Source: Roseomonas sp. (GTDB taxonomy: Bacteria > Pseudomonadota > Alphaproteobacteria > Acetobacterales > Acetobacteraceae). Taken from it: DNA of 64,000 nt. The notes beneath the pieces are model-generated. The model made no database searches. It saw only the letters and a list, made by a program, of their open reading frames with translations, and was not told where the DNA came from. Every line of letters starts with the position of its first letter. Positions within the stretch are counted from its first letter, which is position 1. The stretch spans positions 62,001 to 126,000 of the forward strand of contig JADCFA010000012.1 of NCBI GenBank assembly GCA_020249775.1. Reading direction: 5' to 3'. Both the position numbers and the translations under genes were made by a program. Shown here in pieces: positions 1 through 64,000 of the stretch.

Positions 1-962
1 CCATCTTCGATCACCAGCTTGCCATGTTCATCCGATGCGCCGGCATAGCGCAGCCCCGGGCGTTGCCAAACCAACGGCATGCCGGAATCAACTGAAACGC
101 CCTTATGCCCGCAATCCAGCACGGCAATGCCCGGCCCCGCCGTGCTCATGACTTGAGACAACACGAAAAGCGATTGGCGGAAGGGTGGCGCATCCTCATT
201 CGCGGCGTAATCCGCATCCATGAAGCAATAGGACCCTGCCTGGATTTCGGTATAGACGCCGCTTGCCGCCTCATGCCGAAAGGTGCCGGTGCCAGCCCCG
301 CCCACAATCGGGCATGCAAGCCCGCGCTGGCGCAGCTGTTCCACCGTGCGGCGCGAACGCGCGACCGCCTCCCCAATCGCGGCGGCGCGTTCATCCGGTG
401 CGCGCTTGTGTTGCGCTGAACCGTGATAGGCCTGCAGGCCGCCAAAACGCAGATGCCGGCTGGCGGCGATGCGTTCCGCAAGTGCTACCGCCGGCGGGCC
501 GTGTTCCACCCCGCCGCGCGCCATGCCGACATCAATTTCCACCAGCACCGGCAGGCGCACGCCGGCGGCTTCGCCGGCGGCTTCGATCAGCGCAATCTGC
601 GCCGCGTCATCTACGCAGACCGCCACTTCCGCAATGCGCGCAAGTGCGGCAAGGCGGGCCAATTTGCGCGGGCTGACGACCTGGTTGCTCACGAGAATAT
701 CGGGAATGCCACCCCAGGCGAGCGCCTCGGCTTCCGCCACCTTTTGCACGCATTGCCCAACCGCACCGCGCGCCATTTGCAGCTTGGCGATGACGCTGGA
801 TTTGTGCGTCTTGGCGTGCGCCCGAAGCTTCGCACCCGTTGGCGCCAGCAGCGCTGCCATGGTGTCGAGGTTATGTTCGAAAGCATCCAAATCAATCACC
901 AGCGCGGGGGTATCAATATCCTCCTCACGCATGCCGGCTTCGGCGGGTGGGTTTTGCAGCAT
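1..962 (-). CDS. DSD1-family PLP-dependent D-amino-acid aldolase/racemase-like enzyme (partial, C-terminus off left edge)
   Basis: An open frame of about 320 codons runs off the left edge. It opens with the alanine-racemase-type N-terminal barrel (DTPALVIDLDAFEHNL near residue 18) and has the HAKTHK segment near residues 49-54, which should hold the PLP lysine. Further on come GGAGTGTFRHE and, at the cut end, SDEHGKL. This is the signature of D-threonine aldolase/3-hydroxy-D-aspartate aldolase (DSD1) proteins, which use PLP and a divalent metal. About 50 residues, including the family's C-terminal metal ligands, lie outside the window. The start at 962 is chosen because GAAGGAG lies about 7 nt upstream; an internal ATG at 932 is the alternative. 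The exact substrate cannot be read from sequence. Divergent from the amine oxidase gene, with 75 bp between. Confidence 0.85.
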   Translation of the reverse strand, partial: MLQNPPAEAGMREEDIDTPALVIDLDAFEHNLDTMAALLAPTGAKLRAHAKTHKSSVIAKLQMARGAVGQCVQKVAEAEALAWGGIPDILVSNQVVSPRKLARLAALARIAEVAVCVDDAAQIALIEAAGEAAGVRLPVLVEIDVGMARGGVEHGPPAVALAERIAASRHLRFGGLQAYHGSAQHKRAPDERAAAIGEAVARSRRTVEQLRQRGLACPIVGGAGTGTFRHEAASGVYTEIQAGSYCFMDADYAANEDAPPFRQSLFVLSQVMSTAGPGIAVLDCGHKGVSVDSGMPLVWQRPGLRYAGASDEHGKLVIED

Positions 963-1037
963 GGCGGGTGCTCCTTCGGTTTGGCCCATTCTAGCCATGC
1001 CCATGCGTTCCGCGCCAATCCGGGGTAAACTTTCACC

Positions 1038-2279
1038 ATGAGCGATGAGGTTGACGTTCTGGTGGTGGGGGCAGGGGTCGCTGGCGTTGCGGCGGCGCGG
1101 GCGCTCCGCGCGCGCGGCCTTTCCTGCCTGGTTCTGGAAGCGAAGCACCGCATCGGCGGCCGCGCCTATACCGATGCGACGGGCTTTGATCATGGCGCTT
1201 CCTGGCTGCATCAGGCCAATGACAATCCACTCACTGCTTTTGCTGAGGCGCTCGGTTTTGAAACGGTGGACCACGATCTGCTCCGCCAGCGCTTGCTGTT
1301 CACGCAAGGCCGCTTCGCCACCACCGCTGAGCGCAGAAGCTTCGCGGCAGCGGAGGATCATTTCTGGCGCGTGATTGAAACGGCGGCGGCGGATGGCGCG
1401 CCGGATCGCCCCGCATCGGATGCCGCTCCTCAAGGCGGGCGCTTTGATGCGCTTGTCGCGCATTGGGAAGGGGCGCAGATTTGCGCCGCCGAGCTTTCGT
1501 GCATGAGCCTGCATGATTTCGCCGCTACTGCGCTGGATGGCCCAAACCTTTTGCTCCGCCGTGGCCTTGGCACGCTGGTCACAACTCTCGCCGAGGGACT
1601 ACCGATCCACCTGAATGCGCCCGTGACGCGGCTCGATTGGCGCGGCAAGCATGTTGAAGCGAGCGGCGATTTCGGGCGCATCCGCGCGTGCGCCGCGATC
1701 ATCACCGTTTCAACCGGCGTACTGGCGCAAGGTGGCATTGCCTTCACGCCTGACCTGCCGGCTGCAAAGCAGGAGGCGATCAAGGCTCTCCCACTTGGCT
1801 TGCTGAGCAAGCTTGCCTTTCCCATCCCGCCCGGCACGCTGCCTGAATTCGGGGCTTTCGCCAGCCTCAGGCGCGATATCGCGGGGCAGGGGGATCGGCC
1901 CATTTCCTGGATTGCGCGGCCCTTCGGCGCGCCGGTGATGCTTGCCTTCATCGGTGGTTCCCTCGCTTGGGAATTGTCGCGCGCTGGCACGCAAGCGACC
2001 GAAGCACATGCCCGCGCTGAATTCGCGCGTGTCTTTGGCGCGGAAGCTGCCGCAGCGCTCGGCGCGCCGATCATCACCGAGTGGGGCGAGGATCCTCATT
2101 TTCTCGGTAGCTATAGCCACGCCATTCCCGGCGGGCAGGCGTCGCGGCGCGTGTTGGCGGAACCGCTAGGCGATGGCCGGCTGATCTTTGCCGGCGAAGC
2201 CTGCCACCCGCGGTATGCCGCCACGGTTGCGGGCGCTTGGTTGAGTGGCGAAGGCGCAGCACAACTGATTTTGCCCTGA
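1038..2279 (+). CDS. Flavin monoamine oxidase family protein (FAD-dependent)
   Basis: 413 residues. A Rossmann FAD motif, VVGAGVAGVAAARAL, sits at residues 9-23, followed by EAKHRIGGRAYT near 34-45, as in flavin amine oxidases. The C-terminus ends with FAGEACHPRYAATVAGAWLSG, the second FAD-contacting stretch of this family. No signal peptide is seen, so the protein is probably cytoplasmic. The family oxidises amines, polyamines or related C-N bonds; the substrate is not predictable. It lies divergent from a PLP D-amino-acid enzyme, which is suggestive of amino-acid turnover but no more than that. The start ATG has no strong ribosome site. Confidence 0.85.
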   Translation: MSDEVDVLVVGAGVAGVAAARALRARGLSCLVLEAKHRIGGRAYTDATGFDHGASWLHQANDNPLTAFAEALGFETVDHDLLRQRLLFTQGRFATTAERRSFAAAEDHFWRVIETAAADGAPDRPASDAAPQGGRFDALVAHWEGAQICAAELSCMSLHDFAATALDGPNLLLRRGLGTLVTTLAEGLPIHLNAPVTRLDWRGKHVEASGDFGRIRACAAIITVSTGVLAQGGIAFTPDLPAAKQEAIKALPLGLLSKLAFPIPPGTLPEFGAFASLRRDIAGQGDRPISWIARPFGAPVMLAFIGGSLAWELSRAGTQATEAHARAEFARVFGAEAAAALGAPIITEWGEDPHFLGSYSHAIPGGQASRRVLAEPLGDGRLIFAGEACHPRYAATVAGAWLSGEGAAQLILP

Positions 2280-2408
2280 TGCTGCGCCCGTTCTGTCATG
2301 CCCTGTGGCATTGGCGAGAATTTTCTTGGACAAGCCAGCGCTTTCAGGCGTAAACCTGCGTCTCGCGCCACGTGTCAAACATAGCGCGCATCCTTGGGGA
2401 GAAATGCC

Positions 2409-3137
2409 ATGACCATTCACCTCGCGCGCCGGGGTTTTCTTGCGGCTGGGCTAGCCACTGCTGCGGTTTTTGCCTCAGCCCGGCGCCCCCTTCTTGCGCA
2501 AACGCCGGATGGCCCTTTCACCCTTGCGCCCTTGCCCTATGCAGCCAATGCCAATGAGGCAGCGATTGATGCCATGACCATGGAATTGCACCATGGCCGG
2601 CACCATGCCGCCGCTGTCGCCGCGCTGAACAATATCGCGCGCGATTATCCGGCGCTGGCGACCATGCAGATTGATGATGTTCTGATGCGCCTGTCCCAGG
2701 CGCCTGATGCCGTGCGCACGGCGCTGCGCAACAATGCCGGCAGTCATGCGAATCACAGCATGTTCTGGGACATCATGGGCGGACAGGGTGGAGAGCCCGC
2801 CGGCGATCTGAAAGCCGCGATTGACCGAGACCTTGGCGGCTTTGCCAAGATGCAAACGGATTTCAACGCCGCCGGCATGCGCGTATTCGGCTCGGGCTGG
2901 GTCTTTGTGGTGGTGACACCGGCGGGCGGGCTTTCCATCGCCATTAGGCCCAATCAGGATAATCCGCTGATGGATGGCCAGCGCGTGCTGATGGGCAATG
3001 ATGTCTGGGAACACGCCTATTACCTGCGCTACCAGAATCGCCGGGCGGAATATCTGACGAATTGGTGGAAGGTACTGAATTGGGACAAGATCGCCGCACG
3101 CTATGATGCCGCACGCAACGGCACCTTGCGGATGTGA
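2409..3137 (+). CDS. Exported Fe/Mn-type superoxide dismutase
   Basis: 242 residues. The N-terminus ARRGFLAAGLATAAVFA followed by LLAQT looks like a twin-arginine signal peptide, so export is likely. The mature part carries the iron/manganese SOD features: MELHHGRHH near residue 54, NNAGSHANHSMFW with a metal histidine, GSGWVFVV, and DVWEHAYYLRYQNRR with the C-terminal Asp and His metal ligands. It should convert superoxide to peroxide and oxygen in the periplasm. Start chosen at 2409 because GGGGAG lies 7 nt upstream; an upstream TTG at 2394 would give five extra residues. A monocistronic gene between an amine oxidase and a convergent hydrolase. Confidence 0.93.
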   Translation: MTIHLARRGFLAAGLATAAVFASARRPLLAQTPDGPFTLAPLPYAANANEAAIDAMTMELHHGRHHAAAVAALNNIARDYPALATMQIDDVLMRLSQAPDAVRTALRNNAGSHANHSMFWDIMGGQGGEPAGDLKAAIDRDLGGFAKMQTDFNAAGMRVFGSGWVFVVVTPAGGLSIAIRPNQDNPLMDGQRVLMGNDVWEHAYYLRYQNRRAEYLTNWWKVLNWDKIAARYDAARNGTLRM

Positions 3138-3156
3138 GGATGGGGCGGCGCCCGCC

Positions 3157-4233
3157 TCAACAACTCGAAGGCGGCCGCGCCGCAGTGGCGAAATTCAGCA
3201 AACATGCCCCATAGCGATCATTGAAGGCGATGCTGGCCCCCGCGCTATGGCCAATCAGGCCCTCGGGCCGATCAATCAGCAGAAACCCGGCAAAGCGCTG
3301 GCCATATTGGCGCAGCAGGGCGGCACGACGATCCGGCTCGGCATCAAAAGGATCGTCGCGAAAATTGGCCGCCGCGACCCGCGCCTGTGATGAAGCCTGC
3401 CCGGCAGTCAGGATCGCCTCCAATTGGCTGATCTGCTGCCATTGCGAATCATTCCTCGCGTCAGCGCCGCGGCCATGCGCAGCCGCGGCAATGGCAATCA
3501 CCACATCGGCGAGACCTGGCCTATCAAGCACCATCATGGCATTCCAACCACCACGCGATTGCCCCGCCACGATGATATGCCGATAGCCGCGGCGGCGCAG
3601 CTCCGCCAAATCACTTCTCAACCAGCCTGCTGCGCGCGCCGTATCATCCGAATTGGGGTGGCGATCAAAGCGCCAGACATCATAGCCCGCATTGTTGAAA
3701 TGTCGCGTCCAGCTTTGTGGCTGGGAACCGCGCGCATCATCCATGCCTATGCCTCTACTGGCGCGTTCGCCCTTGCCATGCGCAAAGACCAATACGCCGC
3801 GCGCCTGCTGCGGCCCCCACCAGAGAAAGCGGTTATCCGGCACCGTGTCATGCGCCATGGAGGAAATGCCGATATTTGCAGGCGGCGGGGCAGGCGCCCA
3901 TTCCCGCCCGGGCCGGACAATCGCAAGATCACGCAGCACCACGGCGCAATTGCCGGGGCCAGCGCGCCTCTCGCAAAAGCCAATCGCCCTTTGTTCCACA
4001 AAAGCCGCATCGCCGCCGCCCGATTGCCAGCCAGAGGCTCCATTGGGACCAATCGCAAAGGCGCGCGGCGTATTATACGTCAAAAACCGGCTGATGGAGG
4101 GCTGCATCGTGGTGGGCGCGCCCAATACCGTTGCGGCCTCCAGGATTGAACCGCCCTGCGCCAAGCCATGGCGCGCCGGCGCCAGCGCCAGCAGCAGGGC
4201 AAAGCCAAAAACCAATCCCGTGAACCGCCGCAT
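3157..4233 (-). CDS. Secreted alpha/beta hydrolase
   Basis: 358 residues beginning with a clear signal peptide (FTGLVFGFALLLALAPARHG, then LAQ). The core has VLVFAHGKGE (oxyanion-side strand), the nucleophile elbow GQSRGGW with Ser226, and a late GHSAGASIAF stretch, typical of dienelactone-hydrolase or serine-hydrolase folds. Four cysteines suggest a disulfide-containing periplasmic protein. The substrate is unknown. The start at 4233 follows GGAGAG; a longer open frame upstream (to 4416) is rejected because it destroys the signal peptide. Convergent with the SOD gene; divergent from the Bug gene. Confidence 0.8.
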   Translation of the reverse strand: MRRFTGLVFGFALLLALAPARHGLAQGGSILEAATVLGAPTTMQPSISRFLTYNTPRAFAIGPNGASGWQSGGGDAAFVEQRAIGFCERRAGPGNCAVVLRDLAIVRPGREWAPAPPPANIGISSMAHDTVPDNRFLWWGPQQARGVLVFAHGKGERASRGIGMDDARGSQPQSWTRHFNNAGYDVWRFDRHPNSDDTARAAGWLRSDLAELRRRGYRHIIVAGQSRGGWNAMMVLDRPGLADVVIAIAAAAHGRGADARNDSQWQQISQLEAILTAGQASSQARVAAANFRDDPFDAEPDRRAALLRQYGQRFAGFLLIDRPEGLIGHSAGASIAFNDRYGACLLNFATAARPPSSC

Positions 4234-4442
4234 ATTTCTCTCCGTGCAACGAAACGCCTCGTCGCCAAGGCTGCAACGGCGCCGCCATGCTCGGCAAGTA
4301 TTTTTTGACTGCGTGCGGGACAATGCCCGCCATGGCCAAAGGCGAAACAACGCCGCTTGAAGCCAAGGCGATAACGCCGGATACTCCCCGCCATCGGCTT
4401 GCCCAGAAGCATCCAAGGGCGGCCCAACACCAAGGAGGTTCC

Positions 4443-5411
4443 ATGCTGCGCCGGCTTGCCCTGACCCTGATCGCCCTTTGCCTGCCCGGGCTTGCGTTCG
4501 CGCAGGGTTGGGTCCCGGAACGCCCGGTGCGCATCATCCTGCCTTTTCCGCCGGGCGGTTCGACCGATCTGGTCGGGCGCATCCTGGCGGATCGCGTAAG
4601 CCGCAGCGCGCCGCATCCCTGGGTGGTGGAAAATCGCTCCGGCGCAAATGGCAATATCGGCATGGATGCGGCGGCGAAAAGCGCACCGGATGGCTATACG
4701 CTTGGCGCCTGCACCATCGGCAATTGCGCCATCAACCCCGCAATCTATGCCCGCATGCCCTATGATATTGAACGCGATCTGATCCCGGTGTTTTGGTCCG
4801 GCAGTGTCATGAATGCGGTAGCGGTGAACAATAGCGTGCCGGCGCAAACGCTGCAGGAATTCCTCGCCTGGGTGAAGGCCAATCCGGGCCGCGTGAATTA
4901 TGGCTCCTCCGGCTTTGGGTCCTCAAATCACCTGATCCCGGAATTGCTGAATGGCCGGCTTGGCCTCACGCTCGTGCATGTGCCCTTCCGCGGCGGCGCG
5001 CCCGCCTTGCAGGCGCTGATCGCGGGCCAGGTGCAGGTGATGATGGAGAATATCCCCACCAAGATCGGCGCCATTCGCGCCGGGCAAATCCGCGCACTGG
5101 CTGTCACGGGGCGCGAACGCGACCCATCCTTGCCGGATGTGCCGACCTTCGCTGAGGCCGGCATCCCGGATATTGTGGTGGAACCCTGGTTCGGCTTCAT
5201 GGCGCCGCGCGGCACGCCCGATGCCGTGATTGCCGGCCTCAGCCGCCTTTTGAATGAGGCGCTGGCCGATCCCGAAGTGCGGCGCAAATTCGCCGATCTC
5301 GGTGTGCGCCCCGAAGGCGGCCCGCCCGAGCGCTTTAGCGCCCATGTGCGGAGCGAAATCGCGCGCTGGCGCGAGGTTGTTGAAACCAACAAGATCGAGA
5401 AGCTGAACTGA
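4443..5411 (+). CDS. Bug/TctC-like tripartite tricarboxylate transporter substrate-binding protein
   Basis: 322 residues with an N-terminal Sec signal (LALTLIALCLPGLAFA). Bug-family hallmarks: the first strand WVPERPVRIILPFPPGG, GSTDLVGR, a VVENRSGANGNIG loop, NYGSSGFGSSNHL, VHVPFRGGAPALQALIAGQVQ and PDVPTFAEAG. These periplasmic proteins bind carboxylates and other small molecules. No TctA/TctB membrane subunits are nearby, so the partner transporter must lie elsewhere. AAGGAGG sits just before the ATG at 4443, which fixes the start. The stop overlaps the next gene's ATG by 1 nt (TGATG), so it is translationally coupled to a 2-hydroxyacid dehydrogenase, which hints at a hydroxy- or keto-acid ligand. 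Confidence 0.92.
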   Translation: MLRRLALTLIALCLPGLAFAQGWVPERPVRIILPFPPGGSTDLVGRILADRVSRSAPHPWVVENRSGANGNIGMDAAAKSAPDGYTLGACTIGNCAINPAIYARMPYDIERDLIPVFWSGSVMNAVAVNNSVPAQTLQEFLAWVKANPGRVNYGSSGFGSSNHLIPELLNGRLGLTLVHVPFRGGAPALQALIAGQVQVMMENIPTKIGAIRAGQIRALAVTGRERDPSLPDVPTFAEAGIPDIVVEPWFGFMAPRGTPDAVIAGLSRLLNEALADPEVRRKFADLGVRPEGGPPERFSAHVRSEIARWREVVETNKIEKLN

Positions 5412-6385
5412 TGCCCTATCGCATTGTCCTTGGCCGGCCCTTGCATCCCGCGGGTGCGGCGGTGCTCGCCGCGCGCACCGATGTTGAAACCATCGAAATG
5501 TTCGACCCGCCCGCGCCCGCTTTGCATGCGGCCTTGGCCAATGCGGATGGGTTGGTTGCCTGGCTGGAACGGGTGGACAAGGCAGCACTCGCCGCTGCGC
5601 CGCGGCTGCGCGCGGTATCGCGCATTGGCGTTGGCTTTGATACGGTGGATATCCCCGCCTGCACGGAACGCGGCATTGCCGTGATGGTGGTGAATGGCAC
5701 GAATGATCTTTCGGTCGCCGAACACGCCATGATGCTGATGCTCGGCGTGGCGCGCCGGGCCGTAGATTCGGATGCGCATATCAAGCAGGGTGGCTGGTGG
5801 CCCAAGGATGGGCCGCGCATGGTGGATTTGTCCGGCAAGACCGCGCTGGTGGTCGGCTATGGTCGGATTGGCTCTCGCGTTGCGGCCTATGCGCGGGCCT
5901 TTCACATGAAGGTCATGGTGCATGACCCGCTATATCACCCGGCGCGCATCGCATCTGACGGGCATATCCCGGCGCGGGATTTCAAGAAGGCGCTGACTGA
6001 GGCTGATGTGGTCACGCTGCATTGTCCGCTGACGCCCGAAACCCGGCATTTGATGGATGAAGCCGCCTTCGCGGCACTCAAGCCGGGCGCCATTCTGGTG
6101 AATACAGCGCGCGGCCCGATTGTGAAGCAGGAAGCGGTTGTCGCCGCACTGCAATCCGGGCGACTGATGGGCTTTGGGACGGATGTGCTGGAAGTGGAAC
6201 CCGCCACGCCTGGCAATCCGCTTTTCACGCTGCCCAATGTCATCATCAGCCCGCATTCGGCGGCCAGCACGGAAGAAGGCACGGCCCGCATGGCGGAAGC
6301 GGCGGCGCGCAATATCCTGGCCGCTTTGGATGGCGCGCCCGATCCGGCCATGATGGTCAATCCGGAAATTCTGCAACGGCGATAG
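5411..6385 (+). CDS. D-isomer-specific 2-hydroxyacid dehydrogenase
   Basis: 324 residues, the usual length. The NAD-binding motif GYGRIGSRVAAYA is at residues 149-161, with HCPLTPETRHLM near 204-215. The catalytic Arg234 lies in NTARGPIV, Glu261 in FGTDVLEVEP and His282 in SPHSAAS. The enzyme interconverts a 2-oxoacid and its D-2-hydroxyacid with NAD(P)H in the cytoplasm. Translationally coupled to the Bug gene upstream, so uptake of a hydroxy- or oxoacid followed by redox conversion is a reasonable inference. It resembles PGDH/glyoxylate reductase-type proteins but lacks the ACT domains of serine-pathway enzymes. Confidence 0.9.
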   Translation: MPYRIVLGRPLHPAGAAVLAARTDVETIEMFDPPAPALHAALANADGLVAWLERVDKAALAAAPRLRAVSRIGVGFDTVDIPACTERGIAVMVVNGTNDLSVAEHAMMLMLGVARRAVDSDAHIKQGGWWPKDGPRMVDLSGKTALVVGYGRIGSRVAAYARAFHMKVMVHDPLYHPARIASDGHIPARDFKKALTEADVVTLHCPLTPETRHLMDEAAFAALKPGAILVNTARGPIVKQEAVVAALQSGRLMGFGTDVLEVEPATPGNPLFTLPNVIISPHSAASTEEGTARMAEAAARNILAALDGAPDPAMMVNPEILQRR

Positions 6386-6401
6386 CGCCGATCCCCGGTT
6401 G

Positions 6402-6422
6402 CGCCCGGCGCTGCGCCGGGCG
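6402..6422. other. Perfect GC-rich inverted repeat between hydroxyacid dehydrogenase and WecA-like gene
   Basis: CGCCCGGCGC and GCGCCGGGCG are exact inverted repeats around a single T, forming at least an 8-bp stem with a 5-nt loop. It begins 17 nt after the dehydrogenase stop and ends 15 nt before the next start. No T-run follows, so it is not a classical terminator; it could slow read-through or hinder ribosome access to the next gene. Confidence 0.5.
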
Positions 6423-6437
6423 ATAGCGACTACCGAA

Positions 6438-7493
6438 ATGACCTTCCACGCCATCCTGGTCCATCTGGCTGTCGCCCTTGGCCTTGCGCTGATCTCGGCC
6501 ATTGTGGTGCGGCTGATGATCGCCTACCCGATCCTGGATCATCCCAATGCAAGATCAAGCCATAGCCGGCCAACACCGCGCGGCGGCGGGCTTGGCATTG
6601 TGGTGGCCTTCACGCTTGGTATGGGGTTGCTTTATTGGCAGGCGGAATATGCACGCCTGCCCGGGCCGCAATTTCTTGGCGTGATCGGCGCCGCGCTCGC
6701 CATTGCGGCGGTGTCCTTCTGGGATGATGCGCGGGATCTGCGCTTTGCGCTGAAGCTTGCCGCGCAGGCGCTGGCCGCGCTTGTTGCGATTGGCAGTGGC
6801 TTGGAATTGCAGCGCCTGGCCTTGCCGGGGCTTGGCCCGGTGGAACTTGGCGCAGTTGGCCCTTTGCTCACGCTATTTTGGATTTTGGGCTGCACCAATG
6901 CGGTGAATTTCATGGATGGGCTGGATGGGCTGGTGGGTGGCGCGGTGTTTCTGGCGCTGCTGATCCTTTGCGCCATTGCCGGGCATCATGGTGGTTGGTT
7001 TGTCTATCTGGCGTCACTCATGCTGGCGGCGGGCTTGCTTGGCTTTCTGCCCTTCAATCTGCATCCGGCGCGGATTTTCTTGGGCGATGTCGGCAGCCAA
7101 TTCCTGGGCTTCATGGTGGCGATTTTGGCCGTGGCGGCAGCACGCTTCGATGCGGCGGAGGTTTCCTTCATGCTGGTGCCTTTGCTGCTATTTGGCTTGT
7201 TCTTCGATGCGACCTTTACGCTCATGCGGCGCGCCGTGATGGGGCTGAATATCACCGCCGCGCATCGCACCCATTTATATCAAATGGCGCAGCGGGGCGG
7301 GCTTGGGGTGCGGCAAGTGGCTGCCGTGCATTGGGGTTTTGTGTTGGCCAATGGGCTGCTCGCATGGGCGTTTCTCAGCCTTCATCCGGCGCATAAGGCG
7401 CTGGTATTTCTGCCCGCGCTTGGCCTGCAAGTGATCTGGCTGGTCTATGTGCGCGCCCTTATGACGCGCGCTGGGCTTTCCTGGCGGGATTGA
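6438..7493 (+). CDS. WecA/MraY-type polyprenyl-phosphate glycosyl-1-phosphate transferase
   Basis: 351 residues, about ten hydrophobic segments. Family motifs in order: HPNARSSHSRPTPRGGGLG on the first cytoplasmic loop, FWDDARDL (Mg-binding aspartates), NFMDGLDGL, LPFNLHPARIFLGDVGSQ, and the HRTHLYQ loop that marks the WecA/WbpL side of the family. It should move a sugar-1-phosphate from a UDP-sugar onto undecaprenyl phosphate, the first step of O-antigen or exopolysaccharide assembly. ATG 6438 is preferred over TTG 6399 because the N-terminus then begins directly with the first membrane helix; no strong ribosome site is seen. No other polysaccharide genes are adjacent. Confidence 0.88.
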   Translation: MTFHAILVHLAVALGLALISAIVVRLMIAYPILDHPNARSSHSRPTPRGGGLGIVVAFTLGMGLLYWQAEYARLPGPQFLGVIGAALAIAAVSFWDDARDLRFALKLAAQALAALVAIGSGLELQRLALPGLGPVELGAVGPLLTLFWILGCTNAVNFMDGLDGLVGGAVFLALLILCAIAGHHGGWFVYLASLMLAAGLLGFLPFNLHPARIFLGDVGSQFLGFMVAILAVAAARFDAAEVSFMLVPLLLFGLFFDATFTLMRRAVMGLNITAAHRTHLYQMAQRGGLGVRQVAAVHWGFVLANGLLAWAFLSLHPAHKALVFLPALGLQVIWLVYVRALMTRAGLSWRD

Positions 7494-7494
7494 T

Positions 7495-8640
7495 TTACCG
7501 CGGCGCCGGGCGCGGTTGGGCGCTCGCGGTTTGCTGGCGCTGGGCAGTGCTTGCCGCGCTGCCTTGTTCGACGCGCGGCGTGGGCCGCGCCGCAGGCCGC
7601 GGCGGTGTCGGCGTTTGACGATAAACCACCGGTGCGGCGTTCTGCCGATTGGGCGCAGCCGCCACTTGCTGTGGCGGACGCGGCGCCGATGCCGCCTGCG
7701 CCACCCGCACATTCCCTGGCGCAACTGGCCGCGCCGCAGGCGCATTGCGTGGCGGTGCCGAGGCCGCGGCCATCACGGAAGAAGGCGCGCGCGGTGCCAC
7801 CCCCATGCGGGCAAAACCCTGATCGAGCAGCGCGCCCATATGCCGATCACGTTCCACCCAGGAAGACCCGCCGAAGGTTGCCCCCACCAGCCGCACGCCA
7901 TCGCGCTGCGCCGAGGTCACGATATTAAAGCCGGAGGCATTGATGAAACCGGTCTTGATGCCATCCGCGCCATCATAATCACCAAGCATGCGGTTATGGT
8001 TGCGGATTTGTGCCCGGCCCCAGGCGAAATGCACCGTGCCAAAATAATGATAGCGATTGGGGAAATCGGTGAATAGGCGCCGGCCAAGAGTGGCCATATC
8101 GCGCGCCGTTGTGACCTGTTCCCAATCCGGCAGGCCAGAGGCATTACGGAAGCGCGTTTGCGACATGCCAAGGCTTCGCGCGCGCATGGTCATCATTTGC
8201 GCGAAGCGTTCTTCGGAACCGCCAATATGCTCACCTACCGCGGCCGCGACATCATTGGCGCTTTTGGTCACTAGCGCCAGAATCGCCTGTTCCACCGTAA
8301 GCCCACCGCCCGGTGGAATGCCGAGCTTGGAAGGCGGGCGGGAAGCGGCTTCCTCGCTCATGACAATGCGGCTGCCAAGCTGCGTGCGGCCATCGCGCAG
8401 CGCCTCAAACAGCATGTAAAGCGTCATCATTTTGGTGAGCGAGGCCGGGTAGCGCGGTTCATCCGCGCCGGCGTCAATCAGGATGGTGCCAGTGCGGGCT
8501 TCCATCACAATGGCGGAATAACGTGCGCTGCCGATTTGTGCTTCGGCGCTGCGCCAGGGCAGGGCCGCCAGGGCCAACCCGAAAATCAAGCCAGCTAGTC
8601 GAACGGCAAGGCCCCCTAAGCCTTGGCGGCGAGTCTTCAT
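7495..8640 (-). CDS. D-alanyl-D-alanine carboxypeptidase (peptidase S11, DacA/PBP5-like)
   Basis: 381 residues. A signal peptide ends around SAEAQ. The penicillin-binding triad is complete: S67-L-T-K70 (acylated serine), S127-A-N129 and K229-T-G231. This low-molecular-weight PBP trims the terminal D-alanine of peptidoglycan stem peptides in the periplasm. From about residue 275 the protein turns into a low-complexity Pro/Ala/Gln-rich tail of about 100 residues with no recognisable domain. Many alphaproteobacterial homologues carry an SPOR domain there; this one does not appear to. The stop lies 1 bp from the convergent WecA-like gene. Confidence 0.92.
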   Translation of the reverse strand: MKTRRQGLGGLAVRLAGLIFGLALAALPWRSAEAQIGSARYSAIVMEARTGTILIDAGADEPRYPASLTKMMTLYMLFEALRDGRTQLGSRIVMSEEAASRPPSKLGIPPGGGLTVEQAILALVTKSANDVAAAVGEHIGGSEERFAQMMTMRARSLGMSQTRFRNASGLPDWEQVTTARDMATLGRRLFTDFPNRYHYFGTVHFAWGRAQIRNHNRMLGDYDGADGIKTGFINASGFNIVTSAQRDGVRLVGATFGGSSWVERDRHMGALLDQGFARMGVAPRAPSSVMAAASAPPRNAPAARPVAPGNVRVAQAASAPRPPQQVAAAPNRQNAAPVVYRQTPTPPRPAARPTPRVEQGSAASTAQRQQTASAQPRPAPR

Positions 8641-8987
8641 CCCGCAAAAACCCCCTGATGGCCCGAAGCAGCTTCGCCCTGGGCCTGTCTTCCCCTGGGA
8701 AGCTTATAGCTTGGGCGCAGCTTGCCGTCCAGCAGAAAAAGACGAAATCTGATTTCCATCAGAGGCTTAACAGAAACGCTTGAGTCGCCATTCGAGATGC
8801 TTCGCCCAGCCCACCCAGGATGGGGGTGAAAAATTTTTGTGCAGTGCAAAAATTTTCCTTGCATTCCGCCCCCGGCCGCGCGTAGAAGCACGCCATGTTG
8901 CAGCGCAGCAAATCTTCCCGGCCCTCCCGGCCGGATCGCAAATCCCGGGTCGCTGTGCCCCGGAACGGTAAGGAAAGGGTTGAGAAA
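8641..8987. promoter_or_regulatory. 347-bp divergent intergenic region upstream of dacA-like and phasin genes
   Basis: No convincing gene; short frames here have no ribosome site or homology. The region should hold promoters for the carboxypeptidase (leftward) and the phasin (rightward). Its one striking feature is the AT-rich inverted repeat at 8830-8856, listed separately. Confidence 0.5.
8830..8856. promoter_or_regulatory. Perfect 10-bp AT-rich inverted repeat, candidate operator upstream of phasin
   Basis: AAAATTTTTG and CAAAAATTTT are exact inverted repeats around a 7-nt TGCAGTG centre. It stands out in very GC-rich surroundings about 130 bp before the phasin start. The centre is TGC-rich, as described for sites of the PHA regulator PhaR in alphaproteobacteria; the assignment to PhaR is inference. 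Confidence 0.5.
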
Positions 8988-9488
8988 ATGGCGCAAAGCA
9001 AGAGCCAGGATGTGAGCAAGGTTGCGGCGGAAACCGCGGCGCAAGCTCAAAAAGTGATGAACGATGGCGCGGCGCAGGCCCGCGTCGCAATGGAGAAGAA
9101 CATGGAACAGATGACCAAGGGTGCCGAGAGCATCTTCAAGGCGGCGGAAGAAGCCGCCGAATTCGGCCGCGGCAATGTGGAGGCCTTCACCAAGGCCGCC
9201 CAGACCTGGGCCTCGGGCTCTCAGGACCTCGCCCGCCAGTATATGGCGCTGGCGCAGGGCTTGACCGACCACGCCCTGGAAGGCGCCAAGGCGCTGGCCG
9301 GCGTGAAGAGCGTGAATGAAGCCGCTGAGCTGCAGGCGAAGTTCGCCAAGGCCGCTCTTGAGAAGGTGGTTGCCGAGGGCACCAAGCTTCAGGAAGCTTC
9401 CGTGAAGCTCGCCGAAAGCGCCTTTGCGCCGGTGAATGCGCGCTTCACCGTTGCGATGGAAAAGCTGGCGAAGCCGCTGGCGGCGTAA
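8988..9488 (+). CDS. Phasin family protein
   Basis: 166 residues, almost entirely predicted amphipathic helix, rich in Ala, Lys, Glu and Gln and free of Cys. Phasin-like features are the AAEEAAEFGRGNVEAFTKA and WASGSQDLARQYMALAQ stretches and a C-terminal AFAPVNARFTVAMEKL segment. Phasins coat polyhydroxyalkanoate granules and control their size. The start at 8988 follows AAGGAAAGGG; an upstream frame to 8895 is rejected because its added residues are basic low-complexity sequence. Followed by a strong terminator, so it is monocistronic. Confidence 0.9.
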   Translation: MAQSKSQDVSKVAAETAAQAQKVMNDGAAQARVAMEKNMEQMTKGAESIFKAAEEAAEFGRGNVEAFTKAAQTWASGSQDLARQYMALAQGLTDHALEGAKALAGVKSVNEAAELQAKFAKAALEKVVAEGTKLQEASVKLAESAFAPVNARFTVAMEKLAKPLAA

Positions 9489-9567
9489 TTCCCAGGCGGG
9501 GCTGATGGCTCCGTTCTGGCTTGGCTGCCCCCCACCCCCCTCCTCCCAATCGGGGGGTAGCCGGCCC

Positions 9568-9606
9568 ATGGCGTGATCCATATCAATGGGTCACGCCATT
9601 TTTTTT
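9568..9606 (+). terminator. Rho-independent terminator after the phasin gene
   Basis: ATGGCGTGA and TCACGCCAT form a perfect 9-bp stem. The loop continues pairing (CCAT/ATGG with one G-T wobble), giving about 14 stacked pairs, and eight T residues follow. It lies 80 bp after the phasin stop. One of the clearest intrinsic terminators in the window. Confidence 0.92.
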
Positions 9607-9740
9607 CGTTGAATGGCAAGGTGTTCGCGATAAACTTTTCCCTCAGGCGCGTAACAAGGGCTTCACCTTCGGCTATTCGCTCCATATCCTATAGGCAGCG
9701 CGGCGTGGTAGCCTGCGTGCTGAAAGACCGAACCGAGAGC

Positions 9741-10085
9741 ATGAGCGATCAGGATAAGCGCCCAAATGACGGGCAAGGTGGTGGTGAAGGGCCGCAGACG
9801 GGCATTGTCGTCAAGGCGCGCCCGCGCACCAAGAAGCCCGCCATGTACAAGGTATTGATGCTGAACGATGATTACACGCCGATGGAATTCGTCGTTCACG
9901 TGTTGGAGAGGTTTTTCCAGAAAAATCGGGAAGAAGCGACGCGCATCATGCTACATGTGCATCGCCGTGGTGTCGGGGTCTGCGGGGTTTTCACCTATGA
10001 AATCGCGGAAACCAAGGTGACGCAGGTGATGGATCTGGCCCGCCAGAACCAGCACCCGCTGCAATGCACCATCGAGAAGGATTGA
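9741..10085 (+). CDS. clpS: ATP-dependent Clp protease adaptor ClpS
   Basis: 114 residues. The ClpS core is complete: [20 protein letters not shown] (N-degron pocket with the NDD acidic group), a hydrophobic helix with [25 protein letters not shown], and the C-terminal helix ending in QCTIEKD. ClpS binds proteins with N-terminal Leu, Phe, Tyr or Trp and hands them to ClpAP. The disordered Gly/Pro-rich N-terminus of about 25 residues is normal. A longer frame to 9573 is rejected. clpA follows after about 110 bp. aat, which makes N-degrons, is 7.8 kb away. Confidence 0.96.
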
Positions 10086-10193
10086 GGATAAGGGGGTCGC
10101 AGAATCCCCGACGGGCACCTAGATGAGAGTCTGTAATCGGCCATGGCGTCCTGCCTCGGCAGGCGCTCCGGCCAAGATGGAGCGTCGTTGATC

Positions 10194-12539
10194 ATGTTGT
10201 CCCGTAACCTAGAACAGACGCTGCATCGCGCCCTGGCCCTGGCTGGTGAGCGCCGACATGAATACGCAACGCTGGAACATCTGCTGCTCGCGCTTGGTGA
10301 TGATGCTGATGCAACGGGTGTGCTCCGCGCCTGCGGGGTTGATGTTGAAAAGCTCAAGCGCGACCTGACCGATTTTCTGGATAAGGATCTGGCCGGCCTG
10401 GTGACGGAACGCGGTGGTGATCCGAAGCCCACCGCCGGCTTTCAGCGCGTGGTGCAACGCGCCGCCATTCATGTGCAATCCTCTGGCCGCGATGAGGTGA
10501 CCGGCGCCAATGTGCTGGTGGCGCTGTTCTCGGAACGCGAATCCCATGCGGTCTATTTCCTGCAACTGCAGGATATGACGCGCCTGGATGCGGTGAATTT
10601 CATCAGCCACGGCATTGCCAAGGCGCCCGGGCGCTCTCAGCCCCGCGCGGCGAAGGGCGATGGCGCGGGCAATGAAGATCAGGGCCAAGAGCGTGAGGAA
10701 AAGGGCCGCGGCGCGCCGCGTGGCCAGGATGCGCTGGCGAATTACTGCGTGAACCTGAACAAGAAGGCCGAACAGGGCAAGATTGACCCGCTGATTGGCC
10801 GTGATCAGGAAATTGAACGCACCATCCAAATCCTGTGCCGCCGCACCAAGAACAACCCGCTTTATGTTGGTGATCCCGGCGTGGGTAAAACCGCGATTGC
10901 GGAAGGGCTTGCCAAGCGAATCGTCGAAGGTGATGTGCCGGAAGTGCTGGCGAAATCCACCATCTATGCGCTGGATATGGGCAGCCTTTTGGCCGGCACG
11001 CGCTATCGCGGTGATTTCGAAGAACGGCTGAAGGCCGTGGTTTCCGAATTGGAAGCGCAGCCTGGTTCCGTGCTGTTCATTGATGAAATCCATACGGTGA
11101 TCGGTGCGGGGGCGACCTCAGGCGGGGCGATGGATGCATCGAACCTGCTGAAGCCCGCGCTCGCGCAGGGCACCATTCGCTGCATCGGGTCCACGACCTA
11201 TAAGGAATATCGCACACATTTTGAAAAGGACCGCGCCTTGGTGCGGCGCTTCCAGAAGATTGATGTGAATGAGCCGACGCTGGAAGATGCGGTGAAGATC
11301 CTGCAGGGTCTCAAGACCAATTACGAAAAGCACCACAAGGTCCGCTATACGCCGGAAGCGATCCGCGCGGCGGTGGAGCTTTCCGCGAAATACATCCATG
11401 ACCGCAAGCTGCCCGACAAGGCGATTGACGTGATTGATGAGGTCGGTGCATCGCGCATGCTGCTGCCTGAGAATAAGCGCCGCAAGACCGTGACGCTGAA
11501 GGATGTGGAAGACATTGTCGCCAAGATCGCGCGCATCCCGCCAAAATCGGTTTCCACCGATGATCGGGAAACGCTGAAGAATCTTGAACGCGATTTGAAG
11601 GCGATGGTCTTTGGCCAGGAAAAGGCGATTGAAGCGCTTGCCAGCGCGATCAAGCTGTCACGCGCGGGTCTGCGTGATCCGGAAAAGCCGATCGGGAATT
11701 ATTTGTTCTCTGGCCCCACGGGTGTCGGCAAGACGGAAGTCGCCAAGCAATTGGCGAAGACGCTTGGCATTGAACTTATCCGCTTTGACATGTCCGAATA
11801 TATGGAACGCCATAGCGTGTCGCGTCTGATTGGTGCGCCGCCTGGCTATGTCGGCTTTGATCAGGGTGGGCTTTTGACGGATGCGATTGATCAGCATCCG
11901 CATGCGGTATTGTTGCTCGATGAAATCGAAAAGGCGCATCAGGATTTGTACAATATCCTGTTGCAGGTGATGGATCACGGGAAGCTGACGGACCACAACG
12001 GCAAGAATGTGGATTTCCGCAATGTGATCCTGATCATGACCACCAATGCCGGCGCATCCGATATGGCCAAGCCCGCGATTGGCTTTGAGCGTCCCGCCCG
12101 CGTGGGTGAGGATGAGGAAGCGATCAAGCGGATGTTCACCCCCGAATTCCGCAACCGCCTGGATGCGGTGGTGGGTTTTGCGGGTCTGACGCCAGAGATT
12201 GTGGCGCAGGTCGTCGAAAAATTCGTCATGCAGCTGGAAGCGCAGCTTGCTGACCGGAATGTGACGATTGAGCTTTCCTCAGCCGCCAAGGAATGGCTGG
12301 CGGAACGCGGCTATGACCCGCTGTATGGTGCGCGGCCCTTGGCGCGCGTCATTCAGGAATATGTGAAAAAGCCGCTGGCGGAGGAATTGCTGTTCGGCAA
12401 ACTCGCCAAGGGTGGATCGGTGAAGGTGGGGCTCCGCGACGGCGCGCTGACCTTCGATTGCCAGGAAGCCGCGCCCCCTGCGCTGCCCAAGCCCGAAGAG
12501 GATCGGGATGCGGAGCGTGAGCCGGAGAATGTCGAATAA
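10194..12539 (+). CDS. clpA: ATP-dependent Clp protease ATP-binding subunit ClpA
   Basis: 781 residues, the normal ClpA length. An N-terminal double Clp repeat (SRNLEQTLHRALALA, EYATLEHLLLAL) binds ClpS. The first AAA+ module has Walker A GDPGVGKT and Walker B VLFIDEIHT; the second has GPTGVGKTE and VLLLDEIEKAH. The C-terminus contains GYDPLYGARPLARVIQ. It unfolds substrates for ClpP in the cytoplasm. ATG 10194 is chosen because homologues begin MLSRNLE; ATG 10143 would add 17 residues. The stop is immediately followed by the ATG of the next gene, so the YjbQ protein is probably co-translated. Confidence 0.97.
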   Translation: MLSRNLEQTLHRALALAGERRHEYATLEHLLLALGDDADATGVLRACGVDVEKLKRDLTDFLDKDLAGLVTERGGDPKPTAGFQRVVQRAAIHVQSSGRDEVTGANVLVALFSERESHAVYFLQLQDMTRLDAVNFISHGIAKAPGRSQPRAAKGDGAGNEDQGQEREEKGRGAPRGQDALANYCVNLNKKAEQGKIDPLIGRDQEIERTIQILCRRTKNNPLYVGDPGVGKTAIAEGLAKRIVEGDVPEVLAKSTIYALDMGSLLAGTRYRGDFEERLKAVVSELEAQPGSVLFIDEIHTVIGAGATSGGAMDASNLLKPALAQGTIRCIGSTTYKEYRTHFEKDRALVRRFQKIDVNEPTLEDAVKILQGLKTNYEKHHKVRYTPEAIRAAVELSAKYIHDRKLPDKAIDVIDEVGASRMLLPENKRRKTVTLKDVEDIVAKIARIPPKSVSTDDRETLKNLERDLKAMVFGQEKAIEALASAIKLSRAGLRDPEKPIGNYLFSGPTGVGKTEVAKQLAKTLGIELIRFDMSEYMERHSVSRLIGAPPGYVGFDQGGLLTDAIDQHPHAVLLLDEIEKAHQDLYNILLQVMDHGKLTDHNGKNVDFRNVILIMTTNAGASDMAKPAIGFERPARVGEDEEAIKRMFTPEFRNRLDAVVGFAGLTPEIVAQVVEKFVMQLEAQLADRNVTIELSSAAKEWLAERGYDPLYGARPLARVIQEYVKKPLAEELLFGKLAKGGSVKVGLRDGALTFDCQEAAPPALPKPEEDRDAEREPENVE

Positions 12540-12962
12540 ATGCATCAATACTTTGGCCGCTTGGTGAAGGCCACCAGCGGCCAAGGCTTATATTCCATTA
12601 CGGATGATGTGCGCGCCTGGGTTGCGCGGCAGGGAATTTCAAACGGCTTGCTGACGCTGTGGTGCCGCCATACCTCGGCATCATTGTTGGTGCAGGCGAA
12701 TGCCGACCCGGAAGTGATGGCAGACCTTGAAGCCTTTTTCATGCGCCTGGTGCCGGAAGGGCGCGGGCTTTACCGGCATGAGGATGAGGCGCTGGACAAT
12801 ATGCCAGCGCATATCCGCGCTGCGCTGACGCAAACCAGCATCAGCATCCCGGTGCAGAACGCGGCGCCGATGCTTGGCGAATTTCAGGAGATTTATCTGT
12901 TTGAACATCGTCGAGGCGCGCCGGAGCGCGGCCTCGACTTGCATCTTATGGGTGAGGCCTAA
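12540..12962 (+). CDS. YjbQ/UPF0047 family protein
   Basis: 140 residues, the standard size. Conserved segments are WCRHTSASLLVQANADP, a His-Glu-Asp stretch HEDEALDNMPAHIRAAL, and a final LGEFQEIYLFEHR. The family forms compact trimers with a conserved His cluster. Some members show weak thiamine-phosphate synthase activity in complementation assays, but the physiological role is unsettled. The start codon directly abuts the clpA stop, and its own stop abuts the convergent dioxygenase gene with no spacer. Confidence 0.9.
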   Translation: MHQYFGRLVKATSGQGLYSITDDVRAWVARQGISNGLLTLWCRHTSASLLVQANADPEVMADLEAFFMRLVPEGRGLYRHEDEALDNMPAHIRAALTQTSISIPVQNAAPMLGEFQEIYLFEHRRGAPERGLDLHLMGEA

Positions 12963-13844
12963 TCACTCCGCCGCTTGCGCGGAAGCCTGCCCCTGCACCG
13001 TGAAGAAGCTCGCGGATTTGGGCTGTTGCGGCAATTCCACGCGGGTTTCCGTGATGCGCGCAAAGCGGGCCGGCTTGCCGCGAATGACCTCACCCTCATG
13101 CGTGCTTGGCATTGGGTTGCGCGCCAGGGGCACGGCATCGGCAGCGGTATAGACGCAAATATAAAGCCCGCGCGGCTTGGTACCGGCATTGGGTGCTGAA
13201 CCATGCGCCAGCTTGGTATGCATCAGGCAGACCGAACCCGCCGGGCCATAGCAGGGGATGCTTTGCGCCAGCAGCGCCTTTTCATCCGCATCGGATACCG
13301 CGCCGGTGAAACGATCCCCGTCAAACAGCGAATACATCGGCCCCTTGTGGGAACCCGGCACAATGGTCAGCGCGCCATTGGTTTCATCCACATCATCCAG
13401 GAACAGCAACGCGGTGATGATGTCGTCATTGGTATGCGGCGTATAGGCGAAGTCCTGATGGTACAGCACCTCGGTCTTGGCACCCATCAGCTTCAGATTG
13501 ATCTTGCAATGATGGAATTTCACATCGGGGCCGATCAATTCGGCCACCATTTCCGTCATGTCGCTGTCACGCATCGCTTCCAGATAGGCGGGCGAGATAT
13601 CCGATGGGTTATTGATCCGCCGCAGCGCTGGCTTTTCGGCGGAATGTTCCTTGCCCATGTCGAAGCGCGGGCGGCCATCCACGCAGGGCGGGCCGAAGGG
13701 TTTTGTGTGGGCGCGGCTTTCTTCCACCCAGCCGGCGATCTCGGCGCGCAGCCGCGCCAGCAGATCGGGCGAGACAGCATTGGGCACCACCAGGCAGCCA
13801 TCGCTCCAGAAGGCATCCTTCTGTTCTTGCGTCAAAACACCCAT
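12963..13844 (-). CDS. Phytanoyl-CoA dioxygenase (PhyH) family protein
   Basis: 293 residues. The Fe(II)/2-oxoglutarate facial triad is visible: YHQDFAYTPH gives the HxD pair, and LAHGSAPN gives the distal His. The 2-oxoglutarate-binding Arg is probably in TKPRGLYI. Family members hydroxylate lipids, small acids or natural products; the substrate here is unknown. ATG 13844 is chosen because GAGGAG lies 7 nt upstream; earlier ATGs give a short basic extension. Apparently monocistronic, separated from the FkbM operon end by 57 bp. Confidence 0.88.
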   Translation of the reverse strand: MGVLTQEQKDAFWSDGCLVVPNAVSPDLLARLRAEIAGWVEESRAHTKPFGPPCVDGRPRFDMGKEHSAEKPALRRINNPSDISPAYLEAMRDSDMTEMVAELIGPDVKFHHCKINLKLMGAKTEVLYHQDFAYTPHTNDDIITALLFLDDVDETNGALTIVPGSHKGPMYSLFDGDRFTGAVSDADEKALLAQSIPCYGPAGSVCLMHTKLAHGSAPNAGTKPRGLYICVYTAADAVPLARNPMPSTHEGEVIRGKPARFARITETRVELPQQPKSASFFTVQGQASAQAAE

Positions 13845-13901
13845 GCTGCGTCTCCTCATCATCAAGGCTTGGAGCGAATAAAGCGCAAAACGCCAGCGCC
13901 G

Positions 13902-14645
13902 TCACCTGAGGCGCGCGGGTTCCAGGCTGGCATAGACATCGCCGCTATTGGCGCTGGCGGGCAGTGCCGCGATCCAGGCTTGCATCGCCGCAGCGTCACA
14001 GGGTGCGGGCAGGGCGAAGCTGAGGCTCTCCCCCAGGCTTGCCTGAAAATGCCGATAGCCAAGCGCGGTCAGCAGCCCCAGGCAATCGGCGGCCACATCG
14101 CGCTGGATGGTGGTGAATTCGAAGGAAAGCGCCCGCGGTGGGCGGGACAGGCCGCGCAGCGCCTCGGCTTCAAAACCTTCGATATCCAGCTTGATGAAAT
14201 GCGGCATGCCATGGGCGGCGATCAGCGCATCAAGGGTTGTGACAGGCAGGGTTTCGGCCTGGTCCCATTCCTGCCCCTCCCACCCCGGCGCACCGGCAGC
14301 GGCGGCGATGAAGGCCGTGCTGGCTGTGGCGACGGTTGGATTGGCGGTATTAAGGCGAAGCTCCGCCTTGCCCGCCCGCGCGCCCACCAATTGCGAAACC
14401 AAAGTCACGCCGGGATCGCCGCGCAGCAAAAGCCGCAACACGCGGGCGAGTGCCGCTTGCGGTTCCACCGCCACCACGCGCGCACCCAGGCGGCGAAAGC
14501 ACAGCATCCGGTCGCCGACATGTGCGCCGACATCAAAGGCGATGTCTCCCGCGTCCAGAAAGCGGCGATAAAAGCCATCCAAGGCCGCCACACGGCCGGG
14601 CGCGTGGTAGATGCGCAGGCTCCGGCTGATGGCGGCCCGCTTCAC
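13902..14645 (-). CDS. FkbM family SAM-dependent methyltransferase
   Basis: 247 residues. Class I methyltransferase signatures: AFDVGAHVGDRMLCF (SAM loop, about residue 36), VVAVEPQAALARVL with the ribose-binding acidic residue, and MPHFIKLDIEGFEAEAL, the FkbM hallmark. These enzymes O-methylate sugars or other hydroxyls. Translation starts with GTG at 14645, within a 4-nt GTGA overlap with the VOC gene stop, so it is coupled to that gene. Last gene of the GST-VOC-FkbM operon; no glycan pathway is nearby. Confidence 0.88.
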   Translation of the reverse strand: MKRAAISRSLRIYHAPGRVAALDGFYRRFLDAGDIAFDVGAHVGDRMLCFRRLGARVVAVEPQAALARVLRLLLRGDPGVTLVSQLVGARAGKAELRLNTANPTVATASTAFIAAAAGAPGWEGQEWDQAETLPVTTLDALIAAHGMPHFIKLDIEGFEAEALRGLSRPPRALSFEFTTIQRDVAADCLGLLTALGYRHFQASLGESLSFALPAPCDAAAMQAWIAALPASANSGDVYASLEPARLR

Positions 14646-15526
14646 GTGAAAATCAGCGCCGCGCCGGCAGCGTTTTCGGGCGGCACCATGATGCCTTCCG
14701 GCGCTTCCCGCGTGGGGATACCGGCCAGGATGCGCCGGGCAGAGGCTGCGCTATCGCCAGTACGCACCACCATCCCCGCCATGAAGGGTGAGGCCGGCGG
14801 CACCACGCCGGGCAGCACAGCGCCAAGCGCTTCCGGCGTCAGTATCCTGACGCGGGTTTCAAGCACTGGCGCCTTCGGCCCGGCAGCGCGCGCCGCACCG
14901 GGCAGGCGGAGCAGGAAGCCCCCCGCCGGGTCCGGTTCCACCGGCAGGCCGGACAGGCGCGAAAGCCGCGCGGCGGTCTCGGCGGGGTTGTCGGCGCATA
15001 AAATGGCGGCTTCCAAAACCTCGGCCTTGTTGGCGTGGTCCATCCAACGATCCTGCCAGACCAATTCGGGCGTGAGGTGCCGGATCAGCTGCACCCGGCC
15101 CTCGGGCGGGTCGGGGAAGGGCAGGCGGGCAAAGCGCGCAATCGGCCCGCCCGCCTCGACAGGTCGTTCCAGATAGGCAACGCCTGGAATATCAAGCCCG
15201 GCGGCGCGCAGGCGGTTCAGGTTCGCATCCTCATCCAGCATGGCGAGTGCCAGGATATGCATCCCCGCATAGCGCGCCAGAAAGGCGTTCAGATTATTGT
15301 CGAATAGCGCCGGGTCCAGGATCGCGATCAGCTCGATATAGCCATGCTTCAGGAAGGCGCAGCGATTGCCGGAGCCGTATTTCTCCACCGGCAAATCAGG
15401 CCGCCGCCGCCCGCTTTGCTGCGCAATCGGCGATAGCGTGAAGCCGAGCCTTTCATAGGCCGCGCACATCGGCGCCAGATCGCGCGCCGCGACGCCAAGA
15501 TGGTCAAGCGCAAGGGCGGTATTCAT
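14642..15526 (-). CDS. VOC family protein with glyoxalase-like domain
   Basis: 294 residues. The N-terminal beta-alpha-beta module LDHLGVAARDLAPMCAAYERLGF is the vicinal-oxygen-chelate opening. YGSGNRCAFLKHGYIELIAI supplies a probable metal Glu, and a second weaker module spans about residues 165-290. This matches the Glyoxalase_3-like single-chain group of unknown substrate. The ATGA overlap (15523-15526) with the GST gene and the GTGA overlap with the FkbM gene show a tightly coupled three-gene operon. A detoxification or ring-cleavage role is possible but unproven. Confidence 0.82.
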   Translation of the reverse strand: MNTALALDHLGVAARDLAPMCAAYERLGFTLSPIAQQSGRRRPDLPVEKYGSGNRCAFLKHGYIELIAILDPALFDNNLNAFLARYAGMHILALAMLDEDANLNRLRAAGLDIPGVAYLERPVEAGGPIARFARLPFPDPPEGRVQLIRHLTPELVWQDRWMDHANKAEVLEAAILCADNPAETAARLSRLSGLPVEPDPAGGFLLRLPGAARAAGPKAPVLETRVRILTPEALGAVLPGVVPPASPFMAGMVVRTGDSAASARRILAGIPTREAPEGIMVPPENAAGAALIFT

Positions 15527-16179
15527 GCGGGATTCTCATAACGATCTAGCAACCATTGAGCGGGCTCCGCGGTGGCTTCATCATACCAGCGTGCGACCAG
15601 CGGATGCGCGCGGACCGCGGCCATATAGCGTTGCGTTGTGGCGGAAAGCCCTGGCTGCCAGGTGATGAAGCGCGCCACCACCGGCGCATACATCGCATCC
15701 ACTGCGCCGAATTCAGCGCCCATCAGGAAGGGGCCATCTTGGGCGGCAATGGCCTCGGCCCAAATCGCCTCTACCCGCGCGATATCGGCCAGGCATTCTG
15801 GCGTGCGGCCAAGGCCCGGAAAGCTGCGGCCGAGGTTCATCGGCATGGCCATGCGCAAATTGCGAAACCCGGCATGCATCTCCGCCGCGATGGACCGCGC
15901 ATGTGCGCGCGCGCTGCGTTCCGCTGGCCAAAGCTTGGGCGCGACTTCCGCGCAATATTCGCAAATCGCCAGGCTTTCCCAAATCCGCGCACCGCGATGT
16001 TCCAGATAAGGCACCATGCCGGCGGGTGTCGCGGACTTAAGCGCGGTGGTCGCACCGCCACCCGCAAGCGGGATCACCACTTCCTCCACATCAAGCCCAG
16101 CCAGATGCACGGCAAGCCAGCCGCGCATGGACCAGGAAGAATAACGCTTGGTGCCGATCACAAGGCGGCCTTCGGGCAT
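15523..16179 (-). CDS. Glutathione S-transferase family protein
   Basis: 218 residues. The thioredoxin-like N-domain begins IGTKRYSSWSMRGWLAVHLAG, where the Ser of SSWS is the likely glutathione-activating residue. PAGMVPYLE supplies the cis-proline and ICEYCAE the following acidic loop. An all-helical C-domain follows. First gene of the GST-VOC-FkbM operon. ATG 16179 is preferred to the TTG-type start at 16197 because AGGAG lies 9 nt upstream of it. Confidence 0.88.
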   Translation of the reverse strand: MPEGRLVIGTKRYSSWSMRGWLAVHLAGLDVEEVVIPLAGGGATTALKSATPAGMVPYLEHRGARIWESLAICEYCAEVAPKLWPAERSARAHARSIAAEMHAGFRNLRMAMPMNLGRSFPGLGRTPECLADIARVEAIWAEAIAAQDGPFLMGAEFGAVDAMYAPVVARFITWQPGLSATTQRYMAAVRAHPLVARWYDEATAEPAQWLLDRYENPA

Positions 16180-16239
16180 GGGGGGAGTCTCCTGCAATAG
16201 CGCGAAGCATTATGCCCTGCTTGGTGGTGCTTCGGCTAC

Positions 16240-17205
16240 CTACTCATTGGGTCTCAGGTTATTGCGCCGGGCCACCGCACCCCAGCGATCCAATTCTGCC
16301 GCCACAAAGCCGCGAAAGGCATCGGGCGACATCGGCGTGGGCAGCGCGCCTTCATCGGCCAAACGCGCCAGCACTTCCGGATTGGCCAAAGCCGCTTTGG
16401 TCGCTTCGGAAAGTTTTGCAACCACCTCAGGCGGCGTACGACCGGGGGCGACGATGCCGTACCATTGCATCGCCTCAAACCCCGGAATGGTTTCGCTGAT
16501 CGCGGGGATATCCGGGGTTTGCGCCAGCCTTTCCTTGGCTGTGGTGCCAAGTGCGGCCACGCGCCCGGCGCGCAACACGGGCAATGCGGCAGGCGTGCCG
16601 GTCATGCCGGATTGGATATTGCCGGCGACCAGATCAATCACCATCGGCCCCGATCCGCGATAGGGCACATGCACCATCTTGAGCCCCGCGGCTTCAAGGA
16701 ACGCAATCATGCCGATATGCACATTGGAACCAGCGCCCGCGCTGCCATAGGTGATGGTATCGGGTGCGGCCCTGACGCGGGCGATGAAGCCGGCCAGGCC
16801 GCCTTCCGCCAGATTATGTTGCGCCAGCAGCACCATGGGCACTTTGGCGATCATGCCAATATGCGCGAAATCCTTCATCACATCGGCGCGCATGCGATAG
16901 ACATGCGGGTTCACCGCCAAGGTGCTGATCATGCCAATGCCGATGGTATGCCCATCGGGCTGCGCGGCTGCAATTGCTTCGGTCGCGATCACGCCGGCGG
17001 CGCCGCCGCGGTTTTCCACCACCACCGGCTGGCCCAGGCTGGCCTGCATGGTCTGCGCCATGACGCGCGCCAGGATATCCGTGGCGCCACCAGGGGCGGC
17101 GGGCGCGATGAAGGTAATGGGCCGGCGCGGCCAGGGCGCTTGGGCCAAGGCAGGGCTGGCAAGCAGCGCGGGGGAGAGGATCAGGCTGCGGCGTGTGGTT
17201 TTCAT
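16240..17205 (-). CDS. Bug/TctC-like substrate-binding protein
   Basis: 321 residues with a signal peptide (RRSLILSPALLASPALAQ). Bug features: WPRRPITFIAPAAPGGATD, VVVENRGGAAGVIATEAIA, TYGSAGAGSNVHIG, VHVPYRGSGPMVIDL and TPDIPAISETIPG. Periplasmic capture of an unknown organic acid is expected. The start at 17205 is chosen because GGAAGGAA is correctly spaced there; ATG 17211 is too close to it. No membrane subunits are adjacent. Divergent from an Lrp/AsnC regulator across 139 bp, so the regulator probably controls this gene. Confidence 0.9.
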   Translation of the reverse strand: MKTTRRSLILSPALLASPALAQAPWPRRPITFIAPAAPGGATDILARVMAQTMQASLGQPVVVENRGGAAGVIATEAIAAAQPDGHTIGIGMISTLAVNPHVYRMRADVMKDFAHIGMIAKVPMVLLAQHNLAEGGLAGFIARVRAAPDTITYGSAGAGSNVHIGMIAFLEAAGLKMVHVPYRGSGPMVIDLVAGNIQSGMTGTPAALPVLRAGRVAALGTTAKERLAQTPDIPAISETIPGFEAMQWYGIVAPGRTPPEVVAKLSEATKAALANPEVLARLADEGALPTPMSPDAFRGFVAAELDRWGAVARRNNLRPNE

Positions 17206-17288
17206 GGGCATTTCCTTCCGCCCCCAGCCTGACCCTGCGGCCTGGCATTTGGCAAGGAAAAGCTGCGCCCCCGCGCGGTAAAACCCGT

Positions 17289-17308
17289 GAAAACATGGTA
17301 AGATTTTC
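17289..17308. promoter_or_regulatory. Candidate operator in the Bug/Lrp divergent region
   Basis: GAAAA and TTTTC form a short inverted repeat with a 10-nt centre in an AT-richer patch. It lies 37 bp before the Lrp-type start codon and 84 bp before the Bug start. Lrp-family proteins commonly bind AT-rich dyads. Short arms make this tentative. Confidence 0.3.
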
Positions 17309-17344
17309 ATTCCATTTGGCGGTTTTGCCGGATATAGTCTCGCC

Positions 17345-17809
17345 ATGGACGATATAGACCGGAATATCTTGCTGGAACTGCAAGGCAATGGCTCGGCAGG
17401 GCTTGCGGAACTCGCCAAGGTGGCGGGGCTTTCCGTCTCAGCGACCGCAGAGCGTGTGAAGCGCCTGGAAGAACGCGGCACGATCAGGGGCTGGCGGGCG
17501 GATCTGAACCCGGCAGCGGTGGGCTGCCCGCAACTCGCCTGGGTGTTTGTGATGCTGCAATCCGGCACGGAAGCCGGCTTCATCACTGCCATGGCGGCAG
17601 ATGAGGCGGTGCTGGAATGCCATGCGATTTCCGGGCGCTGGTCCTATCAGGTGAAGCTCCGCCTGCCGGACCTTGCGGCGGTGGATAGTTTCACCAATGC
17701 GCGGCTGCGCGCCTTGCCTGGCGTGATGCGCACGGAAACCCTGGTGGCGCTGGCAACCCATAAGGAAACCAGCGCGCTACCGATCGCCCCGGCGGATGAG
17801 GAAGAATAG
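17345..17809 (+). CDS. Lrp/AsnC family transcriptional regulator
   Basis: 154 residues, standard size. The N-terminal winged helix-turn-helix spans about residues 2-55 (DIDRNILLELQ, LAKVAGLSVSATAERVKRLEERGTI). The C-terminal RAM ligand-binding domain includes CHAISGRWSYQVKLRLPDL and PGVMRTETLVAL. These regulators sense amino acids or related acids and act as dimers or octamers. Divergent from a Bug gene, which is the likeliest target. The stop is 33 bp from aat, so co-transcription with aat is possible. Confidence 0.93.
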   Translation: MDDIDRNILLELQGNGSAGLAELAKVAGLSVSATAERVKRLEERGTIRGWRADLNPAAVGCPQLAWVFVMLQSGTEAGFITAMAADEAVLECHAISGRWSYQVKLRLPDLAAVDSFTNARLRALPGVMRTETLVALATHKETSALPIAPADEEE

Positions 17810-17842
17810 CGCTTTAGCTTCGCCAATGCGGGGGCGGCACCA

Positions 17843-18496
17843 ATGAGCCGCCGGCCGCTCGAAATCACGCCCGAATTGATGCTGCGCGCCTATGGCGCCG
17901 GGCTTTTCCCCATGGCGGAAGGGCGGGAAAGCAAGAAGCTCCATTGGCTCGATCCGGCGCTGCGCGGCATTCTGCCGCTTGATCAGGGGTTTCATCTGCC
18001 GCGCCGGCTGCGCCGCACGGTGCTGTCTGACCGTTTCACCGTGACCGCGGATCAGGATTTCGCCGGCGTGATTGCGGGCTGCGCCGAACCCGCACCAGGG
18101 CGCGCCGATACCTGGATCAATGACGAAATCGAAACCCTGTTCATCGCCTTGCATCGCATGGGGGCGGCCCATTCCATCGAAGTCTGGCAGGATGGCGCGT
18201 TGGTGGGCGGGCTTTATGGCGTGCGCATCGGTGGTGCTTTTTTTGGGGAGAGCATGTTCTCCCGCACCACGGATGCTTCCAAGGTTGCCCTGGTGGCGCT
18301 GGTGGCGCGGCTGCGGCTGGGCGGCTTCACGCTATTGGATACGCAATTCCTCACCGCGCATCTGGCGCGCTTCGGCGCGGTGGAATTGCCGAAGGCTGAG
18401 TATAAGCGGCTGTTGGAGGCCGCCATTGCCGTGCCGGCGCGCTGGTGGCCAAACCCTGATCCTGCGCTGCTGGAAGCGGAAATCCGCGCCATTTGA
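17843..18496 (+). CDS. aat: Leucyl/phenylalanyl-tRNA--protein transferase
   Basis: 217 residues. Aat signatures are present: [67 protein letters not shown] and [19 protein letters not shown]. The enzyme adds Leu or Phe to N-terminal Arg or Lys, creating N-degrons. With clpS and clpA 5-8 kb upstream, the recognition and tagging arms of the N-degron pathway are neighbours here. Confidence 0.96.
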
Positions 18497-18602
18497 AGGG
18501 TGCGAAGCCCGCATCGCCGATTCCTTTGACCTTTTGCCAAGCCATGCCAAGCTTCCCGCAATCCGCGCCCGTCAGGCGCGATAGAACAGGGGAGAAACCA
18601 AC

Positions 18603-20189
18603 ATGCGTCGTCGTGATTTTCTGGCGAGCACCGCCGCCATTGCTGCCGCGCCAGCGGCACCCGCCCTGGCGCAAGGCGCGCGTGCGCGCACGCTCCGCTT
18701 TGTGCCTCAGGCCAATCTGACCTCGCTTGATCCCATCTGGACCACGGCGGCGGTGACGGAAAACCATGGCTGGCATGTCTATGACACGCTTTATGGCATG
18801 ACGGATGATCTGCGCGTCGCGCCGCAAATGGCCGAAGGGCATACGGTTTCCGATAATGGCCTGACATGGACCATCCGCCTGCGTGAAGGCTTGCGTTTCC
18901 ATGATGGTGAACCGGTGCGCGCGCAGGATTGCGCGGCAAGCCTGGCGCGCTGGTCAAGGCGCGACACTTTTGGCCAATCACTCGGCGCCGTTGTTGATGA
19001 ATGGGGCGCGGCGGATGATCGCACCATCCGCATCAAGCTGAAATCGCGCTTCCCGCTTTTGACCGAAGCGCTTGGCAAGCCCGCCGCCGTGGTGCCCTTC
19101 ATGATGCCCGAACGCATGGCCAAGACCGATCCCTTCCAGCAGATCACGGAACATGTCGGTTCCGGCCCCTATCGCTTCTTGGCGAATGAATATGTCTCGG
19201 GCAGTCGCGCGGCCTATGCGAAGTTTGACGGCTATGTGCCGCGCCAGGAAGCGGCATCACGCACTGCAGGCGGCAAGGTCGCGCATATGGACCGTGTTGA
19301 ATGGACCATCATGCCCGATAGCGCGACAGCGGCGGCCGCCTTGCAGGCGGGTGAGATTGATTGGTGGGAACAGATCAATGCTGATCTTGCGCCGCTTCTG
19401 CGGCGTGCCCGGGGCGTTGAGGTGAAGGTGCTGAATACGCTTGGCTATATTGGCGTCTCCCGTTTCAATGTTCTGCACCCGCCTTTCGACAAGCCTGCCA
19501 TTCGCCGTGCCTTACTTCAGGCTATTCAGCAGGAAGATTTCATGCGCGGTGTCACGGGCAACGACCCCTCGGCCTTCCGCGATTGTCATTCCATGTGGCC
19601 CTGCGGCACGCCTTATGAAAGCGCCACGGGCAATGCCGCGTTGAAAGGCCCGCGCAATCTGGATGCCGCGCGTGCTGCCATTCGTGCGGCAGGCTATAAT
19701 GGTGAGAAGGTTGTCATCATCAACCCAAGTGATTTTCCAACCATCGGCCCCTTCGGCCATGTCATGGCGGATCTGCTGCGTCGGCTTGGGATGAATGTTG
19801 ATCTGGTGGAGACCGATTGGGGCACGGTGGTACAGCGCCGCGCCAGCCGTGAACCGCCAGAGCGCGGTGGTTGGAGCATTTTCCATACCTGGTGGCCCAG
19901 TGTTTCCATCATCAACCCGGCAGTCAGCGCCATTCTGCGTGGCATGGGCTCACGCGGCTGGTTCGGCTGGTATGAAAATGCCCGCGTGGAAGAAGCAGCG
20001 GCGCAATGGCTGGTCGCGGAAACCGAAGCCGAGCAAAAGCGCCTGGCCGATGTGATCCAGCAGGAGAGTTTTGAGAATGTGCCCGTGCTGCCACTTGGGC
20101 AATTCTTCATCGCCAGCGCCTATCGTACCGGGCTTTCCGGCTTTGTGCCCGGCACCGGCGCCTATCCCTGGAATATTCGGCGGGGTTGA
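18603..20189 (+). CDS. ABC transporter substrate-binding protein, family 5 (peptide/nickel type)
   Basis: 528 residues. An RRRDFLASTAAIAA leader with a cleavage region ending PALAQ suggests Tat export. Family 5 features: LTSLDPIWTTAAVTENHGWHV near residue 40, WTIRLREGLRFHDGEPV, and GSGPYRFLANEYV. Such proteins deliver oligopeptides, glutathione or other solutes to an ABC permease. No permease or ATPase genes are present in the window. GGGGAG precedes the ATG. The next gene follows within 10 nt, so it is probably in an operon with the phosphotriesterase-like hydrolase. Confidence 0.9.
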   Translation: MRRRDFLASTAAIAAAPAAPALAQGARARTLRFVPQANLTSLDPIWTTAAVTENHGWHVYDTLYGMTDDLRVAPQMAEGHTVSDNGLTWTIRLREGLRFHDGEPVRAQDCAASLARWSRRDTFGQSLGAVVDEWGAADDRTIRIKLKSRFPLLTEALGKPAAVVPFMMPERMAKTDPFQQITEHVGSGPYRFLANEYVSGSRAAYAKFDGYVPRQEAASRTAGGKVAHMDRVEWTIMPDSATAAAALQAGEIDWWEQINADLAPLLRRARGVEVKVLNTLGYIGVSRFNVLHPPFDKPAIRRALLQAIQQEDFMRGVTGNDPSAFRDCHSMWPCGTPYESATGNAALKGPRNLDAARAAIRAAGYNGEKVVIINPSDFPTIGPFGHVMADLLRRLGMNVDLVETDWGTVVQRRASREPPERGGWSIFHTWWPSVSIINPAVSAILRGMGSRGWFGWYENARVEEAAAQWLVAETEAEQKRLADVIQQESFENVPVLPLGQFFIASAYRTGLSGFVPGTGAYPWNIRRG

Positions 20190-20194
20190 CGGCA

Positions 20195-21241
20195 ATGCCC
20201 AGGCTTTCAAGAGACCAGATGCGCGGCAAGGCGCAAACCGTGCAGGGCCTTGTGGATCCCGCCCTGCTTGGCTCGACGCTCATGCATGAACATTTGATTT
20301 GGGATTTGCGCCCCCCGCCGCTGCGGCAGGGCGACCAAGGGGAGGAACCGGGGCTCGCCAATCATTGGGGCATGACGACTTCGGTGGCCGGTTCGCCCGC
20401 CAATCTGCATCAGCCAAGCGTGGAGGTCGCGATTGAAGCGGTGGCGGAAGCCGTCGCGCATGGCTGCCAGACCATTGTGGAACTGACGATTGGCGGCATC
20501 AGCCCCAATCCGAATGGGCTGAAGCAGGTAAGCGATGCCACGGGCTGCCATATCGTGATGGGCTGCGGGCATTATGTGGAAGAATACCAGCCGCCGGAAA
20601 ACCATCATCGCAGCATTGATGATTTCGCTGCCGAAATGGTTTCCCAGGTGCAGGAAGGGCTTTGGGGCACCGAAGTGCGCGCCGGACTGCTTGGTGAGAT
20701 TGGCTGCCAGAACCCCTGGACGCCACTTGAACGCCGCGTGCTGGAAGCCGCACTGATTGCGCAAAAGGAAACCGGCGCGGCGCTGACCATCCATCCCGGC
20801 CGGCGCCAGGATCAACCGCAGGAGGTGATGGATTTCATCAAGGCGCGCGGCGGTGATTCCTCACGCACCATCATGGATCATATTGATCGCACCGTGTTTG
20901 ATGAGGATGCGCTGTTTCGCCTTGCTGATACGGGCGTGGTGCTGGAATGGGATTTGTTCGGCCAGGAAAGCTGCCTCTATCCGCTCAACCCGGATGTGGA
21001 TATGCCCAATGATGCTGGGCGGCTACGCGCCATGCGCAAGATTCTGGATCGCGGCCATAAGGGGCAGATCGTGATCGCGCATGACATCTGCCACCGTTCG
21101 CATATGACACGTTGGGGCGGTTGGGGTTACGCGCATATCCATCGCATCATCATCCCACTGATGCGCCGGCGCGGTTTTTCCGAAGCCGAGATCAAGGAAA
21201 TTCTGGTGGATACACCAAGGCGTCTGCTGACCTTCATCTGA
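20195..21241 (+). CDS. Phosphotriesterase-family metal-dependent hydrolase
   Basis: About 348 residues with the amidohydrolase TIM-barrel metal sites: MHEHL (HxH), a GLLGEIGCQ strand whose Glu could be the bridging ligand where many members use carbamylated Lys, ALTIHPGR and IMDHIDR (metal histidines), and VIAHDICHRSH (catalytic Asp). Members hydrolyse lactones or phosphoesters; real phosphotriesterase activity is not implied. The start is uncertain: TTG 20186 overlaps the upstream stop, while ATG 20195 and ATG 20219 are alternatives; none has a strong ribosome site. Probably co-transcribed with the binding protein. Confidence 0.87.
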   Translation: MPRLSRDQMRGKAQTVQGLVDPALLGSTLMHEHLIWDLRPPPLRQGDQGEEPGLANHWGMTTSVAGSPANLHQPSVEVAIEAVAEAVAHGCQTIVELTIGGISPNPNGLKQVSDATGCHIVMGCGHYVEEYQPPENHHRSIDDFAAEMVSQVQEGLWGTEVRAGLLGEIGCQNPWTPLERRVLEAALIAQKETGAALTIHPGRRQDQPQEVMDFIKARGGDSSRTIMDHIDRTVFDEDALFRLADTGVVLEWDLFGQESCLYPLNPDVDMPNDAGRLRAMRKILDRGHKGQIVIAHDICHRSHMTRWGGWGYAHIHRIIIPLMRRRGFSEAEIKEILVDTPRRLLTFI

Positions 21242-21252
21242 AGGTGGTTGCA

Positions 21253-21276
21253 GGCTGATCTATCTTTGGATCAGCC
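21253..21276. terminator. Hairpin between convergent hydrolase and thiG
   Basis: GGCTGATC and GATCAGCC are perfect 8-bp arms around an 8-nt loop. The left arm overlaps the thiG stop codon (21260-21262). No T-run, so it is only a candidate bidirectional terminator. Confidence 0.4.
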
Positions 21277-22048
21277 CGCTCATCGGGCTTGACGCATCCG
21301 CGCTGTAATTGCGCGGCATGCGCCCGGCGAGGAAGGCATGGCGCCCGGCCTCCACCGCGGCTTTCATGGCGCGCGCCATGCGCACCGGATGCTTGGCATG
21401 CGCAATGGCGGAATTGAGCAAGACGGCATCGCAGCCAAGCTCCATCGCCAAAGCCGCATCGGATGCTGTGCCAATGCCCGCATCCACCAGCACCGGCACC
21501 TTGGCTTCGCGCTTGATGGCGCTGATCATATAGGGGTTCACCACCCCCATGCCGGAACCAATCGGCGCGCCCAAAGGCATGATGGCGACACAGCCCATAT
21601 CTTCCAGCCGCTTCGCCGCCAGCGGGTCATCGGCGCAATAGACCATGACCTGAAAGCCATCGGCGATCAGCGCCTCAGCCGCTTCAAAGGTTGCCGGCAT
21701 ATCGGGGTAGAGAAAGGGCGCGGGGCCGAGGACTTCCAGCTTCACCAGGTTCCACCCCCCGGCTTCGCGGGCCAGGCGCAGCGTGCGCACCGCATCCTTG
21801 GCGGTGTGGCAGCCGGCGGTATTGGGCAGGTAGGTGTAGCGCTTGGGGGAGACATAATCCTGCAGCATCGGCGCCTTGGGGTCCGACAGATTGACCCGGC
21901 GCACCGCGACGGTGACGATCTCCGCCCCTGAGGCTTCAATGGCGGCGGCGGTTTCCTCCAAATCCTTGTAGCGGCCCGTGCCCACGATCAGGCGGGACTG
22001 AAAGCGCTGGCCGGCGACCTGCCAGCCATCATCATCTGCGTCGGACAT
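21260..22048 (-). CDS. thiG: Thiazole synthase ThiG
   Basis: 262 residues. Diagnostic segments: [18 protein letters not shown], the Schiff-base lysine in [62 protein letters not shown] and [15 protein letters not shown]. It forms the thiazole of thiamine from deoxyxylulose phosphate, ThiS thiocarboxylate and an iminoacetate source. Starts 2 nt after thiS, so the pair is coupled. The thiazole partners thiO/thiH and thiF are not in the window. Confidence 0.96.
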
Positions 22049-22050
22049 GC

Positions 22051-22260
22051 TCAGCCGCCCCCGATGAAGTGAACGATTTCAAGCTTGTCGCCCTCATGCA
22101 GGGCAACAGAGGCATAGGTGGAACGCGGCACGATTTCCTCATTACGCTCGACCGCCACCTTGCGGGTATCAAGGCCAATCGCGGCCAAAAGTGCGGCGAC
22201 GGTGGCACCTTGGGGCATTTGGCGGGGTTCCCCATTGACGGAAATGGCGATGGCAGACAT
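22051..22260 (-). CDS. thiS: Sulfur carrier protein ThiS
   Basis: 69 residues, ubiquitin-like, ending in Gly-Gly-Gly. The C-terminal diglycine is what ThiF adenylates to carry sulfur. Features are [11 protein letters not shown], a [11 protein letters not shown] helix, [13 protein letters not shown] and [13 protein letters not shown]. The ATG at 22260 is preferred over an upstream extension to 22347 because it aligns with the beta-strand opening of the family. Immediately upstream of thiG. Confidence 0.94.
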
Positions 22261-22289
22261 GGGCTTAATGTGGCGGGGCGGGGGCGGAA

Positions 22290-22314
22290 GGGCAAGCGCC
22301 CGCCCGGCTTGCCC
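22290..22314. other. Inverted repeat in the thiS/aroQ divergent region
   Basis: GGGCAAGC and GCTTGCCC pair perfectly around a 9-nt GC-rich loop, 30 to 54 nt upstream of thiS. It could form a leader hairpin. No CUGAGA-type element of a thiamine-pyrophosphate riboswitch is visible, so no riboswitch is called. Confidence 0.4.
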
Positions 22315-22370
22315 GGCTTGGACCCCCCGTGCTAGCGCAACCGTCAAGATTTGATCGCAAGGGAAGCGTC

Positions 22371-22826
22371 GTGACCCCGCCTTTGATCGCCGTGCTGAAC
22401 GGCCCCAATCTGAACATGCTGGGCGTGCGAGAGCGCGAGAAATACGGCACCGCCACGCTCGATGATGTGGAAGCGCTTTGCGCCGAAGTGGCGGATGGGC
22501 TTGGCCTTGCCATTGATTTCCGCCAGACCAATAGCGAAGGCGAATTGGTGACCTGGGTGCAGGAATGCCGCGGGCGCGCGTCTGGCATCATCATGAACCC
22601 GGCGGGCTATACCACGACCTCCATCGCCGTCATGGATGCGCTGCTTGCCGTGGATGTGCCGGTGATTGAAGTGCATATCACGAATATCCACCGCCGGGAG
22701 GAATTCCGGCATCACAGTTTCATCTCCAAGGCCGCGACCGGCGTGATTTGCGGGCTTGGCGTTGAAGGCTATGCGCTGGCGATCCGCGCCATGGCGGGGC
22801 TGATCGCACAGGATGAGGAAGCATGA
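22371..22826 (+). CDS. aroQ: Type II 3-dehydroquinate dehydratase
   Basis: 151 residues from a GTG start; a longer frame to 22329 is rejected because homologues begin with the LIAVLNGPNLN strand. Catalytic Tyr is in REREKYGTATLDDV and the catalytic His in VIEVHITNIHRREEF, followed by RHHSFIS. It converts 3-dehydroquinate to 3-dehydroshikimate. The substrate-binding loop reads NPAGYTTTS instead of the usual NPGAYTHTS, so a conserved His is Thr here. Overlaps accB by 4 nt (ATGA): the common alphaproteobacterial aroQ-accB-accC operon. Confidence 0.95.
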   Translation: MTPPLIAVLNGPNLNMLGVREREKYGTATLDDVEALCAEVADGLGLAIDFRQTNSEGELVTWVQECRGRASGIIMNPAGYTTTSIAVMDALLAVDVPVIEVHITNIHRREEFRHHSFISKAATGVICGLGVEGYALAIRAMAGLIAQDEEA

Positions 22827-23296
22827 CCAAGGACCTGCAATTCGACCCGGCGACGATCCGGGAATTGGCGCAAATCCTGCGTGAGAGCGACCTCACTGAG
22901 ATTGAGCTGGTGGACAATGACATGCGGGTGAAGCTGGTGCGGCAAGTGACGGTCGCGGCCATGGCCATGCCAGTGGCGGCTGCCCCGTCGCCTTCTGCCG
23001 CCCCGGCCACCGCTGCCGCGCCCGCGCCAGCAGCGCCCGCCGCTGAGATTGACGCGGATCATCCCGGCGCGGTGACCAGCCCCATGGTTGGCGTTGCCTA
23101 TTTATCCTCAGAACCGACAGCCCCGCCCTTCGTGACGGTGGGCAGCAAGGTGACGCAAGGCCAGACGCTGATGCTGATTGAGGCGATGAAGACCTATAAC
23201 CAGATCAAGGCGCCGCGCGCCGGCACCGTCACGCGCATTCTGGTGGAAAGCGGCACGCCGGTGGAATTCGGCGAACCGCTGATGATTGTCGAGTAA
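22823..23296 (+). CDS. accB: Acetyl-CoA carboxylase biotin carboxyl carrier protein
   Basis: 157 residues. An N-terminal helical segment (IRELAQILRESDLTEIEL) is followed by a Pro/Ala linker of about 35 residues. The C-terminal biotinyl domain includes TSPMVGVAYL, VTQGQTLMLIEAMKTYNQI with the biotinylated lysine in EAMK, and VESGTPVEFGEPLMIVE. It carries carboxybiotin between AccC and the carboxyltransferase for malonyl-CoA formation. Overlaps aroQ by ATGA; accC follows after 27 bp. Confidence 0.96.
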   Translation: MTKDLQFDPATIRELAQILRESDLTEIELVDNDMRVKLVRQVTVAAMAMPVAAAPSPSAAPATAAAPAPAAPAAEIDADHPGAVTSPMVGVAYLSSEPTAPPFVTVGSKVTQGQTLMLIEAMKTYNQIKAPRAGTVTRILVESGTPVEFGEPLMIVE

Positions 23297-23323
23297 TGGC
23301 GCGCTCGGCCGGGGTGGCACATC

Positions 23324-24682
23324 ATGTTCGGTAAGGTGCTGATCGCCAACCGGGGCGAGATCGCGCTGCGCATCCATCGCGCCTGCCAGGAAATGGGCAT
23401 ACGCACCGTGGCAGTGCATTCCACCGCTGATGCCACGGCGATGCATGTGCGCTTTGCCGATGAAAGTGTCTGCATCGGCCCGCCGGCGGCGCGTGATTCC
23501 TATTTGAACATGGCGGCCGTGATCTCGGCCGCCATGGTGACCGGCGCGGATGCGATCCATCCGGGCTATGGGTTCCTTTCGGAGAATGCGCGCTTTGCCG
23601 AAATGGTGGAAGCGCATGGGCTGAAATTCATCGGACCCGCGCCTGAGCATATTCGCATGATGGGCGACAAGATCGCCGCCAAGGACGCGATGCGCAGCCT
23701 TGGCGTGCCGCTGGTGCCGGGTTCCATGGGGGCGCTTGATACCTTGGAACAGGCGCGCGAAGTGGCGGAAGCCGTGAAGTACCCCGTGCTGATCAAGGCC
23801 GCTGCCGGCGGCGGTGGACGCGGCATGAAGGTAGCCCGCAGCGCCGATGAGCTTGAGGAAGCCTGGAGTGTCGCGCGCACCGAAGCCAAGGCGGCCTTTG
23901 GTGATGACAGTGTCTATCTGGAAAAATACCTCGATCGCCCGCGGCATATCGAATTGCAGGTGCTGGCCGACACACACGGCAATGTGGTGCATTTCGGGGA
24001 GCGCGATTGTTCCCTGCAAAGGCGCCATCAGAAGCTGGTGGAAGAAGCGGGCAGCCCTGTTTTGGATGCCGAAGCGCGCGATGCCTTGGGTGCGACCGTG
24101 ACGGCGGGCTTGAGCAAGCTTGGCTATCGCAATGCCGGCACGCTGGAATTCCTGTGGCAGGATGGGCAATTCGCCTTCATCGAGATGAACACCCGGCTAC
24201 AGGTGGAACACCCGGTGACCGAAATGGTCTGCGGTATTGACCTGGTGAAGGAACAAATCCGCATCGCCGCTGGTGAGGCGCTGGGCTATGGCCAGAAGGA
24301 TATCCGCTTCTATGGCCATGCGATTGAATGCCGCATCACGGCGGAAGACCCCGAAACCTTCGCGCCCAATCCCGGCAAGGTGACGACCTATCACGCACCG
24401 GGCGGGCTTGGCGTGCGCGTGGATAGCGCGCTTTATTCCGGCTATGTGGTGCCACCGCATTATGACAGCCTGGTTGCGAAGCTGATTGTGCATGCGCCAA
24501 CACGCGCCGAGGCCATTGGCCGCATGCGGCGTGCCTTGGGTGAGATGGTGGTGGCCGGCATCAAGACGACCTTGCCCTTGCATCAGGCGGTGATGGAAGC
24601 GCCGGAATTCCAGGGTGGCGATTACACCATCCATTGGCTGGAGAGGTTTGTTTCGGACAGGAATACCGACGCGGCCGGGTGA
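23324..24682 (+). CDS. accC: Acetyl-CoA carboxylase, biotin carboxylase subunit
   Basis: 452 residues, normal for AccC. MFGKVLIANRGEIALRIHRAC opens the preATP-grasp domain. AAAGGGGRGMK is the ATP-binding glycine loop. Also visible are FGERDCSLQRRHQKLVEEAG, FIEMNTRLQVEHPVTEMV (catalytic Arg/Glu) and IECRITAEDPE. It carboxylates biotin on AccB with bicarbonate and ATP. Last gene of the aroQ-accB-accC operon. No accA/accD in the window. Confidence 0.97.
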   Translation: MFGKVLIANRGEIALRIHRACQEMGIRTVAVHSTADATAMHVRFADESVCIGPPAARDSYLNMAAVISAAMVTGADAIHPGYGFLSENARFAEMVEAHGLKFIGPAPEHIRMMGDKIAAKDAMRSLGVPLVPGSMGALDTLEQAREVAEAVKYPVLIKAAAGGGGRGMKVARSADELEEAWSVARTEAKAAFGDDSVYLEKYLDRPRHIELQVLADTHGNVVHFGERDCSLQRRHQKLVEEAGSPVLDAEARDALGATVTAGLSKLGYRNAGTLEFLWQDGQFAFIEMNTRLQVEHPVTEMVCGIDLVKEQIRIAAGEALGYGQKDIRFYGHAIECRITAEDPETFAPNPGKVTTYHAPGGLGVRVDSALYSGYVVPPHYDSLVAKLIVHAPTRAEAIGRMRRALGEMVVAGIKTTLPLHQAVMEAPEFQGGDYTIHWLERFVSDRNTDAAG

Positions 24683-24808
24683 GCGTTCCCAAGCCAATCT
24701 GCTTCTGTCGGCCATGTGACGAGTGCGATGGTCCTCCCTGGCCAAACGCTGCCATGGCGCCAATGGCCATCGGTAGCTGCGCCGGTTGAAGGAGAGCCGA
24801 AGGATAAA

Positions 24809-24834
24809 CTTTGGCATTCAGAGAATTGCCAAAG
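24809..24834 (-). terminator. Intrinsic terminator downstream of tRNA-Gln
   Basis: CTTTGGCA and TGCCAAAG pair perfectly with a 10-nt loop that can itself pair TTC/GAA. On the minus strand it begins 15 nt after the tRNA 3' end and is followed by TTTATCC. The position and modest U-tract fit termination of the tRNA transcript. Confidence 0.7.
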
Positions 24835-24848
24835 CAAAGCCTCCGCCT

Positions 24849-24922
24849 TGGCTGGGGGACCTGGATTCGAACCAAGGCTGCCCGGGTCAGAGCCGGGAGT
24901 TCTACCGCTAAACTATCCCCCA
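24849..24922 (-). tRNA. tRNA-Gln (anticodon CTG)
   Basis: Full cloverleaf on the minus strand. The acceptor stem TGGGGGA pairs with TCCCCCA, followed by discriminator G and an encoded CCA. The anticodon stem is CCCGG/CCGGG with loop CTCTGAC, giving anticodon CTG. The T-arm is CTTGG-TTCGAAT-CCAGG. The anticodon reads CAG, and the T-GGGGG acceptor start is typical of tRNA-Gln. It stands alone between accC and a Ppx/GppA gene, opposite in strand to both. Confidence 0.96.
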
Positions 24923-25046
24923 AGACAGCCAGGGCATAGCATCACCCCCGGCATGCTTCAACTCGCCCCTCGAAAGCGCTTGCCCTCGGGACCACTTAAC
25001 CGGATCATGGAAATGCCGCCCGTTGAGGGGCGAACCCGCAAGGACA

Positions 25047-26111
25047 ATGACCGAAACCGCCCCGCATCTGCCGCGCGAAGCCGAAGCCGCCCCGCCCCAT
25101 GCGCGGGCGGAAGCCTCAGGCGCGGCCTATGCGGCGCTTGATCTCGGGACCAATAATTGCCGCCTGCTGATCGCCGCCCCAAGCCAGACCGGCTTTCGTG
25201 TGCTGGATTCCTTCAGCCGCGTGGTGCGGCTTGGTGAAGGTTTGGGCAGCAGCGGGCAGCTTTCGGCCGCTTCCATGGACCGCGCCTTGGCCGCCCTTTC
25301 GGCTTGCGCCGATAAACTCTCCCGCCGCCCCCTGCGCGGTTTTGAGGCGGTGGCGACGGAAGCCTGCCGCCAGGCCAGCAATGGCGCGGCCTTTATCGCG
25401 CGGGTGGAGGCGGAAACCGGCATCAGGCTGCGCATCATCACGGGGCGGGAAGAAGCCGAACTCGCCATGGAATCCTGCGCCGCCCTGCTGGAGCCCGGGG
25501 ATCGGCGCGCCCTTCTCTTCGATATCGGTGGCGGCAGCACGGAAATAGCCTGGATCCGCGCCGCCGCGCGCCCGGGCGATGTGCCGGAGCTGATCGGCTA
25601 TATTTCGCTGCCTGTGGGCGTGGTGACCCTGGCTGAGCGCTGCGGCGCCGCCTGTTTCACAGAAGCGGGCTTCTTCGCCGTGGTGGATGAGGTGGCGGCC
25701 CAATTGGAAGGCTTTGATCGCCTGCATTGCATCGGCCAGGAAATCCATGCCGGCGGTGTGCGGCTGATGGGCACTTCCGGTACCGTCACCACGCTTGCCG
25801 GCGTGGTCATGGCGCTGCCGCGCTATCGCCGCCCGCTGGTGGATGGCTCGACCCTTGATTGTGAGGCCGCCGATGCGGCGCTGGGCGATCTTTTCGCCAT
25901 GGGCCGTGCCGAATTGGCCGCGCACCCCTGTGTGGGGCCGGAACGGGTGGATTACTTGCTGCCAGGCTGCGCGATCTACGCCGCCATCCGGCGCATTTGG
26001 CCAACGCGGAGTCTGCGCGTTGCGGATCGTGGTCTGCGGGAAGGCATGCTGCTTCGGATGATGCGCGCGGACCGTGAAGCGGCGTGGCGCAGCCCACCGC
26101 GGCGCCGGTAA
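25047..26111 (+). CDS. Ppx/GppA family phosphatase (exopolyphosphatase-like)
   Basis: 354 residues. ASKHA-fold motifs: AALDLGTNNCRLLIA (phosphate 1) near residue 35, ATEACRQASNG, ITGREEAELA, and LLFDIGGGSTEIAW (phosphate 2). The family hydrolyses polyphosphate or pppGpp; this short single-domain form lacks the C-terminal HD extension of long Ppx proteins. ATG 25047 has AAGGA close upstream. The stop lies 9 bp before rlmE, and this pairing is common in alphaproteobacteria, so they are probably co-transcribed. Confidence 0.9.
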   Translation: MTETAPHLPREAEAAPPHARAEASGAAYAALDLGTNNCRLLIAAPSQTGFRVLDSFSRVVRLGEGLGSSGQLSAASMDRALAALSACADKLSRRPLRGFEAVATEACRQASNGAAFIARVEAETGIRLRIITGREEAELAMESCAALLEPGDRRALLFDIGGGSTEIAWIRAAARPGDVPELIGYISLPVGVVTLAERCGAACFTEAGFFAVVDEVAAQLEGFDRLHCIGQEIHAGGVRLMGTSGTVTTLAGVVMALPRYRRPLVDGSTLDCEAADAALGDLFAMGRAELAAHPCVGPERVDYLLPGCAIYAAIRRIWPTRSLRVADRGLREGMLLRMMRADREAAWRSPPRRR

Positions 26112-26120
26112 GCCTTCGCC

Positions 26121-29594
<3,474 letters not shown>

Positions 29595-29595
<1 letters not shown>

Positions 29596-30119
29596 CACAG
29601 CGCCAAGGCCCCGATAATCGCACCCGCCCCCAATACCCAAAGCGGGCTGAAATCCGTCCGCCAGACGAATAGGCTCGAACAGATAGTCAGCAAGACGGTG
29701 ATCCAGCTTTCCGCCGAACCCTGCGCCAGAATCAAGCCCGATGCTGCTATCAGCCCAACCGCAATCGGCACCAGCCCGCGTTCGATAATGCGCAGCCATG
29801 GCCGGCCCAGCAGCCGCGCACGGAGCCGCGAAAAACCAAAGGCGATGACGCTCGTCGGCACGGTCATGGCGGCTGAGGCCGTCAGCATCCCAAGAATGCC
29901 GCCGACATGCCAGCCAAACAGCCCGACAACCAATACATTCGGCCCCGGCGCGGCCTGAGCAAGCGCGAAGCGGCGCGCGAAATCCGCATCACTCATCCAG
30001 CCATGCACATCCACCACCAGGCGATGCATCTCGGGCAGCACGGCAATCCCGCCACCAACCGAGACCAGGGAAATGGCGCCAAAGCCGAGCAGCAATTGCC
30101 AGAAGATGGTCGCGGTCAT
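29595..30119 (-). CDS. Chromate transporter family protein, short chain (second half)
   Basis: 174 residues, one CHR domain: LGFGAISLVSVGGGIAVLPEMHR, then WMSDADFARRFALAQAAPGPNVLVVGLFG, followed by four or five membrane helices. Long ChrA proteins contain two such halves; here they are separate genes. ATGA overlap (30116-30119) with the upstream half means stoichiometric translation. Probable anion antiport; chromate itself is not certain. A longer frame to 30224 is rejected as it overlaps the partner heavily. Confidence 0.88.
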
Positions 30120-30670
30120 TTGCCGCGCGCCCCATACCAGGAAGCCAGAATGCCAAAGGGGGCGAGGCCCAGCACCACCATGGGCAGCGGCACGCGAAAG
30201 AAGCCCGCCGCCGCCAGCGCACAAAGCCCAACCGCCAATAACCCCAAGCTTGGCTTCAGCTTCTGCGCCATCTTCACCGCAGTGCCGAGCACCATCCCCG
30301 CCGCTGCCGCCGCAACCCCGGCAAGCACGGCCTTCACCAGCGGCACCTCCCCATAGGAATCATAGAGCACCGCAAGCCCCATCAGGATGATCAGCGGCCC
30401 ACCAAACATGGCACAGGAAGCAAGCAGCGCCCCCACCGCGCCGTGAAAGCGATCCCCCACCATGATCGCGGCATTAAGCGCATTGGGCCCCGGCAGCACC
30501 TGCCCAAGGCCCAGCGTTTCGGCATATTCCTGTTCCGTCAGCCAGCGCTTTTCCTCAACCAGCACGCGCCGCGCCCAGGCATTGATGCCGCCAAAGCCGA
30601 TCAGCCCAATCTTGCCATAGGTCAGGAAAAGATCGGCGCGGCTCGGCGACGGGGCAGGGGAATCATCCAT
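30116..30670 (-). CDS. Chromate transporter family protein, short chain (first half)
   Basis: 184 residues from ATG 30670, or 191 from GTG 30691; neither has a clear ribosome site. CHR features: YGKIGLIGFGGINAWARRVL, EKRWLTEQEYAETLGLGQVLPGPNA, then a helix-rich C-terminus. With the following gene it forms a split ChrA, probably a heterodimer of opposite membrane topology. It heads a coupled three-gene string ending in the BciB-like protein. Confidence 0.88.
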   Translation of the reverse strand: MDDSPAPSPSRADLFLTYGKIGLIGFGGINAWARRVLVEEKRWLTEQEYAETLGLGQVLPGPNALNAAIMVGDRFHGAVGALLASCAMFGGPLIILMGLAVLYDSYGEVPLVKAVLAGVAAAAAGMVLGTAVKMAQKLKPSLGLLAVGLCALAAAGFFRVPLPMVVLGLAPFGILASWYGARGK

Positions 30671-30722
30671 AACCGCAGAGGAACCCGTCACGCGGTCCGG
30701 ATCAATCCCCTGCCGCCCTTTT

Positions 30723-32102
30723 TCAGCCCGGGTTCGCCGTTGGCGGCACGCCCGCTTCCGTCAAGGCGGCCTGTTGCCGTTCCGCGACTTTCGCCACATC
30801 AAAATCAGCGACCAATTCCTGAAAGATCTGATGCCAATTGAGCTTCGCATTCAGCCGCAGGAATACCGCACCGAGCCCAATCGCCGCGCGATCCATCAGC
30901 GGGAATTCGCGCGGGATGCGCACGCCCCCGGTGCGCTTCAGCCCGGCATGGACTTCTTCCGCAATGCGCCGGCCATATTGCGGGTCATCGCTTGCCTGAA
31001 TGGGCCGCACGCGGTCTTCCAAAAGTGGCTCATAGAGGAAGCGCGCCCAAAGGTTCAGCACCTCCATCGTCTCACGCTTCAAATCCTTGAAGCCCCAGAT
31101 GCGATAGGCTTCCGCTGCCTTATCAAAATCCCCATCGCGCACGGCTTCATAAAGCATGATCACGCCGCCCACGAAGCGCGGTTCAAAAATCCGCACCACG
31201 CCGAAATCAAGCAGATTGATGCCAAAGCCATCATTATCCGGCAGGTCAGAACGCAACTGGTAATTGCCAAGATGCGGGTCGCCATGGATCACGCCATAAC
31301 GATAAAAGGGCACATACCAGGCGCGGAACAGGGCGCGGGCATAGGCGGCGCGTTCTTCCTCGGGCGGGTCTTCGTCAATGCGTGCCTGAATGGCGCGGCC
31401 ATCCAGCCAGGACATGGTCAGCAGGCGCTTGGTGCAATAGGCTTCCACCGGCACGGGCACGCGCACGCCGGGCACATCACGAAGCATGATGCCATAAAGC
31501 CGCTGCTGCGATGCTTCGCGCAGGTAATCCAGTTCTTCGCGCAGGCGTTCGGAAAGCTCGACATAGGCTTCCTCATTTTCAAGCGCGCTATCCATGCGGC
31601 GATAAAGGCTCATGGCGATTTTGAGTTGCCTGAGATCAGCCTCAACCACGCTTGCCATATCCGGGTATTGCAGCTTGCAGGCCACACGCTGACCATCGGG
31701 CAGCACAGCGCGATGCACCTGGCCGAGGGACGCCGCAGCCGCAGCCTCACGCTCGAAGGATTTGAATTTGGCCTCCCAGGCTGGGCCCAATTCGCTCATC
31801 ATGCGCCGGCGCACAAAGGGCCAGCCCATGGGCGGCGCATTGGCCTGAAGGGTCGCCAATTCCTTGGCGATTTCCGGCGGCAGCGCATCCGGCACGGTAG
31901 AGAGGAATTGCGCGATCTTCATCATGGGCCCCTTGAGGGAACCCAGCACCGCCTTCAAATCCTCGGCGTGTTTTTCATCGGATTTCAGGCCGAATAGCTT
32001 ATGGCCCGCGACGCGCGCCGCCATGCCAGTCACGGCGCCGGACGTGCGCACCATGCGGCGCACCTCGCCAAATATCGAATGCGCTTCCCGATCTTCAGCC
32101 AT
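30723..32102 (-). CDS. ABC1/UbiB-family atypical kinase
   Basis: 459 residues. The ABC1 family KxGQ-type N-motif appears as LKGPMMKIAQFLS. ATP-site and catalytic elements follow: AAAASLGQVHRAVL (Ala-rich loop), VACKLQYPDM (Lys), GVIHGDPHLGNYQL (catalytic HGD) and LLDFGVVR (metal DFG). These proteins support ubiquinone biosynthesis or lipid distribution through ATPase activity. ATG 32102 gives an 8-nt overlap with the pepF stop; an earlier start at 32120/32123 is possible. It is not beside ubiE/ubiJ, so it may be a paralogue and not the housekeeping UbiB. Confidence 0.88.
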   Translation of the reverse strand: MAEDREAHSIFGEVRRMVRTSGAVTGMAARVAGHKLFGLKSDEKHAEDLKAVLGSLKGPMMKIAQFLSTVPDALPPEIAKELATLQANAPPMGWPFVRRRMMSELGPAWEAKFKSFEREAAAAASLGQVHRAVLPDGQRVACKLQYPDMASVVEADLRQLKIAMSLYRRMDSALENEEAYVELSERLREELDYLREASQQRLYGIMLRDVPGVRVPVPVEAYCTKRLLTMSWLDGRAIQARIDEDPPEEERAAYARALFRAWYVPFYRYGVIHGDPHLGNYQLRSDLPDNDGFGINLLDFGVVRIFEPRFVGGVIMLYEAVRDGDFDKAAEAYRIWGFKDLKRETMEVLNLWARFLYEPLLEDRVRPIQASDDPQYGRRIAEEVHAGLKRTGGVRIPREFPLMDRAAIGLGAVFLRLNAKLNWHQIFQELVADFDVAKVAERQQAALTEAGVPPTANPG

Positions 32103-33942
32103 CCGCGCGCTCAATCTCATCAATGAAACCTGAAATCACATCAAGCCCGCGCGTCCAGAAGGCCGGATCGGCGGCATTCAGCCCAAAGGGTGCGAGCAAT
32201 TCCTTATGCCGCAACGTGCCGCCGGCGCGGAGCATGTCGATATACTTCGCCTCAAAATCCGCAACACCACCATCGCGATAGACGCCGTAGAGCGCATTCA
32301 CCAGACAATCGCCAAAGGCATAGGCGTAGACATAAAAGGGCGTGTGGATGAAATGTGGGATATAGGACCAATAGACATGGTAGTCCGGCGAAAATTCAAA
32401 GGCCGGCCCCAGGCTTTCGGTCTGCACCTGCATCCAAAGCGCACCGATCTGTTCTGACGAGAGCTCGCCCTTGGCGCGCGCGTCATGCAGCAGGGTTTCA
32501 AACCGGTAGAAGGCGATCTGGCGCACCACCGTATTCAGCATATCCTCAACCTTGGCGGCGAGGAGGCCACGGCGCTTTCGTGGATCGGCTTCCGCGTCCA
32601 ACACCGCGCGGAAGGTCATCATCTCACCGAAAACCGAGGCAGTTTCAGCCAAGGTCAGCGGGGTTGAGGACATCAGATAACCCTGTTCGCCCGCCAGCAC
32701 CTGATGTACGCCATGGCCCAATTCATGCGCCAGCGTCATCACATCGCGCGCCTTGCCGTGATAATTCACCAGCAGATAGGGATGGGCCGAAGGGACGGTT
32801 GGATGCGCGAAGGCGCCCGATGCCTTGCCGGGGCGGAGTGCCGCATCAATCCAGGGCTTGTCGAAGAATTGCCGACCAATCTCGGCCAGGCGCGGGCTGA
32901 AGGCGCCATAGGCATCAAGCACCTGTGACACAGCCTTGGGCCAGGGGATCAGGCTGTCATCCTGATCAGGCAGTGGCGCATTGCGGTCCCAATGCTGCAA
33001 TTTCGGCAGGCCAAGCCACTTCGCCTTCATCGCGTAATAGCGATGCGACAGGCGCGGGAAGCGGGCGGTAACCGCGGAAACCAAAGCCTCCACCACCTCA
33101 TCTTCCACCATATTGGCGCGGTTGCGCGCGGAGCCAGGTCGCGGATAGCGCCGCCACTTGTCAATGATTTCCTTGTCTTTGGCGAGGGTATTCGTGATCA
33201 GCGTAAACAGCCGACCTTTTTCGGCGAAGGCCGCCGATACCCCCTTGGCGGCGGCTTCGCGCACCGCGCGATCCCCATCGGAAAGCCTGTTCAGCGCGTC
33301 AGAAACCGTCAGGCTTTCCGTGCCACTTGGCAGCGGGACGGAAACCTTCATGGTCGCGATGGTTTCGTCAAACAGCCGGTTCCAGGCGGCGCGGCCCGCC
33401 ACTTCCTTTTCATGCAGCAGCTTTTCCACCTCATCGGCAAGCTGATGCGGGCGGAATACGCGCAAATCACGCAGCCAGGGGCGGAAGCGGGCCAGCGCGG
33501 CGGACTCGGCGCATTTGCCATCCAGCACCGCATCTTCCAGCCGGTTCAATTCCAGCGTGAAGAAGATCAGATGGCTGCTGATCGTGGTCGCGCGTTCCTG
33601 CATGGTTTGGTAGAAACGCCCATTGGCCGGGTCTTCCGCATCGCCGCTGAAGACCAGCTGCGCATAGGACATGACGCGGCCGAGCACTTCCTCAATCGCT
33701 TCATATTCGGCAATTGCCGCCGCCAGGTCCTTGCCTGAAATGGCGGTGAGCTTGCCGGCGAGCCTGGCCGCGAAGGCGCGGGCATTGGCATCAGCGCGGT
33801 CAAGGTCGCGCGTAAGTGCCGGGTCATCCGGCGCCTTATAGAGATCAGACAGATCCCAAACGGGCAGGTTGGCGGCGGCGGCACCGCCATCAAGCGGGGC
33901 GCGGAGCGGGGCGGGAGAGATGATTCGGGTCACCCCCCTCAT
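32095..33942 (-). CDS. pepF: Oligoendopeptidase F (peptidase M3B)
   Basis: 615 residues, the usual size. An N-terminal helical domain opens with LPVWDLSDLYKAPDDP. The zinc site is TLAHELGHGVHQ with the third ligand in TLAETASVFGEM. The C-terminal helix includes SPDYHVYWSYIPHF, substrate-binding Tyr/His residues of the family. It cleaves short cytoplasmic peptides. ATG 33942 lacks an obvious ribosome site; the longer frame to 34038 overlaps the divergent acyl-CoA ligase and is rejected. Followed by the UbiB-like gene with an 8-nt overlap. Confidence 0.93.
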   Translation of the reverse strand: MRGVTRIISPAPLRAPLDGGAAAANLPVWDLSDLYKAPDDPALTRDLDRADANARAFAARLAGKLTAISGKDLAAAIAEYEAIEEVLGRVMSYAQLVFSGDAEDPANGRFYQTMQERATTISSHLIFFTLELNRLEDAVLDGKCAESAALARFRPWLRDLRVFRPHQLADEVEKLLHEKEVAGRAAWNRLFDETIATMKVSVPLPSGTESLTVSDALNRLSDGDRAVREAAAKGVSAAFAEKGRLFTLITNTLAKDKEIIDKWRRYPRPGSARNRANMVEDEVVEALVSAVTARFPRLSHRYYAMKAKWLGLPKLQHWDRNAPLPDQDDSLIPWPKAVSQVLDAYGAFSPRLAEIGRQFFDKPWIDAALRPGKASGAFAHPTVPSAHPYLLVNYHGKARDVMTLAHELGHGVHQVLAGEQGYLMSSTPLTLAETASVFGEMMTFRAVLDAEADPRKRRGLLAAKVEDMLNTVVRQIAFYRFETLLHDARAKGELSSEQIGALWMQVQTESLGPAFEFSPDYHVYWSYIPHFIHTPFYVYAYAFGDCLVNALYGVYRDGGVADFEAKYIDMLRAGGTLRHKELLAPFGLNAADPAFWTRGLDVISGFIDEIERADG

Positions 33943-34020
33943 ATAGACCGAAGCGGCGCATGGCCAAGCGGGACGCCGCGCCCTACATGAGGCGCCGAGG
34001 CGCAAAGGGGGGGGAGGCGA

Positions 34021-35745
34021 ATGCCCTATACGGAACAAGGATGGCCCAATCTGCCAGCCATGATGCTGGGACGGGCGCGGGAATGGCCGGCCAAGCCGCT
34101 ATTTCGCTTCTGGCGCGATGGTGCGTGGCAAAGCCTGACCTGGGCGGAATTCGCGGGCCAGGTGGCAGCTCTCGCGGGTTTTCTGCGCGCGCAGGGCATC
34201 GCGCCGGGGGATCGCGTGCTGCTGGTATCCGAAAACCGCCCTGAATTCCCCATTGCTGATACGGCGATCATGGCGATTGGCGCCATTACAGTGCCGACTT
34301 ATGTGACCAATCTGCCGAGCGATCACGCCCATATTCTGCGCGATTCCGGGGCGCGTTTTGCCATTGTCTCCACCGCCGCGCTTGCCGCCCGCGTGCTGGA
34401 AGGCGCTGCCTTGGCGCATGGCTTGGATGGCTTGCTTTGCTGCGAAACCCCGCCCGAGGCGCCGGGGCTTGCGCGCCATCGCTGGGCTGATGCGCTGGCC
34501 ACCCCCGCCGATGCCTTGGCGCTGGAGGCCGAGACGCATCAGATCGCCTCAGAAGCCTTGGCCTGCCTGATCTATACCTCCGGCACCGGCGGCGCGCCCA
34601 AGGGGGTGATGCTGCCGCATCGCGCCTTGCTCGCCAATCGCCATGGCGTGCTGCCGCTGGCGGAAAGGCTGGAATTGGATGGCAAGCCTTACCTGTCCTT
34701 CCTGCCGCTATCGCATAGCTATGAACATACGGTGGGCGGTTTCCTCTTGCCGTCTTACGGCATGGAAGTGGTCTATTCGCGCGGCGCGGATCGGCTGGTG
34801 CAGGAAATGGCGGAAATCCGCCCTGCCATCATGACAGCGGTGCCTCGGCTGTTCGAGGTGCTGCGTTCGCGCCTGCTGGCGGCGCTGGAAAAGGAAAAGC
34901 CCATCAAGCGCAAGCTGTTTGATCGCGCCTTGATGCGCGGGCAGCAGCGCATGGCCGGTGCCTCGCTTGGCGTGATCGGCGGCATTGAAGATGCCATCCT
35001 GGAAAAACTGGTGCGCGAAAAGGTGCGTGCACGTTTCGGCGGTGCGCTACGCGCCTTGGTTTCCGGCGGTGCGCGGCTTGATCCTGATCTCGCGGCGTTT
35101 TTCATCGCGCTTGGCCTGCCCGTGCTGCAAGGCTATGGCCAGACCGAAGCCGGCCCGGTGGTGAGCGTGAACCTGCCCTGGGCCAATCGGCATGACAGTG
35201 TCGGCATGCCGCTGGAAGGTGTTGCGGTGCGTATCGCCGCCGATTGTGAAATCCTGATCAAGGGCGATCTGGTGATGACCGGCTATTGGGGCAATGCGGA
35301 AGCGACCGCCGCCACCCTGAAGCCCGAAGGCGAAGACCCGCGCCCCTGGCTGCATACCGGCGATATCGGTGAAATGCGCGATAGGTTCCTTTACATCACC
35401 GACCGCAAGCGCGATTTCATCAAGCTGCTGGGCGGCGATATGATCAGCCCGGCCAAGATCGAAAGCCTTTTGATGGCGGAACCTGAAATTCAGCAGGCGC
35501 TGGTGGCGGGTGAGGGCAAGCCCGGCCTGGTCGCGCTGATTGTCCCGGCCGACGGCCAGGAAGCGGGAGTCGCGGCTGCCGTTGCGCGAGTGAATGCCAG
35601 GCTTGCCGTGATTGAACGCATGCGCCGCCATGCGGTGACAGCGCCGTTCACGATTGAAAACGGTTTGCTGACGCCGACCATGAAGCTGAAGCGCCGCACT
35701 GCCATTGAACAACGCGCGGCGGAGATTGAGAAGCTTTGGGAATAG
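34021..35745 (+). CDS. AMP-dependent acyl-CoA synthetase/ligase (long-chain type)
   Basis: 574 residues. The P-loop LIYTSGTGGAPKGVML differs from the usual TSGTTG by one Gly. Also visible: LSHSYEHTVGG, ALVSGGARLDP, GYGQTEAGPVVSVNLP (motif A5), LHTGDIGEM and ITDRKRDFIKLLGGDMISP (A8 region with hinge). It activates a fatty or aromatic acid to its CoA ester via acyl-AMP. Divergent from pepF across 78 bp; tail-to-tail with a family III CoA transferase gene with 6 bp between. Confidence 0.92.
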   Translation: MPYTEQGWPNLPAMMLGRAREWPAKPLFRFWRDGAWQSLTWAEFAGQVAALAGFLRAQGIAPGDRVLLVSENRPEFPIADTAIMAIGAITVPTYVTNLPSDHAHILRDSGARFAIVSTAALAARVLEGAALAHGLDGLLCCETPPEAPGLARHRWADALATPADALALEAETHQIASEALACLIYTSGTGGAPKGVMLPHRALLANRHGVLPLAERLELDGKPYLSFLPLSHSYEHTVGGFLLPSYGMEVVYSRGADRLVQEMAEIRPAIMTAVPRLFEVLRSRLLAALEKEKPIKRKLFDRALMRGQQRMAGASLGVIGGIEDAILEKLVREKVRARFGGALRALVSGGARLDPDLAAFFIALGLPVLQGYGQTEAGPVVSVNLPWANRHDSVGMPLEGVAVRIAADCEILIKGDLVMTGYWGNAEATAATLKPEGEDPRPWLHTGDIGEMRDRFLYITDRKRDFIKLLGGDMISPAKIESLLMAEPEIQQALVAGEGKPGLVALIVPADGQEAGVAAAVARVNARLAVIERMRRHAVTAPFTIENGLLTPTMKLKRRTAIEQRAAEIEKLWE

Positions 35746-35751
35746 CGCGCC

Positions 35752-36894
35752 TTATCGTGGCGCCCAGCGCAAACCGGCGCGGATATCATCACTATCCTCA
35801 CCCGCCGCCGGCACGCCGCGTGCCGGTTGCGGGCGCACGCCTTCAAAACTGATCGGCAGGCCAATGGCGCGCACCGGTAGCCCTGGTACGGGGGCGACAA
35901 TGCCAAGCGCTTCCACCTGCGCATCTGTCGCGATTTCGCGCATGGTATTGATCGGCCCGCAGGGAATGCCGGCGGCTTCCAATAGCGGCAGCCATTCTTC
36001 TGCCGGGCGCGCGCGAAAGGCCGGTTCCATCACCGCCATCAGCGCGGGTTTGTTCGCAACGCGTAGCCGATTGCTGGCAAAGCGCTCATCGCTACCCAGT
36101 TCAGGCAACCCCATGGCATCACATAATTTGCGAAACAGCCGATCATTCGCCGCCGCCACCATCACCGGCGCGGTGGCGGTTTCGAAGGATTGAAACACCA
36201 CCGTATTCGGATTGCCCGAAAGATTGCGCGGCGGTGGGCGGCCAGAGACAGTGAAGCCCGCGAAATGCGGCCCCATCCAGCCAAGCGCCGTTTCCAGCAG
36301 CGATGTATCAACCACGCCGCCCTTGCCCGTGCTGTGGCGCCGTTCAAGCGCGGCCAGAATGCCAATCACCCCCCACATGCCAGTGCCGAGATCGAGGATC
36401 TGCACGCCGCTTCGCGTGGGTGGCCCGCCTTCGGCACCATTCATCATCATCAGGCCGGAATAGCCTTGCAGGATCGGCTCATAGCCCGGGTGCAGCGCCT
36501 TCGGGCCCACTGCGCCAAAGGCGCCGAGTGACGCATAAATGAGGCGTGGAAAACGTGCGGTCAGCGCAGCGCCGCCCAGCCCCAAATCCTCCAGCGCGCC
36601 GGGGCGCATGTTTTGCACAACCACATCCGCCTCACCGACCAATTCCATCAGCAAAGCGCGATCGGCATCATTGCGAAGATCAAGGCTGAGCGATCTTTTG
36701 CCGCGATTGACCGCGATGAATGTGGTGGCCGTGCCTTCATGCATCGGTGGCCCCCAGCCGCGCGCATCATCACCGCCTTCGGGGCGTTCAAGCTTGATCA
36801 CCTCAGCCCCCAGCATGGCGAGGATCTGGCCCGCAAAAGGCCCCGCGAGATTCTGCGCGATTTCGACAACCCGGATACCGGCCAAAGGTGACAT
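35752..36894 (-). CDS. Family III CoA transferase (CaiB/BaiF) with Glu at the catalytic Asp position
   Basis: 380 residues. Starts with PLAGIRVVEIAQNLAGPFAGQ, then LGAEVIKLERPEGGDDAR, NRGKRSLSLDL and RLIYASLGAFG. The position of the nucleophilic Asp (usual GYDxxxQ) is GYEPILQGYSG, Glu139. The C-terminal subdomain includes NPNTVVFQSFETATAP and GIPCGPINTMREIATDAQV. The family transfers CoA between carboxylates. AAGGG before ATG 36894 supports the start; a much longer frame to 37722 is antisense to the next gene and rejected. Confidence 0.9.
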   Translation of the reverse strand: MSPLAGIRVVEIAQNLAGPFAGQILAMLGAEVIKLERPEGGDDARGWGPPMHEGTATTFIAVNRGKRSLSLDLRNDADRALLMELVGEADVVVQNMRPGALEDLGLGGAALTARFPRLIYASLGAFGAVGPKALHPGYEPILQGYSGLMMMNGAEGGPPTRSGVQILDLGTGMWGVIGILAALERRHSTGKGGVVDTSLLETALGWMGPHFAGFTVSGRPPPRNLSGNPNTVVFQSFETATAPVMVAAANDRLFRKLCDAMGLPELGSDERFASNRLRVANKPALMAVMEPAFRARPAEEWLPLLEAAGIPCGPINTMREIATDAQVEALGIVAPVPGLPVRAIGLPISFEGVRPQPARGVPAAGEDSDDIRAGLRWAPR

Positions 36895-36993
36895 GCGAAA
36901 ACCCTTTTTAAGCAGGCGAAGGCTAGGGCTTTGGCAGGTGCGCCGGCAAGTTTGGGGCTGGACCGCAGGGCGCCGCGGGTGAAAGCTGACGCC

Positions 36994-38391
36994 ATGAACC
37001 CGACCCTGCCCGATATCCTCGCTGCCCTTTGGCGTCAGGCCGCGCTTGAACCGGCGGCGCTGGCACAGATCAGCCTGACCGGCACGGAACCCATCCAGCC
37101 TTCCAGCTTTCGTGTTGATGCGGCGGCGCAGACAAGCATCGCGGCGACGGGTTTGGCGGCGGCGTTGATCCATCAGCGGCGCGGTGGCGCGGCGCAGCGC
37201 GTTGCGGTGGATATGCGCGATGCGGCGATTGAGTTTCGCTCCGAACATTGGCTCAGCATCGCGGGGCAGCCTGCCGGGGCGCGCTGGGATGCGATTGCGG
37301 GGCTTTATCAATGCAGTGATGGGCGCTGGGTGCGGCTGCACACCAACTTCCCGCATCATCGCGATGGCGTGCTGCGTTTGCTTGGGCGTATCGCGCATGA
37401 TCGCGCCGCGGTTGCCAAGGCGCTGGCGAATTGGAGCGCGGCGGAGTTCGAAGCTGCGGCAGCGGAAGCCGGCGTGGTGGTGACCATGACACGCAGCCTG
37501 CCCGAATGGGACGCCTCTCCCCAAGGCCAAGCGGCGGCCAGCCTGCCGCCTGTGCTGATCGAGAAAATCGGCGATGCGCCGCCCGTGCCGCTGCCGCCCG
37601 CCGCCGCGCGGCCACTTGCGGGGATGCGCGTGCTTGACCTGACGCGTGTCATCGCCGGGCCGGTGGCAGGCCGCACCCTCGCTGCCCATGGCGCCGATGT
37701 TTTGCACATCAGCGCCGCGCATTTGCCGAGCTTTGATGAATTGGTGATGGATACAGGACGCGGCAAAAGAACCGCGTCAATTGATTTGCGCGCGCCGGCT
37801 GATCAGGCGCGCCTGCGTGATCTGGCCGCCAGCGCCGATATCTTCCTGCAAGGCTATCGGCCGGGGGCCATTGCCGCGCATGGCTTCGCGCCGGAAGCCC
37901 TCGCAGCGCTTAATCCCGGCATCATCTGCGCCTCACTTTCCGCCTATGGCCATCTTGGCCCCTGGGCCGCGCGGCGCGGATTTGATTCGCTGGTGCAGAA
38001 TGCCAATGGCATGAATGACGCTGAAGCCGTTGCGGCCGGAGAAGCCAGGCCACGCCCCTTGCCTTGCCAGGCGCTTGATCACGCTTCGGGCTATCTGCTG
38101 GCCTTTGGTGCCATGGCCGCCTTGTTGCGGCGTGCGGAAGAAGGCGGGTCCTGGCTGGTGCGTGTGTCACTCGCCGGCACGGGGGAATGGATTAAGCGCC
38201 TGGGCCGACTGGATGCGGGCTTGTCCGCGCCGGGGCTCGCGCCCGCGGACATTGAGGCAGCCTTGGAAGAAAGCGACAGCGGCTTCGGCCCGATGCGCGC
38301 CACACGCCATGCCGCGCGGCTTTCCGCCATGCCGCCGCGCTGGGATTTGCCCGCCATGCCGCTTGGCAGCCATGCGCCCGAATGGCGCTAG
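36994..38391 (+). CDS. Family III CoA transferase with circularly permuted domain order
   Basis: 465 residues. The usual CaiB opening, PLAGMRVLDLTRVIAGPVAG, occurs at residue 207, not at the N-terminus. Residues 65-180 look like the family's C-terminal half: QRVAVDMRDAAIEF, GLYQCSDGRWVRLHTNF, and EWDASPQGQA. The catalytic Asp is probably D331 in RRGFDSLVQNANG. After that, ALDHASGYLLAFGAMAAL replaces the usual DxxTG region. So it appears to be C-half then N-half, joined by a Pro/Ala linker (195-206). Divergent from the other CoA transferase (99 bp). Its TAG stop lies inside the palindromic repeat. Confidence 0.85.
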   Translation: MNPTLPDILAALWRQAALEPAALAQISLTGTEPIQPSSFRVDAAAQTSIAATGLAAALIHQRRGGAAQRVAVDMRDAAIEFRSEHWLSIAGQPAGARWDAIAGLYQCSDGRWVRLHTNFPHHRDGVLRLLGRIAHDRAAVAKALANWSAAEFEAAAAEAGVVVTMTRSLPEWDASPQGQAAASLPPVLIEKIGDAPPVPLPPAAARPLAGMRVLDLTRVIAGPVAGRTLAAHGADVLHISAAHLPSFDELVMDTGRGKRTASIDLRAPADQARLRDLAASADIFLQGYRPGAIAAHGFAPEALAALNPGIICASLSAYGHLGPWAARRGFDSLVQNANGMNDAEAVAAGEARPRPLPCQALDHASGYLLAFGAMAALLRRAEEGGSWLVRVSLAGTGEWIKRLGRLDAGLSAPGLAPADIEAALEESDSGFGPMRATRHAARLSAMPPRWDLPAMPLGSHAPEWR

Positions 38392-38495
38392 AGCGTGTTG
38401 CGTTTACATGGGTTCACGCATCCCGCTCTACATCTTTGTTTTTTCGAGCATCTTCACACGTTCAGATGATTCCATCTGAACGTGATATGCTCTAG
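38389..38495. repeat. Composite palindromic repeat (two hairpins bounded by TAGAGC/GCTCTA)
   Basis: The unit begins TAGAGCG and closes a first dyad with CGCTCTA (38424-38430). A second dyad runs GAGCAT (38446-38451) to ATGCTC (38487-38492) and encloses a perfect 12-bp stem CACGTTCAGATG/CATCTGAACGTG with a 4-nt ATTC loop (38457-38484). The whole is bounded by TAGAGC and GCTCTA. AT-richer than its surroundings. It resembles REP- or RIME-like dispersed palindromes of alphaproteobacteria. The CoA transferase TAG stop is the first three bases. It may also act as a terminator between two convergent genes. No second copy was spotted in this window. Confidence 0.75.
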
Positions 38496-38498
38496 GCT

Positions 38499-39371
38499 TC
38501 ACTGCAAACAGCGCAGGAACAGCGTTGAAGCATGTGCAACCTCGCCCACCGCATCGGCGGCACGCGGCGCCTGATCAGTCGCCCCTTCGGTCACCGCGAC
38601 ATTCTGCTCCCGCAGAAACGCCAAGGCTTCCGTGTGCTTCACAGCAAAATTCACATTTTGCGGAATATCGCCCGTCTGCCGCGCCACCTGTCCGGCATTG
38701 AGTTTTGAAACCACAACGCCAATCACCTGCCCACGCATATCCAAAAGCGGTCCGCCGGAATTGCCGGGCTGCACCGGCGCGCTGATCTGAAGATGGCGCT
38801 GATTATCGGCAAGCCCGGCAAGGGCCGAGACCTCTCCGGTGGTCAGCGTGGGGCCAGATGAAAGCAGACCCGCCAAGGGAAAGCCGTAAGTCACCACGCC
38901 TTCGCCGCGGCGATAGGCGCCGGCGCCGCGGAAGGGCAGGATGGGGCCGGCTTCCGCTTCGGTGCTGAGCAAGGCCAGATCGCGTGTCGCGTCGCTGGCC
39001 ATGACGCGCGTTGGAATCTCCTGCCCATCCGGCAGGCGGGCTGCAACCTCGGCACAGCCATCAACTACGTGATGATTGGTCATGATCCGCCGCGCGGCGA
39101 CCACAAAACCCGTGCCGGAAGATACCGCGCGGCGGGCAGAGCGCTCACCGGGGGCGAGCGGCGGGGGCTTGTCACGCGGCAATTCAGCCTCGGCGGCTTG
39201 GCGGGGCAAAGGCGGGGGTTTTTCGCTGGGGAGCACGGCGCGCGGGCTTGGCGCCTGCGCTGCCGGTGGCACCGGCGGCGGCTTTTGCGCCACGGCCGCG
39301 GCGGCAAAACCAAACCCGATCAACCCGAACAGAAGGGCGCGTCGCATCATGAAAGCTTTGTGCCGCGCCAT
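38499..39371 (-). CDS. Trypsin-like serine protease (S1C-type), exported
   Basis: 290 residues. A signal peptide (RRALLFGLIGFGFAAAAVA, then Q) is followed by a Pro-rich linker of about 60 residues. The protease domain carries the full triad: IMTNHHVV (His), DATRDLALLS (Asp) and VQPGNSGGPLLD (Ser). No PDZ domain follows, unlike DegP/HtrA; a 40-residue tail ends the protein. Probably periplasmic. The start is uncertain between 39371 and 39350/39347. Convergent with the CoA transferase gene. Confidence 0.86.
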   Translation of the reverse strand: MARHKAFMMRRALLFGLIGFGFAAAAVAQKPPPVPPAAQAPSPRAVLPSEKPPPLPRQAAEAELPRDKPPPLAPGERSARRAVSSGTGFVVAARRIMTNHHVVDGCAEVAARLPDGQEIPTRVMASDATRDLALLSTEAEAGPILPFRGAGAYRRGEGVVTYGFPLAGLLSSGPTLTTGEVSALAGLADNQRHLQISAPVQPGNSGGPLLDMRGQVIGVVVSKLNAGQVARQTGDIPQNVNFAVKHTEALAFLREQNVAVTEGATDQAPRAADAVGEVAHASTLFLRCLQ

Positions 39372-39394
39372 GGCCCCGCCGGTCAATCTTCCCG

Positions 39395-40147
39395 TTAAAT
39401 ATGTCCTTCGCGCCGGAAGGAATAATGCCGGCCATTGCCGATGATCAGGTGATCATGCAGCACAATGCCAAGCATGGTCGCGGCCTGACCAATTTCGCGC
39501 GTCATGTCCACATCCGCGCGGGAGGGGTTGGGATCGCCCGAGGGGTGGTTATGCACCAGGATCAGCGCGGTCGCCTGCAATTCCAAGGCGCGGCGCACCA
39601 CTTCGCGCGGATAGACCGGCGTGTGATTGACCGTGCCCTTGGCCTGCGCCTCATCAGCGATCAGCCGGTTCTTGGCGTCCAGAAACAGGATGCGGAATTG
39701 TTCGACCCGCTCCCGCGCGAGCGCCGCGTTCAGATAGGCGAGCAGCTTTTCCCAATTATTCAAAACCGGGCTTTCGCGCACTTCTTCCCGCGCCAACCTT
39801 AGCGCGGCAGCCTGGATGCAACGCAGCGCGGCGATGCCGGCCTCCCCCAGCCCCTCAATCTGGCCGAGTTCCTGCACAGGCGCGCTGATGGCGCCAGCGA
39901 AGGACCCGAAGCGCGCCAGCAAGGCGCGGGCGATTGGTTTGGTGTCGCGCCGGGGCAGGGCCAGAAACAGCACCATTTCCAGCAATTCATGATCCAGCAG
40001 CGCATCCGGCCCGGCGCGCAGCAGTTTTTCGCGCATGCGGGCGCGATGCCCCAAATGGCCGGGCGGAGCCTCGGCCGCATCGGTGACAAGCTCCAGCCCC
40101 GGCAGGGCGCTGGCCTCAGCGAGGCCCTTGGTCTTGCGGATAGCCAT
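39395..40147 (-). CDS. radC: RadC family JAB-domain protein
   Basis: 250 residues. An N-terminal helix-hairpin-helix part (HELLEMVLFLALPRRDTKPIA, GLGEAGIAALRC) is followed by the RadC/JAB core with TVNHTPVYPREVVRRAL and the JAMM metal motif LVHNHPSGDPNPSRADVD. Despite the name, a direct DNA-repair role is disputed. Part of a leftward series map-DUF2306-radC-protease; spacing to the protease is 23 bp. Confidence 0.94.
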   Translation of the reverse strand: MAIRKTKGLAEASALPGLELVTDAAEAPPGHLGHRARMREKLLRAGPDALLDHELLEMVLFLALPRRDTKPIARALLARFGSFAGAISAPVQELGQIEGLGEAGIAALRCIQAAALRLAREEVRESPVLNNWEKLLAYLNAALARERVEQFRILFLDAKNRLIADEAQAKGTVNHTPVYPREVVRRALELQATALILVHNHPSGDPNPSRADVDMTREIGQAATMLGIVLHDHLIIGNGRHYSFRREGHI

Positions 40148-40215
40148 GTTCCAACCCGTTGGCGCTTTACCTTAAGCGCGAAACTGGATGGGTAAATAAA
40201 ACCTATGGTAGAAAT

Positions 40216-40614
40216 TTACCAGCCAAAAACAACGCGGCCCATGATCCGCCCAGGCAGCAGGGTAAAAGCTCCGGTCACCAATAGGGCGCCCAGATAGAGT
40301 CCCATCATGAAATTACGATGCGCGTGGATGTTTCGCCGCCGCGCCAGGAACACTGCCGCTGTTAAGCCACCAAGGGTGAAGGCCGAAAGCCCATGAATCC
40401 AGCTGAAGTGCCCTGGCCCGGCAACCCCGGTAATGCCGATGGATGAAAGCGCCACAACCGCCATCAGCAGGACCCAACACCAGCCGAGCAAACGATGGGC
40501 GCCGGTGCCCTTAGGGCGGATGAATTGCACAAGGCCGAGAAGAATAGCCGCCAGTGCCGCTGCCACATGCGCCTGCACCAGCCAGGGTGCAGCCAGCAAC
40601 GGCGCCAAGTTCAT
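40216..40614 (-). CDS. DUF2306 membrane protein
   Basis: 132 residues with four predicted membrane helices (VAAALAAILLGLVQF, LGWCWVLLMAVVALSS, LSAFTLGGLTAAVFLA, LYLGALLVTGAFTLLP). Conserved family histidines occur in AHRLLGW, WIHGLSAF and HAHRNFM. Function unknown. Its ATG overlaps the map stop by 4 nt (ATGA), so it is translationally coupled to methionine aminopeptidase. Confidence 0.82.
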   Translation of the reverse strand: MNLAPLLAAPWLVQAHVAAALAAILLGLVQFIRPKGTGAHRLLGWCWVLLMAVVALSSIGITGVAGPGHFSWIHGLSAFTLGGLTAAVFLARRRNIHAHRNFMMGLYLGALLVTGAFTLLPGRIMGRVVFGW

Positions 40615-41417
40615 CCGCTATAGGGCGGCTTGTGCAGGCCCTTGGGCGAAAGGGTGAAAATCTCCACCCCATTTTCTGTCACGCCAACCATATGTTCGAA
40701 TTGCGCGGAAAGGGACCGATCGCGTGTCACCGCGGTCCAGCCATCATCCAGGATTTTCACCTCTGGCCTTCCGGCATTCACCATGGGCTCCACGGTGAAG
40801 AACATGCCGGGCTTCAGCTTGGGCCCTTCGCCGGGGCGGCCGAAATGCAGGATATTGGGCGGTTCATGGAAGTGTCGGCCGATGCCATGGCCGCAAAAAT
40901 CCCGCACCACGCTGAAGCGATGCTTTTCCACATGGGCCTGAATGGCGTGCCCGATATCGCCCAAAGTCGCGCCGGGACGAATGCCGGCAATGCCCTTCAT
41001 CATGGCGTCATAGGTCACATCCATCAGCAGCCTGGCCTTGGTGGAGGCATCGCCGGCCACATACATCCGGCTTGAATCGCCATGCCAGCCATCCAGGATG
41101 ACGGTGACATCAATATTGATGATATCGCCATCCGCCAGCACGCGGTCCCCCGGAATGCCGTGGCAGACTACGTGATTGACCGAAGTGCAGGAAGATTTGG
41201 TGTAGCCCCGATAGCCGAGCGTCGCCGGAATCGCGTCCCGCCCCACCATGAAATCATGGCAAATCTGATCAATCTCTCCGGTGGAAATCCCCGGGCGCAC
41301 ATGGGCCGTGATCATATCAAGGGTTTCAGCCGCAAGCTGCCCCGCGCGACGCATGGCCGCGAAATCCTCAGGCTTGTGGATGGTGATGCGGCGCGATTCG
41401 CCGCCTTGCTGCTCCAT
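40611..41417 (-). CDS. map: Type I methionine aminopeptidase
   Basis: 268 residues. All five metal ligands of type I MetAP can be seen: Asp in INIDVTVILDGWHGDSS (two), His in GHGIGRHFHEPP, Glu in FFTVEPMVNAG and Glu in SAQFEHMVGVTE. It removes the initiator Met from nascent proteins. The N-terminus lacks the zinc-finger extension of eukaryotic forms. First gene of a leftward run with DUF2306 and radC. Confidence 0.96.
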   Translation of the reverse strand: MEQQGGESRRITIHKPEDFAAMRRAGQLAAETLDMITAHVRPGISTGEIDQICHDFMVGRDAIPATLGYRGYTKSSCTSVNHVVCHGIPGDRVLADGDIINIDVTVILDGWHGDSSRMYVAGDASTKARLLMDVTYDAMMKGIAGIRPGATLGDIGHAIQAHVEKHRFSVVRDFCGHGIGRHFHEPPNILHFGRPGEGPKLKPGMFFTVEPMVNAGRPEVKILDDGWTAVTRDRSLSAQFEHMVGVTENGVEIFTLSPKGLHKPPYSG

Positions 41418-41482
41418 GGGGTCTCAAGGCTCGTGAATGTTGCCGGCCCAAAATGCGCCGCCATGCTGCAGGATGCAAGGCT

Positions 41483-42370
41483 TCACTCGGGCTTGCCGGC
41501 TTTCTCGCCGGTGCCGATTTCCTTGGCACCCAAGGCATCCGCAAGCCGCGCCGTGGCGCTGCCTGGCCGCGCCGGCTTTTGTTGGGTGGGGGAGGGTGCC
41601 CAGCCGGTCAGCACCAAAAGCCTGAGCGGCAGGTCAACCTCAGCGCCCCCAAGCCGCGCCGCCGCCATGGGGAACAGGGCGCGGGGCGGCGTTCGCCCAT
41701 CGCGCGCCAGCACGGCATTCGCCTCCCCAGCGGCGCGCAGATCAGCAAAAATTCCGAAGGCGGATTTGTAGCGGAGCGCCATATCCTCGGCATCCGCAAC
41801 CGGCAGCGCAAAGCCCGCGCGCTGCAAAAGTGCCGCGCCATCGCGCAATTCCGGGAAGGGGGAGATGCGGGGCGAAATACCGCCGCGCAATGCCGCCTCG
41901 GCTTCAGCCAGCGCGGCGCGCAGCGCGCCGAAGCTCGGCAGGCCGGGCAGGCTCGCCAGGAATAGCCCATCAGGCGCGAGTGCCAGGCGGATTTGGATCA
42001 GCGCCCCCGGCAGATCATTCACCCAATGGAGCGAGAGGGAGGCTACCACAAGATCAAAGGCGCCTTCCGCAAAGGGCAGAAATTCCTCATCGGCGGCCAC
42101 CGCCAAGCCCCCGCCGCGTGCCGCCATGGCAGGCGCCAGATCAGCCGAGACAATGAAGGGAATGCCGCGTGCGGCGAGCTTCGGCGCCACAAAGCCGCGC
42201 CCACCCAGATCAAGCGCGCGGGTGAAGCGGCGCGTCGTGTCATCCAGCCGATCGAGCAGCCTATCCGCCGCATCCTCCAGGATCGGCGCCACCTGATCCA
42301 CACGCGAAGCGGCCCGCGCACGGCGGCGCGCGACAAGGGCTCGGTCAAAGACGCGCAGCTGATCGGTCAT
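41483..42370 (-). CDS. NDUFAF5/BioC-like class I methyltransferase-fold protein
   Basis: 295 residues. It begins LRVFDRALVARRRARAA, a hallmark of the alphaproteobacterial NDUFAF5-like group. The SAM motif is degenerate (ALDLGGRGFVAPKL), followed by ASLSLHWVNDLPGALIQI and LAPDGLFLASLPG. The mitochondrial homologue hydroxylates an arginine in a complex I subunit and is not a classical methyltransferase, so that role is possible here. Homologues usually sit near comF and grxC, which are 2-3 kb away. A GGGGGT site precedes ATG 42370. Confidence 0.84.
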   Translation of the reverse strand: MTDQLRVFDRALVARRRARAASRVDQVAPILEDAADRLLDRLDDTTRRFTRALDLGGRGFVAPKLAARGIPFIVSADLAPAMAARGGGLAVAADEEFLPFAEGAFDLVVASLSLHWVNDLPGALIQIRLALAPDGLFLASLPGLPSFGALRAALAEAEAALRGGISPRISPFPELRDGAALLQRAGFALPVADAEDMALRYKSAFGIFADLRAAGEANAVLARDGRTPPRALFPMAAARLGGAEVDLPLRLLVLTGWAPSPTQQKPARPGSATARLADALGAKEIGTGEKAGKPE

Positions 42371-42451
42371 GGCACCCCCGATGCACCCTGTTTCCCAGGG
42401 ACGCAAGACGGGTTAGGGTTTTCTCCGAAATTGCCTCTGGAGGAAAAAACC

Positions 42452-43066
42452 ATGAACGCCACCGATGTGAAGGCCGCCCGCGCCGCCGCCGTTGCTTCCA
42501 CCATTGACCGCATTCGCGTGATTGAACGGAGCCAAGGTGTCAGCCGATCTTCGCTTGAGGCGATCAAGAGCGAATTGATGAAGCTTGCCGCGCAGGAGCA
42601 TCTTTTCCCTTCCAGCGAATTCCCGCCGCCGCCCAATGGGGAGAAGGGCAGCCGCCGCTACATGCTGCAGGAAGATGAGGGCAATCTATTCGCACTGTAT
42701 CTGAATGCGCTCAATCCGGGCAATGAAACCAAGCCGCATGACCATACCACCTGGGCCTGCGTGGTGGCCGTGGATGGGCAGGAATTGAACAAGGTTTATG
42801 ACCGGCTGGATGATGGTTCCGATCCCACGCGCTGCGAATTGCGCCTGCGGGAAGAAATCATGGTGGAACCTGGCCGTGGCATTGCGCTGATGCCGGAAGA
42901 TATCCATTCCATCCACACCACGGGCAGCGTGCCGACGCGGCATTTGCACATGTATGGGCTTGCATTGGAAAAGCTGGATGATCGCAAGGCTTTCGATGCC
43001 GAAACTGGCGAAGTGAAGCCCTACAACAAGAATTTCATGGCGCCGACAGCAACGCCGAAAGCCTGA
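42452..43066 (+). CDS. Cysteine dioxygenase-family (thiol dioxygenase) cupin protein
   Basis: 204 residues. The cupin metal site includes H96-D-H98 in KPHDHTTWACV and a later His in DIHSIH or RHLHMYG (164/166), consistent with a 3-His mononuclear iron centre of cysteine or 3-mercaptopropionate dioxygenases. The N-terminal 60 residues are helical. GGAGG 8 nt before ATG 42452 supports the start. Seven bp from a four-domain rhodanese, so an operon for thiol oxidation and sulfur transfer is likely. Confidence 0.82.
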   Translation: MNATDVKAARAAAVASTIDRIRVIERSQGVSRSSLEAIKSELMKLAAQEHLFPSSEFPPPPNGEKGSRRYMLQEDEGNLFALYLNALNPGNETKPHDHTTWACVVAVDGQELNKVYDRLDDGSDPTRCELRLREEIMVEPGRGIALMPEDIHSIHTTGSVPTRHLHMYGLALEKLDDRKAFDAETGEVKPYNKNFMAPTATPKA

Positions 43067-43073
43067 TCCCGCC

Positions 43074-44663
43074 ATGGCACGGATGATTGCTGCGGCCAGC
43101 CTGAAGGGCTGGATCCGCGATGGGCGGGAATTGGCCATTCTGGATGCGCGCGAGGATGGCGAATTTGGCCGTTCGCATCTTTTCTGGGCCAATCCCTGCG
43201 GGCTTTCGCGCATGGAACTCCGCGCCCGCGCCATTCTGCCGCGCCTTGCCACGCGCATTGTCTGCGTGGATGGCGGGGAAGGGCTGGCGGAGCGCCTTGC
43301 GGCCTATCTGGAAGGGATGGGCTGTTCGGATGTTGCTGTGCTGCAAGGCGGCACGCCCGCTTGGGTCGCGGCGGGCTATGTTGCGTTTTCGGGCGTCAAT
43401 GTGCCGTCCAAGGCATTCGGTGAATGGGTGGAACATCATTATGAAACCCCCTCGGTTGATCCCGAGGAGTTGAAGGCGATGATGGATGCCGGCACCGATA
43501 TGGTGATCCTGGATAGCCGCCCGATGGAAGAATTCAACCGCATGTCCATCCCAGGTGCGGTGGATGTGCCGGGTGGTGAATTGGTCTATCGCATCGGCGA
43601 ATTCGTGAACCGTCCTGAAACGACAGTGGTGGTGAATTGCGCCGGGCGCACGCGGTCCATCATGGGCGCCGAATCGCTCCGCAGTGCGGGCATTCCGAAC
43701 AAGGTGGTGGCGTTACGCAATGGCACCATGGGCTGGGAATTGGCGGGCTTTAAGTGTGATCGCGGCAAGACCGCGAGCTTCCCGCAAGGCACGCCGAAAG
43801 GTGCTGCCGAAGCCTTTGCCCGCGCGGATGCCTTTGCCAAGCGCCATGGTGTGACCTTCGGCACACGCGCTGATCTGGCGCGCTGGCAGGCGGATGCGTC
43901 GCGCAGCACTTATGTGGTGGATGTGCGCGACCCGGCTGAATATGCGGCGGGGCATTTGCCGGGCAGCCGTTCAGCACCCGGTGGGCAATTGGTGCAAGCC
44001 ACCGATCAATGGGTTGCGGTGCGCCATGCGCGCATTGTGCTGGTGGATGATACGGGTACGCGCGCGCGCATGACCGGCGGTTGGCTCCGCCAATTGGGCG
44101 GCTGGGAGGTGATGGTGCTGACCGATGGGCTGGATGGCGCGCTCGCCTCTGGCCCCTGGCAGCCGGAAAGCCCGGAAGCGGCCGCAGTGAAGGCGCCAAG
44201 CCTGACGCCGGAAGAACTTGCCGCCGAAAGCGTGAAGGGGGGCGTTGGGGTGATTGACCTCGCGCGGTCCATTGATTTTCGCGATGGGCATATTCCGGGC
44301 GCGCATTGGGGCATTCGCACAAGGCTGGAAAAGCTGCGCGGGGCTTTGGCCGGCGCGCGGCTGATTGCGATTGCCGCACCGGATGCGGCGCTGGCGCGGC
44401 TCGCCGCCCCTGAAGCGGCGGCGCTTACGGGCCTGCCGGTCTATATTCTGGAAGGCGGCACCAAGGCCTGGCGCGCGGCGGGGCTGCCCATGGCAGCGGA
44501 TCGGCGCAACCCGGCTGATGCGGATTGCGTTGATTTCTATCTCCGCCCCTATGACCGCAATGACGGGGTGGAAGCGGCGATGCGCGAATACCTCTCCTGG
44601 GAGATTGATCTGGTCAATGAAGTGGCGAAGGATGGCGATGCCCCCTTCGGCCATTGGCATTGA
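43074..44663 (+). CDS. Four-domain rhodanese-like protein with a single active-site cysteine
   Basis: 529 residues. Four rhodanese repeats lie at about residues 5-105, 125-235, 260-375 and 385-495 (LAILDAREDGEFGRSH; MVILDSRPMEEFNRM; YVVDVRDPAEYAAGHLPGS; GVIDLARSIDFRDGHIPGA). Only repeat 2 keeps the persulfide Cys: C189 in VVNCAGRTRSI. The matching loops of the others read VCVDGGEG, VLVDDTGT and AIAAPDAA. It should move sulfane sulfur, probably from a thiol oxidised by the upstream dioxygenase, with the inactive repeats serving binding or scaffolding. The stop abuts the comF-type start. Confidence 0.9.
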   Translation: MARMIAAASLKGWIRDGRELAILDAREDGEFGRSHLFWANPCGLSRMELRARAILPRLATRIVCVDGGEGLAERLAAYLEGMGCSDVAVLQGGTPAWVAAGYVAFSGVNVPSKAFGEWVEHHYETPSVDPEELKAMMDAGTDMVILDSRPMEEFNRMSIPGAVDVPGGELVYRIGEFVNRPETTVVVNCAGRTRSIMGAESLRSAGIPNKVVALRNGTMGWELAGFKCDRGKTASFPQGTPKGAAEAFARADAFAKRHGVTFGTRADLARWQADASRSTYVVDVRDPAEYAAGHLPGSRSAPGGQLVQATDQWVAVRHARIVLVDDTGTRARMTGGWLRQLGGWEVMVLTDGLDGALASGPWQPESPEAAAVKAPSLTPEELAAESVKGGVGVIDLARSIDFRDGHIPGAHWGIRTRLEKLRGALAGARLIAIAAPDAALARLAAPEAAALTGLPVYILEGGTKAWRAAGLPMAADRRNPADADCVDFYLRPYDRNDGVEAAMREYLSWEIDLVNEVAKDGDAPFGHWH

Positions 44664-45455
44664 ATGCGCGCTTCCGGCGCCTTGCTTGGGCGATTCAAAG
44701 CTACGCTTGGCCGGGCGCCGGAGAAAATCCTTGATATCCTGCTACCGCCGCATTGCCTGACCTGCGATGCGGAGGTCGAGCGCCAAGGCAGTTTTTGCGC
44801 CACCTGTTTCAGCGGGCTGAACCTGATTTCCGCCCCGTTCTGCGCACGCTGCGGCGTGCCCTTCGCGCATGAAGGAGAGGCCGAGCGCAGCACGGATGGC
44901 GCGCTGCTCTGCGCGCCTTGCCTTGCCCGCGCGCCGGGCTTTGCGGTGGCGCGTGGGGCGCTGCGTTATGATGAGGGTGCGAAGCGCCTGATCCTGCCCT
45001 TCAAGCATGCGGATCGGACGGAAATGGCGGTGCCACTCGCGCGTTTCATGGCGCGTGCGGGGGCGGAGATGCTGGCGGCGGCAGATGTGCTGGCGCCGGT
45101 GCCGGCGCATTGGCGGCGCCTGATCGCGCGGCGCTATGATCAGGCGGCGCTGCTGGCGCAACGGTTGGGTCGGCTTTCGGGTCGGCGCGTGGTGCCGGAT
45201 TTGCTCCGCCGCAGCCGTGCCACCCAGCCTTTGGGCGATAAGGGCGCGGCGGAGCGCGCGGCGCTGGTCGCGGATGCCTTCAGCGTGGCGCGCCCCGCGC
45301 GCGTGGCTGGCAAGCGTGTGTTGCTGGTGGATGATGTCATGACATCTGGCGCCACGGCGGAAGCCTGCGCGCGGGCCTTGCTGGCTGCCGGTGCGGCGCG
45401 GGTGGAGGTGCTGGCCGCCGCACGGGTGCCGGACCCGCGGCTGCGCGCCGCTTGA
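44664..45455 (+). CDS. ComF family phosphoribosyltransferase-like protein
   Basis: 263 residues. An N-terminal zinc-finger region with paired Cys (C31/C34, C45/C48, C60/C63, C83/C86) precedes a type I PRTase fold: a PVPAHWRRLIARRYDQAALLA segment and the PRPP motif VLLVDDVMTSGATA. In Gram-negatives it supports DNA uptake or unknown nucleotide salvage. Its ATG immediately follows the rhodanese TGA. Neighbouring grxC is a conserved partner in alphaproteobacteria. Confidence 0.92.
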   Translation: MRASGALLGRFKATLGRAPEKILDILLPPHCLTCDAEVERQGSFCATCFSGLNLISAPFCARCGVPFAHEGEAERSTDGALLCAPCLARAPGFAVARGALRYDEGAKRLILPFKHADRTEMAVPLARFMARAGAEMLAAADVLAPVPAHWRRLIARRYDQAALLAQRLGRLSGRRVVPDLLRRSRATQPLGDKGAAERAALVADAFSVARPARVAGKRVLLVDDVMTSGATAEACARALLAAGAARVEVLAAARVPDPRLRAA

Positions 45456-45486
45456 CCAGGACCGGTTTCGCGCCAATCTTGCGCAC

Positions 45487-45744
45487 ATGGCCAAGATCGA
45501 AATCTACACCACCTATTTTTGCCCCTATTGTGAGCGCGCCAAGGCGCTGCTGGAGAAAAAGGGCGTCGCCTATCAGGAATTTGACGCGCCGCACGGGTCT
45601 GACGCCCGGCGCCGCGCCATTGAGAATTCCGGCGGGCGCACCACCGTGCCGCAGATATTCATCAATGGGCAATCCATCGGCGGTTCGGATGATCTTGTGG
45701 CCTTGGACCGCGCCGGCAAGCTGGATGCGCTGCTGGCAGGCTGA
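45487..45744 (+). CDS. grxC: Glutaredoxin 3
   Basis: 85 residues. Redox site C12-P-Y-C15, cis-proline in TTVPQIFINGQSIGGSDDL, with the usual GG-DDL glutathione-binding end. It reduces disulfides and glutathionylated proteins. ATG 45487 begins MAKIEIYTT, as in homologues; an upstream frame to 45391 lies inside comF and is rejected. Follows comF after 31 bp. Confidence 0.96.
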   Translation: MAKIEIYTTYFCPYCERAKALLEKKGVAYQEFDAPHGSDARRRAIENSGGRTTVPQIFINGQSIGGSDDLVALDRAGKLDALLAG

Positions 45745-45753
45745 GCGAAAGGC

Positions 45754-46914
45754 TCAGCCCTTTACCAGCCGATCATAGACTTCCGGATCGGTGGCGCCTT
45801 CCGTGCCAAACAGCAGCACACGGCTATCGGCCCCAAGGCCAAGCGCGGCCCGCGCATAGGGTTCCTGCATCGCGAGCGATAGCGCGGCCAAGCCCGCCAC
45901 CGCGCTTTCACCCGCGACAATCGGCGGCGTGTGGTGGGCGAGCAGCTTCATGCAATCCACCGCGCTTTCATCCGATACCGACATGAAGGCGAAGGCGCCG
46001 CGTTCCAATTCCTGCCAGGCCAGCAGGGAAGGCTCACCACAGGCAAGCCCGGCCATGAGCGTATCCAAATCACCCGGCACGGTGACCGGCTCGCCAGCCT
46101 CTGCACTCGCCAGCAGGCAATCGGCCCTGTCGGGTTCGGCCACAATCAGCTTCACGCCCGCGCCAAAGCGCGCGCGCATTTGCACGGAAACCGCAGCCGC
46201 GACACCACCGACACCGCCCTGGATGAACACATGCGTCGGCACTTCGCTGATTTGATCCGCCGCTTCATCCGCCATCAGCCGATAGCCCTGCATCACATCG
46301 CGCGGCACTTCCGTATAGCCGGGATAGGATGTGTCGGAGACAACGAACCAGCCATTCGCCTCGGCCTGTTTTTGTGCCTCACGCACTGCGTCATCGTAAT
46401 TGCCCGGGACCACGCGAATAGTTGCGCCATATTTGGCGATGGCATCGCGCCGGCCTTGGCTCACGGTTTCATGCACGAAAATCACACAAGCCGCACCAAA
46501 GCGCTCAGCGCCCCAGGCGACAGATCGGCCATGATTGCCATCGGTCGCGCAACAGACCGTAATCTTGCCGGTGGCTTCCTTGTAGCGGCCTGCGATCAGA
46601 TCAGCGCTGGTCGCTTCCCGCACCACATCGCGCTTGGCGAGTTCCGCTTGCAGCACGCGCATCACGGCATAGGCGCCGCCCAGCGCCTTGAAGGAGGCGA
46701 GGCCAAAGCGCGCGGCTTCATCCTTGTAAGCCAGCCGCGCAACGCCTGCGGCCTTCGCAAGGGCATCCAGTGCGACCAGCGGGGTCGGCGCATAGCCGGG
46801 CCAGGTCATGATTTCCGCCTTGGCGCGGGCATAGCCGGCTTCGGGCAGCACGGCGATCCCCGGCACGCCATGGTTGCGGTTCAGGAAATAACGGAAAGGG
46901 CGCTTTTCGATCAT
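45754..46914 (-). CDS. dpaL: Diaminopropionate ammonia-lyase
   Basis: 386 residues, fold-type II PLP enzyme. PLP Lys is K76 in ASFKALGGAYA. The DGNHGRSVAWGAERFG segment binds the cofactor, and FIQGGVGGVAA is the phosphate-binding glycine loop. VPTHVFIQGG and DTSYPGYTEVPRDVM are diagnostic of DpaL. It converts 2,3-diaminopropionate to pyruvate and two ammonia. Divergent from denD over 65 bp; tail-to-tail with grxC (9 bp). Confidence 0.92.
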   Translation of the reverse strand: MIEKRPFRYFLNRNHGVPGIAVLPEAGYARAKAEIMTWPGYAPTPLVALDALAKAAGVARLAYKDEAARFGLASFKALGGAYAVMRVLQAELAKRDVVREATSADLIAGRYKEATGKITVCCATDGNHGRSVAWGAERFGAACVIFVHETVSQGRRDAIAKYGATIRVVPGNYDDAVREAQKQAEANGWFVVSDTSYPGYTEVPRDVMQGYRLMADEAADQISEVPTHVFIQGGVGGVAAAVSVQMRARFGAGVKLIVAEPDRADCLLASAEAGEPVTVPGDLDTLMAGLACGEPSLLAWQELERGAFAFMSVSDESAVDCMKLLAHHTPPIVAGESAVAGLAALSLAMQEPYARAALGLGADSRVLLFGTEGATDPEVYDRLVKG

Positions 46915-46979
46915 GCCCCCATATTGCGCCCTTCCGCGCCGCGCGCCAAACCTTGCACTGTAACGGGGAGGCTAAGGCA

Positions 46980-47963
46980 ATGCGGATCACCATTCTGGGC
47001 GGGGCTGGCTTTTTGGGGCGGAAATTGGCGGCGCGGCTCGCCAAGGATGGCGCGCTTGGTGGGCGGGCGATTACGGGCCTCACGCTATTTGATCTTGCCG
47101 CACCTGCCACGCTGCCCGCGCCCTTCCCGGTGACCTGCCTTGGCGGCGATGTCGCCGACCCTGCCGCAGTGGCCGCCGCCATCCCGGCGGGGACCGAGGT
47201 GGTGTTCCATCTGGCCGCGGTGGTGAGTGCTGCGGCGGAAGCCGATTTCGATCTCGGCATGAAGGTCAATCTGCATGGCACGCTCGCGGTGCTGGCCGCC
47301 TGCCGCGCGCTTGGCACCAGGCCGCGGGTAATTTTCACATCTTCCGTCGCGTCTTTCGGCGGTGGGCAGGATGCGGTGGTGCCCGATGATGGGCGACAAA
47401 TCCCGACCAATTCCTACGGCGCGCAAAAGGCGATTGGCGAATTGCTGCTGCATGACGCATCGCGCCGCGGTTTTATGGATGCGGTGAACCTGCGTTTGCC
47501 AACCGTGATGGTGCGCCCTGGCCGGCCCAATAAGGCGGCATCATCCTTCGTCTCCGCGATTGTGCGCGAACCCCTTCTAGGACTTGAGACGAATTGTCCG
47601 GTGCCGGATGATTTCGCGGTGTGGATTTGCTCGCCCCGCGCCACGATTGAATGGTTTTTGCACGCGGCCGTAATGGATACCGCGCCGCTTGGCCTGGACC
47701 GCGGCATCAACCCGCCCGGCCGCAGCCTGACGGTTGCGAAAATCCTGAGCGCGCTGGAACAGGTTTCCGGCAAAGCCGCGCGGGAAAAGGTGGGCTTCGT
47801 CTTCGACAAGGAAGTATTTGACATTGTGAAGGGCTGGCCCGGCGCCTTCGCAGCAACCCGCGCGCGCCGCCTTGGCTTCAAGGAACAGGAACCGATGGAG
47901 GAAATCATCCAGGGTTTCATCGAGGATGATCTGGCCGCGACGAAGGCTGAGAGGGGCCTGTAA
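46980..47963 (+). CDS. denD: NAD-dependent D-erythronate dehydrogenase-like SDR (DenD)
   Basis: 327 residues. ITILGGAGFLGRKLAARL is the NAD fold, FHLAAVVS the middle glycine-poor loop, and Y146-G-A-Q-K150 the catalytic YxxxK. TVMVRPGRPNKAASSFVS and DFAVWICSPRATIEW match the DenD group. DenD oxidises D-erythronate to 2-oxo-tetronate in a C4-acid pathway with LtnD, OtnK and OtnC. Only a LtnD-like dehydrogenase is adjacent, convergent 8 bp downstream. GGGGAGG lies 9 nt before the ATG. Confidence 0.85.
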   Translation: MRITILGGAGFLGRKLAARLAKDGALGGRAITGLTLFDLAAPATLPAPFPVTCLGGDVADPAAVAAAIPAGTEVVFHLAAVVSAAAEADFDLGMKVNLHGTLAVLAACRALGTRPRVIFTSSVASFGGGQDAVVPDDGRQIPTNSYGAQKAIGELLLHDASRRGFMDAVNLRLPTVMVRPGRPNKAASSFVSAIVREPLLGLETNCPVPDDFAVWICSPRATIEWFLHAAVMDTAPLGLDRGINPPGRSLTVAKILSALEQVSGKAAREKVGFVFDKEVFDIVKGWPGAFAATRARRLGFKEQEPMEEIIQGFIEDDLAATKAERGL

Positions 47964-47971
47964 GGCGCCCC

Positions 47972-48853
47972 TTATTTCTTTGCCGTAAAACCGCGAAACA
48001 TCTCAAGCAGCGCCACCACATCACGCCCGCGATAGCCGGTTGCCAGCGCCTGCGCCATCAATTCGCGCACCGCTGAGGTGGCCGGCGTTGGTTGGCGCAG
48101 CGCCCTGCCGAAATCAATCGCAAGCGCGAGGTCTTTCTCCCCAAGCTCCATCTTGAAGCCGGGGTCGAAATCATTCTTGAGCGCCTTCGGGAAACGCTTG
48201 GTGAAATGAAAGGACCGCCCCCCGCTTTGAGAGAGCACCTGATAGAGTATTTCGGGCGCGACGCCGGCTGCTTCGCCAAGCGCGAAGGCTTCGCAGGCGA
48301 TCAGCACATTGCCCATGGACATCATATTGTTGACGAGCTTCACCGCCTTGGCAGTGCCGATCGGCCCGGTATGGGACCAGGATTGCCCAAGGCTTTTCAG
48401 CACCGGTTCCGCGCGGCGGATATCCGCAACATCACCGCCCACAATCAGCACCAATTCACCGCGGAGCGATTCCATCGGCCCGCCACTGACGGGGCAATCC
48501 AGCACGGCAATTCCCTTGGCGGCGGCGGCGGCGGCGATTTCGCGCATCGTATCGGGGTCAAGGGTTGAAAGCTCAATGATCAAGGTGCCGGGCGCTGCCT
48601 GATCCACCAGGCCTCCGGGCGCGAGCCAGGCGGATTTTGCCGAAGCCGGATCAGGCAGGCTGGTCAGCACAATGGGGCGGCCGGCAAGTGCGGCCTCTAC
48701 CGTATCGGCGACCGCGATTTGGCGTTCGGCCAATTCCTGACGGCGCGCTGGGTTGATGTCATAACCAAGCACATCGAAACCCTGTTCGGTCAGGCGGGAC
48801 GCCATATTCGCCCCCATCTGGCCCATGCCGAAAACGGCGATCCGTTCCTTCAT
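47972..48853 (-). CDS. 3-hydroxyisobutyrate dehydrogenase-family NAD(P) oxidoreductase
   Basis: 293 residues. RIAVFGMGQMGANMASRL gives the NAD motif, DCPVSGGPMES the substrate-binding segment, and GTAKAVKLVNNMM the catalytic Lys helix. The C-terminal helical domain includes LGEKDLALAIDFG. Members act on 3-hydroxyisobutyrate, tartronate semialdehyde or L-threonate-type acids (LtnD, GarR). Placement next to denD suggests a C4 sugar-acid role. GGAGAAGG supports ATG 48853. Confidence 0.9.
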   Translation of the reverse strand: MKERIAVFGMGQMGANMASRLTEQGFDVLGYDINPARRQELAERQIAVADTVEAALAGRPIVLTSLPDPASAKSAWLAPGGLVDQAAPGTLIIELSTLDPDTMREIAAAAAAKGIAVLDCPVSGGPMESLRGELVLIVGGDVADIRRAEPVLKSLGQSWSHTGPIGTAKAVKLVNNMMSMGNVLIACEAFALGEAAGVAPEILYQVLSQSGGRSFHFTKRFPKALKNDFDPGFKMELGEKDLALAIDFGRALRQPTPATSAVRELMAQALATGYRGRDVVALLEMFRGFTAKK

Positions 48854-48907
48854 TCGCCTTCTCCACTTCGCTTTATCCAACAGCCAAAAATCTTCTCGCC
48901 ACGCGCG

Positions 48908-49684
48908 TTACATATTCCGCCAATTCGGCTTGCGCTTTTCGGCGAAGGCTTTCGGGCCTTCGATGTAATCCTGGCTGTCGCGATTGCGCGCTTGCGCCGG
49001 ATACATGGTGCCGATCGCGGTCGCGAGGCTTTCTTCATCCAGCCCCGCATAAACTGCCTGTTTGGAAGCCCGGATCGCGAGCGGCGAGCATTCCAGGATC
49101 AGCGCCGCCCAGCGCTTCGCCGCTTCCAAAGCTTGGCCTTGCGGCACAACCTCATTCACAAAGCCAAGTTTCAACCCTTCAGCGGCAGGCACGCGCCGCC
49201 CGGTGAGGATCATGCCGAGCGCCTGTTTCTGCCCAATCATGCGCGGCAGGCGATGCAACCCGCCAGCACCCGCGACAAGCCCCACACGCGGCTCAGGCAG
49301 GGCGAAGAGCGCGTTTTCGGATGCGATGATCAAGTCACAAGCCAGCGCGATTTCAAACCCGCCACCCATGGCGATGCCATTCACCGCGGCAATCACTGGC
49401 TTTTCAAGGTCAAAGCGATTGGTGAGGCCGGCAAAGCCGCTCGGTGGCATGGGCCGGCGCTTGCCGGCGGCCTGGATTTTCAAATCATTGCCGGCGGAAA
49501 AGGCGCGATCCCCGGCGCCGGTGACAATGCCGACCCAAAGCTCGGGACTGGCGGCGAATTCATCCCAAACCTTCTCCAATTCCTCATGCGCATCGGCATG
49601 CAGCGCGTTCATAACCTCGGGCCGGTTCAGCGTGACGATGCGCAAGCGCCCTTCATCGCGCACGTCGCAGAATTGGGTGGACAT
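48908..49684 (-). CDS. Enoyl-CoA hydratase/isomerase family protein
   Basis: 258 residues. Crotonase-fold motifs: VTLNRPEVMNALHADAHEEL, GAGDRAFSAGNDLK (oxyanion hole 1) and AAVNGIAMGGGFEIALACD (oxyanion hole 2). The catalytic position reads LPEPRVGLVAGAGGLHRL, with Glu in PEP. The substrate is an unidentified enoyl-CoA. AAAGGA upstream of ATG 49684 sets the start. Preceded by a thioesterase gene with 11 bp between, probably one operon. Confidence 0.92.
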   Translation of the reverse strand: MSTQFCDVRDEGRLRIVTLNRPEVMNALHADAHEELEKVWDEFAASPELWVGIVTGAGDRAFSAGNDLKIQAAGKRRPMPPSGFAGLTNRFDLEKPVIAAVNGIAMGGGFEIALACDLIIASENALFALPEPRVGLVAGAGGLHRLPRMIGQKQALGMILTGRRVPAAEGLKLGFVNEVVPQGQALEAAKRWAALILECSPLAIRASKQAVYAGLDEESLATAIGTMYPAQARNRDSQDYIEGPKAFAEKRKPNWRNM

Positions 49685-49695
49685 ATTTTTTCCTT

Positions 49696-50142
49696 TCAAC
49701 CCTCGGCAATCGCCTGATCACGCGTTAGCATCAAGTGCCGGAGCGCATCCGAAATCGGCGCCTTGGCGCCGGTGGCGTTATTCACAATCACGCAAACCGC
49801 GCGCCCGGAACACAAAAGCCCATCGCGCCACAAACCATATTCATGAATGAAGGAACTGCGGCGGAAACTCACCGCGCGCACGGTCAGCAGCACATCCTCA
49901 TTGAAATGCCCAGGGCGGAGGTATTTGGCTTCAATGGAAGCCACTACCGGCCCTTCCGCATCCGCCCCAAAGCGCCCGCCCGAGGCAAGCCACCAATCAA
50001 TCCGCATATCCTCAAACATCGTGAAATAGGCGGCGTGATTGATATGGGCATAGATGTCGCATTGGATCCAACGGATGCGATGCCGCCGCGCCATGGCCCA
50101 ATGGCCTTCAACCTGAAATTCCGCCCGTGTTGCTGCGTCCAT
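49696..50142 (-). CDS. Acyl-CoA thioesterase (hotdog fold)
   Basis: 148 residues. IRWIQCDIYAHINHAAYFTMFEDMR is close to the 4-hydroxybenzoyl-CoA thioesterase-type active site, with Asp (CD) and an N-H pair. SFRRSSFIHEYGLWRDG and GRAVCVIVN form the hotdog sheet. It hydrolyses an acyl-CoA to acid and CoA. GGAAGG upstream supports ATG 50142. Operon with the enoyl-CoA hydratase gene; divergent from the following Bug gene. Confidence 0.88.
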   Translation of the reverse strand: MDAATRAEFQVEGHWAMARRHRIRWIQCDIYAHINHAAYFTMFEDMRIDWWLASGGRFGADAEGPVVASIEAKYLRPGHFNEDVLLTVRAVSFRRSSFIHEYGLWRDGLLCSGRAVCVIVNNATGAKAPISDALRHLMLTRDQAIAEG

Positions 50143-50275
50143 CCAACCTTCCCCCCGCGGGAGCCGCCCCGTATCGCCTTGCTTGGCATGGGGGGATTAG
50201 GCTTGCAACGCAGCGCATGAAGCGCAAGTCTAGATGGCCGCAAAACAGCCAAGAAAAGAGATGGAGGAGCTTCAC

Positions 50276-51244
50276 ATGATCAAACGCCGCAGCCTTTTGG
50301 CATCCGCAAGCCTGCTCGCCGCGCCCGGCATTGTGCAGGCGCAAACCGCTTGGCCGGGTGACAAGCCCATGGAAGTGATCGTGCCTTTCCCTGCCGGCGG
50401 CGGGGTGGATATCATGACGCGGCTGGTCATGCCGCTCGTGGCGGCGCAGATCCCGGGCCTGAGGCCCGTCATTATCAATCGCACGGGCGCTGCCGGCCAG
50501 ATTGGCCTTGAAGCCACCTTCAACGCTGCGCCTGATGGCTATACGATTGGCGCCACCACCATCCCCGCGCATAACGCCATCCCGCTGGAACGCCAGGTGC
50601 GTTACCGCGCGATGGATTTCACCTTCCTCTGCAATATCGTTGAAGACGCCAATTGCTTTTACGTGCGCGCCGATAGCCCGCTCAAAACCTTGCAGGATCT
50701 GGTGGCGGCGGCCAAGGCGCGGCCGGAACAGATCACCTATGCCACGACCGGCATTGGCAGCGATGATCATCTTTTCGTGCTGCATTTTGAGGAGCTGGCT
50801 GGCCTCAAGCCCATGATCCAGGTGCCCTTCGCCGGTGCGGCACCGCTTATTCCGCAATTGCTAGGCGGCAATATGGATGTCGCCGCGATCAATGTGAACG
50901 ATGCGCTGCAATTGGCGCGCGAAGGCAAGGTGCGGATGCTGGCCCAGGCCGCGGTAGCGCGCCAGCCGGAAGCCGCTGATGTGCCAACCTTCCGCGAATT
51001 GGGTTTTGATCTGGTGCATGGCGCAAGCCGTGGCATTGTCGGCCCGCCCAATATGCCGCCCGCCATTGTGGCGCGGCTGGAAGCGGCCTTCCGCACAGCC
51101 TTGGCCGATGAGAATTTCAAGCGCGAAGCGGTGCGCAATTTCATGCCGCTCAATACCATGGTCGGCACTGAATATCGTGCCTTTGCGCAATCCGTGGATG
51201 ATCGGCTGAAGCGGCTTTGGCAGGTGCGCCCCTGGCGAGGCTAG
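50276..51244 (+). CDS. Bug/TctC-like substrate-binding protein
   Basis: 322 residues. Signal peptide MIKRRSLLASASLLAAPG with an AQA cleavage region. Bug hallmarks: WPGDKPMEVIVPFPAGGGVDIM, VIINRTGAAGQIGLEA, TYATTGIGSDDHLF, VPFAGAAPLIPQLLGG and AADVPTFRELG. GGAGG before ATG 50276 rejects a longer frame to 50234. No Tct membrane genes nearby. Convergent with the M20 peptidase gene. Confidence 0.9.
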   Translation: MIKRRSLLASASLLAAPGIVQAQTAWPGDKPMEVIVPFPAGGGVDIMTRLVMPLVAAQIPGLRPVIINRTGAAGQIGLEATFNAAPDGYTIGATTIPAHNAIPLERQVRYRAMDFTFLCNIVEDANCFYVRADSPLKTLQDLVAAAKARPEQITYATTGIGSDDHLFVLHFEELAGLKPMIQVPFAGAAPLIPQLLGGNMDVAAINVNDALQLAREGKVRMLAQAAVARQPEAADVPTFRELGFDLVHGASRGIVGPPNMPPAIVARLEAAFRTALADENFKREAVRNFMPLNTMVGTEYRAFAQSVDDRLKRLWQVRPWRG

Positions 51245-51250
51245 GGCAAG

Positions 51251-52429
51251 TTACAGCCCCGCCTTTTCCAGCCGCATAATGGCGCGCGCCATGGCCTGGG
51301 CGCGCGGGATCATGCTGTCAATTTCCAGATACTCTTCCGGGCTATGCGCCTTGCCGCCCACGGGGCCGACCGCGCAAATCGTCGGCGCGCCAATCGCGGC
51401 GGTGAAACCACTATCGGCGCAGCCACCGGAAAACTCGCCGTGCACCTTCAGGCCGCTATCTGCTGCGGCGCCTTGGTAAAGTGCGAAGACACGCTCACTC
51501 GCAGGCGTTGCATTCAAGGGCAGGAATTCACCCTTGATGACAAGCTTCGCCTTGGTGCCGGGCACGAAGGATTTCGTGACAATGTCGTGCAGCTTGCCGA
51601 CCACCTCATCGCGATCCGCCAATTCAACATAGCGCAAATCAATCTGGAATTGACAGGCGGGCGCCACCGTATTCACGCTCTGCCCGCCACTCACCAAACC
51701 AACATTCAACGTAATACCGCGCTTCAAATCCGTCAGCGCATGAATGGCGACAATCTTCTGCGCCGCTTCGCCAATCGCGCTGATGCCGGCTTCGAAATTA
51801 CCGCCGGAATGCGCGGCCTTGCCTTCAATATCCACCACGGAAAACACGCCGCCCTTGCGCCCCGTGACAACATTGCCAGAAGGCCGGCCCGGTTCGCTAT
51901 TGAAGACCACACGCGCGCTGCGTGCCTCATTTTCAATCACCGGGCGGCCTTCGGGGCTGCCGATTTCCTCATCCCCGGTGAAAAGCCCAACCAAAGGCCC
52001 AGGCGCATCGCCGAATTTATGAAAGGCGGCAAGGACGAACATATTCATCACAATGCCGGCCTTCATATCGGCAACACCCGGCCCATAGGCGATATTGCCT
52101 TGAATGGTGAAAGGCCGACGCTCCGGCTCACCCTTCGGGAACACCGTATCGCGATGCCCCATCAGCACGATATTCTTCTGCTGATTGCCGGACGCGATTT
52201 CATGCGCACCAGGCACAATCCCGCGCAGGCAATCGCCATGTTTTTCACGCGGCACAACCTCCACCGCAATGCCCTGGCCTTCAAGGAAGCGCTTCACCTG
52301 CTGGCCAGTGCGATCCACGCCAGCCTTGTCATAGGAACCGCCATCGGTATTCACCATTTCCTTGAGCTCAGCGAGCATGGCGTCCTGTTGCGTGGCAAGC
52401 CAGGCGGTGATTTGCGCTTCGGTGGTCAT
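51251..52429 (-). CDS. M20 family metallopeptidase (glutamate carboxypeptidase-like)
   Basis: 392 residues. Dinuclear zinc site: MGHRDTV (His), YGPGVADMKAG (bridging Asp), FTGDEEIGSPEG (Glu-Glu), and GKAHSPEEYL (C-terminal His). The dimerisation domain lies in between, with the SGGCADSGFT substrate loop. The closest known type is carboxypeptidase G2/Glu-specific amidohydrolases of the M20 family. No signal peptide. AGAGG precedes ATG 52429. Last gene of a leftward run from an enolase-family gene, with a Bug protein just upstream, so hydrolysis of an imported N-acyl amino acid is plausible. Confidence 0.9.
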   Translation of the reverse strand: MTTEAQITAWLATQQDAMLAELKEMVNTDGGSYDKAGVDRTGQQVKRFLEGQGIAVEVVPREKHGDCLRGIVPGAHEIASGNQQKNIVLMGHRDTVFPKGEPERRPFTIQGNIAYGPGVADMKAGIVMNMFVLAAFHKFGDAPGPLVGLFTGDEEIGSPEGRPVIENEARSARVVFNSEPGRPSGNVVTGRKGGVFSVVDIEGKAAHSGGNFEAGISAIGEAAQKIVAIHALTDLKRGITLNVGLVSGGQSVNTVAPACQFQIDLRYVELADRDEVVGKLHDIVTKSFVPGTKAKLVIKGEFLPLNATPASERVFALYQGAAADSGLKVHGEFSGGCADSGFTAAIGAPTICAVGPVGGKAHSPEEYLEIDSMIPRAQAMARAIMRLEKAGL

Positions 52430-52494
52430 GCGAACCTCTTTCTTATCGGCATAAGGCCCAAGCCTGCGCTGGCAACGCGGCCCATGCAAGGGCG

Positions 52495-53466
52495 CTATTC
52501 AATCTTGCCGAGCGCTCGGATCACGCGGAGCAATCTGCCCGCATCCTCATCATAAAAGCGCCGGAAGGCATCGCCATCGCGGTAATCGAGCGTATTCCCG
52601 CTGCCCGCCATGATGCGAATGAAATCGGCATCCTGCGCGACTTGCCGCGCCGCATCGCGAATGCGTTCAATGATCGCGGGCGGTGTGCCGGCGGGCGCGA
52701 AAAGTCCGACCCAGATGTAGAATTCTACATCCAAAAAACCTTTCTCGACCAGCGTCGGCACATCCTCAAAACCCTTGAGGCGCTGGCGCCCCCAGGTGGC
52801 CAAGGCGCGCAACCGCCCATCGCGCACATGCTGCGCCACCGGCCCGGGGCCGGAGGAAAGCGCCTGCACCTGCCCGCTCAAAATCGCGGTCAAGGCCGGC
52901 CCGCCACCCTGGAAGGGCACATGCAGCATCTCAATCCCTGCCGCCTGCGACAGCATCGCCATCGGCACATGCAAGGCCGAGTAATTGCCCGCAGAAGAAT
53001 AGGCGATCTGGCCGGGCCTGGCTTTTGCTTCGGCGATGAATTCCTCAAGGCTGCGAATGGGGCTGGATGCAGGCACCACCAGCACAGTGGGATCGGCGGA
53101 AAACAATGCAATCGGCGTCAGCATCTCCGGCGTATAGGCCGGCGTGCGGCCATTGATGCGCGCGGCTTCCGGCAGGAAGGTCATGGAAGAAAGACCCATC
53201 AGCAGCGTATAGCCATCTGGCGTGCTGCGCGCGACGAAACCATTGCCGATTTCGCCCGCCGCGCCACCGCGATTGGTGATTGGCACCGGCACGCGCCAAA
53301 TCCTTTCCAGCGTGGCAGCGGCGGGGCGGCCCACCACATCCGCCTGCCCACCAGGCGGGAAGGCGACCACGATGGAAACGGCACGCGATGGGAAATTCTC
53401 CTGCGCCAGCGCCGGCATGGCGAAGGGGAGCGTTGTGGCCCCGATCAAGAGTGAGCGTCTTTGCAT
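52495..53466 (-). CDS. Bug/TctC-like substrate-binding protein
   Basis: 323 residues. A signal peptide (MQRRSLLIGATTLPFAMPA) ends at LAQ. Family features: FPSRAVSIVVAFPPGGQADVV, ITNRGGAAGEIGNGFVA, AYSSAGNYSALHVP, LHVPFQGGGPALTAILSGQ and FEDVPTLVEKG. GGGAGG before ATG 53466 is ideal. Placed between FAH-family and M20 genes on the same strand, so it is likely the uptake component of this catabolic operon. Confidence 0.9.
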   Translation of the reverse strand: MQRRSLLIGATTLPFAMPALAQENFPSRAVSIVVAFPPGGQADVVGRPAAATLERIWRVPVPITNRGGAAGEIGNGFVARSTPDGYTLLMGLSSMTFLPEAARINGRTPAYTPEMLTPIALFSADPTVLVVPASSPIRSLEEFIAEAKARPGQIAYSSAGNYSALHVPMAMLSQAAGIEMLHVPFQGGGPALTAILSGQVQALSSGPGPVAQHVRDGRLRALATWGRQRLKGFEDVPTLVEKGFLDVEFYIWVGLFAPAGTPPAIIERIRDAARQVAQDADFIRIMAGSGNTLDYRDGDAFRRFYDEDAGRLLRVIRALGKIE

Positions 53467-53491
53467 GTTGTATCCTCCCGTTTTTATTGTT

Positions 53492-54367
53492 TTAGGCGAC
53501 AGGGTTTTCGAGCACACCAATCCCGCTGATTTCAATCTTCACCACATCGCCCTTTTGCAGGAATTTCGGCGGGGTGAAGCCAATGCCAACACCAACCGGC
53601 GTGCCGGTTGCAATCACATCGCCGGGTTCAAGCGTGATGGCGGCGCTGATCGCTTCAATCAGGGTTGGCACATCGAATATCAAATCGGCCACCAACGCAT
53701 CCTGGCGCTTTTCGCCATTCACATGCGTGATCAGGCGAAGTTTTGTCGGATCAGGCGCTTCATCCGCGGTCAGGATGGCGGGGCCCATGGGGCAGAAACT
53801 ATCCAGCCCCTTGCCGAGCACCCATTGGCTATGGCGCTTCTGCAAATGCCGCGCGGTCACATCATTGATGATGGTATAGCCAAATACATGCGAAAGCGCG
53901 GCAGCCTTGGAAATGCCGCGCCCGCCCGTGCCGATCACAATCGCCAATTCGCCTTCGTAATCCAACCCGCCGGTCGGGTCCAAATGGCTCAGGATCGGTT
54001 CGCCGGTTGCGATGATGGCGGTATGCGGCTTGGAGAAAACAACAGGGAAGGGCGGCACCACATCCTTCGCCCCACCATCAAAGCCTGAGCCCGCGAATTC
54101 CTTGGCGTGTTCATGGTAATTCTTGCCAACACAGAACACATTCTTCGGCGGACGCGGAATGGGGGCCAGGATTTTAGCGCCATGCACCAGCGGCGCCTTG
54201 CCCAACGCCTCCCGCGCCGCCGCAAGCGCTGCCGGCCCCGCCGCAATCAACCCAATCATATCGCGCGGCAGTGATGGGGCAGCGGCGGCGATATCGCGCA
54301 AAGCACCTGCTGCATCCAGCGCGCCAATCCGCACACCGGCGGCATCCGAGAAAGTGACCAAACGCAT
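53492..54367 (-). CDS. Fumarylacetoacetate hydrolase (FAH) family protein
   Basis: 291 residues. The catalytic core has NVFCVGKNYHEHAKEF, FSKPHTAI, the metal ligands in LDYEGELAIVIG (E-E pair) and IINDVTARHLQ (Asp), plus VLGKGLDSFCPMGP. The end, GDVIATGTPVGVG, is conserved. FAH-family enzymes cleave or decarboxylate C-C bonds of oxo acids (for example 2-keto-3-deoxy acids or acylpyruvates). AAGGA 8 nt before ATG 54367. Leftward operon with an enolase-superfamily gene upstream and a Bug gene downstream, fitting sugar-acid catabolism. Confidence 0.92.
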   Translation of the reverse strand: MRLVTFSDAAGVRIGALDAAGALRDIAAAAPSLPRDMIGLIAAGPAALAAAREALGKAPLVHGAKILAPIPRPPKNVFCVGKNYHEHAKEFAGSGFDGGAKDVVPPFPVVFSKPHTAIIATGEPILSHLDPTGGLDYEGELAIVIGTGGRGISKAAALSHVFGYTIINDVTARHLQKRHSQWVLGKGLDSFCPMGPAILTADEAPDPTKLRLITHVNGEKRQDALVADLIFDVPTLIEAISAAITLEPGDVIATGTPVGVGIGFTPPKFLQKGDVVKIEISGIGVLENPVA

Positions 54368-54506
54368 CGGCTTGTCCTTATTGCTGCGCAGGGCTTGGCA
54401 AGCGGCAATACCCCTGATGTCGCAACCCTTATGGAGCAGGGTTTTTCCTGTCAATGCGGCACAGGCCAACGCTTGACGCCCCCGCGACCGGCAGCACAAG
54501 GGCTTA

Positions 54507-54529
54507 CCGGGCGGCGATGCGCCGCCCGG
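54507..54529. terminator. GC-rich hairpin downstream of the enolase-superfamily gene
   Basis: CCGGGCGGC and GCCGCCCGG pair perfectly around GATGC, 45 bp beyond the enolase-superfamily stop (minus strand) and 140 bp before the FAH start. No T-run; a weak terminator or processing site. Confidence 0.45.
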
Positions 54530-54574
54530 AATTCATCTCCGCCTAGAATACAGCATAAGACAATGCAAAGGACG

Positions 54575-55672
54575 TTAGCGCAATACGAAATCCTTCAGCA
54601 CTTCCGGCTTGAAGGCCAGGCCATGGCCCGGCGTTTCCGGCGCGGTGATCATGCCCTTGGCAATTTTCGGCAGGCTGATGAAGGCGTCATCCAAAAGCCC
54701 CATCTGTTCCGCCCAAATGCCATTCGGAATGCTTGCCAGCAGATGCACATTCAATTCCGGGAAAAGATGCGGCGCGATGGTCATGCCCCAGGTATCGGCC
54801 ACGGTTGCGATCTTACGGAGCTCGGTCAGGCCACCGCGCATCGGATCAGGTTGCAGAATGGGTAGGCGCGGATTTTCCAAAAAGGGCTTCAGATCGGCGC
54901 GGCCAAAATGCGTCTCCCCACCCACAACCCGCATATCAAGCGCCTCCGCACAGCGGAGATAGCCAGCGTAATCATCCGCAAGCACCGGTTCTTCCAGCCA
55001 ATAGATATCATATTCCTCAAACTTGCGGCCCATGGTGATGGCGATATCCGCGCTCCAGCCCATATTCACATCAATCATGATATCAATATCCGGGCCAACC
55101 GCTTCGCGCATGCGCCGCGCATTATCAAGATCCGTGTTGAGATCACCAATATGCGCAACCTGCATCTTGATGGCAGGGTAGCCCTGTTCGATATAGTGCT
55201 TGGCTTTCGCGATCATGCCATCACCGCGCGCGCCGCGGAAACAGCCACTGCCATAGATCGGAATCTCGGATCGGTAATGTCCCCAAAGCCGATGCAAGGG
55301 CAGCCCCGCTGCCTTGCCCAGAATATCCCAAAGCGCAATGTCAATCGCCGATTGCGCCATCATGGCAACCCCGCCGCGCCCGCCAGTCAGTGTCGCGCGC
55401 CACAAATCGCGCCAGATCGCTTCCACCGCCGAGGCATCACGCCCAATGATGCGCGGCACCATCGCTTCCGCAATGCAGGCGCCGATGGTGCGTTGCAAGG
55501 GCAGGTTCAGCAAATGCAGATAGCCCATGCCGGTAATGCCTGATTGCGTGGTGATTTCCACCACCACCAGATCACGCATCGGCCCCAGCGCATGGCCCGC
55601 CAGCCATGGGTCATTCGCCCATGGCATTTGCAGGAGCGTGGTTTTCACCTCGCGTATCGTGAGATCGGTCAT
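54575..55672 (-). CDS. Mandelate racemase/muconate lactonizing enzyme family protein
   Basis: 365 residues, enolase superfamily. Capping domain first; barrel metal ligands D201 in MIDVNMGWS, E227 in YWLEEPV and E253 in VVGGETHFG. Acid/base residues: K169 in AIKMQV and H302 in IAPHLFPEL. The arrangement fits acid-sugar dehydratases or racemases. With the downstream FAH-family gene it could form a dehydratase-aldolase/hydrolase sequence for a sugar or hydroxy acid. GGAAG before ATG 55672. Divergent from the transglutaminase gene by 99 bp. Confidence 0.9.
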   Translation of the reverse strand: MTDLTIREVKTTLLQMPWANDPWLAGHALGPMRDLVVVEITTQSGITGMGYLHLLNLPLQRTIGACIAEAMVPRIIGRDASAVEAIWRDLWRATLTGGRGGVAMMAQSAIDIALWDILGKAAGLPLHRLWGHYRSEIPIYGSGCFRGARGDGMIAKAKHYIEQGYPAIKMQVAHIGDLNTDLDNARRMREAVGPDIDIMIDVNMGWSADIAITMGRKFEEYDIYWLEEPVLADDYAGYLRCAEALDMRVVGGETHFGRADLKPFLENPRLPILQPDPMRGGLTELRKIATVADTWGMTIAPHLFPELNVHLLASIPNGIWAEQMGLLDDAFISLPKIAKGMITAPETPGHGLAFKPEVLKDFVLR

Positions 55673-55771
55673 GGCCGCTTCCTTCCCTGGGGCTGGTTGC
55701 GCAAGCATCGGGCGATCATGTGCTTTTGGTCAATCGCCTCACCTGCCCAAGCTGGTCTAGAATTTTGGCCC

Positions 55772-56680
55772 ATGCCGCTTCGATTCGCCCTGACCCATCG
55801 CAGCACCTATCGCTATGCGCGCGCGGTGGGCCTTGGCCCGCAGCTCATTCGTCTGCGCCCGGCACCGCAATGCCGCACGCCGATCCTCTCCTATGCGCTC
55901 AAAATCGCACCGGCAGCGCATTGGCTGCATTGGCAGCAGGACCCGCTTGGGAATTTCATGGCGCGCGTGCTGATGACAGAACCGGTCACCTCTTTCGGCG
56001 TTACGGTTGACCTCACGGCCGAGATTTCCGCCATCAACCCCTTTGATTTCTTCGTTGCCCCCGAAGCTGCCAATTGGCCCTTCACGCCGGAACCCTGGCT
56101 TGCCGAACAGCTTTTGCCCTATCGCCGGCTCGATCCGCTGGGCCCTTTGCTGGATGCTTTTCTCAAGGAAATACCACGCACACCGCGCGGCACGGTTGAA
56201 TTTCTGGTGAAGCTGACAGCCCTTCTGCATCAGCGCATCGCCTATGTGAAACGGCCAGAGCCAGGGGTATGGGATAGCGAACAGGTGCTCCGCGAAGCAC
56301 GCGGTTCCTGCCGCGATTCCTCCTGGCTTTTGGTGCAAATCCTGCGCCGGCTTGGCTTTGGCGCGCGCTTTGTCTCGGGCTATTTGATCGAACCCGTCAT
56401 GCTTGGGCGCGATGATGCGGAATTGCACGCCTGGGCAGAGGTCTACCTGCCCGGCGCCGGCTGGATCGGGCTTGACCCGACCTCTGGCCTTTTGGCGGGC
56501 GCAGGGCATATCCCGCTCGCCGCCGCACCAGACCCGGCCAGCGCGGCACCAATTTCCGGCACGGTGGAGCCGGTTGAAACCGAAACACGGTTTGAGATGG
56601 TGCTGCGGCGCTTGGGCGAAGGGCCGGATGGGCCGAGCCTCCCCGCCACTTCGGTAGCACGCCAAGATGTCCGCCGCTGA
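55772..56680 (+). CDS. Transglutaminase-like (cysteine protease-fold) protein
   Basis: 302 residues. An N-terminal beta region (LTHRSTYRYARAVGLGPQLIRLRP) as in bacterial transglutaminase-like proteins. The catalytic triad is visible: C180 in GSCRDSSWLLV, H219 in LHAWAEVYLPG and D235 in WIGLDPTSG. No signal peptide or membrane segment, so cytoplasmic unless an atypical export route is used. Such proteins are often proteases or amidases, not crosslinkers. Overlaps the next gene by 14 nt. Confidence 0.88.
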   Translation: MPLRFALTHRSTYRYARAVGLGPQLIRLRPAPQCRTPILSYALKIAPAAHWLHWQQDPLGNFMARVLMTEPVTSFGVTVDLTAEISAINPFDFFVAPEAANWPFTPEPWLAEQLLPYRRLDPLGPLLDAFLKEIPRTPRGTVEFLVKLTALLHQRIAYVKRPEPGVWDSEQVLREARGSCRDSSWLLVQILRRLGFGARFVSGYLIEPVMLGRDDAELHAWAEVYLPGAGWIGLDPTSGLLAGAGHIPLAAAPDPASAAPISGTVEPVETETRFEMVLRRLGEGPDGPSLPATSVARQDVRR

Positions 56681-57302
56681 AACCCCGCCCTATTTCGGCC
56701 AATGGGAAAGCCCTGGGCTGATTGGTGATATCATCGCCGGGCGCAGCCGTGCGGAGGATGATCCCGCCTGGGCGGAATCTGGGGCGGAAAGCCCGCAGGA
56801 TTACGCGCGCTGGGCGGACCATCTCTGCGGTGTGGCGTGCCTTCGCATGGCGCTGGCCGCGCGCGGCATCACGCCGCCCCGCGCGCGCGATCTGGCGCGG
56901 GTGCTGACACGCTACGGCGCCTATGTGGAAGAACCGAGTGGCTTCATCCGCGGCCTGATCTATGCGCCCGCCATCCTGTGGCTTGCGGAAGCCCATGCCA
57001 TGCCGGCTGAGATCATCCTGGACCGAGCGGCGGAAGACATCCCGCCCTTACTCGCCAATGGCGGGCTTTTCATCGCATCCGTCCACCCCGCCATGCGCCG
57101 CCCGGCAGAACCCGCCCCCGGCAAGGGCGGTCATCTGGTCCTGGTATTTGGCGCTGCCGACGAGACACTTCGGCTGCACAACCCATCCGGCCATGACGCC
57201 GCGTCCCAGGCCGATGCGCGCGTCGCTATTGCCGATTTCGCGCGGTTTTTTGCCGGGCGCGGCATTTGGCTGCCTGGCGCGCCATTGGCGCAAGGGGCTT
57301 GA
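56667..57302 (+). CDS. C39-like cysteine peptidase-fold protein
   Basis: 211 residues. Papain-like order: Cys54 in WADHLCGVACLRMAL, His156 in KGGHLVLVFGA and Asn172 in LHNPSGHD. This matches C39-type peptidases (PF13529-like). No signal peptide and no transporter domain. It starts inside the transglutaminase gene (14-nt overlap) and is followed after 18 bp by an outer-membrane barrel gene. A partner protease or a processing enzyme is inferred; the target is unknown. Confidence 0.75.
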   Translation: MSAAETPPYFGQWESPGLIGDIIAGRSRAEDDPAWAESGAESPQDYARWADHLCGVACLRMALAARGITPPRARDLARVLTRYGAYVEEPSGFIRGLIYAPAILWLAEAHAMPAEIILDRAAEDIPPLLANGGLFIASVHPAMRRPAEPAPGKGGHLVLVFGAADETLRLHNPSGHDAASQADARVAIADFARFFAGRGIWLPGAPLAQGA

Positions 57303-57320
57303 GGCCCTAACACTGACCCC

Positions 57321-58292
57321 ATGCGAAGCCTGCGCCTTCTTTTGCTGATGCTGCTGGTCTGCCCGCTGCTCGCGCTGCGGGTTGAAGCGCAGGGCAATGG
57401 CCAGGTGATTACCGGCATTCCCGGCTATTCGCTCCAGCAAACCGCCAATGGGGTGCTGGGCTTGCTTGGCTATAATGTGGTGCCCGATGTCACCGCATCC
57501 TCGCTCAGCATCAGCCGCGGGAACCAGGATGATACCGGGCTGCAAACCACGCAATTCGGCCTGGGCTTCACCGTGGACCCGGATTTTCCGCTCTATCTGG
57601 AAGGGTTTTTGGGCTATTCGCGCTACGATCCACGCTTCGTGTTTTCGCAAGGTGCGGACAAGACCCTGCTGCCTACGCGCTGGAATAATGTTTCAGGCAC
57701 CATTGGTGTCGGCTGGGATTTCCCCATCATCGAAGGCCTGGTGTTTCGGCCCATCCTGAATGCCGCGCTTGGGCACGTGGAAACCGATGCTTCACTTTTC
57801 GGGCGCTTGCTGGAATTGAAATATAACCGCGAATTGGCCTTTCTCCAACGCGGCCGCATGAACGCCTATGGTCTCGGCGGGTCACTGATGTTGGATCTGA
57901 ACATCCCCCGCCCTGGCTACGAAATTGATCTTGAATTGCGCTACACCGATATCCGGCTTTCTACCTATGGCGATACATCATCCTTTGTGCGCGGAGAGTC
58001 GGAGGCCAAAACCTTCAATATCTGGGGCCGTGTGCGCTGGCCGATGGATGCTGAAATGTTCGGCCGCCCGCTGCGCTGGGTGGTGGATTTCGCCCATTCG
58101 CGCTTCCTGGGCGATCAGTCGGCGATCGGCTTTGACCATCTGACCAAGGTGGGCGGCGGGATCGAGATGAATGTCGGGCGCTATGAATTGGGGGTTTGGG
58201 ATTTCAACATGCAAAGCATCCGCATCGTGGCGCGGTATCTGTTTGGCCAGAATGTCTCCGGCGCCTCGATCGGGCTGGCGGTTTCCTTCTAA
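57321..58292 (+). CDS. Outer-membrane beta-barrel protein
   Basis: 323 residues. Signal peptide with LRLLLLMLLVCPLLALRVEAQ cleavage region. Then alternating strands rich in Gly, Tyr and Phe (TQFGLGFTVDPDFPLYLEGF, FLGYSRYD, FRPILNAALGHVET). It ends SIGLAVSF, the terminal Phe pattern recognised by the BAM machinery. No clear passenger domain. Function unknown; linked to the transglutaminase/C39 pair by position. A GC-rich hairpin follows. Confidence 0.75.
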   Translation: MRSLRLLLLMLLVCPLLALRVEAQGNGQVITGIPGYSLQQTANGVLGLLGYNVVPDVTASSLSISRGNQDDTGLQTTQFGLGFTVDPDFPLYLEGFLGYSRYDPRFVFSQGADKTLLPTRWNNVSGTIGVGWDFPIIEGLVFRPILNAALGHVETDASLFGRLLELKYNRELAFLQRGRMNAYGLGGSLMLDLNIPRPGYEIDLELRYTDIRLSTYGDTSSFVRGESEAKTFNIWGRVRWPMDAEMFGRPLRWVVDFAHSRFLGDQSAIGFDHLTKVGGGIEMNVGRYELGVWDFNMQSIRIVARYLFGQNVSGASIGLAVSF

Positions 58293-58301
58293 GCCCGGCC
58301 C

Positions 58302-58340
58302 GGGCGGGGCAGGGGGCGCCGCCGCCTTGACGCCCCGCCC
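58302..58340. terminator. Hairpin after the outer-membrane barrel gene
   Basis: GGGCGGGGC and GCCCCGCCC are exact 9-bp arms around a 21-nt loop, starting 10 bp after the barrel stop. No T-run. A possible weak terminator ending the three-gene cassette before the acyl-CoA dehydrogenase gene. Confidence 0.4.
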
Positions 58341-58381
58341 CGCAAGTGATGCTTTGGGCGCATAAGGAAGGATCAGCCGCC

Positions 58382-59560
58382 ATGGACCATAACCCTTTGC
58401 CATTCGCCCCCACCGAAGAAACGCGCATGCTGCAGGACCTTGTCGCGCGCTTCGTGGACAAGGATCTGATGCCGCTTGAGCCCACGATCCTGAAGCGCGA
58501 AGCCGAAGGCAAGGGCTATAAGCTTTCCGAGGAAGAGGAAACGCGGCTTTTGGCGCGCTGCCAGGAATTGGGCCTTTGGGGGCTTGATGTGCCGGAGGAA
58601 TTCGGCGGCGCCAATCTATCCCTCACGTCACTTGCGGCGGCTGAGGAAGAATTGGGCCGTGTCGCCGTGCCCTTCGTCATCCCGCCCGATAGCCCCAATT
58701 TGCACATGATGCTCTCGGTCGCCAATTCCATGCAGCGGGAGCGTTATCTGGCGCCTTATGCTGAAGGCAAGGCGCGCTCCGCCATGGCGATCTCAGAACC
58801 CGGCGCGGGCGGTGATCCCGCCGGCATGACGACCCGCGCCGTGAAGGATGGCAATGATTGGGTCATCAATGGCCGCAAGATTTGGGTGAGCAATGTGCCG
58901 CGCGCCGATTTCATCATCCTGATGGCGCGCACGGGTGACGGCAAGCGCCAGGAAGGTGTCACCGCCTTCATCGTGGAAAAGGGCACGCCCGGCTTCATCA
59001 TTGAACGCGAAATTTCCATGATTGGCGGGCGCAAGACCTATGAATTGGTGTTTGAGGATTGCCGCGTGCCTGAATCCCAAGTGCTCGGCGAATTGGGCCG
59101 CGGCTATGCGCCCATGCAACTCCGCCTGAATGTGCGCCGCCTGCAAATGGGTGCGCGCTGCGTGGGCATGACGCGCCGCGCCTTGGACATGATGGCCGAA
59201 CATGCGCGCAACCGCATCACCTTTGGTGTGCGGCTGGCAGACCGCCAGGCGATTCAATGGTGGGTCGCGGAAGCCGCCACACGCATGCATGCCTGCAAGC
59301 TGATGGTGGCCGACCTTGCTGCGAAGCTTGATGCCGGCGCCGATGTGCGCATGGAAGCATCCATGCTGAAGGTGGAAGGCACGGAAATGGCGCAGGATAT
59401 CCTGGACCAGGCCATGCAGACCTTCGGTGCCATGGGTGTGACCAAGGAACTTCCCTTGCAGCTGATGCACCAGCAGGTGCGCCTGATGCGCGTTTATGAA
59501 GGCCCGTCCGAAGTGCATCGCAGCGCCATCGGCCGGCGCATCCTGGGTTCCAAGGTCTGA
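58382..59560 (+). CDS. Acyl-CoA dehydrogenase family protein
   Basis: 392 residues. FAD/acyl-CoA signatures: AMAISEPGAGGDPAGM, IWVSNVPRADFIILMAR, a middle beta domain, QMGARCVGMTRRALDMM, and the C-terminal MRVYEGPSEVHRSAIGRRIL. Catalyses alpha-beta dehydrogenation of an unidentified acyl-CoA. Six bp from a CoA transferase gene, so a linked pair: CoA activation, then dehydrogenation. Confidence 0.94.
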   Translation: MDHNPLPFAPTEETRMLQDLVARFVDKDLMPLEPTILKREAEGKGYKLSEEEETRLLARCQELGLWGLDVPEEFGGANLSLTSLAAAEEELGRVAVPFVIPPDSPNLHMMLSVANSMQRERYLAPYAEGKARSAMAISEPGAGGDPAGMTTRAVKDGNDWVINGRKIWVSNVPRADFIILMARTGDGKRQEGVTAFIVEKGTPGFIIEREISMIGGRKTYELVFEDCRVPESQVLGELGRGYAPMQLRLNVRRLQMGARCVGMTRRALDMMAEHARNRITFGVRLADRQAIQWWVAEAATRMHACKLMVADLAAKLDAGADVRMEASMLKVEGTEMAQDILDQAMQTFGAMGVTKELPLQLMHQQVRLMRVYEGPSEVHRSAIGRRILGSKV

Positions 59561-59566
59561 TCCCGG

Positions 59567-60793
59567 ATGGCGGAACCGCATCGCCCGCTGGATGGGATTC
59601 TCGTTCTTGATCTCGGGCAGATATATCAGGCGCCTTATTGTTCCTTCCTGATGGCGATGGCGGGCGCCACCGTCATCAAGATTGAACCTCCTGGGGGCGA
59701 ATCTTTGCGCCGCCGGACGATGGTTTCCGGTGGTTCCGTGCCGCAGGCCATGCTGAATTCCAACAAGCTTGGCATTTCGATTGACTTCAAGAATGAAGCA
59801 GGGCGCGAGCTGTTTCTTTCCATGGTGGATCGCGCCGATATCCTGATTGAGAATTTCGCGCCGGGCGCGATGGACAAACTTGGCCTGGGGCAGGAAGTGC
59901 TGCTGGCCCGCAACCCGCGCCTGATCTATGCGGCGGCATCCGGCTATGGCCGTTCCGGGCCGGATCGCGACAAGCTGGCGATGGACCTGACCGTGCAGGC
60001 GGCGTCCGGCATTATGCACACCACGGGTTTCCCGGATGGGCCGCCCGTGAAATCCGGCCCGGCGGTGGTGGATTTTCTGGGCGGCACGCATCTTTACGCG
60101 GCTGCCATTACCGCGCTGTTTGACCGCGAACGCACTGGACGCGGGCGCTTTGTTGAAATTGCCATGCAGGATACGGTTTATCCGTGCCTTGCTTCCGCGC
60201 TTGGCATGCATTTCGGCGGGCTGCGCGGCAAGATCCCGCCGCGCACCGGCAATTCCCATGCGGGGCTCGCTATGGCGCCCTATAATGTCTATCCGACGAG
60301 CGATGGGTATCTGGCGATTATTGTGGTCAAGGAAGACCATTGGAACCGCCTGCTGCGCGCCATGGGGCGCGAGGATTTGATGGGCGATCCGCGCTTCGCG
60401 ACCAACCCCGCGCGCGTGCAAAACATGGCCGAGGTTGATGCCATGGTGACCGCCTGGCTTGCCGGCATGACGCGCGAGGAAGCTGTCGCCGCCACGCGCA
60501 AATTCGGCGTGCCGGCTGCCCCCGTGCGCGATTTGGATGAGGTGATCAATGATACCGGCATGCATGAACGCGGCATGCTGCATTGGGTGGATCATCCGGA
60601 GGTTGGGCGCGTGTGCCTGCCATCCTCACCTTTGCGCTTCACGGACGCGCCGGCGCCGGCACTGAAGCCGAGCCCATTCCTGAACCAGCATGCGGAAGAA
60701 GTGCTGGGGGGGATTTTTGGGTTTTCCGCGGCAGAACGCGCGGCACTGCGGGAAGCAGGCGCAATCAGCACGGCGGCGCAAGTGAAGGGGTAG
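59567..60793 (+). CDS. Family III CoA transferase (CaiB/BaiF)
   Basis: 408 residues. PLDGILVLDLGQIYQAPYCS begins the standard domain order. ATVIKIEPPGGESLR, ILIENFAPGAMDKLG and RLIYAAASGYGRSGP follow. The nucleophilic Asp is D140 in LAMDLTVQAASG, the usual position. The C-terminal half carries TGFPDGPPVKSGPAVVDFLGGTH, MAPYNVYPTSDGYLAI and KFGVPAAPVRDLDEV. It moves CoA to a carboxylic acid, probably feeding the acyl-CoA dehydrogenase just upstream. Confidence 0.94.
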   Translation: MAEPHRPLDGILVLDLGQIYQAPYCSFLMAMAGATVIKIEPPGGESLRRRTMVSGGSVPQAMLNSNKLGISIDFKNEAGRELFLSMVDRADILIENFAPGAMDKLGLGQEVLLARNPRLIYAAASGYGRSGPDRDKLAMDLTVQAASGIMHTTGFPDGPPVKSGPAVVDFLGGTHLYAAAITALFDRERTGRGRFVEIAMQDTVYPCLASALGMHFGGLRGKIPPRTGNSHAGLAMAPYNVYPTSDGYLAIIVVKEDHWNRLLRAMGREDLMGDPRFATNPARVQNMAEVDAMVTAWLAGMTREEAVAATRKFGVPAAPVRDLDEVINDTGMHERGMLHWVDHPEVGRVCLPSSPLRFTDAPAPALKPSPFLNQHAEEVLGGIFGFSAAERAALREAGAISTAAQVKG

Positions 60794-60803
60794 GGGGGCA
60801 GGT

Positions 60804-61025
60804 ATGAGCGCGATGCTGGAATACAAGGGGTATTTTGGGTCCGTCGAATACAGCGATGAGGATGAGGTGCTGCATGGCCGCCTTGAGTTTATCCGCGATC
60901 TGGTGACCTATGAAGGCAAGGACGCCAAAGAGATCAAGGCCGCCTTTCAGGAAGCCGTGGATGACTATCTTGGACTGTGCGAGGCCGAAGGCCGCAAGGC
61001 TGACGTGACGCTAACTGGAACCTAA
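60804..61025 (+). pseudogene. HicB-like antitoxin, truncated (C-terminal DNA-binding domain missing)
   Basis: 73 residues. Matches only the N-terminal HicB pseudo-RNaseH domain: MLEYKGYFGSVEYSDEDEV, LHGRLEFIRDLVTYEGKDA, and DYLGLCEAEGRK. Full HicB proteins are about 110-140 residues and continue with a helix or ribbon-helix-helix DNA-binding part. Here a stop follows TLTGT and the other frames show no continuation. No hicA toxin is adjacent. The break coincides with the change to low-GC DNA, so an insertion probably removed the 3' end. It may still be expressed as an N-domain fragment. Confidence 0.7.
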
Positions 61026-61406
61026 GGAAAATGCCGAGTAAAAAAGTAGTCTGATGCAATGATAACTTGACAGCGGCCAACGACTGAACAAGGCTCGGAC
61101 CGGGGAGGAGAATTTACTTGCCATCTTGCTAACAAGGGCGCTATCTTTTTAAAGATTTGTCTCACGGTAAAAGCAGGTCGGTCCAGCTACTTGGATGGCT
61201 AAACTATTCAAAAAACCGAACTGCGGTGGTGTCGTAAAAAGGCGAACACTTGCCCACGCCTTTAAGAGCGTAGTCCAAAACCGAACCAGGGGAAGTGACA
61301 AGCTAGGCAAGTACTACCAAGTTTGCCATTGACCGACGCTTGCTTCTGTATCGATTCCTTGAAGGTAAACATCATGCCGGCATAGGTTGCCTGTTAGGAA
61401 GTGATT
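61026..61406. other. 381-bp gene-free region upstream of the OLD gene
   Basis: No open frame of note and no tRNA cloverleaf. It holds a TTGACA hexamer (61067-61072) without a clear -10 partner, an AT-rich dyad ATCTTT/AAAGAT (61142-61155), a hairpin AAAGGCG/CGCCTTT with a 12-nt loop (61238-61263), and two near-repeats of AACCGAAC. It could contain the promoter and possibly a small RNA; this is not proved. Confidence 0.4.
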
Positions 61407-63347
61407 ATGAAAATCAAAGCTCTCATTCTTGAAAATTTTCGGTCTTACAAAGACCGGACCTTAATCCCTTTAGCTCAATTGACGGGCTTCATTGGACGCA
61501 ATGATGCTGGAAAATCAACAATATTAGAAGCTCTCGATATTTTTTTCGAGGGCGCAGTAGTAAAAATTGAGCAGTCTGACGCAAGCAAAGGCGGCAATCC
61601 ACGAGGTGTACGTATTGGTGTTGTGTTTGATGACCTACCGGAGCAGTTAATTCTAGACTCAAATGCACCGACGACCCTGCAAGCTGAGCATCTACTAAAT
61701 GCAGGCGGAGATCTTGAAATACACAAGATATTTAATTGCGCTAATCAAATTCCGAAAGCCGTGATTTCAGCCCAAGCAATACATTCTACATCCCCAGAGG
61801 CCGCCACAATTCTGCAAAAGAGCCAGCAAGAGCTCCGTAGAATAGTCCGGGAAAAAGGGCTAGAGAACAATTGTAATCTTGCAGAAAATCCGTCTATGCG
61901 ACAAGCGATATATCAATCAATTGGAGAGCTAGATTTACGATTGCGTGATGTGCCATTAAACGAGGAAAACGGCAAAGCGATATGGTCCTCACTTCAATCT
62001 TACATGCCGATATTCGCACTCTTCCAGTCCGATCGCCCGAGCAGTGATCAAGATCCAGAAGTGCAGAACCCAATGAAAATCGCCATTGAGCGAGCACTTG
62101 AGAATCTTGAGCCGGAGCTTGAACGAATTACGGTCGAAGTGCACAAGAGAGCTCAAGAAACAGCGCGAAGGACACTTGAGAAACTGCAGGTAACGTATCC
62201 CGAGATCGCCTCAACGCTTGAACCAAGATTCAAGAAACCATCATGGAAGAGTATTTTCAAGCTCGATCTGGAGGCTGATGATGGCATTCCGCTGAACAAG
62301 CGAGGCTCTGGAGTTCGTCGTCTTATTCTTCTAAGCTTCTTTCAAGCCGAAGCCGAAAAGCGGCGCGCGGAGGCGCAGGCGGGCAATGCTCCGCGCAGGC
62401 GAGTGGTCTATGCCATCGAGGAGCCAGAGACGTCCCAGCATCCAGACAGCCAAGAGCAGATTATCAGTTCCCTGAAGACGCTGGCGGAATCAGGCGATCA
62501 AGTTGTACTCACGACTCATGTGCAGGGACTGGCTGCGCTCATTCCGCTTGAGAGTTTGCGCTTTATTGACCGGGATCCAACGACCAATACGGTTCGCATA
62601 CGCAGCGGAGAACAAGATGCCGGGGTGTATGCCGATATCGCTGATGCTCTCGGAGTGCTTCCCGATCCCCTTGCCAAACAGGGAATCAAGGTCGCGGTTC
62701 TTGTTGAAGGAAAGACCGACATCGACGCTCTATCGTCGATGATTCAGGTTTTAGCTGCCGCCGGAGAGATTACTCCCATAGATGAGAATTCTATATTTTG
62801 GACGATTGGCGGTGGTGACAACACACTCAAGGACTGGGTTGAACGTCGATATCTCGATAAACTCAACGTTCCGCAGGTAATGTTGCAAGACTCAGATCGG
62901 ACCAGTGCTTCTCTGCCGATTAGAACCGACAAAACGGCTTGGCTTCACGACATGCGGGCGAGGCCAAATACAACAGCCTTCCTTACAAGGAAACGTAGTA
63001 TGGAGAATTACCTGCACCCGGATGCAATCGCGCGGCTCACAGGAAACCTACTCACTCTGCCGGCCGGGATAGACCTCGATTACGTAAAGATGGCGGACGA
63101 ATTTTCTTCGCATCTAACTGCAGCTCGACAGAACGCAGGTCAAACAGGCTTCAACTATCGACCCGATGACCACAATGGAAGGCCAATTAGCAAGACCGAT
63201 GTGGCGGCATGCAAGAGAATTATTTGCTCGCACATTATGCGTCACATGACTGCTGAGGAAATAAGGCAAAGAGCATTGTATTATGACGGTGCTGGGGAGA
63301 AACATGAAATCATGGAATGGATCGAAGCCATTAAGACGCATTTGTGA
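61407..63347 (+). CDS. OLD-family ATP-dependent endonuclease (ABC ATPase plus TOPRIM)
   Basis: 646 residues. N-terminal SMC/ABC ATPase: Walker A GRNDAGKST (residues 30-38), signature GSGVRRLILLSFF (300-312), Walker B VVYAIEEPETSQHP (333-346) and H-loop VVLTTHVQGL (367-376). C-terminal TOPRIM: VLVEGKTDIDALSSM (431-445, catalytic Glu434), LQDSDRT (493-499, DxD), and KRSMENYLHP (529-538), a nuclease motif seen in OLD and GajA proteins. Probably an anti-phage nuclease activated by ATP/NTP state. Single gene: no GajB helicase, RT or AriB follows. AGGA 8 nt before ATG 61407; GTG 61401 is an alternative. Lower GC than its neighbours, indicating transfer. Confidence 0.93.
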   Translation: MKIKALILENFRSYKDRTLIPLAQLTGFIGRNDAGKSTILEALDIFFEGAVVKIEQSDASKGGNPRGVRIGVVFDDLPEQLILDSNAPTTLQAEHLLNAGGDLEIHKIFNCANQIPKAVISAQAIHSTSPEAATILQKSQQELRRIVREKGLENNCNLAENPSMRQAIYQSIGELDLRLRDVPLNEENGKAIWSSLQSYMPIFALFQSDRPSSDQDPEVQNPMKIAIERALENLEPELERITVEVHKRAQETARRTLEKLQVTYPEIASTLEPRFKKPSWKSIFKLDLEADDGIPLNKRGSGVRRLILLSFFQAEAEKRRAEAQAGNAPRRRVVYAIEEPETSQHPDSQEQIISSLKTLAESGDQVVLTTHVQGLAALIPLESLRFIDRDPTTNTVRIRSGEQDAGVYADIADALGVLPDPLAKQGIKVAVLVEGKTDIDALSSMIQVLAAAGEITPIDENSIFWTIGGGDNTLKDWVERRYLDKLNVPQVMLQDSDRTSASLPIRTDKTAWLHDMRARPNTTAFLTRKRSMENYLHPDAIARLTGNLLTLPAGIDLDYVKMADEFSSHLTAARQNAGQTGFNYRPDDHNGRPISKTDVAACKRIICSHIMRHMTAEEIRQRALYYDGAGEKHEIMEWIEAIKTHL

Positions 63348-63553
63348 GATTGCCCTAAGTGTGTGAAACTACGCTGTTCGTCTGACAGTGACCGCTTGTC
63401 GAGCAGGTTGCGGGCGACTGTAGGGTTGGCAATTTTGGTCTCGCTGGTCACCTCAATGGGGCCTAGTCTTGCCTGGCTCTCGGAGATGCCACCGATCAGC
63501 GCCGGCTCGTTAATGATGCGCCGTTCGATACGGGAGTGCTCGTAGGATGGCAC
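63348..63553 (-). pseudogene. Possible truncated coding fragment, unrecognised
   Basis: A leftward frame, start GTG 63553, encodes about 55 protein-like residues (YEHSRIERRIINEPALIGG, ARLGPIEVTSETKIANPTV). It then continues as unconvincing sequence into the OLD 3' end (to 63281). There is a stop 39 bp upstream in the same frame and no ribosome site. It may be the remnant of a gene broken on island insertion. I do not recognise the family. Confidence 0.25.
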
Positions 63554-63601
63554 GCTGTAGAACGTCTTAAGAATAGAACAAAGTTATACAAAGACCCCCC
63601 C

Positions 63602-64000
63602 CTACCCCCTATCCCGCATCAACCGCGCCTTATCCCGCTGCCAATCCCGCGCCGCAATCGCGGCCCGCTTGTCATGCTTCTTCTTGCCTTCAGCCAACCC
63701 CAGCAACACCTTCGCCCGCCCGCGTTCATTGAAATGAATATCCAGCGGCACAAGCGTCGCCCCGTCGCGCGTGATGGCGCCGATCAATTCGCGGGCCTGC
63801 TTCCGATGCAGCAGCAATTTTCGCGGGCGGCGCGGTTCAAACCGCGCCATGAAGGAACCCGCCTGCCATTCCGGGATATGGGCATTGAACAGCCACATCT
63901 CCCCATCGCGTTCGCCGGCCCAGGCTTCGGTCAGCGTGGCCCGCCCGGCGCGCAAGGACTTCACCTCAGGCCCCACCAGCGCAAGCCCCGCCTCGATGGT
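63602..64000 (-). CDS. smpB: SsrA-binding protein SmpB (partial, N-terminus off right edge)
   Basis: 133 residues in the window, continuing beyond the right edge. Begins within [19 protein letters not shown]. Core features: [29 protein letters not shown] and [25 protein letters not shown]. The basic C-terminal tail ([20 protein letters not shown]) enters the ribosomal mRNA channel. SmpB with tmRNA rescues stalled ribosomes and adds a degradation tag. The family N-terminus of about 20-25 residues is missing. Its 3' end borders the low-GC island. Confidence 0.96.

Follow-up and report, generated by a model that had tools for sequence, protein, structure and literature searches.

The island between a caiB-like gene and smpB in this Roseomonas sp. 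contig carries a stand-alone gene for an OLD-family ATPase-nuclease. With a probability of roughly two in three, we regard this gene as horizontally acquired, as one that most probably gives phage defence by itself through abortive infection, and as one of many interchangeable cargos between caiB and smpB. As read from its sequence, the gene is intact and constrained, has ATPase and TOPRIM motifs and no recurrent partner, is patchily present, lies at a variable site and adjoins an IS481-type end.

The island and its borders

The lowest-GC stretch of the window (the whole 64,000 nucleotides analysed) is 61026-63598. Its GC content is 0.490 over 61026-63590, whereas 2.5-kb windows taken in steps of 250 average 0.623 (sd 0.027, with the island itself contributing to both values), and the windows over the island rank lowest, bearing out the abrupt change in composition described by the first-pass annotation. 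A single intact gene is present, between a truncated hicB and smpB (Table 1). Its frame opens at 61401 (GTG) or 61407 (ATG) and has no internal stops, giving a protein of 646 amino acids from the ATG. Similarity of relatives to the locus ends at around 61006-61012 on the left and resumes at 63594-63601 on the right. The gene has no match at E<=0.001 in any of the 34 other genomes of the genus, several of which are incomplete (down to 77%). A resident gene would be expected at this site in close relatives and is found there in 0/34; with the low GC and the lone open frame, this agrees with the foreign single-gene island that had been proposed.

The left-hand frame corresponds to the N-terminal part of the relatives' 116-aa HicB (PF05534), which there stands beside HicA (PF07927). 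At our locus the C-terminal part of HicB and hicA are missing, so the gene is indeed broken; the 73-aa piece alone has no Pfam match. Matches of caiB on plasmids are annotated as CoA transferase, and smpB is present in 33 of the 35 genus genomes, our own included.

Table 1. Features of the caiB-smpB interval, in positions of the window.
Feature	Position	Strand	Remarks
caiB-like CoA-transferase gene, left anchor	59567..60793	+	full-length, 5' of smpB, same contig and orientation in 10/17 close genomes (own included)
AAGGGGTAGGGG, left edge of variable interval, at caiB stop	60785..60796	+	exact 12-mer once in genome
truncated hicB-like frame, 73 aa	60804..61025	+	relatives: 116-aa HicB beside HicA
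leader, 381 bp, GC 0.47	61026..61406	.	no function detected; fold, Rfam and conservation tests null
OLD-family gene	61407..63347	+	ABC ATPase (AAA_15, residues 1-372), TOPRIM about 429-540, C-terminal extension to 646
decayed IS481-type element end	63361..63419	-	tip about 14 bp past OLD stop codon
AGGGGGTAGGGG, right edge of variable interval, at smpB stop	63599..63610	-	near-copy of caiB motif, inverted
smpB, right anchor	63602..63976	-	5' end outside window; PF01668 E 3.5e-39

The leader had been put forward as a possible non-coding component. Its RNA folds no better than shuffled sequences (z -0.24), it has no Rfam match, its similarity to the loci of 21 relatives is at chance level and it contains no convincing small gene; on these results we rejected it as a non-coding RNA or small gene. 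Among the 35 genus genomes its DNA is present in our own and absent from the 34 others.

The OLD protein, its family and its neighbours

The protein matches AAA_15 with an E of 7.6e-69. Lys36 and Ser37 of the Walker A motif, Glu338, Glu339 and His371, as well as Glu434, Asp438, Asp495 and Asp497 of the TOPRIM domain, are the same in all 19 sequences of the alignment, confirming the OLD-type ATPase/TOPRIM protein with its expected motifs. An N-terminal ABC ATPase and a C-terminal TOPRIM domain are thus combined in one chain, as in the OLD family. The OLD TOPRIM model PF20469 reaches an E of 0.059 in our protein, below the cut-off; among nine aligned members it is found at E<=1 in four (best 6.9e-4). 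The active-site positions align with Glu377, Asp381, Asp431 and Asp433 of Ts OLD, the roles of which are described in the cited part of PMC7049728. A comparison with a Hyphomicrobium MAG protein, 66% identical, gives a pN of 0.225 and a (saturated) pS of 0.875, indicating strong constraint.

Profile comparisons favour the OLD family. The PADLOC match to Old is 1.2e-28, and with our A1 profile T. scotoductus OLD (6p74) scores 2.6e-21 and GajA 4.5e-14, against 3.7e-6 for Rad50. Alignment of profile A2 with P2 Old by hhalign has a probability of 98.2% (E 4.5e-14, 420 columns). In NCBIfam, RecF comes first (1.5e-6), with every best match below its cut-off. In the phylogeny called for by the first-pass annotation, our protein belongs to a clade of 23 rows with support of 99/97, which excludes P2 Old, YbjD and the GajA-like rows; the joins of this clade to those three are weakly supported (46/28). 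Ts OLD, V. cholerae OLD and RecF/SMC proteins were outside this tree, and the GajA-like rows were chosen by one HMM alone, irrespective of a helicase neighbour. L135, a fragment, was excluded, the N-terminus of L141 was kept uncut, and YbjD, P2 Old, L002 and L138 are on long branches. The retron Eco8 effector, sought as an outgroup, was found in 0/299 genomes, but the control also lacked any match, so that this absence carries no information.

A merged PARIS protein, with an AriA-like sensor ATPase and an AriB-like DUF4435 tRNase in one polypeptide, was considered because AriA is the top PADLOC match of the whole protein (1.8e-55) and because of the E-N-Y motif. The C-terminal region with this motif aligns with the E-I-E-N-L-F of two single-frame proteins that are ATPase-like with a DUF4435 domain (hhalign 83.5%, E 8.4e-06, 169 columns), and fused PARIS is known (cited parts of PMC9122126 and PMC12409363). 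The AriA match is, however, limited to residues 1-371, and DUF4435 (PF14491) is not among the 12 families found for our protein at E<=1, nor among the best 25 of 38 families for the nine aligned members; by the curated DUF4435 model, our protein is not listed as merged PARIS. In PADLOC the C-terminal 227 residues match PDC-M55B (1e-4), HEC-01B (0.0028) and Old (0.0075), none named AriB, and the P2 Old match is both longer and stronger. We therefore consider a merged PARIS quite improbable. About 111 residues follow the E-N-Y motif in our 646-residue protein; Class 1 OLD proteins are characteristically shorter than those of Class 2 and lack their C-terminal helical domain.

The immediate neighbours are caiB, the truncated hicB and smpB; as first described, neither a GajB-type helicase nor AriB nor a reverse transcriptase is present. 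The lack of an adjacent GajB speaks against Gabija. For a type I-B retron (Class 3 OLD), the island contains no reverse transcriptase gene and no Rfam match above threshold, and NF038234, with a cut-off of 250 bits, scores 22.6. By its context, the gene would be Class 1 (single-gene). The lack of a partner had been set against relatives that often act with one, but it is not unusual, since isolation is what defines a Class 1 OLD gene (PMC7049728 and PMC10568477).

Relatives of the protein occur in several phyla, on viral contigs (15 loci) and in 365 plasmid records, 293 of them typed conjugative, and in two of 385 genomes of the class at E<=1e-60, our own included. Frames of at least 80 residues within 5 kb of 24 loci (ours included) were clustered, 202 in all, and no family is found in more than three loci. 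Two families occur in three loci each, all on viral contigs, and the other families in two; a shared partner was rejected. Ten large neighbour proteins from six loci, hand-picked from 12 rather than drawn at random, were compared with PADLOC, and nine match at E<=1e-15: DrmD-type (L008), JetC and DrmD-type (L010), a type III restriction enzyme and AbiU (L011), a type III MTase and REase (L014), and type I MTase/specificity and PDC-S73 (L084). The L013 neighbour has no match at this threshold. A Vibrio locus has type I RM and SIR2 as neighbours. Two other loci speak against our main reading: upstream of the OLD gene, and on its strand, Azospirillum has a RecD-like helicase gene and Erwinia a recombinase gene.

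A multi-gene or RNA-assisted system, with a partner either in the leader or at some other genomic position, would account for the unexplained leader and would resemble the partnered OLD relatives of Gabija and retrons. It would also fit the RecD-like helicase gene of the Azospirillum locus and a PDC-S73-type family that neighbours the gene in two of the 24 loci (L084 and L089). The leader without structure, Rfam match or conservation, and the maximum of three loci for any neighbour family, argue against such a system, which we judge very unlikely.

The site between caiB and smpB

In 17 genomes (18 smpB contigs, our own included), the DNA adjoining the smpB stop is non-conserved cargo; among the 18 intervals, only G026, G033 and G034 have cargo beside smpB in common. 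Where caiB is the left anchor, the cargo begins at its stop codon. The caiB-smpB intervals are 1.4-4.6 kb long, no integrase was noticed in them, and none of the 18 smpB-bearing contigs has an empty site. Whole-gene cassettes thus vary between two conserved genes in 10/17 genomes, which are of different species rather than strains; against this, a hicB module recurs in seven of the ten caiB-anchored intervals, and an FkbM methyltransferase cargo lies beside caiB in both G019 and G034. Cargos that are not defence-like include this methyltransferase, DnaJ, glycosyltransferases, an FGE-sulfatase and a sucrase/ferredoxin-like protein, and seven of ten cargo proteins tested have no PADLOC match; location alone is therefore no argument for defence.

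IS481-type ends border several cargos, including the OLD gene. The end beside this gene aligns to that at L122 with a score of 54 (60 shuffles, all <=30), and is a dispersed repeat in 12/35 genus genomes, our own included. A transposase fragment beside the L122 end is of the IS481 type (NF033577, E 3.9e-45, below the full-length cut-off). No such end is recognisable on the left of our island, where the score is 21 against a mean of 21.4 for shuffles. Copies of the 3' ends of both anchors are present inside the interval. Allowing one mismatch, the edge motif has two sites in the window, both at the interval edges, where 0.10 would be expected. We rejected AAGGGGTAGGGG as a signal for insertion throughout the genome, because the exact 12-mer occurs once.

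The site looks like a hotspot of minimal mobile elements in which IS481 takes part. In the Neisseria elements, two conserved genes likewise flank whole-gene cassettes that differ between genomes (cited part of PMC3082526), but the caiB/smpB cargos are bordered by IS481-type ends and have copies of the anchor 3' ends inside. The defence hotspots of E. coli and of the phages P2/P4 also combine a fixed site with changing cargo (cited parts of PMC9122126; see also PMC10121019); in contrast, the caiB/smpB intervals are small and apparently integrase-free, and much of their cargo has no known defence function. We found no title or abstract that concerns the caiB/smpB site by name.

Proposed action and relation to known systems

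A defence function is plausible from the family and the neighbours of the gene, and we infer it, together with its trigger, its substrate and the mode of cargo exchange. We know of no phage test of the protein itself. If the protein works like Ts OLD and P2 Old, its ABC ATPase dimer would keep the TOPRIM domain inactive until a phage-caused change, which in P2 Old is the loss of RecBC, frees it. The TOPRIM site, presumably of the two-metal type (Glu434, Asp438, Asp495, Asp497 and Glu533), would then cut nucleic acid, either host tRNA or DNA, and growth would stop. Homologous recombination within the anchors may exchange the cargos, some of which IS481 elements would have imported.

YbjD, a Class 1 OLD of E. 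coli, still counters phage when its TOPRIM domain is missing, no phage phenotype follows from its knockout (PMC13261556), and the archaeal OLD Cran1 is reported to have a part in the cell cycle, so defence by cleavage should not be assumed. The YbjD knockout and an ATPase related to RecF/Rad50/SMC would also fit a travelling gene for chromosome maintenance or selfish addiction, to which we give little credence given the absence from 34/34 other genus genomes, the two of 385 in the class and the frequent defence genes among the hand-picked neighbours.

Like the Class 1 proteins P2 Old, Ts OLD, V. cholerae OLD and YbjD, ours is encoded by an isolated gene and has an ABC ATPase followed by a TOPRIM domain, with the same acidic active-site positions as Ts OLD; it differs from P2 Old and YbjD in its separate clade and in being longer than their 586 and 552 residues. 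It shares its domain order with GajA (Class 2, Gabija), but has no helicase neighbour, and GajA-like rows are outside its clade. With merged PARIS it has in common a single polypeptide with ATPase and TOPRIM and the E-N-Y/L region, but not a listed DUF4435. A bolder reading, on balance unlikely, takes caiB/smpB as a site-specific cargo port. Units marked by IS481-type ends and by anchor 3'-end copies with the inverted AAGGGGTAGGGG motif would be inserted, stacked and exchanged there with no integrase belonging to them, and the OLD clade would form one more class of single-protein defence, whose mechanism lies between those of P2 Old and merged PARIS.

No branch of the family is less understood than the isolated OLD genes. 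As this clade is found in several phyla, on plasmids and on viral contigs, the questions of what triggers the protein and whether it cuts DNA or tRNA can be put to the test beyond P2 Old. The site amounts to a natural experiment on a small scale: the anchor gene stays, the cargo beside it differs in almost every relative, and further single-gene systems may be sought here cheaply.

The low-GC segment and its single gene

As the first-pass annotation had proposed, the segment left of smpB is an island with a single predicted OLD nuclease gene, here judged to be foreign. Its GC content is 0.490, against a mean of 0.623 (standard deviation 0.027, in 2.5-kb windows), confirming the abrupt change in composition, and the flanking genes are as described there, with a broken hicB-like gene on the left and smpB on the right.

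Features of the island and of related loci (window positions unless a locus, L, is named)
Feature	Position	Remarks
AAGGGGTAGGGG	60785-60796	at caiB stop
hicB-like gene, 5' part only	60804-61025	immediately after caiB, left of segment
Low-GC segment	61026-63598	
Leader, 381 bp	61026-61406	ahead of OLD gene
OLD gene	61407-63347	intact, sole gene of segment; 646 aa
Leftward IS481-type end, source genome (G000)	63361-63419	tip about 14 bp past OLD stop
AAGGGGTAGGGG, inverted, one mismatch	63599-63610	at smpB stop
smpB		right of segment, opposite strand
Plasmid OLD relative, example	L130 5001-6827	34-35% identical
Inverted acd-caiB pair, G027	L108 1-1776	oriented copy
smpB/caiB 3'-end copies between cargos	L098 15206-15533; L099 4506-4833, 5531-5750; L111 5681-5817	oriented copies

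The expected ATPase and TOPRIM motifs are also present. Residues 1-372 form an AAA_15 ABC ATPase (E = 7.6e-69), accompanied by a TOPRIM region; K36/S37, E338/E339, H371, E434, D438, D495 and D497 are invariant in 19 of 19 aligned sequences, of which 18 have E and one has D at position 533. The alignment places E434, D438, D495 and D497 opposite E377, D381, D431 and D433 of Ts OLD, the roles of its active-site residues being given in PMC7049728 (excerpt). Relative to a 66%-identical protein from a Hyphomicrobium MAG, nonsynonymous divergence reaches 0.225 per site, with saturation at synonymous sites (0.875); selection therefore maintains the protein sequence.

The proposal that the leader acts as a second, non-coding component found no support. 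Its folding z-score is −0.24, with 39 of 100 shuffles equally good, and it matches no Rfam family; the one hit obtained there, a weak one of 13.3 bits against a threshold of 50, is located behind the OLD gene. The leader DNA occurs in one of the 35 genomes of the genus, its own, and comparison with the loci of 21 relatives gave two matches of 14 and 17 bases, which is chance level. Between 60700 and 63700, one sigma-70-like match was found, with 2.5 expected by chance.

Relatives and neighbours of the OLD protein

With a profile of nine sequences, the nearest solved relatives are T. scotoductus OLD (2.6e-21) and GajA (4.5e-14), followed by PtuA (1.5e-11) and AriA (about 8e-7); the top NCBIfam matches, RecF (1.5e-6) and PtuA (1.7e-6), are all far below cut-off. 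Using hhalign, a 19-row alignment matched P2 Old at 98.2% (E = 4.5e-14, 420 columns), a pair of single-frame ATPase and DUF4435 proteins at 83.5% (E = 8.4e-06, 169 columns) and YbjD at 75.2% (E = 2.5e-05, 237 columns). A 36-row tree, which left out RecF/SMC proteins, puts the protein in a 23-row clade (support 99/97) outside the P2 Old, YbjD and GajA-like rows, the joins between these groups having support of just 46/28. Class 1 is the name given to single-gene OLD proteins, which are put at 0.45% of bacterial genomes (PMC13261556, excerpt). In the same excerpt, inhibition of RecBC is the trigger of P2 Old, which is said to cleave a tRNA of the host, and YbjD, unlike P2 Old, can dispense with TOPRIM; killing of recBC cells by P2 Old requires its TOPRIM and Walker residues (PMC10568477, excerpt).

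The clade has members in Pseudomonadota, Bacillota and Bacteroidota, on viral contigs and on plasmids. Within the host's class, two genomes out of the 385 sampled have a match at E ≤ 1e-60, its own included. At E ≤ 1e-10, 365 plasmid records match, 293 of them typed conjugative, and in 252 a single place covers at least 80% of the query. Among the 30 plasmid matches listed (of 365), 26 are to an enterobacterial OLD relative, 34-35% identical and mostly annotated as AAA family ATPase. Three loci (L015, L016, L017) hold a similar ATPase in shorter proteins (506-537 aa), with a C-terminal end unlike TOPRIM by eye. Two same-family genomes (L154, L155) have a single frame (575 and 566 aa) in which ATPase-like motifs precede DUF4435, resembling merged PARIS.

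A recurrent partner was not found, no neighbour family occurring in more than three of 24 loci. The OLD gene is preceded by a RecD-like helicase in Azospirillum and by a recombinase-family gene in Erwinia; a type I RM operon and a SIR2 protein adjoin it in Vibrio, and its upstream neighbours on an E. coli plasmid, ParB-family and AAA-ATPase genes, are encoded on the opposite strand. Ten of 12 large neighbour frames were chosen for comparison with the PADLOC defence models: nine proteins, from five loci (L008, L010, L011, L014, L084), match at E ≤ 1e-15, and the chosen L013 protein does not. In such a chosen sample, this is guilt by association. A putative defence role of the OLD gene is likely.

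The caiB/smpB site and its cargos

Of the 35 genomes, own included, 33 have smpB. The site was compared in 18 smpB contigs from the 17 genomes with the closest SmpB (at least 92%), own included; the only two distant members examined, G004 and G030, showed no caiB DNA beside smpB. In ten of the 17 (G000, G008, G012, G019, G022, G023, G029, G031, G033, G034), a full-length caiB is present upstream of smpB, in the same order and without a contig break. In these ten, the stop codons of caiB and smpB are 1.4-4.6 kb apart and form the edges of the variable DNA, bar short runs of G or C. In the other seven, the left flank differs, is rearranged or lies off the contig. GC content of the 18 intervals is 0.42-0.55, versus 0.615-0.66 in the adjoining DNA on the side of smpB.

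Some content of the interval recurs between genomes: a hicB module occurs in seven of the ten caiB genomes, some with hicA, and an FkbM cargo beside caiB is common to G019 and G034. All-against-all comparison of the 18 intervals showed cargo beside smpB shared by G026, G033 and G034 only, a set of three genes, the first of which encodes a TIGR04255 protein in G034; other matches were repeats of 27-75 bp. In three of the 18 (G025 and both G024 intervals), cargo is hardly visible, as they are only 313-544 bp long.

Among the cargos of other genomes, G006 has an XRE/ImmA-like protein together with a DUF4411 PIN-like one, G014 has an Abi_C/AbiJ-like protein, and HicAB occurs in several. G019 carries an FkbM methyltransferase, G012 a DnaJ-domain protein, G027 glycosyltransferases, G023 an FGE-sulfatase protein and G007 a sucrase/ferredoxin-like protein; several further cargo proteins are of no recognised kind. 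With cargos this varied, and only three of ten cargo proteins matching PADLOC at E ≤ 0.001 (capP, 2.8e-15; AbiJ, 1.8e-8; LmuB, 1.2e-4), the site is not a hotspot for defence genes alone. Minimal mobile elements are defined by conserved anchors with changing whole-gene cassettes (PMC3082526, excerpt), an arrangement also seen here. Rearrangements may have their breakpoint at this site, since the acd-caiB pair beside it is inverted in G027 relative to the other genomes and left flanks differ also in G006, G007, G014 and G026.

IS481-type ends and anchor copies

The roughly 60-bp repeat found at cargo borders forms the terminus of an element with an IS481-type transposase fragment (NF033577, 3.9e-45; 154.5 bits, below the full-length cut-off of 224). 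Ends were scored in the 18 intervals, which differ in length, against 60 shuffles per case, made by simple shuffling of two-base blocks. Rightward ends are clearly above shuffles in six (G006, G007, G014, G019, G029, G031) and leftward ends in five (G000, G007, G014, G019, G026); G029 and one G024 contig give weaker leftward matches. Three intervals (G007, G014, G019) have a clear end in each direction, and ten have no clear end by this scoring. For the leftward end of the G000 island, no left-hand partner was detectable in the same way. The G026 end lies left of an smpB-end copy and does not border the cargo beside smpB. As the tips face the cargo in G007, G014 and G019, we infer that the elements would not include this cargo, which would sit as if flanked by the inner ends of two inverted copies. 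In loci L102, L101 and L098, inverted IS481-type ends of about 60 bp bracket three unrelated cargos, tips toward the cargo.

Extra copies of the caiB 3' end lie inside the interval in G008, G014, G019, G024, G026 and G034, with a 45-bp copy in G006, and extra copies of the smpB 3' end in G019, G026 and G034; it looks as if units, or cassettes, had been stacked. Such copies are seen between cargos at three loci (table). Within one mismatch, the two sites of AAGGGGTAGGGG at the anchor stops are the only ones in the window (0.10 expected), and the genome has a single exact copy; the pair may be a signal or may be two gene ends that are alike by chance.

No description of the OLD clade was found in literature searches on OLD proteins, nor, in a limited literature search, of a site that mixes IS481 ends with anchor copies in this way. 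With Class 1 OLD a named class and changing cassettes between anchors the hallmark of minimal mobile elements, the OLD protein and the caiB/smpB site thus each belong to a described kind.
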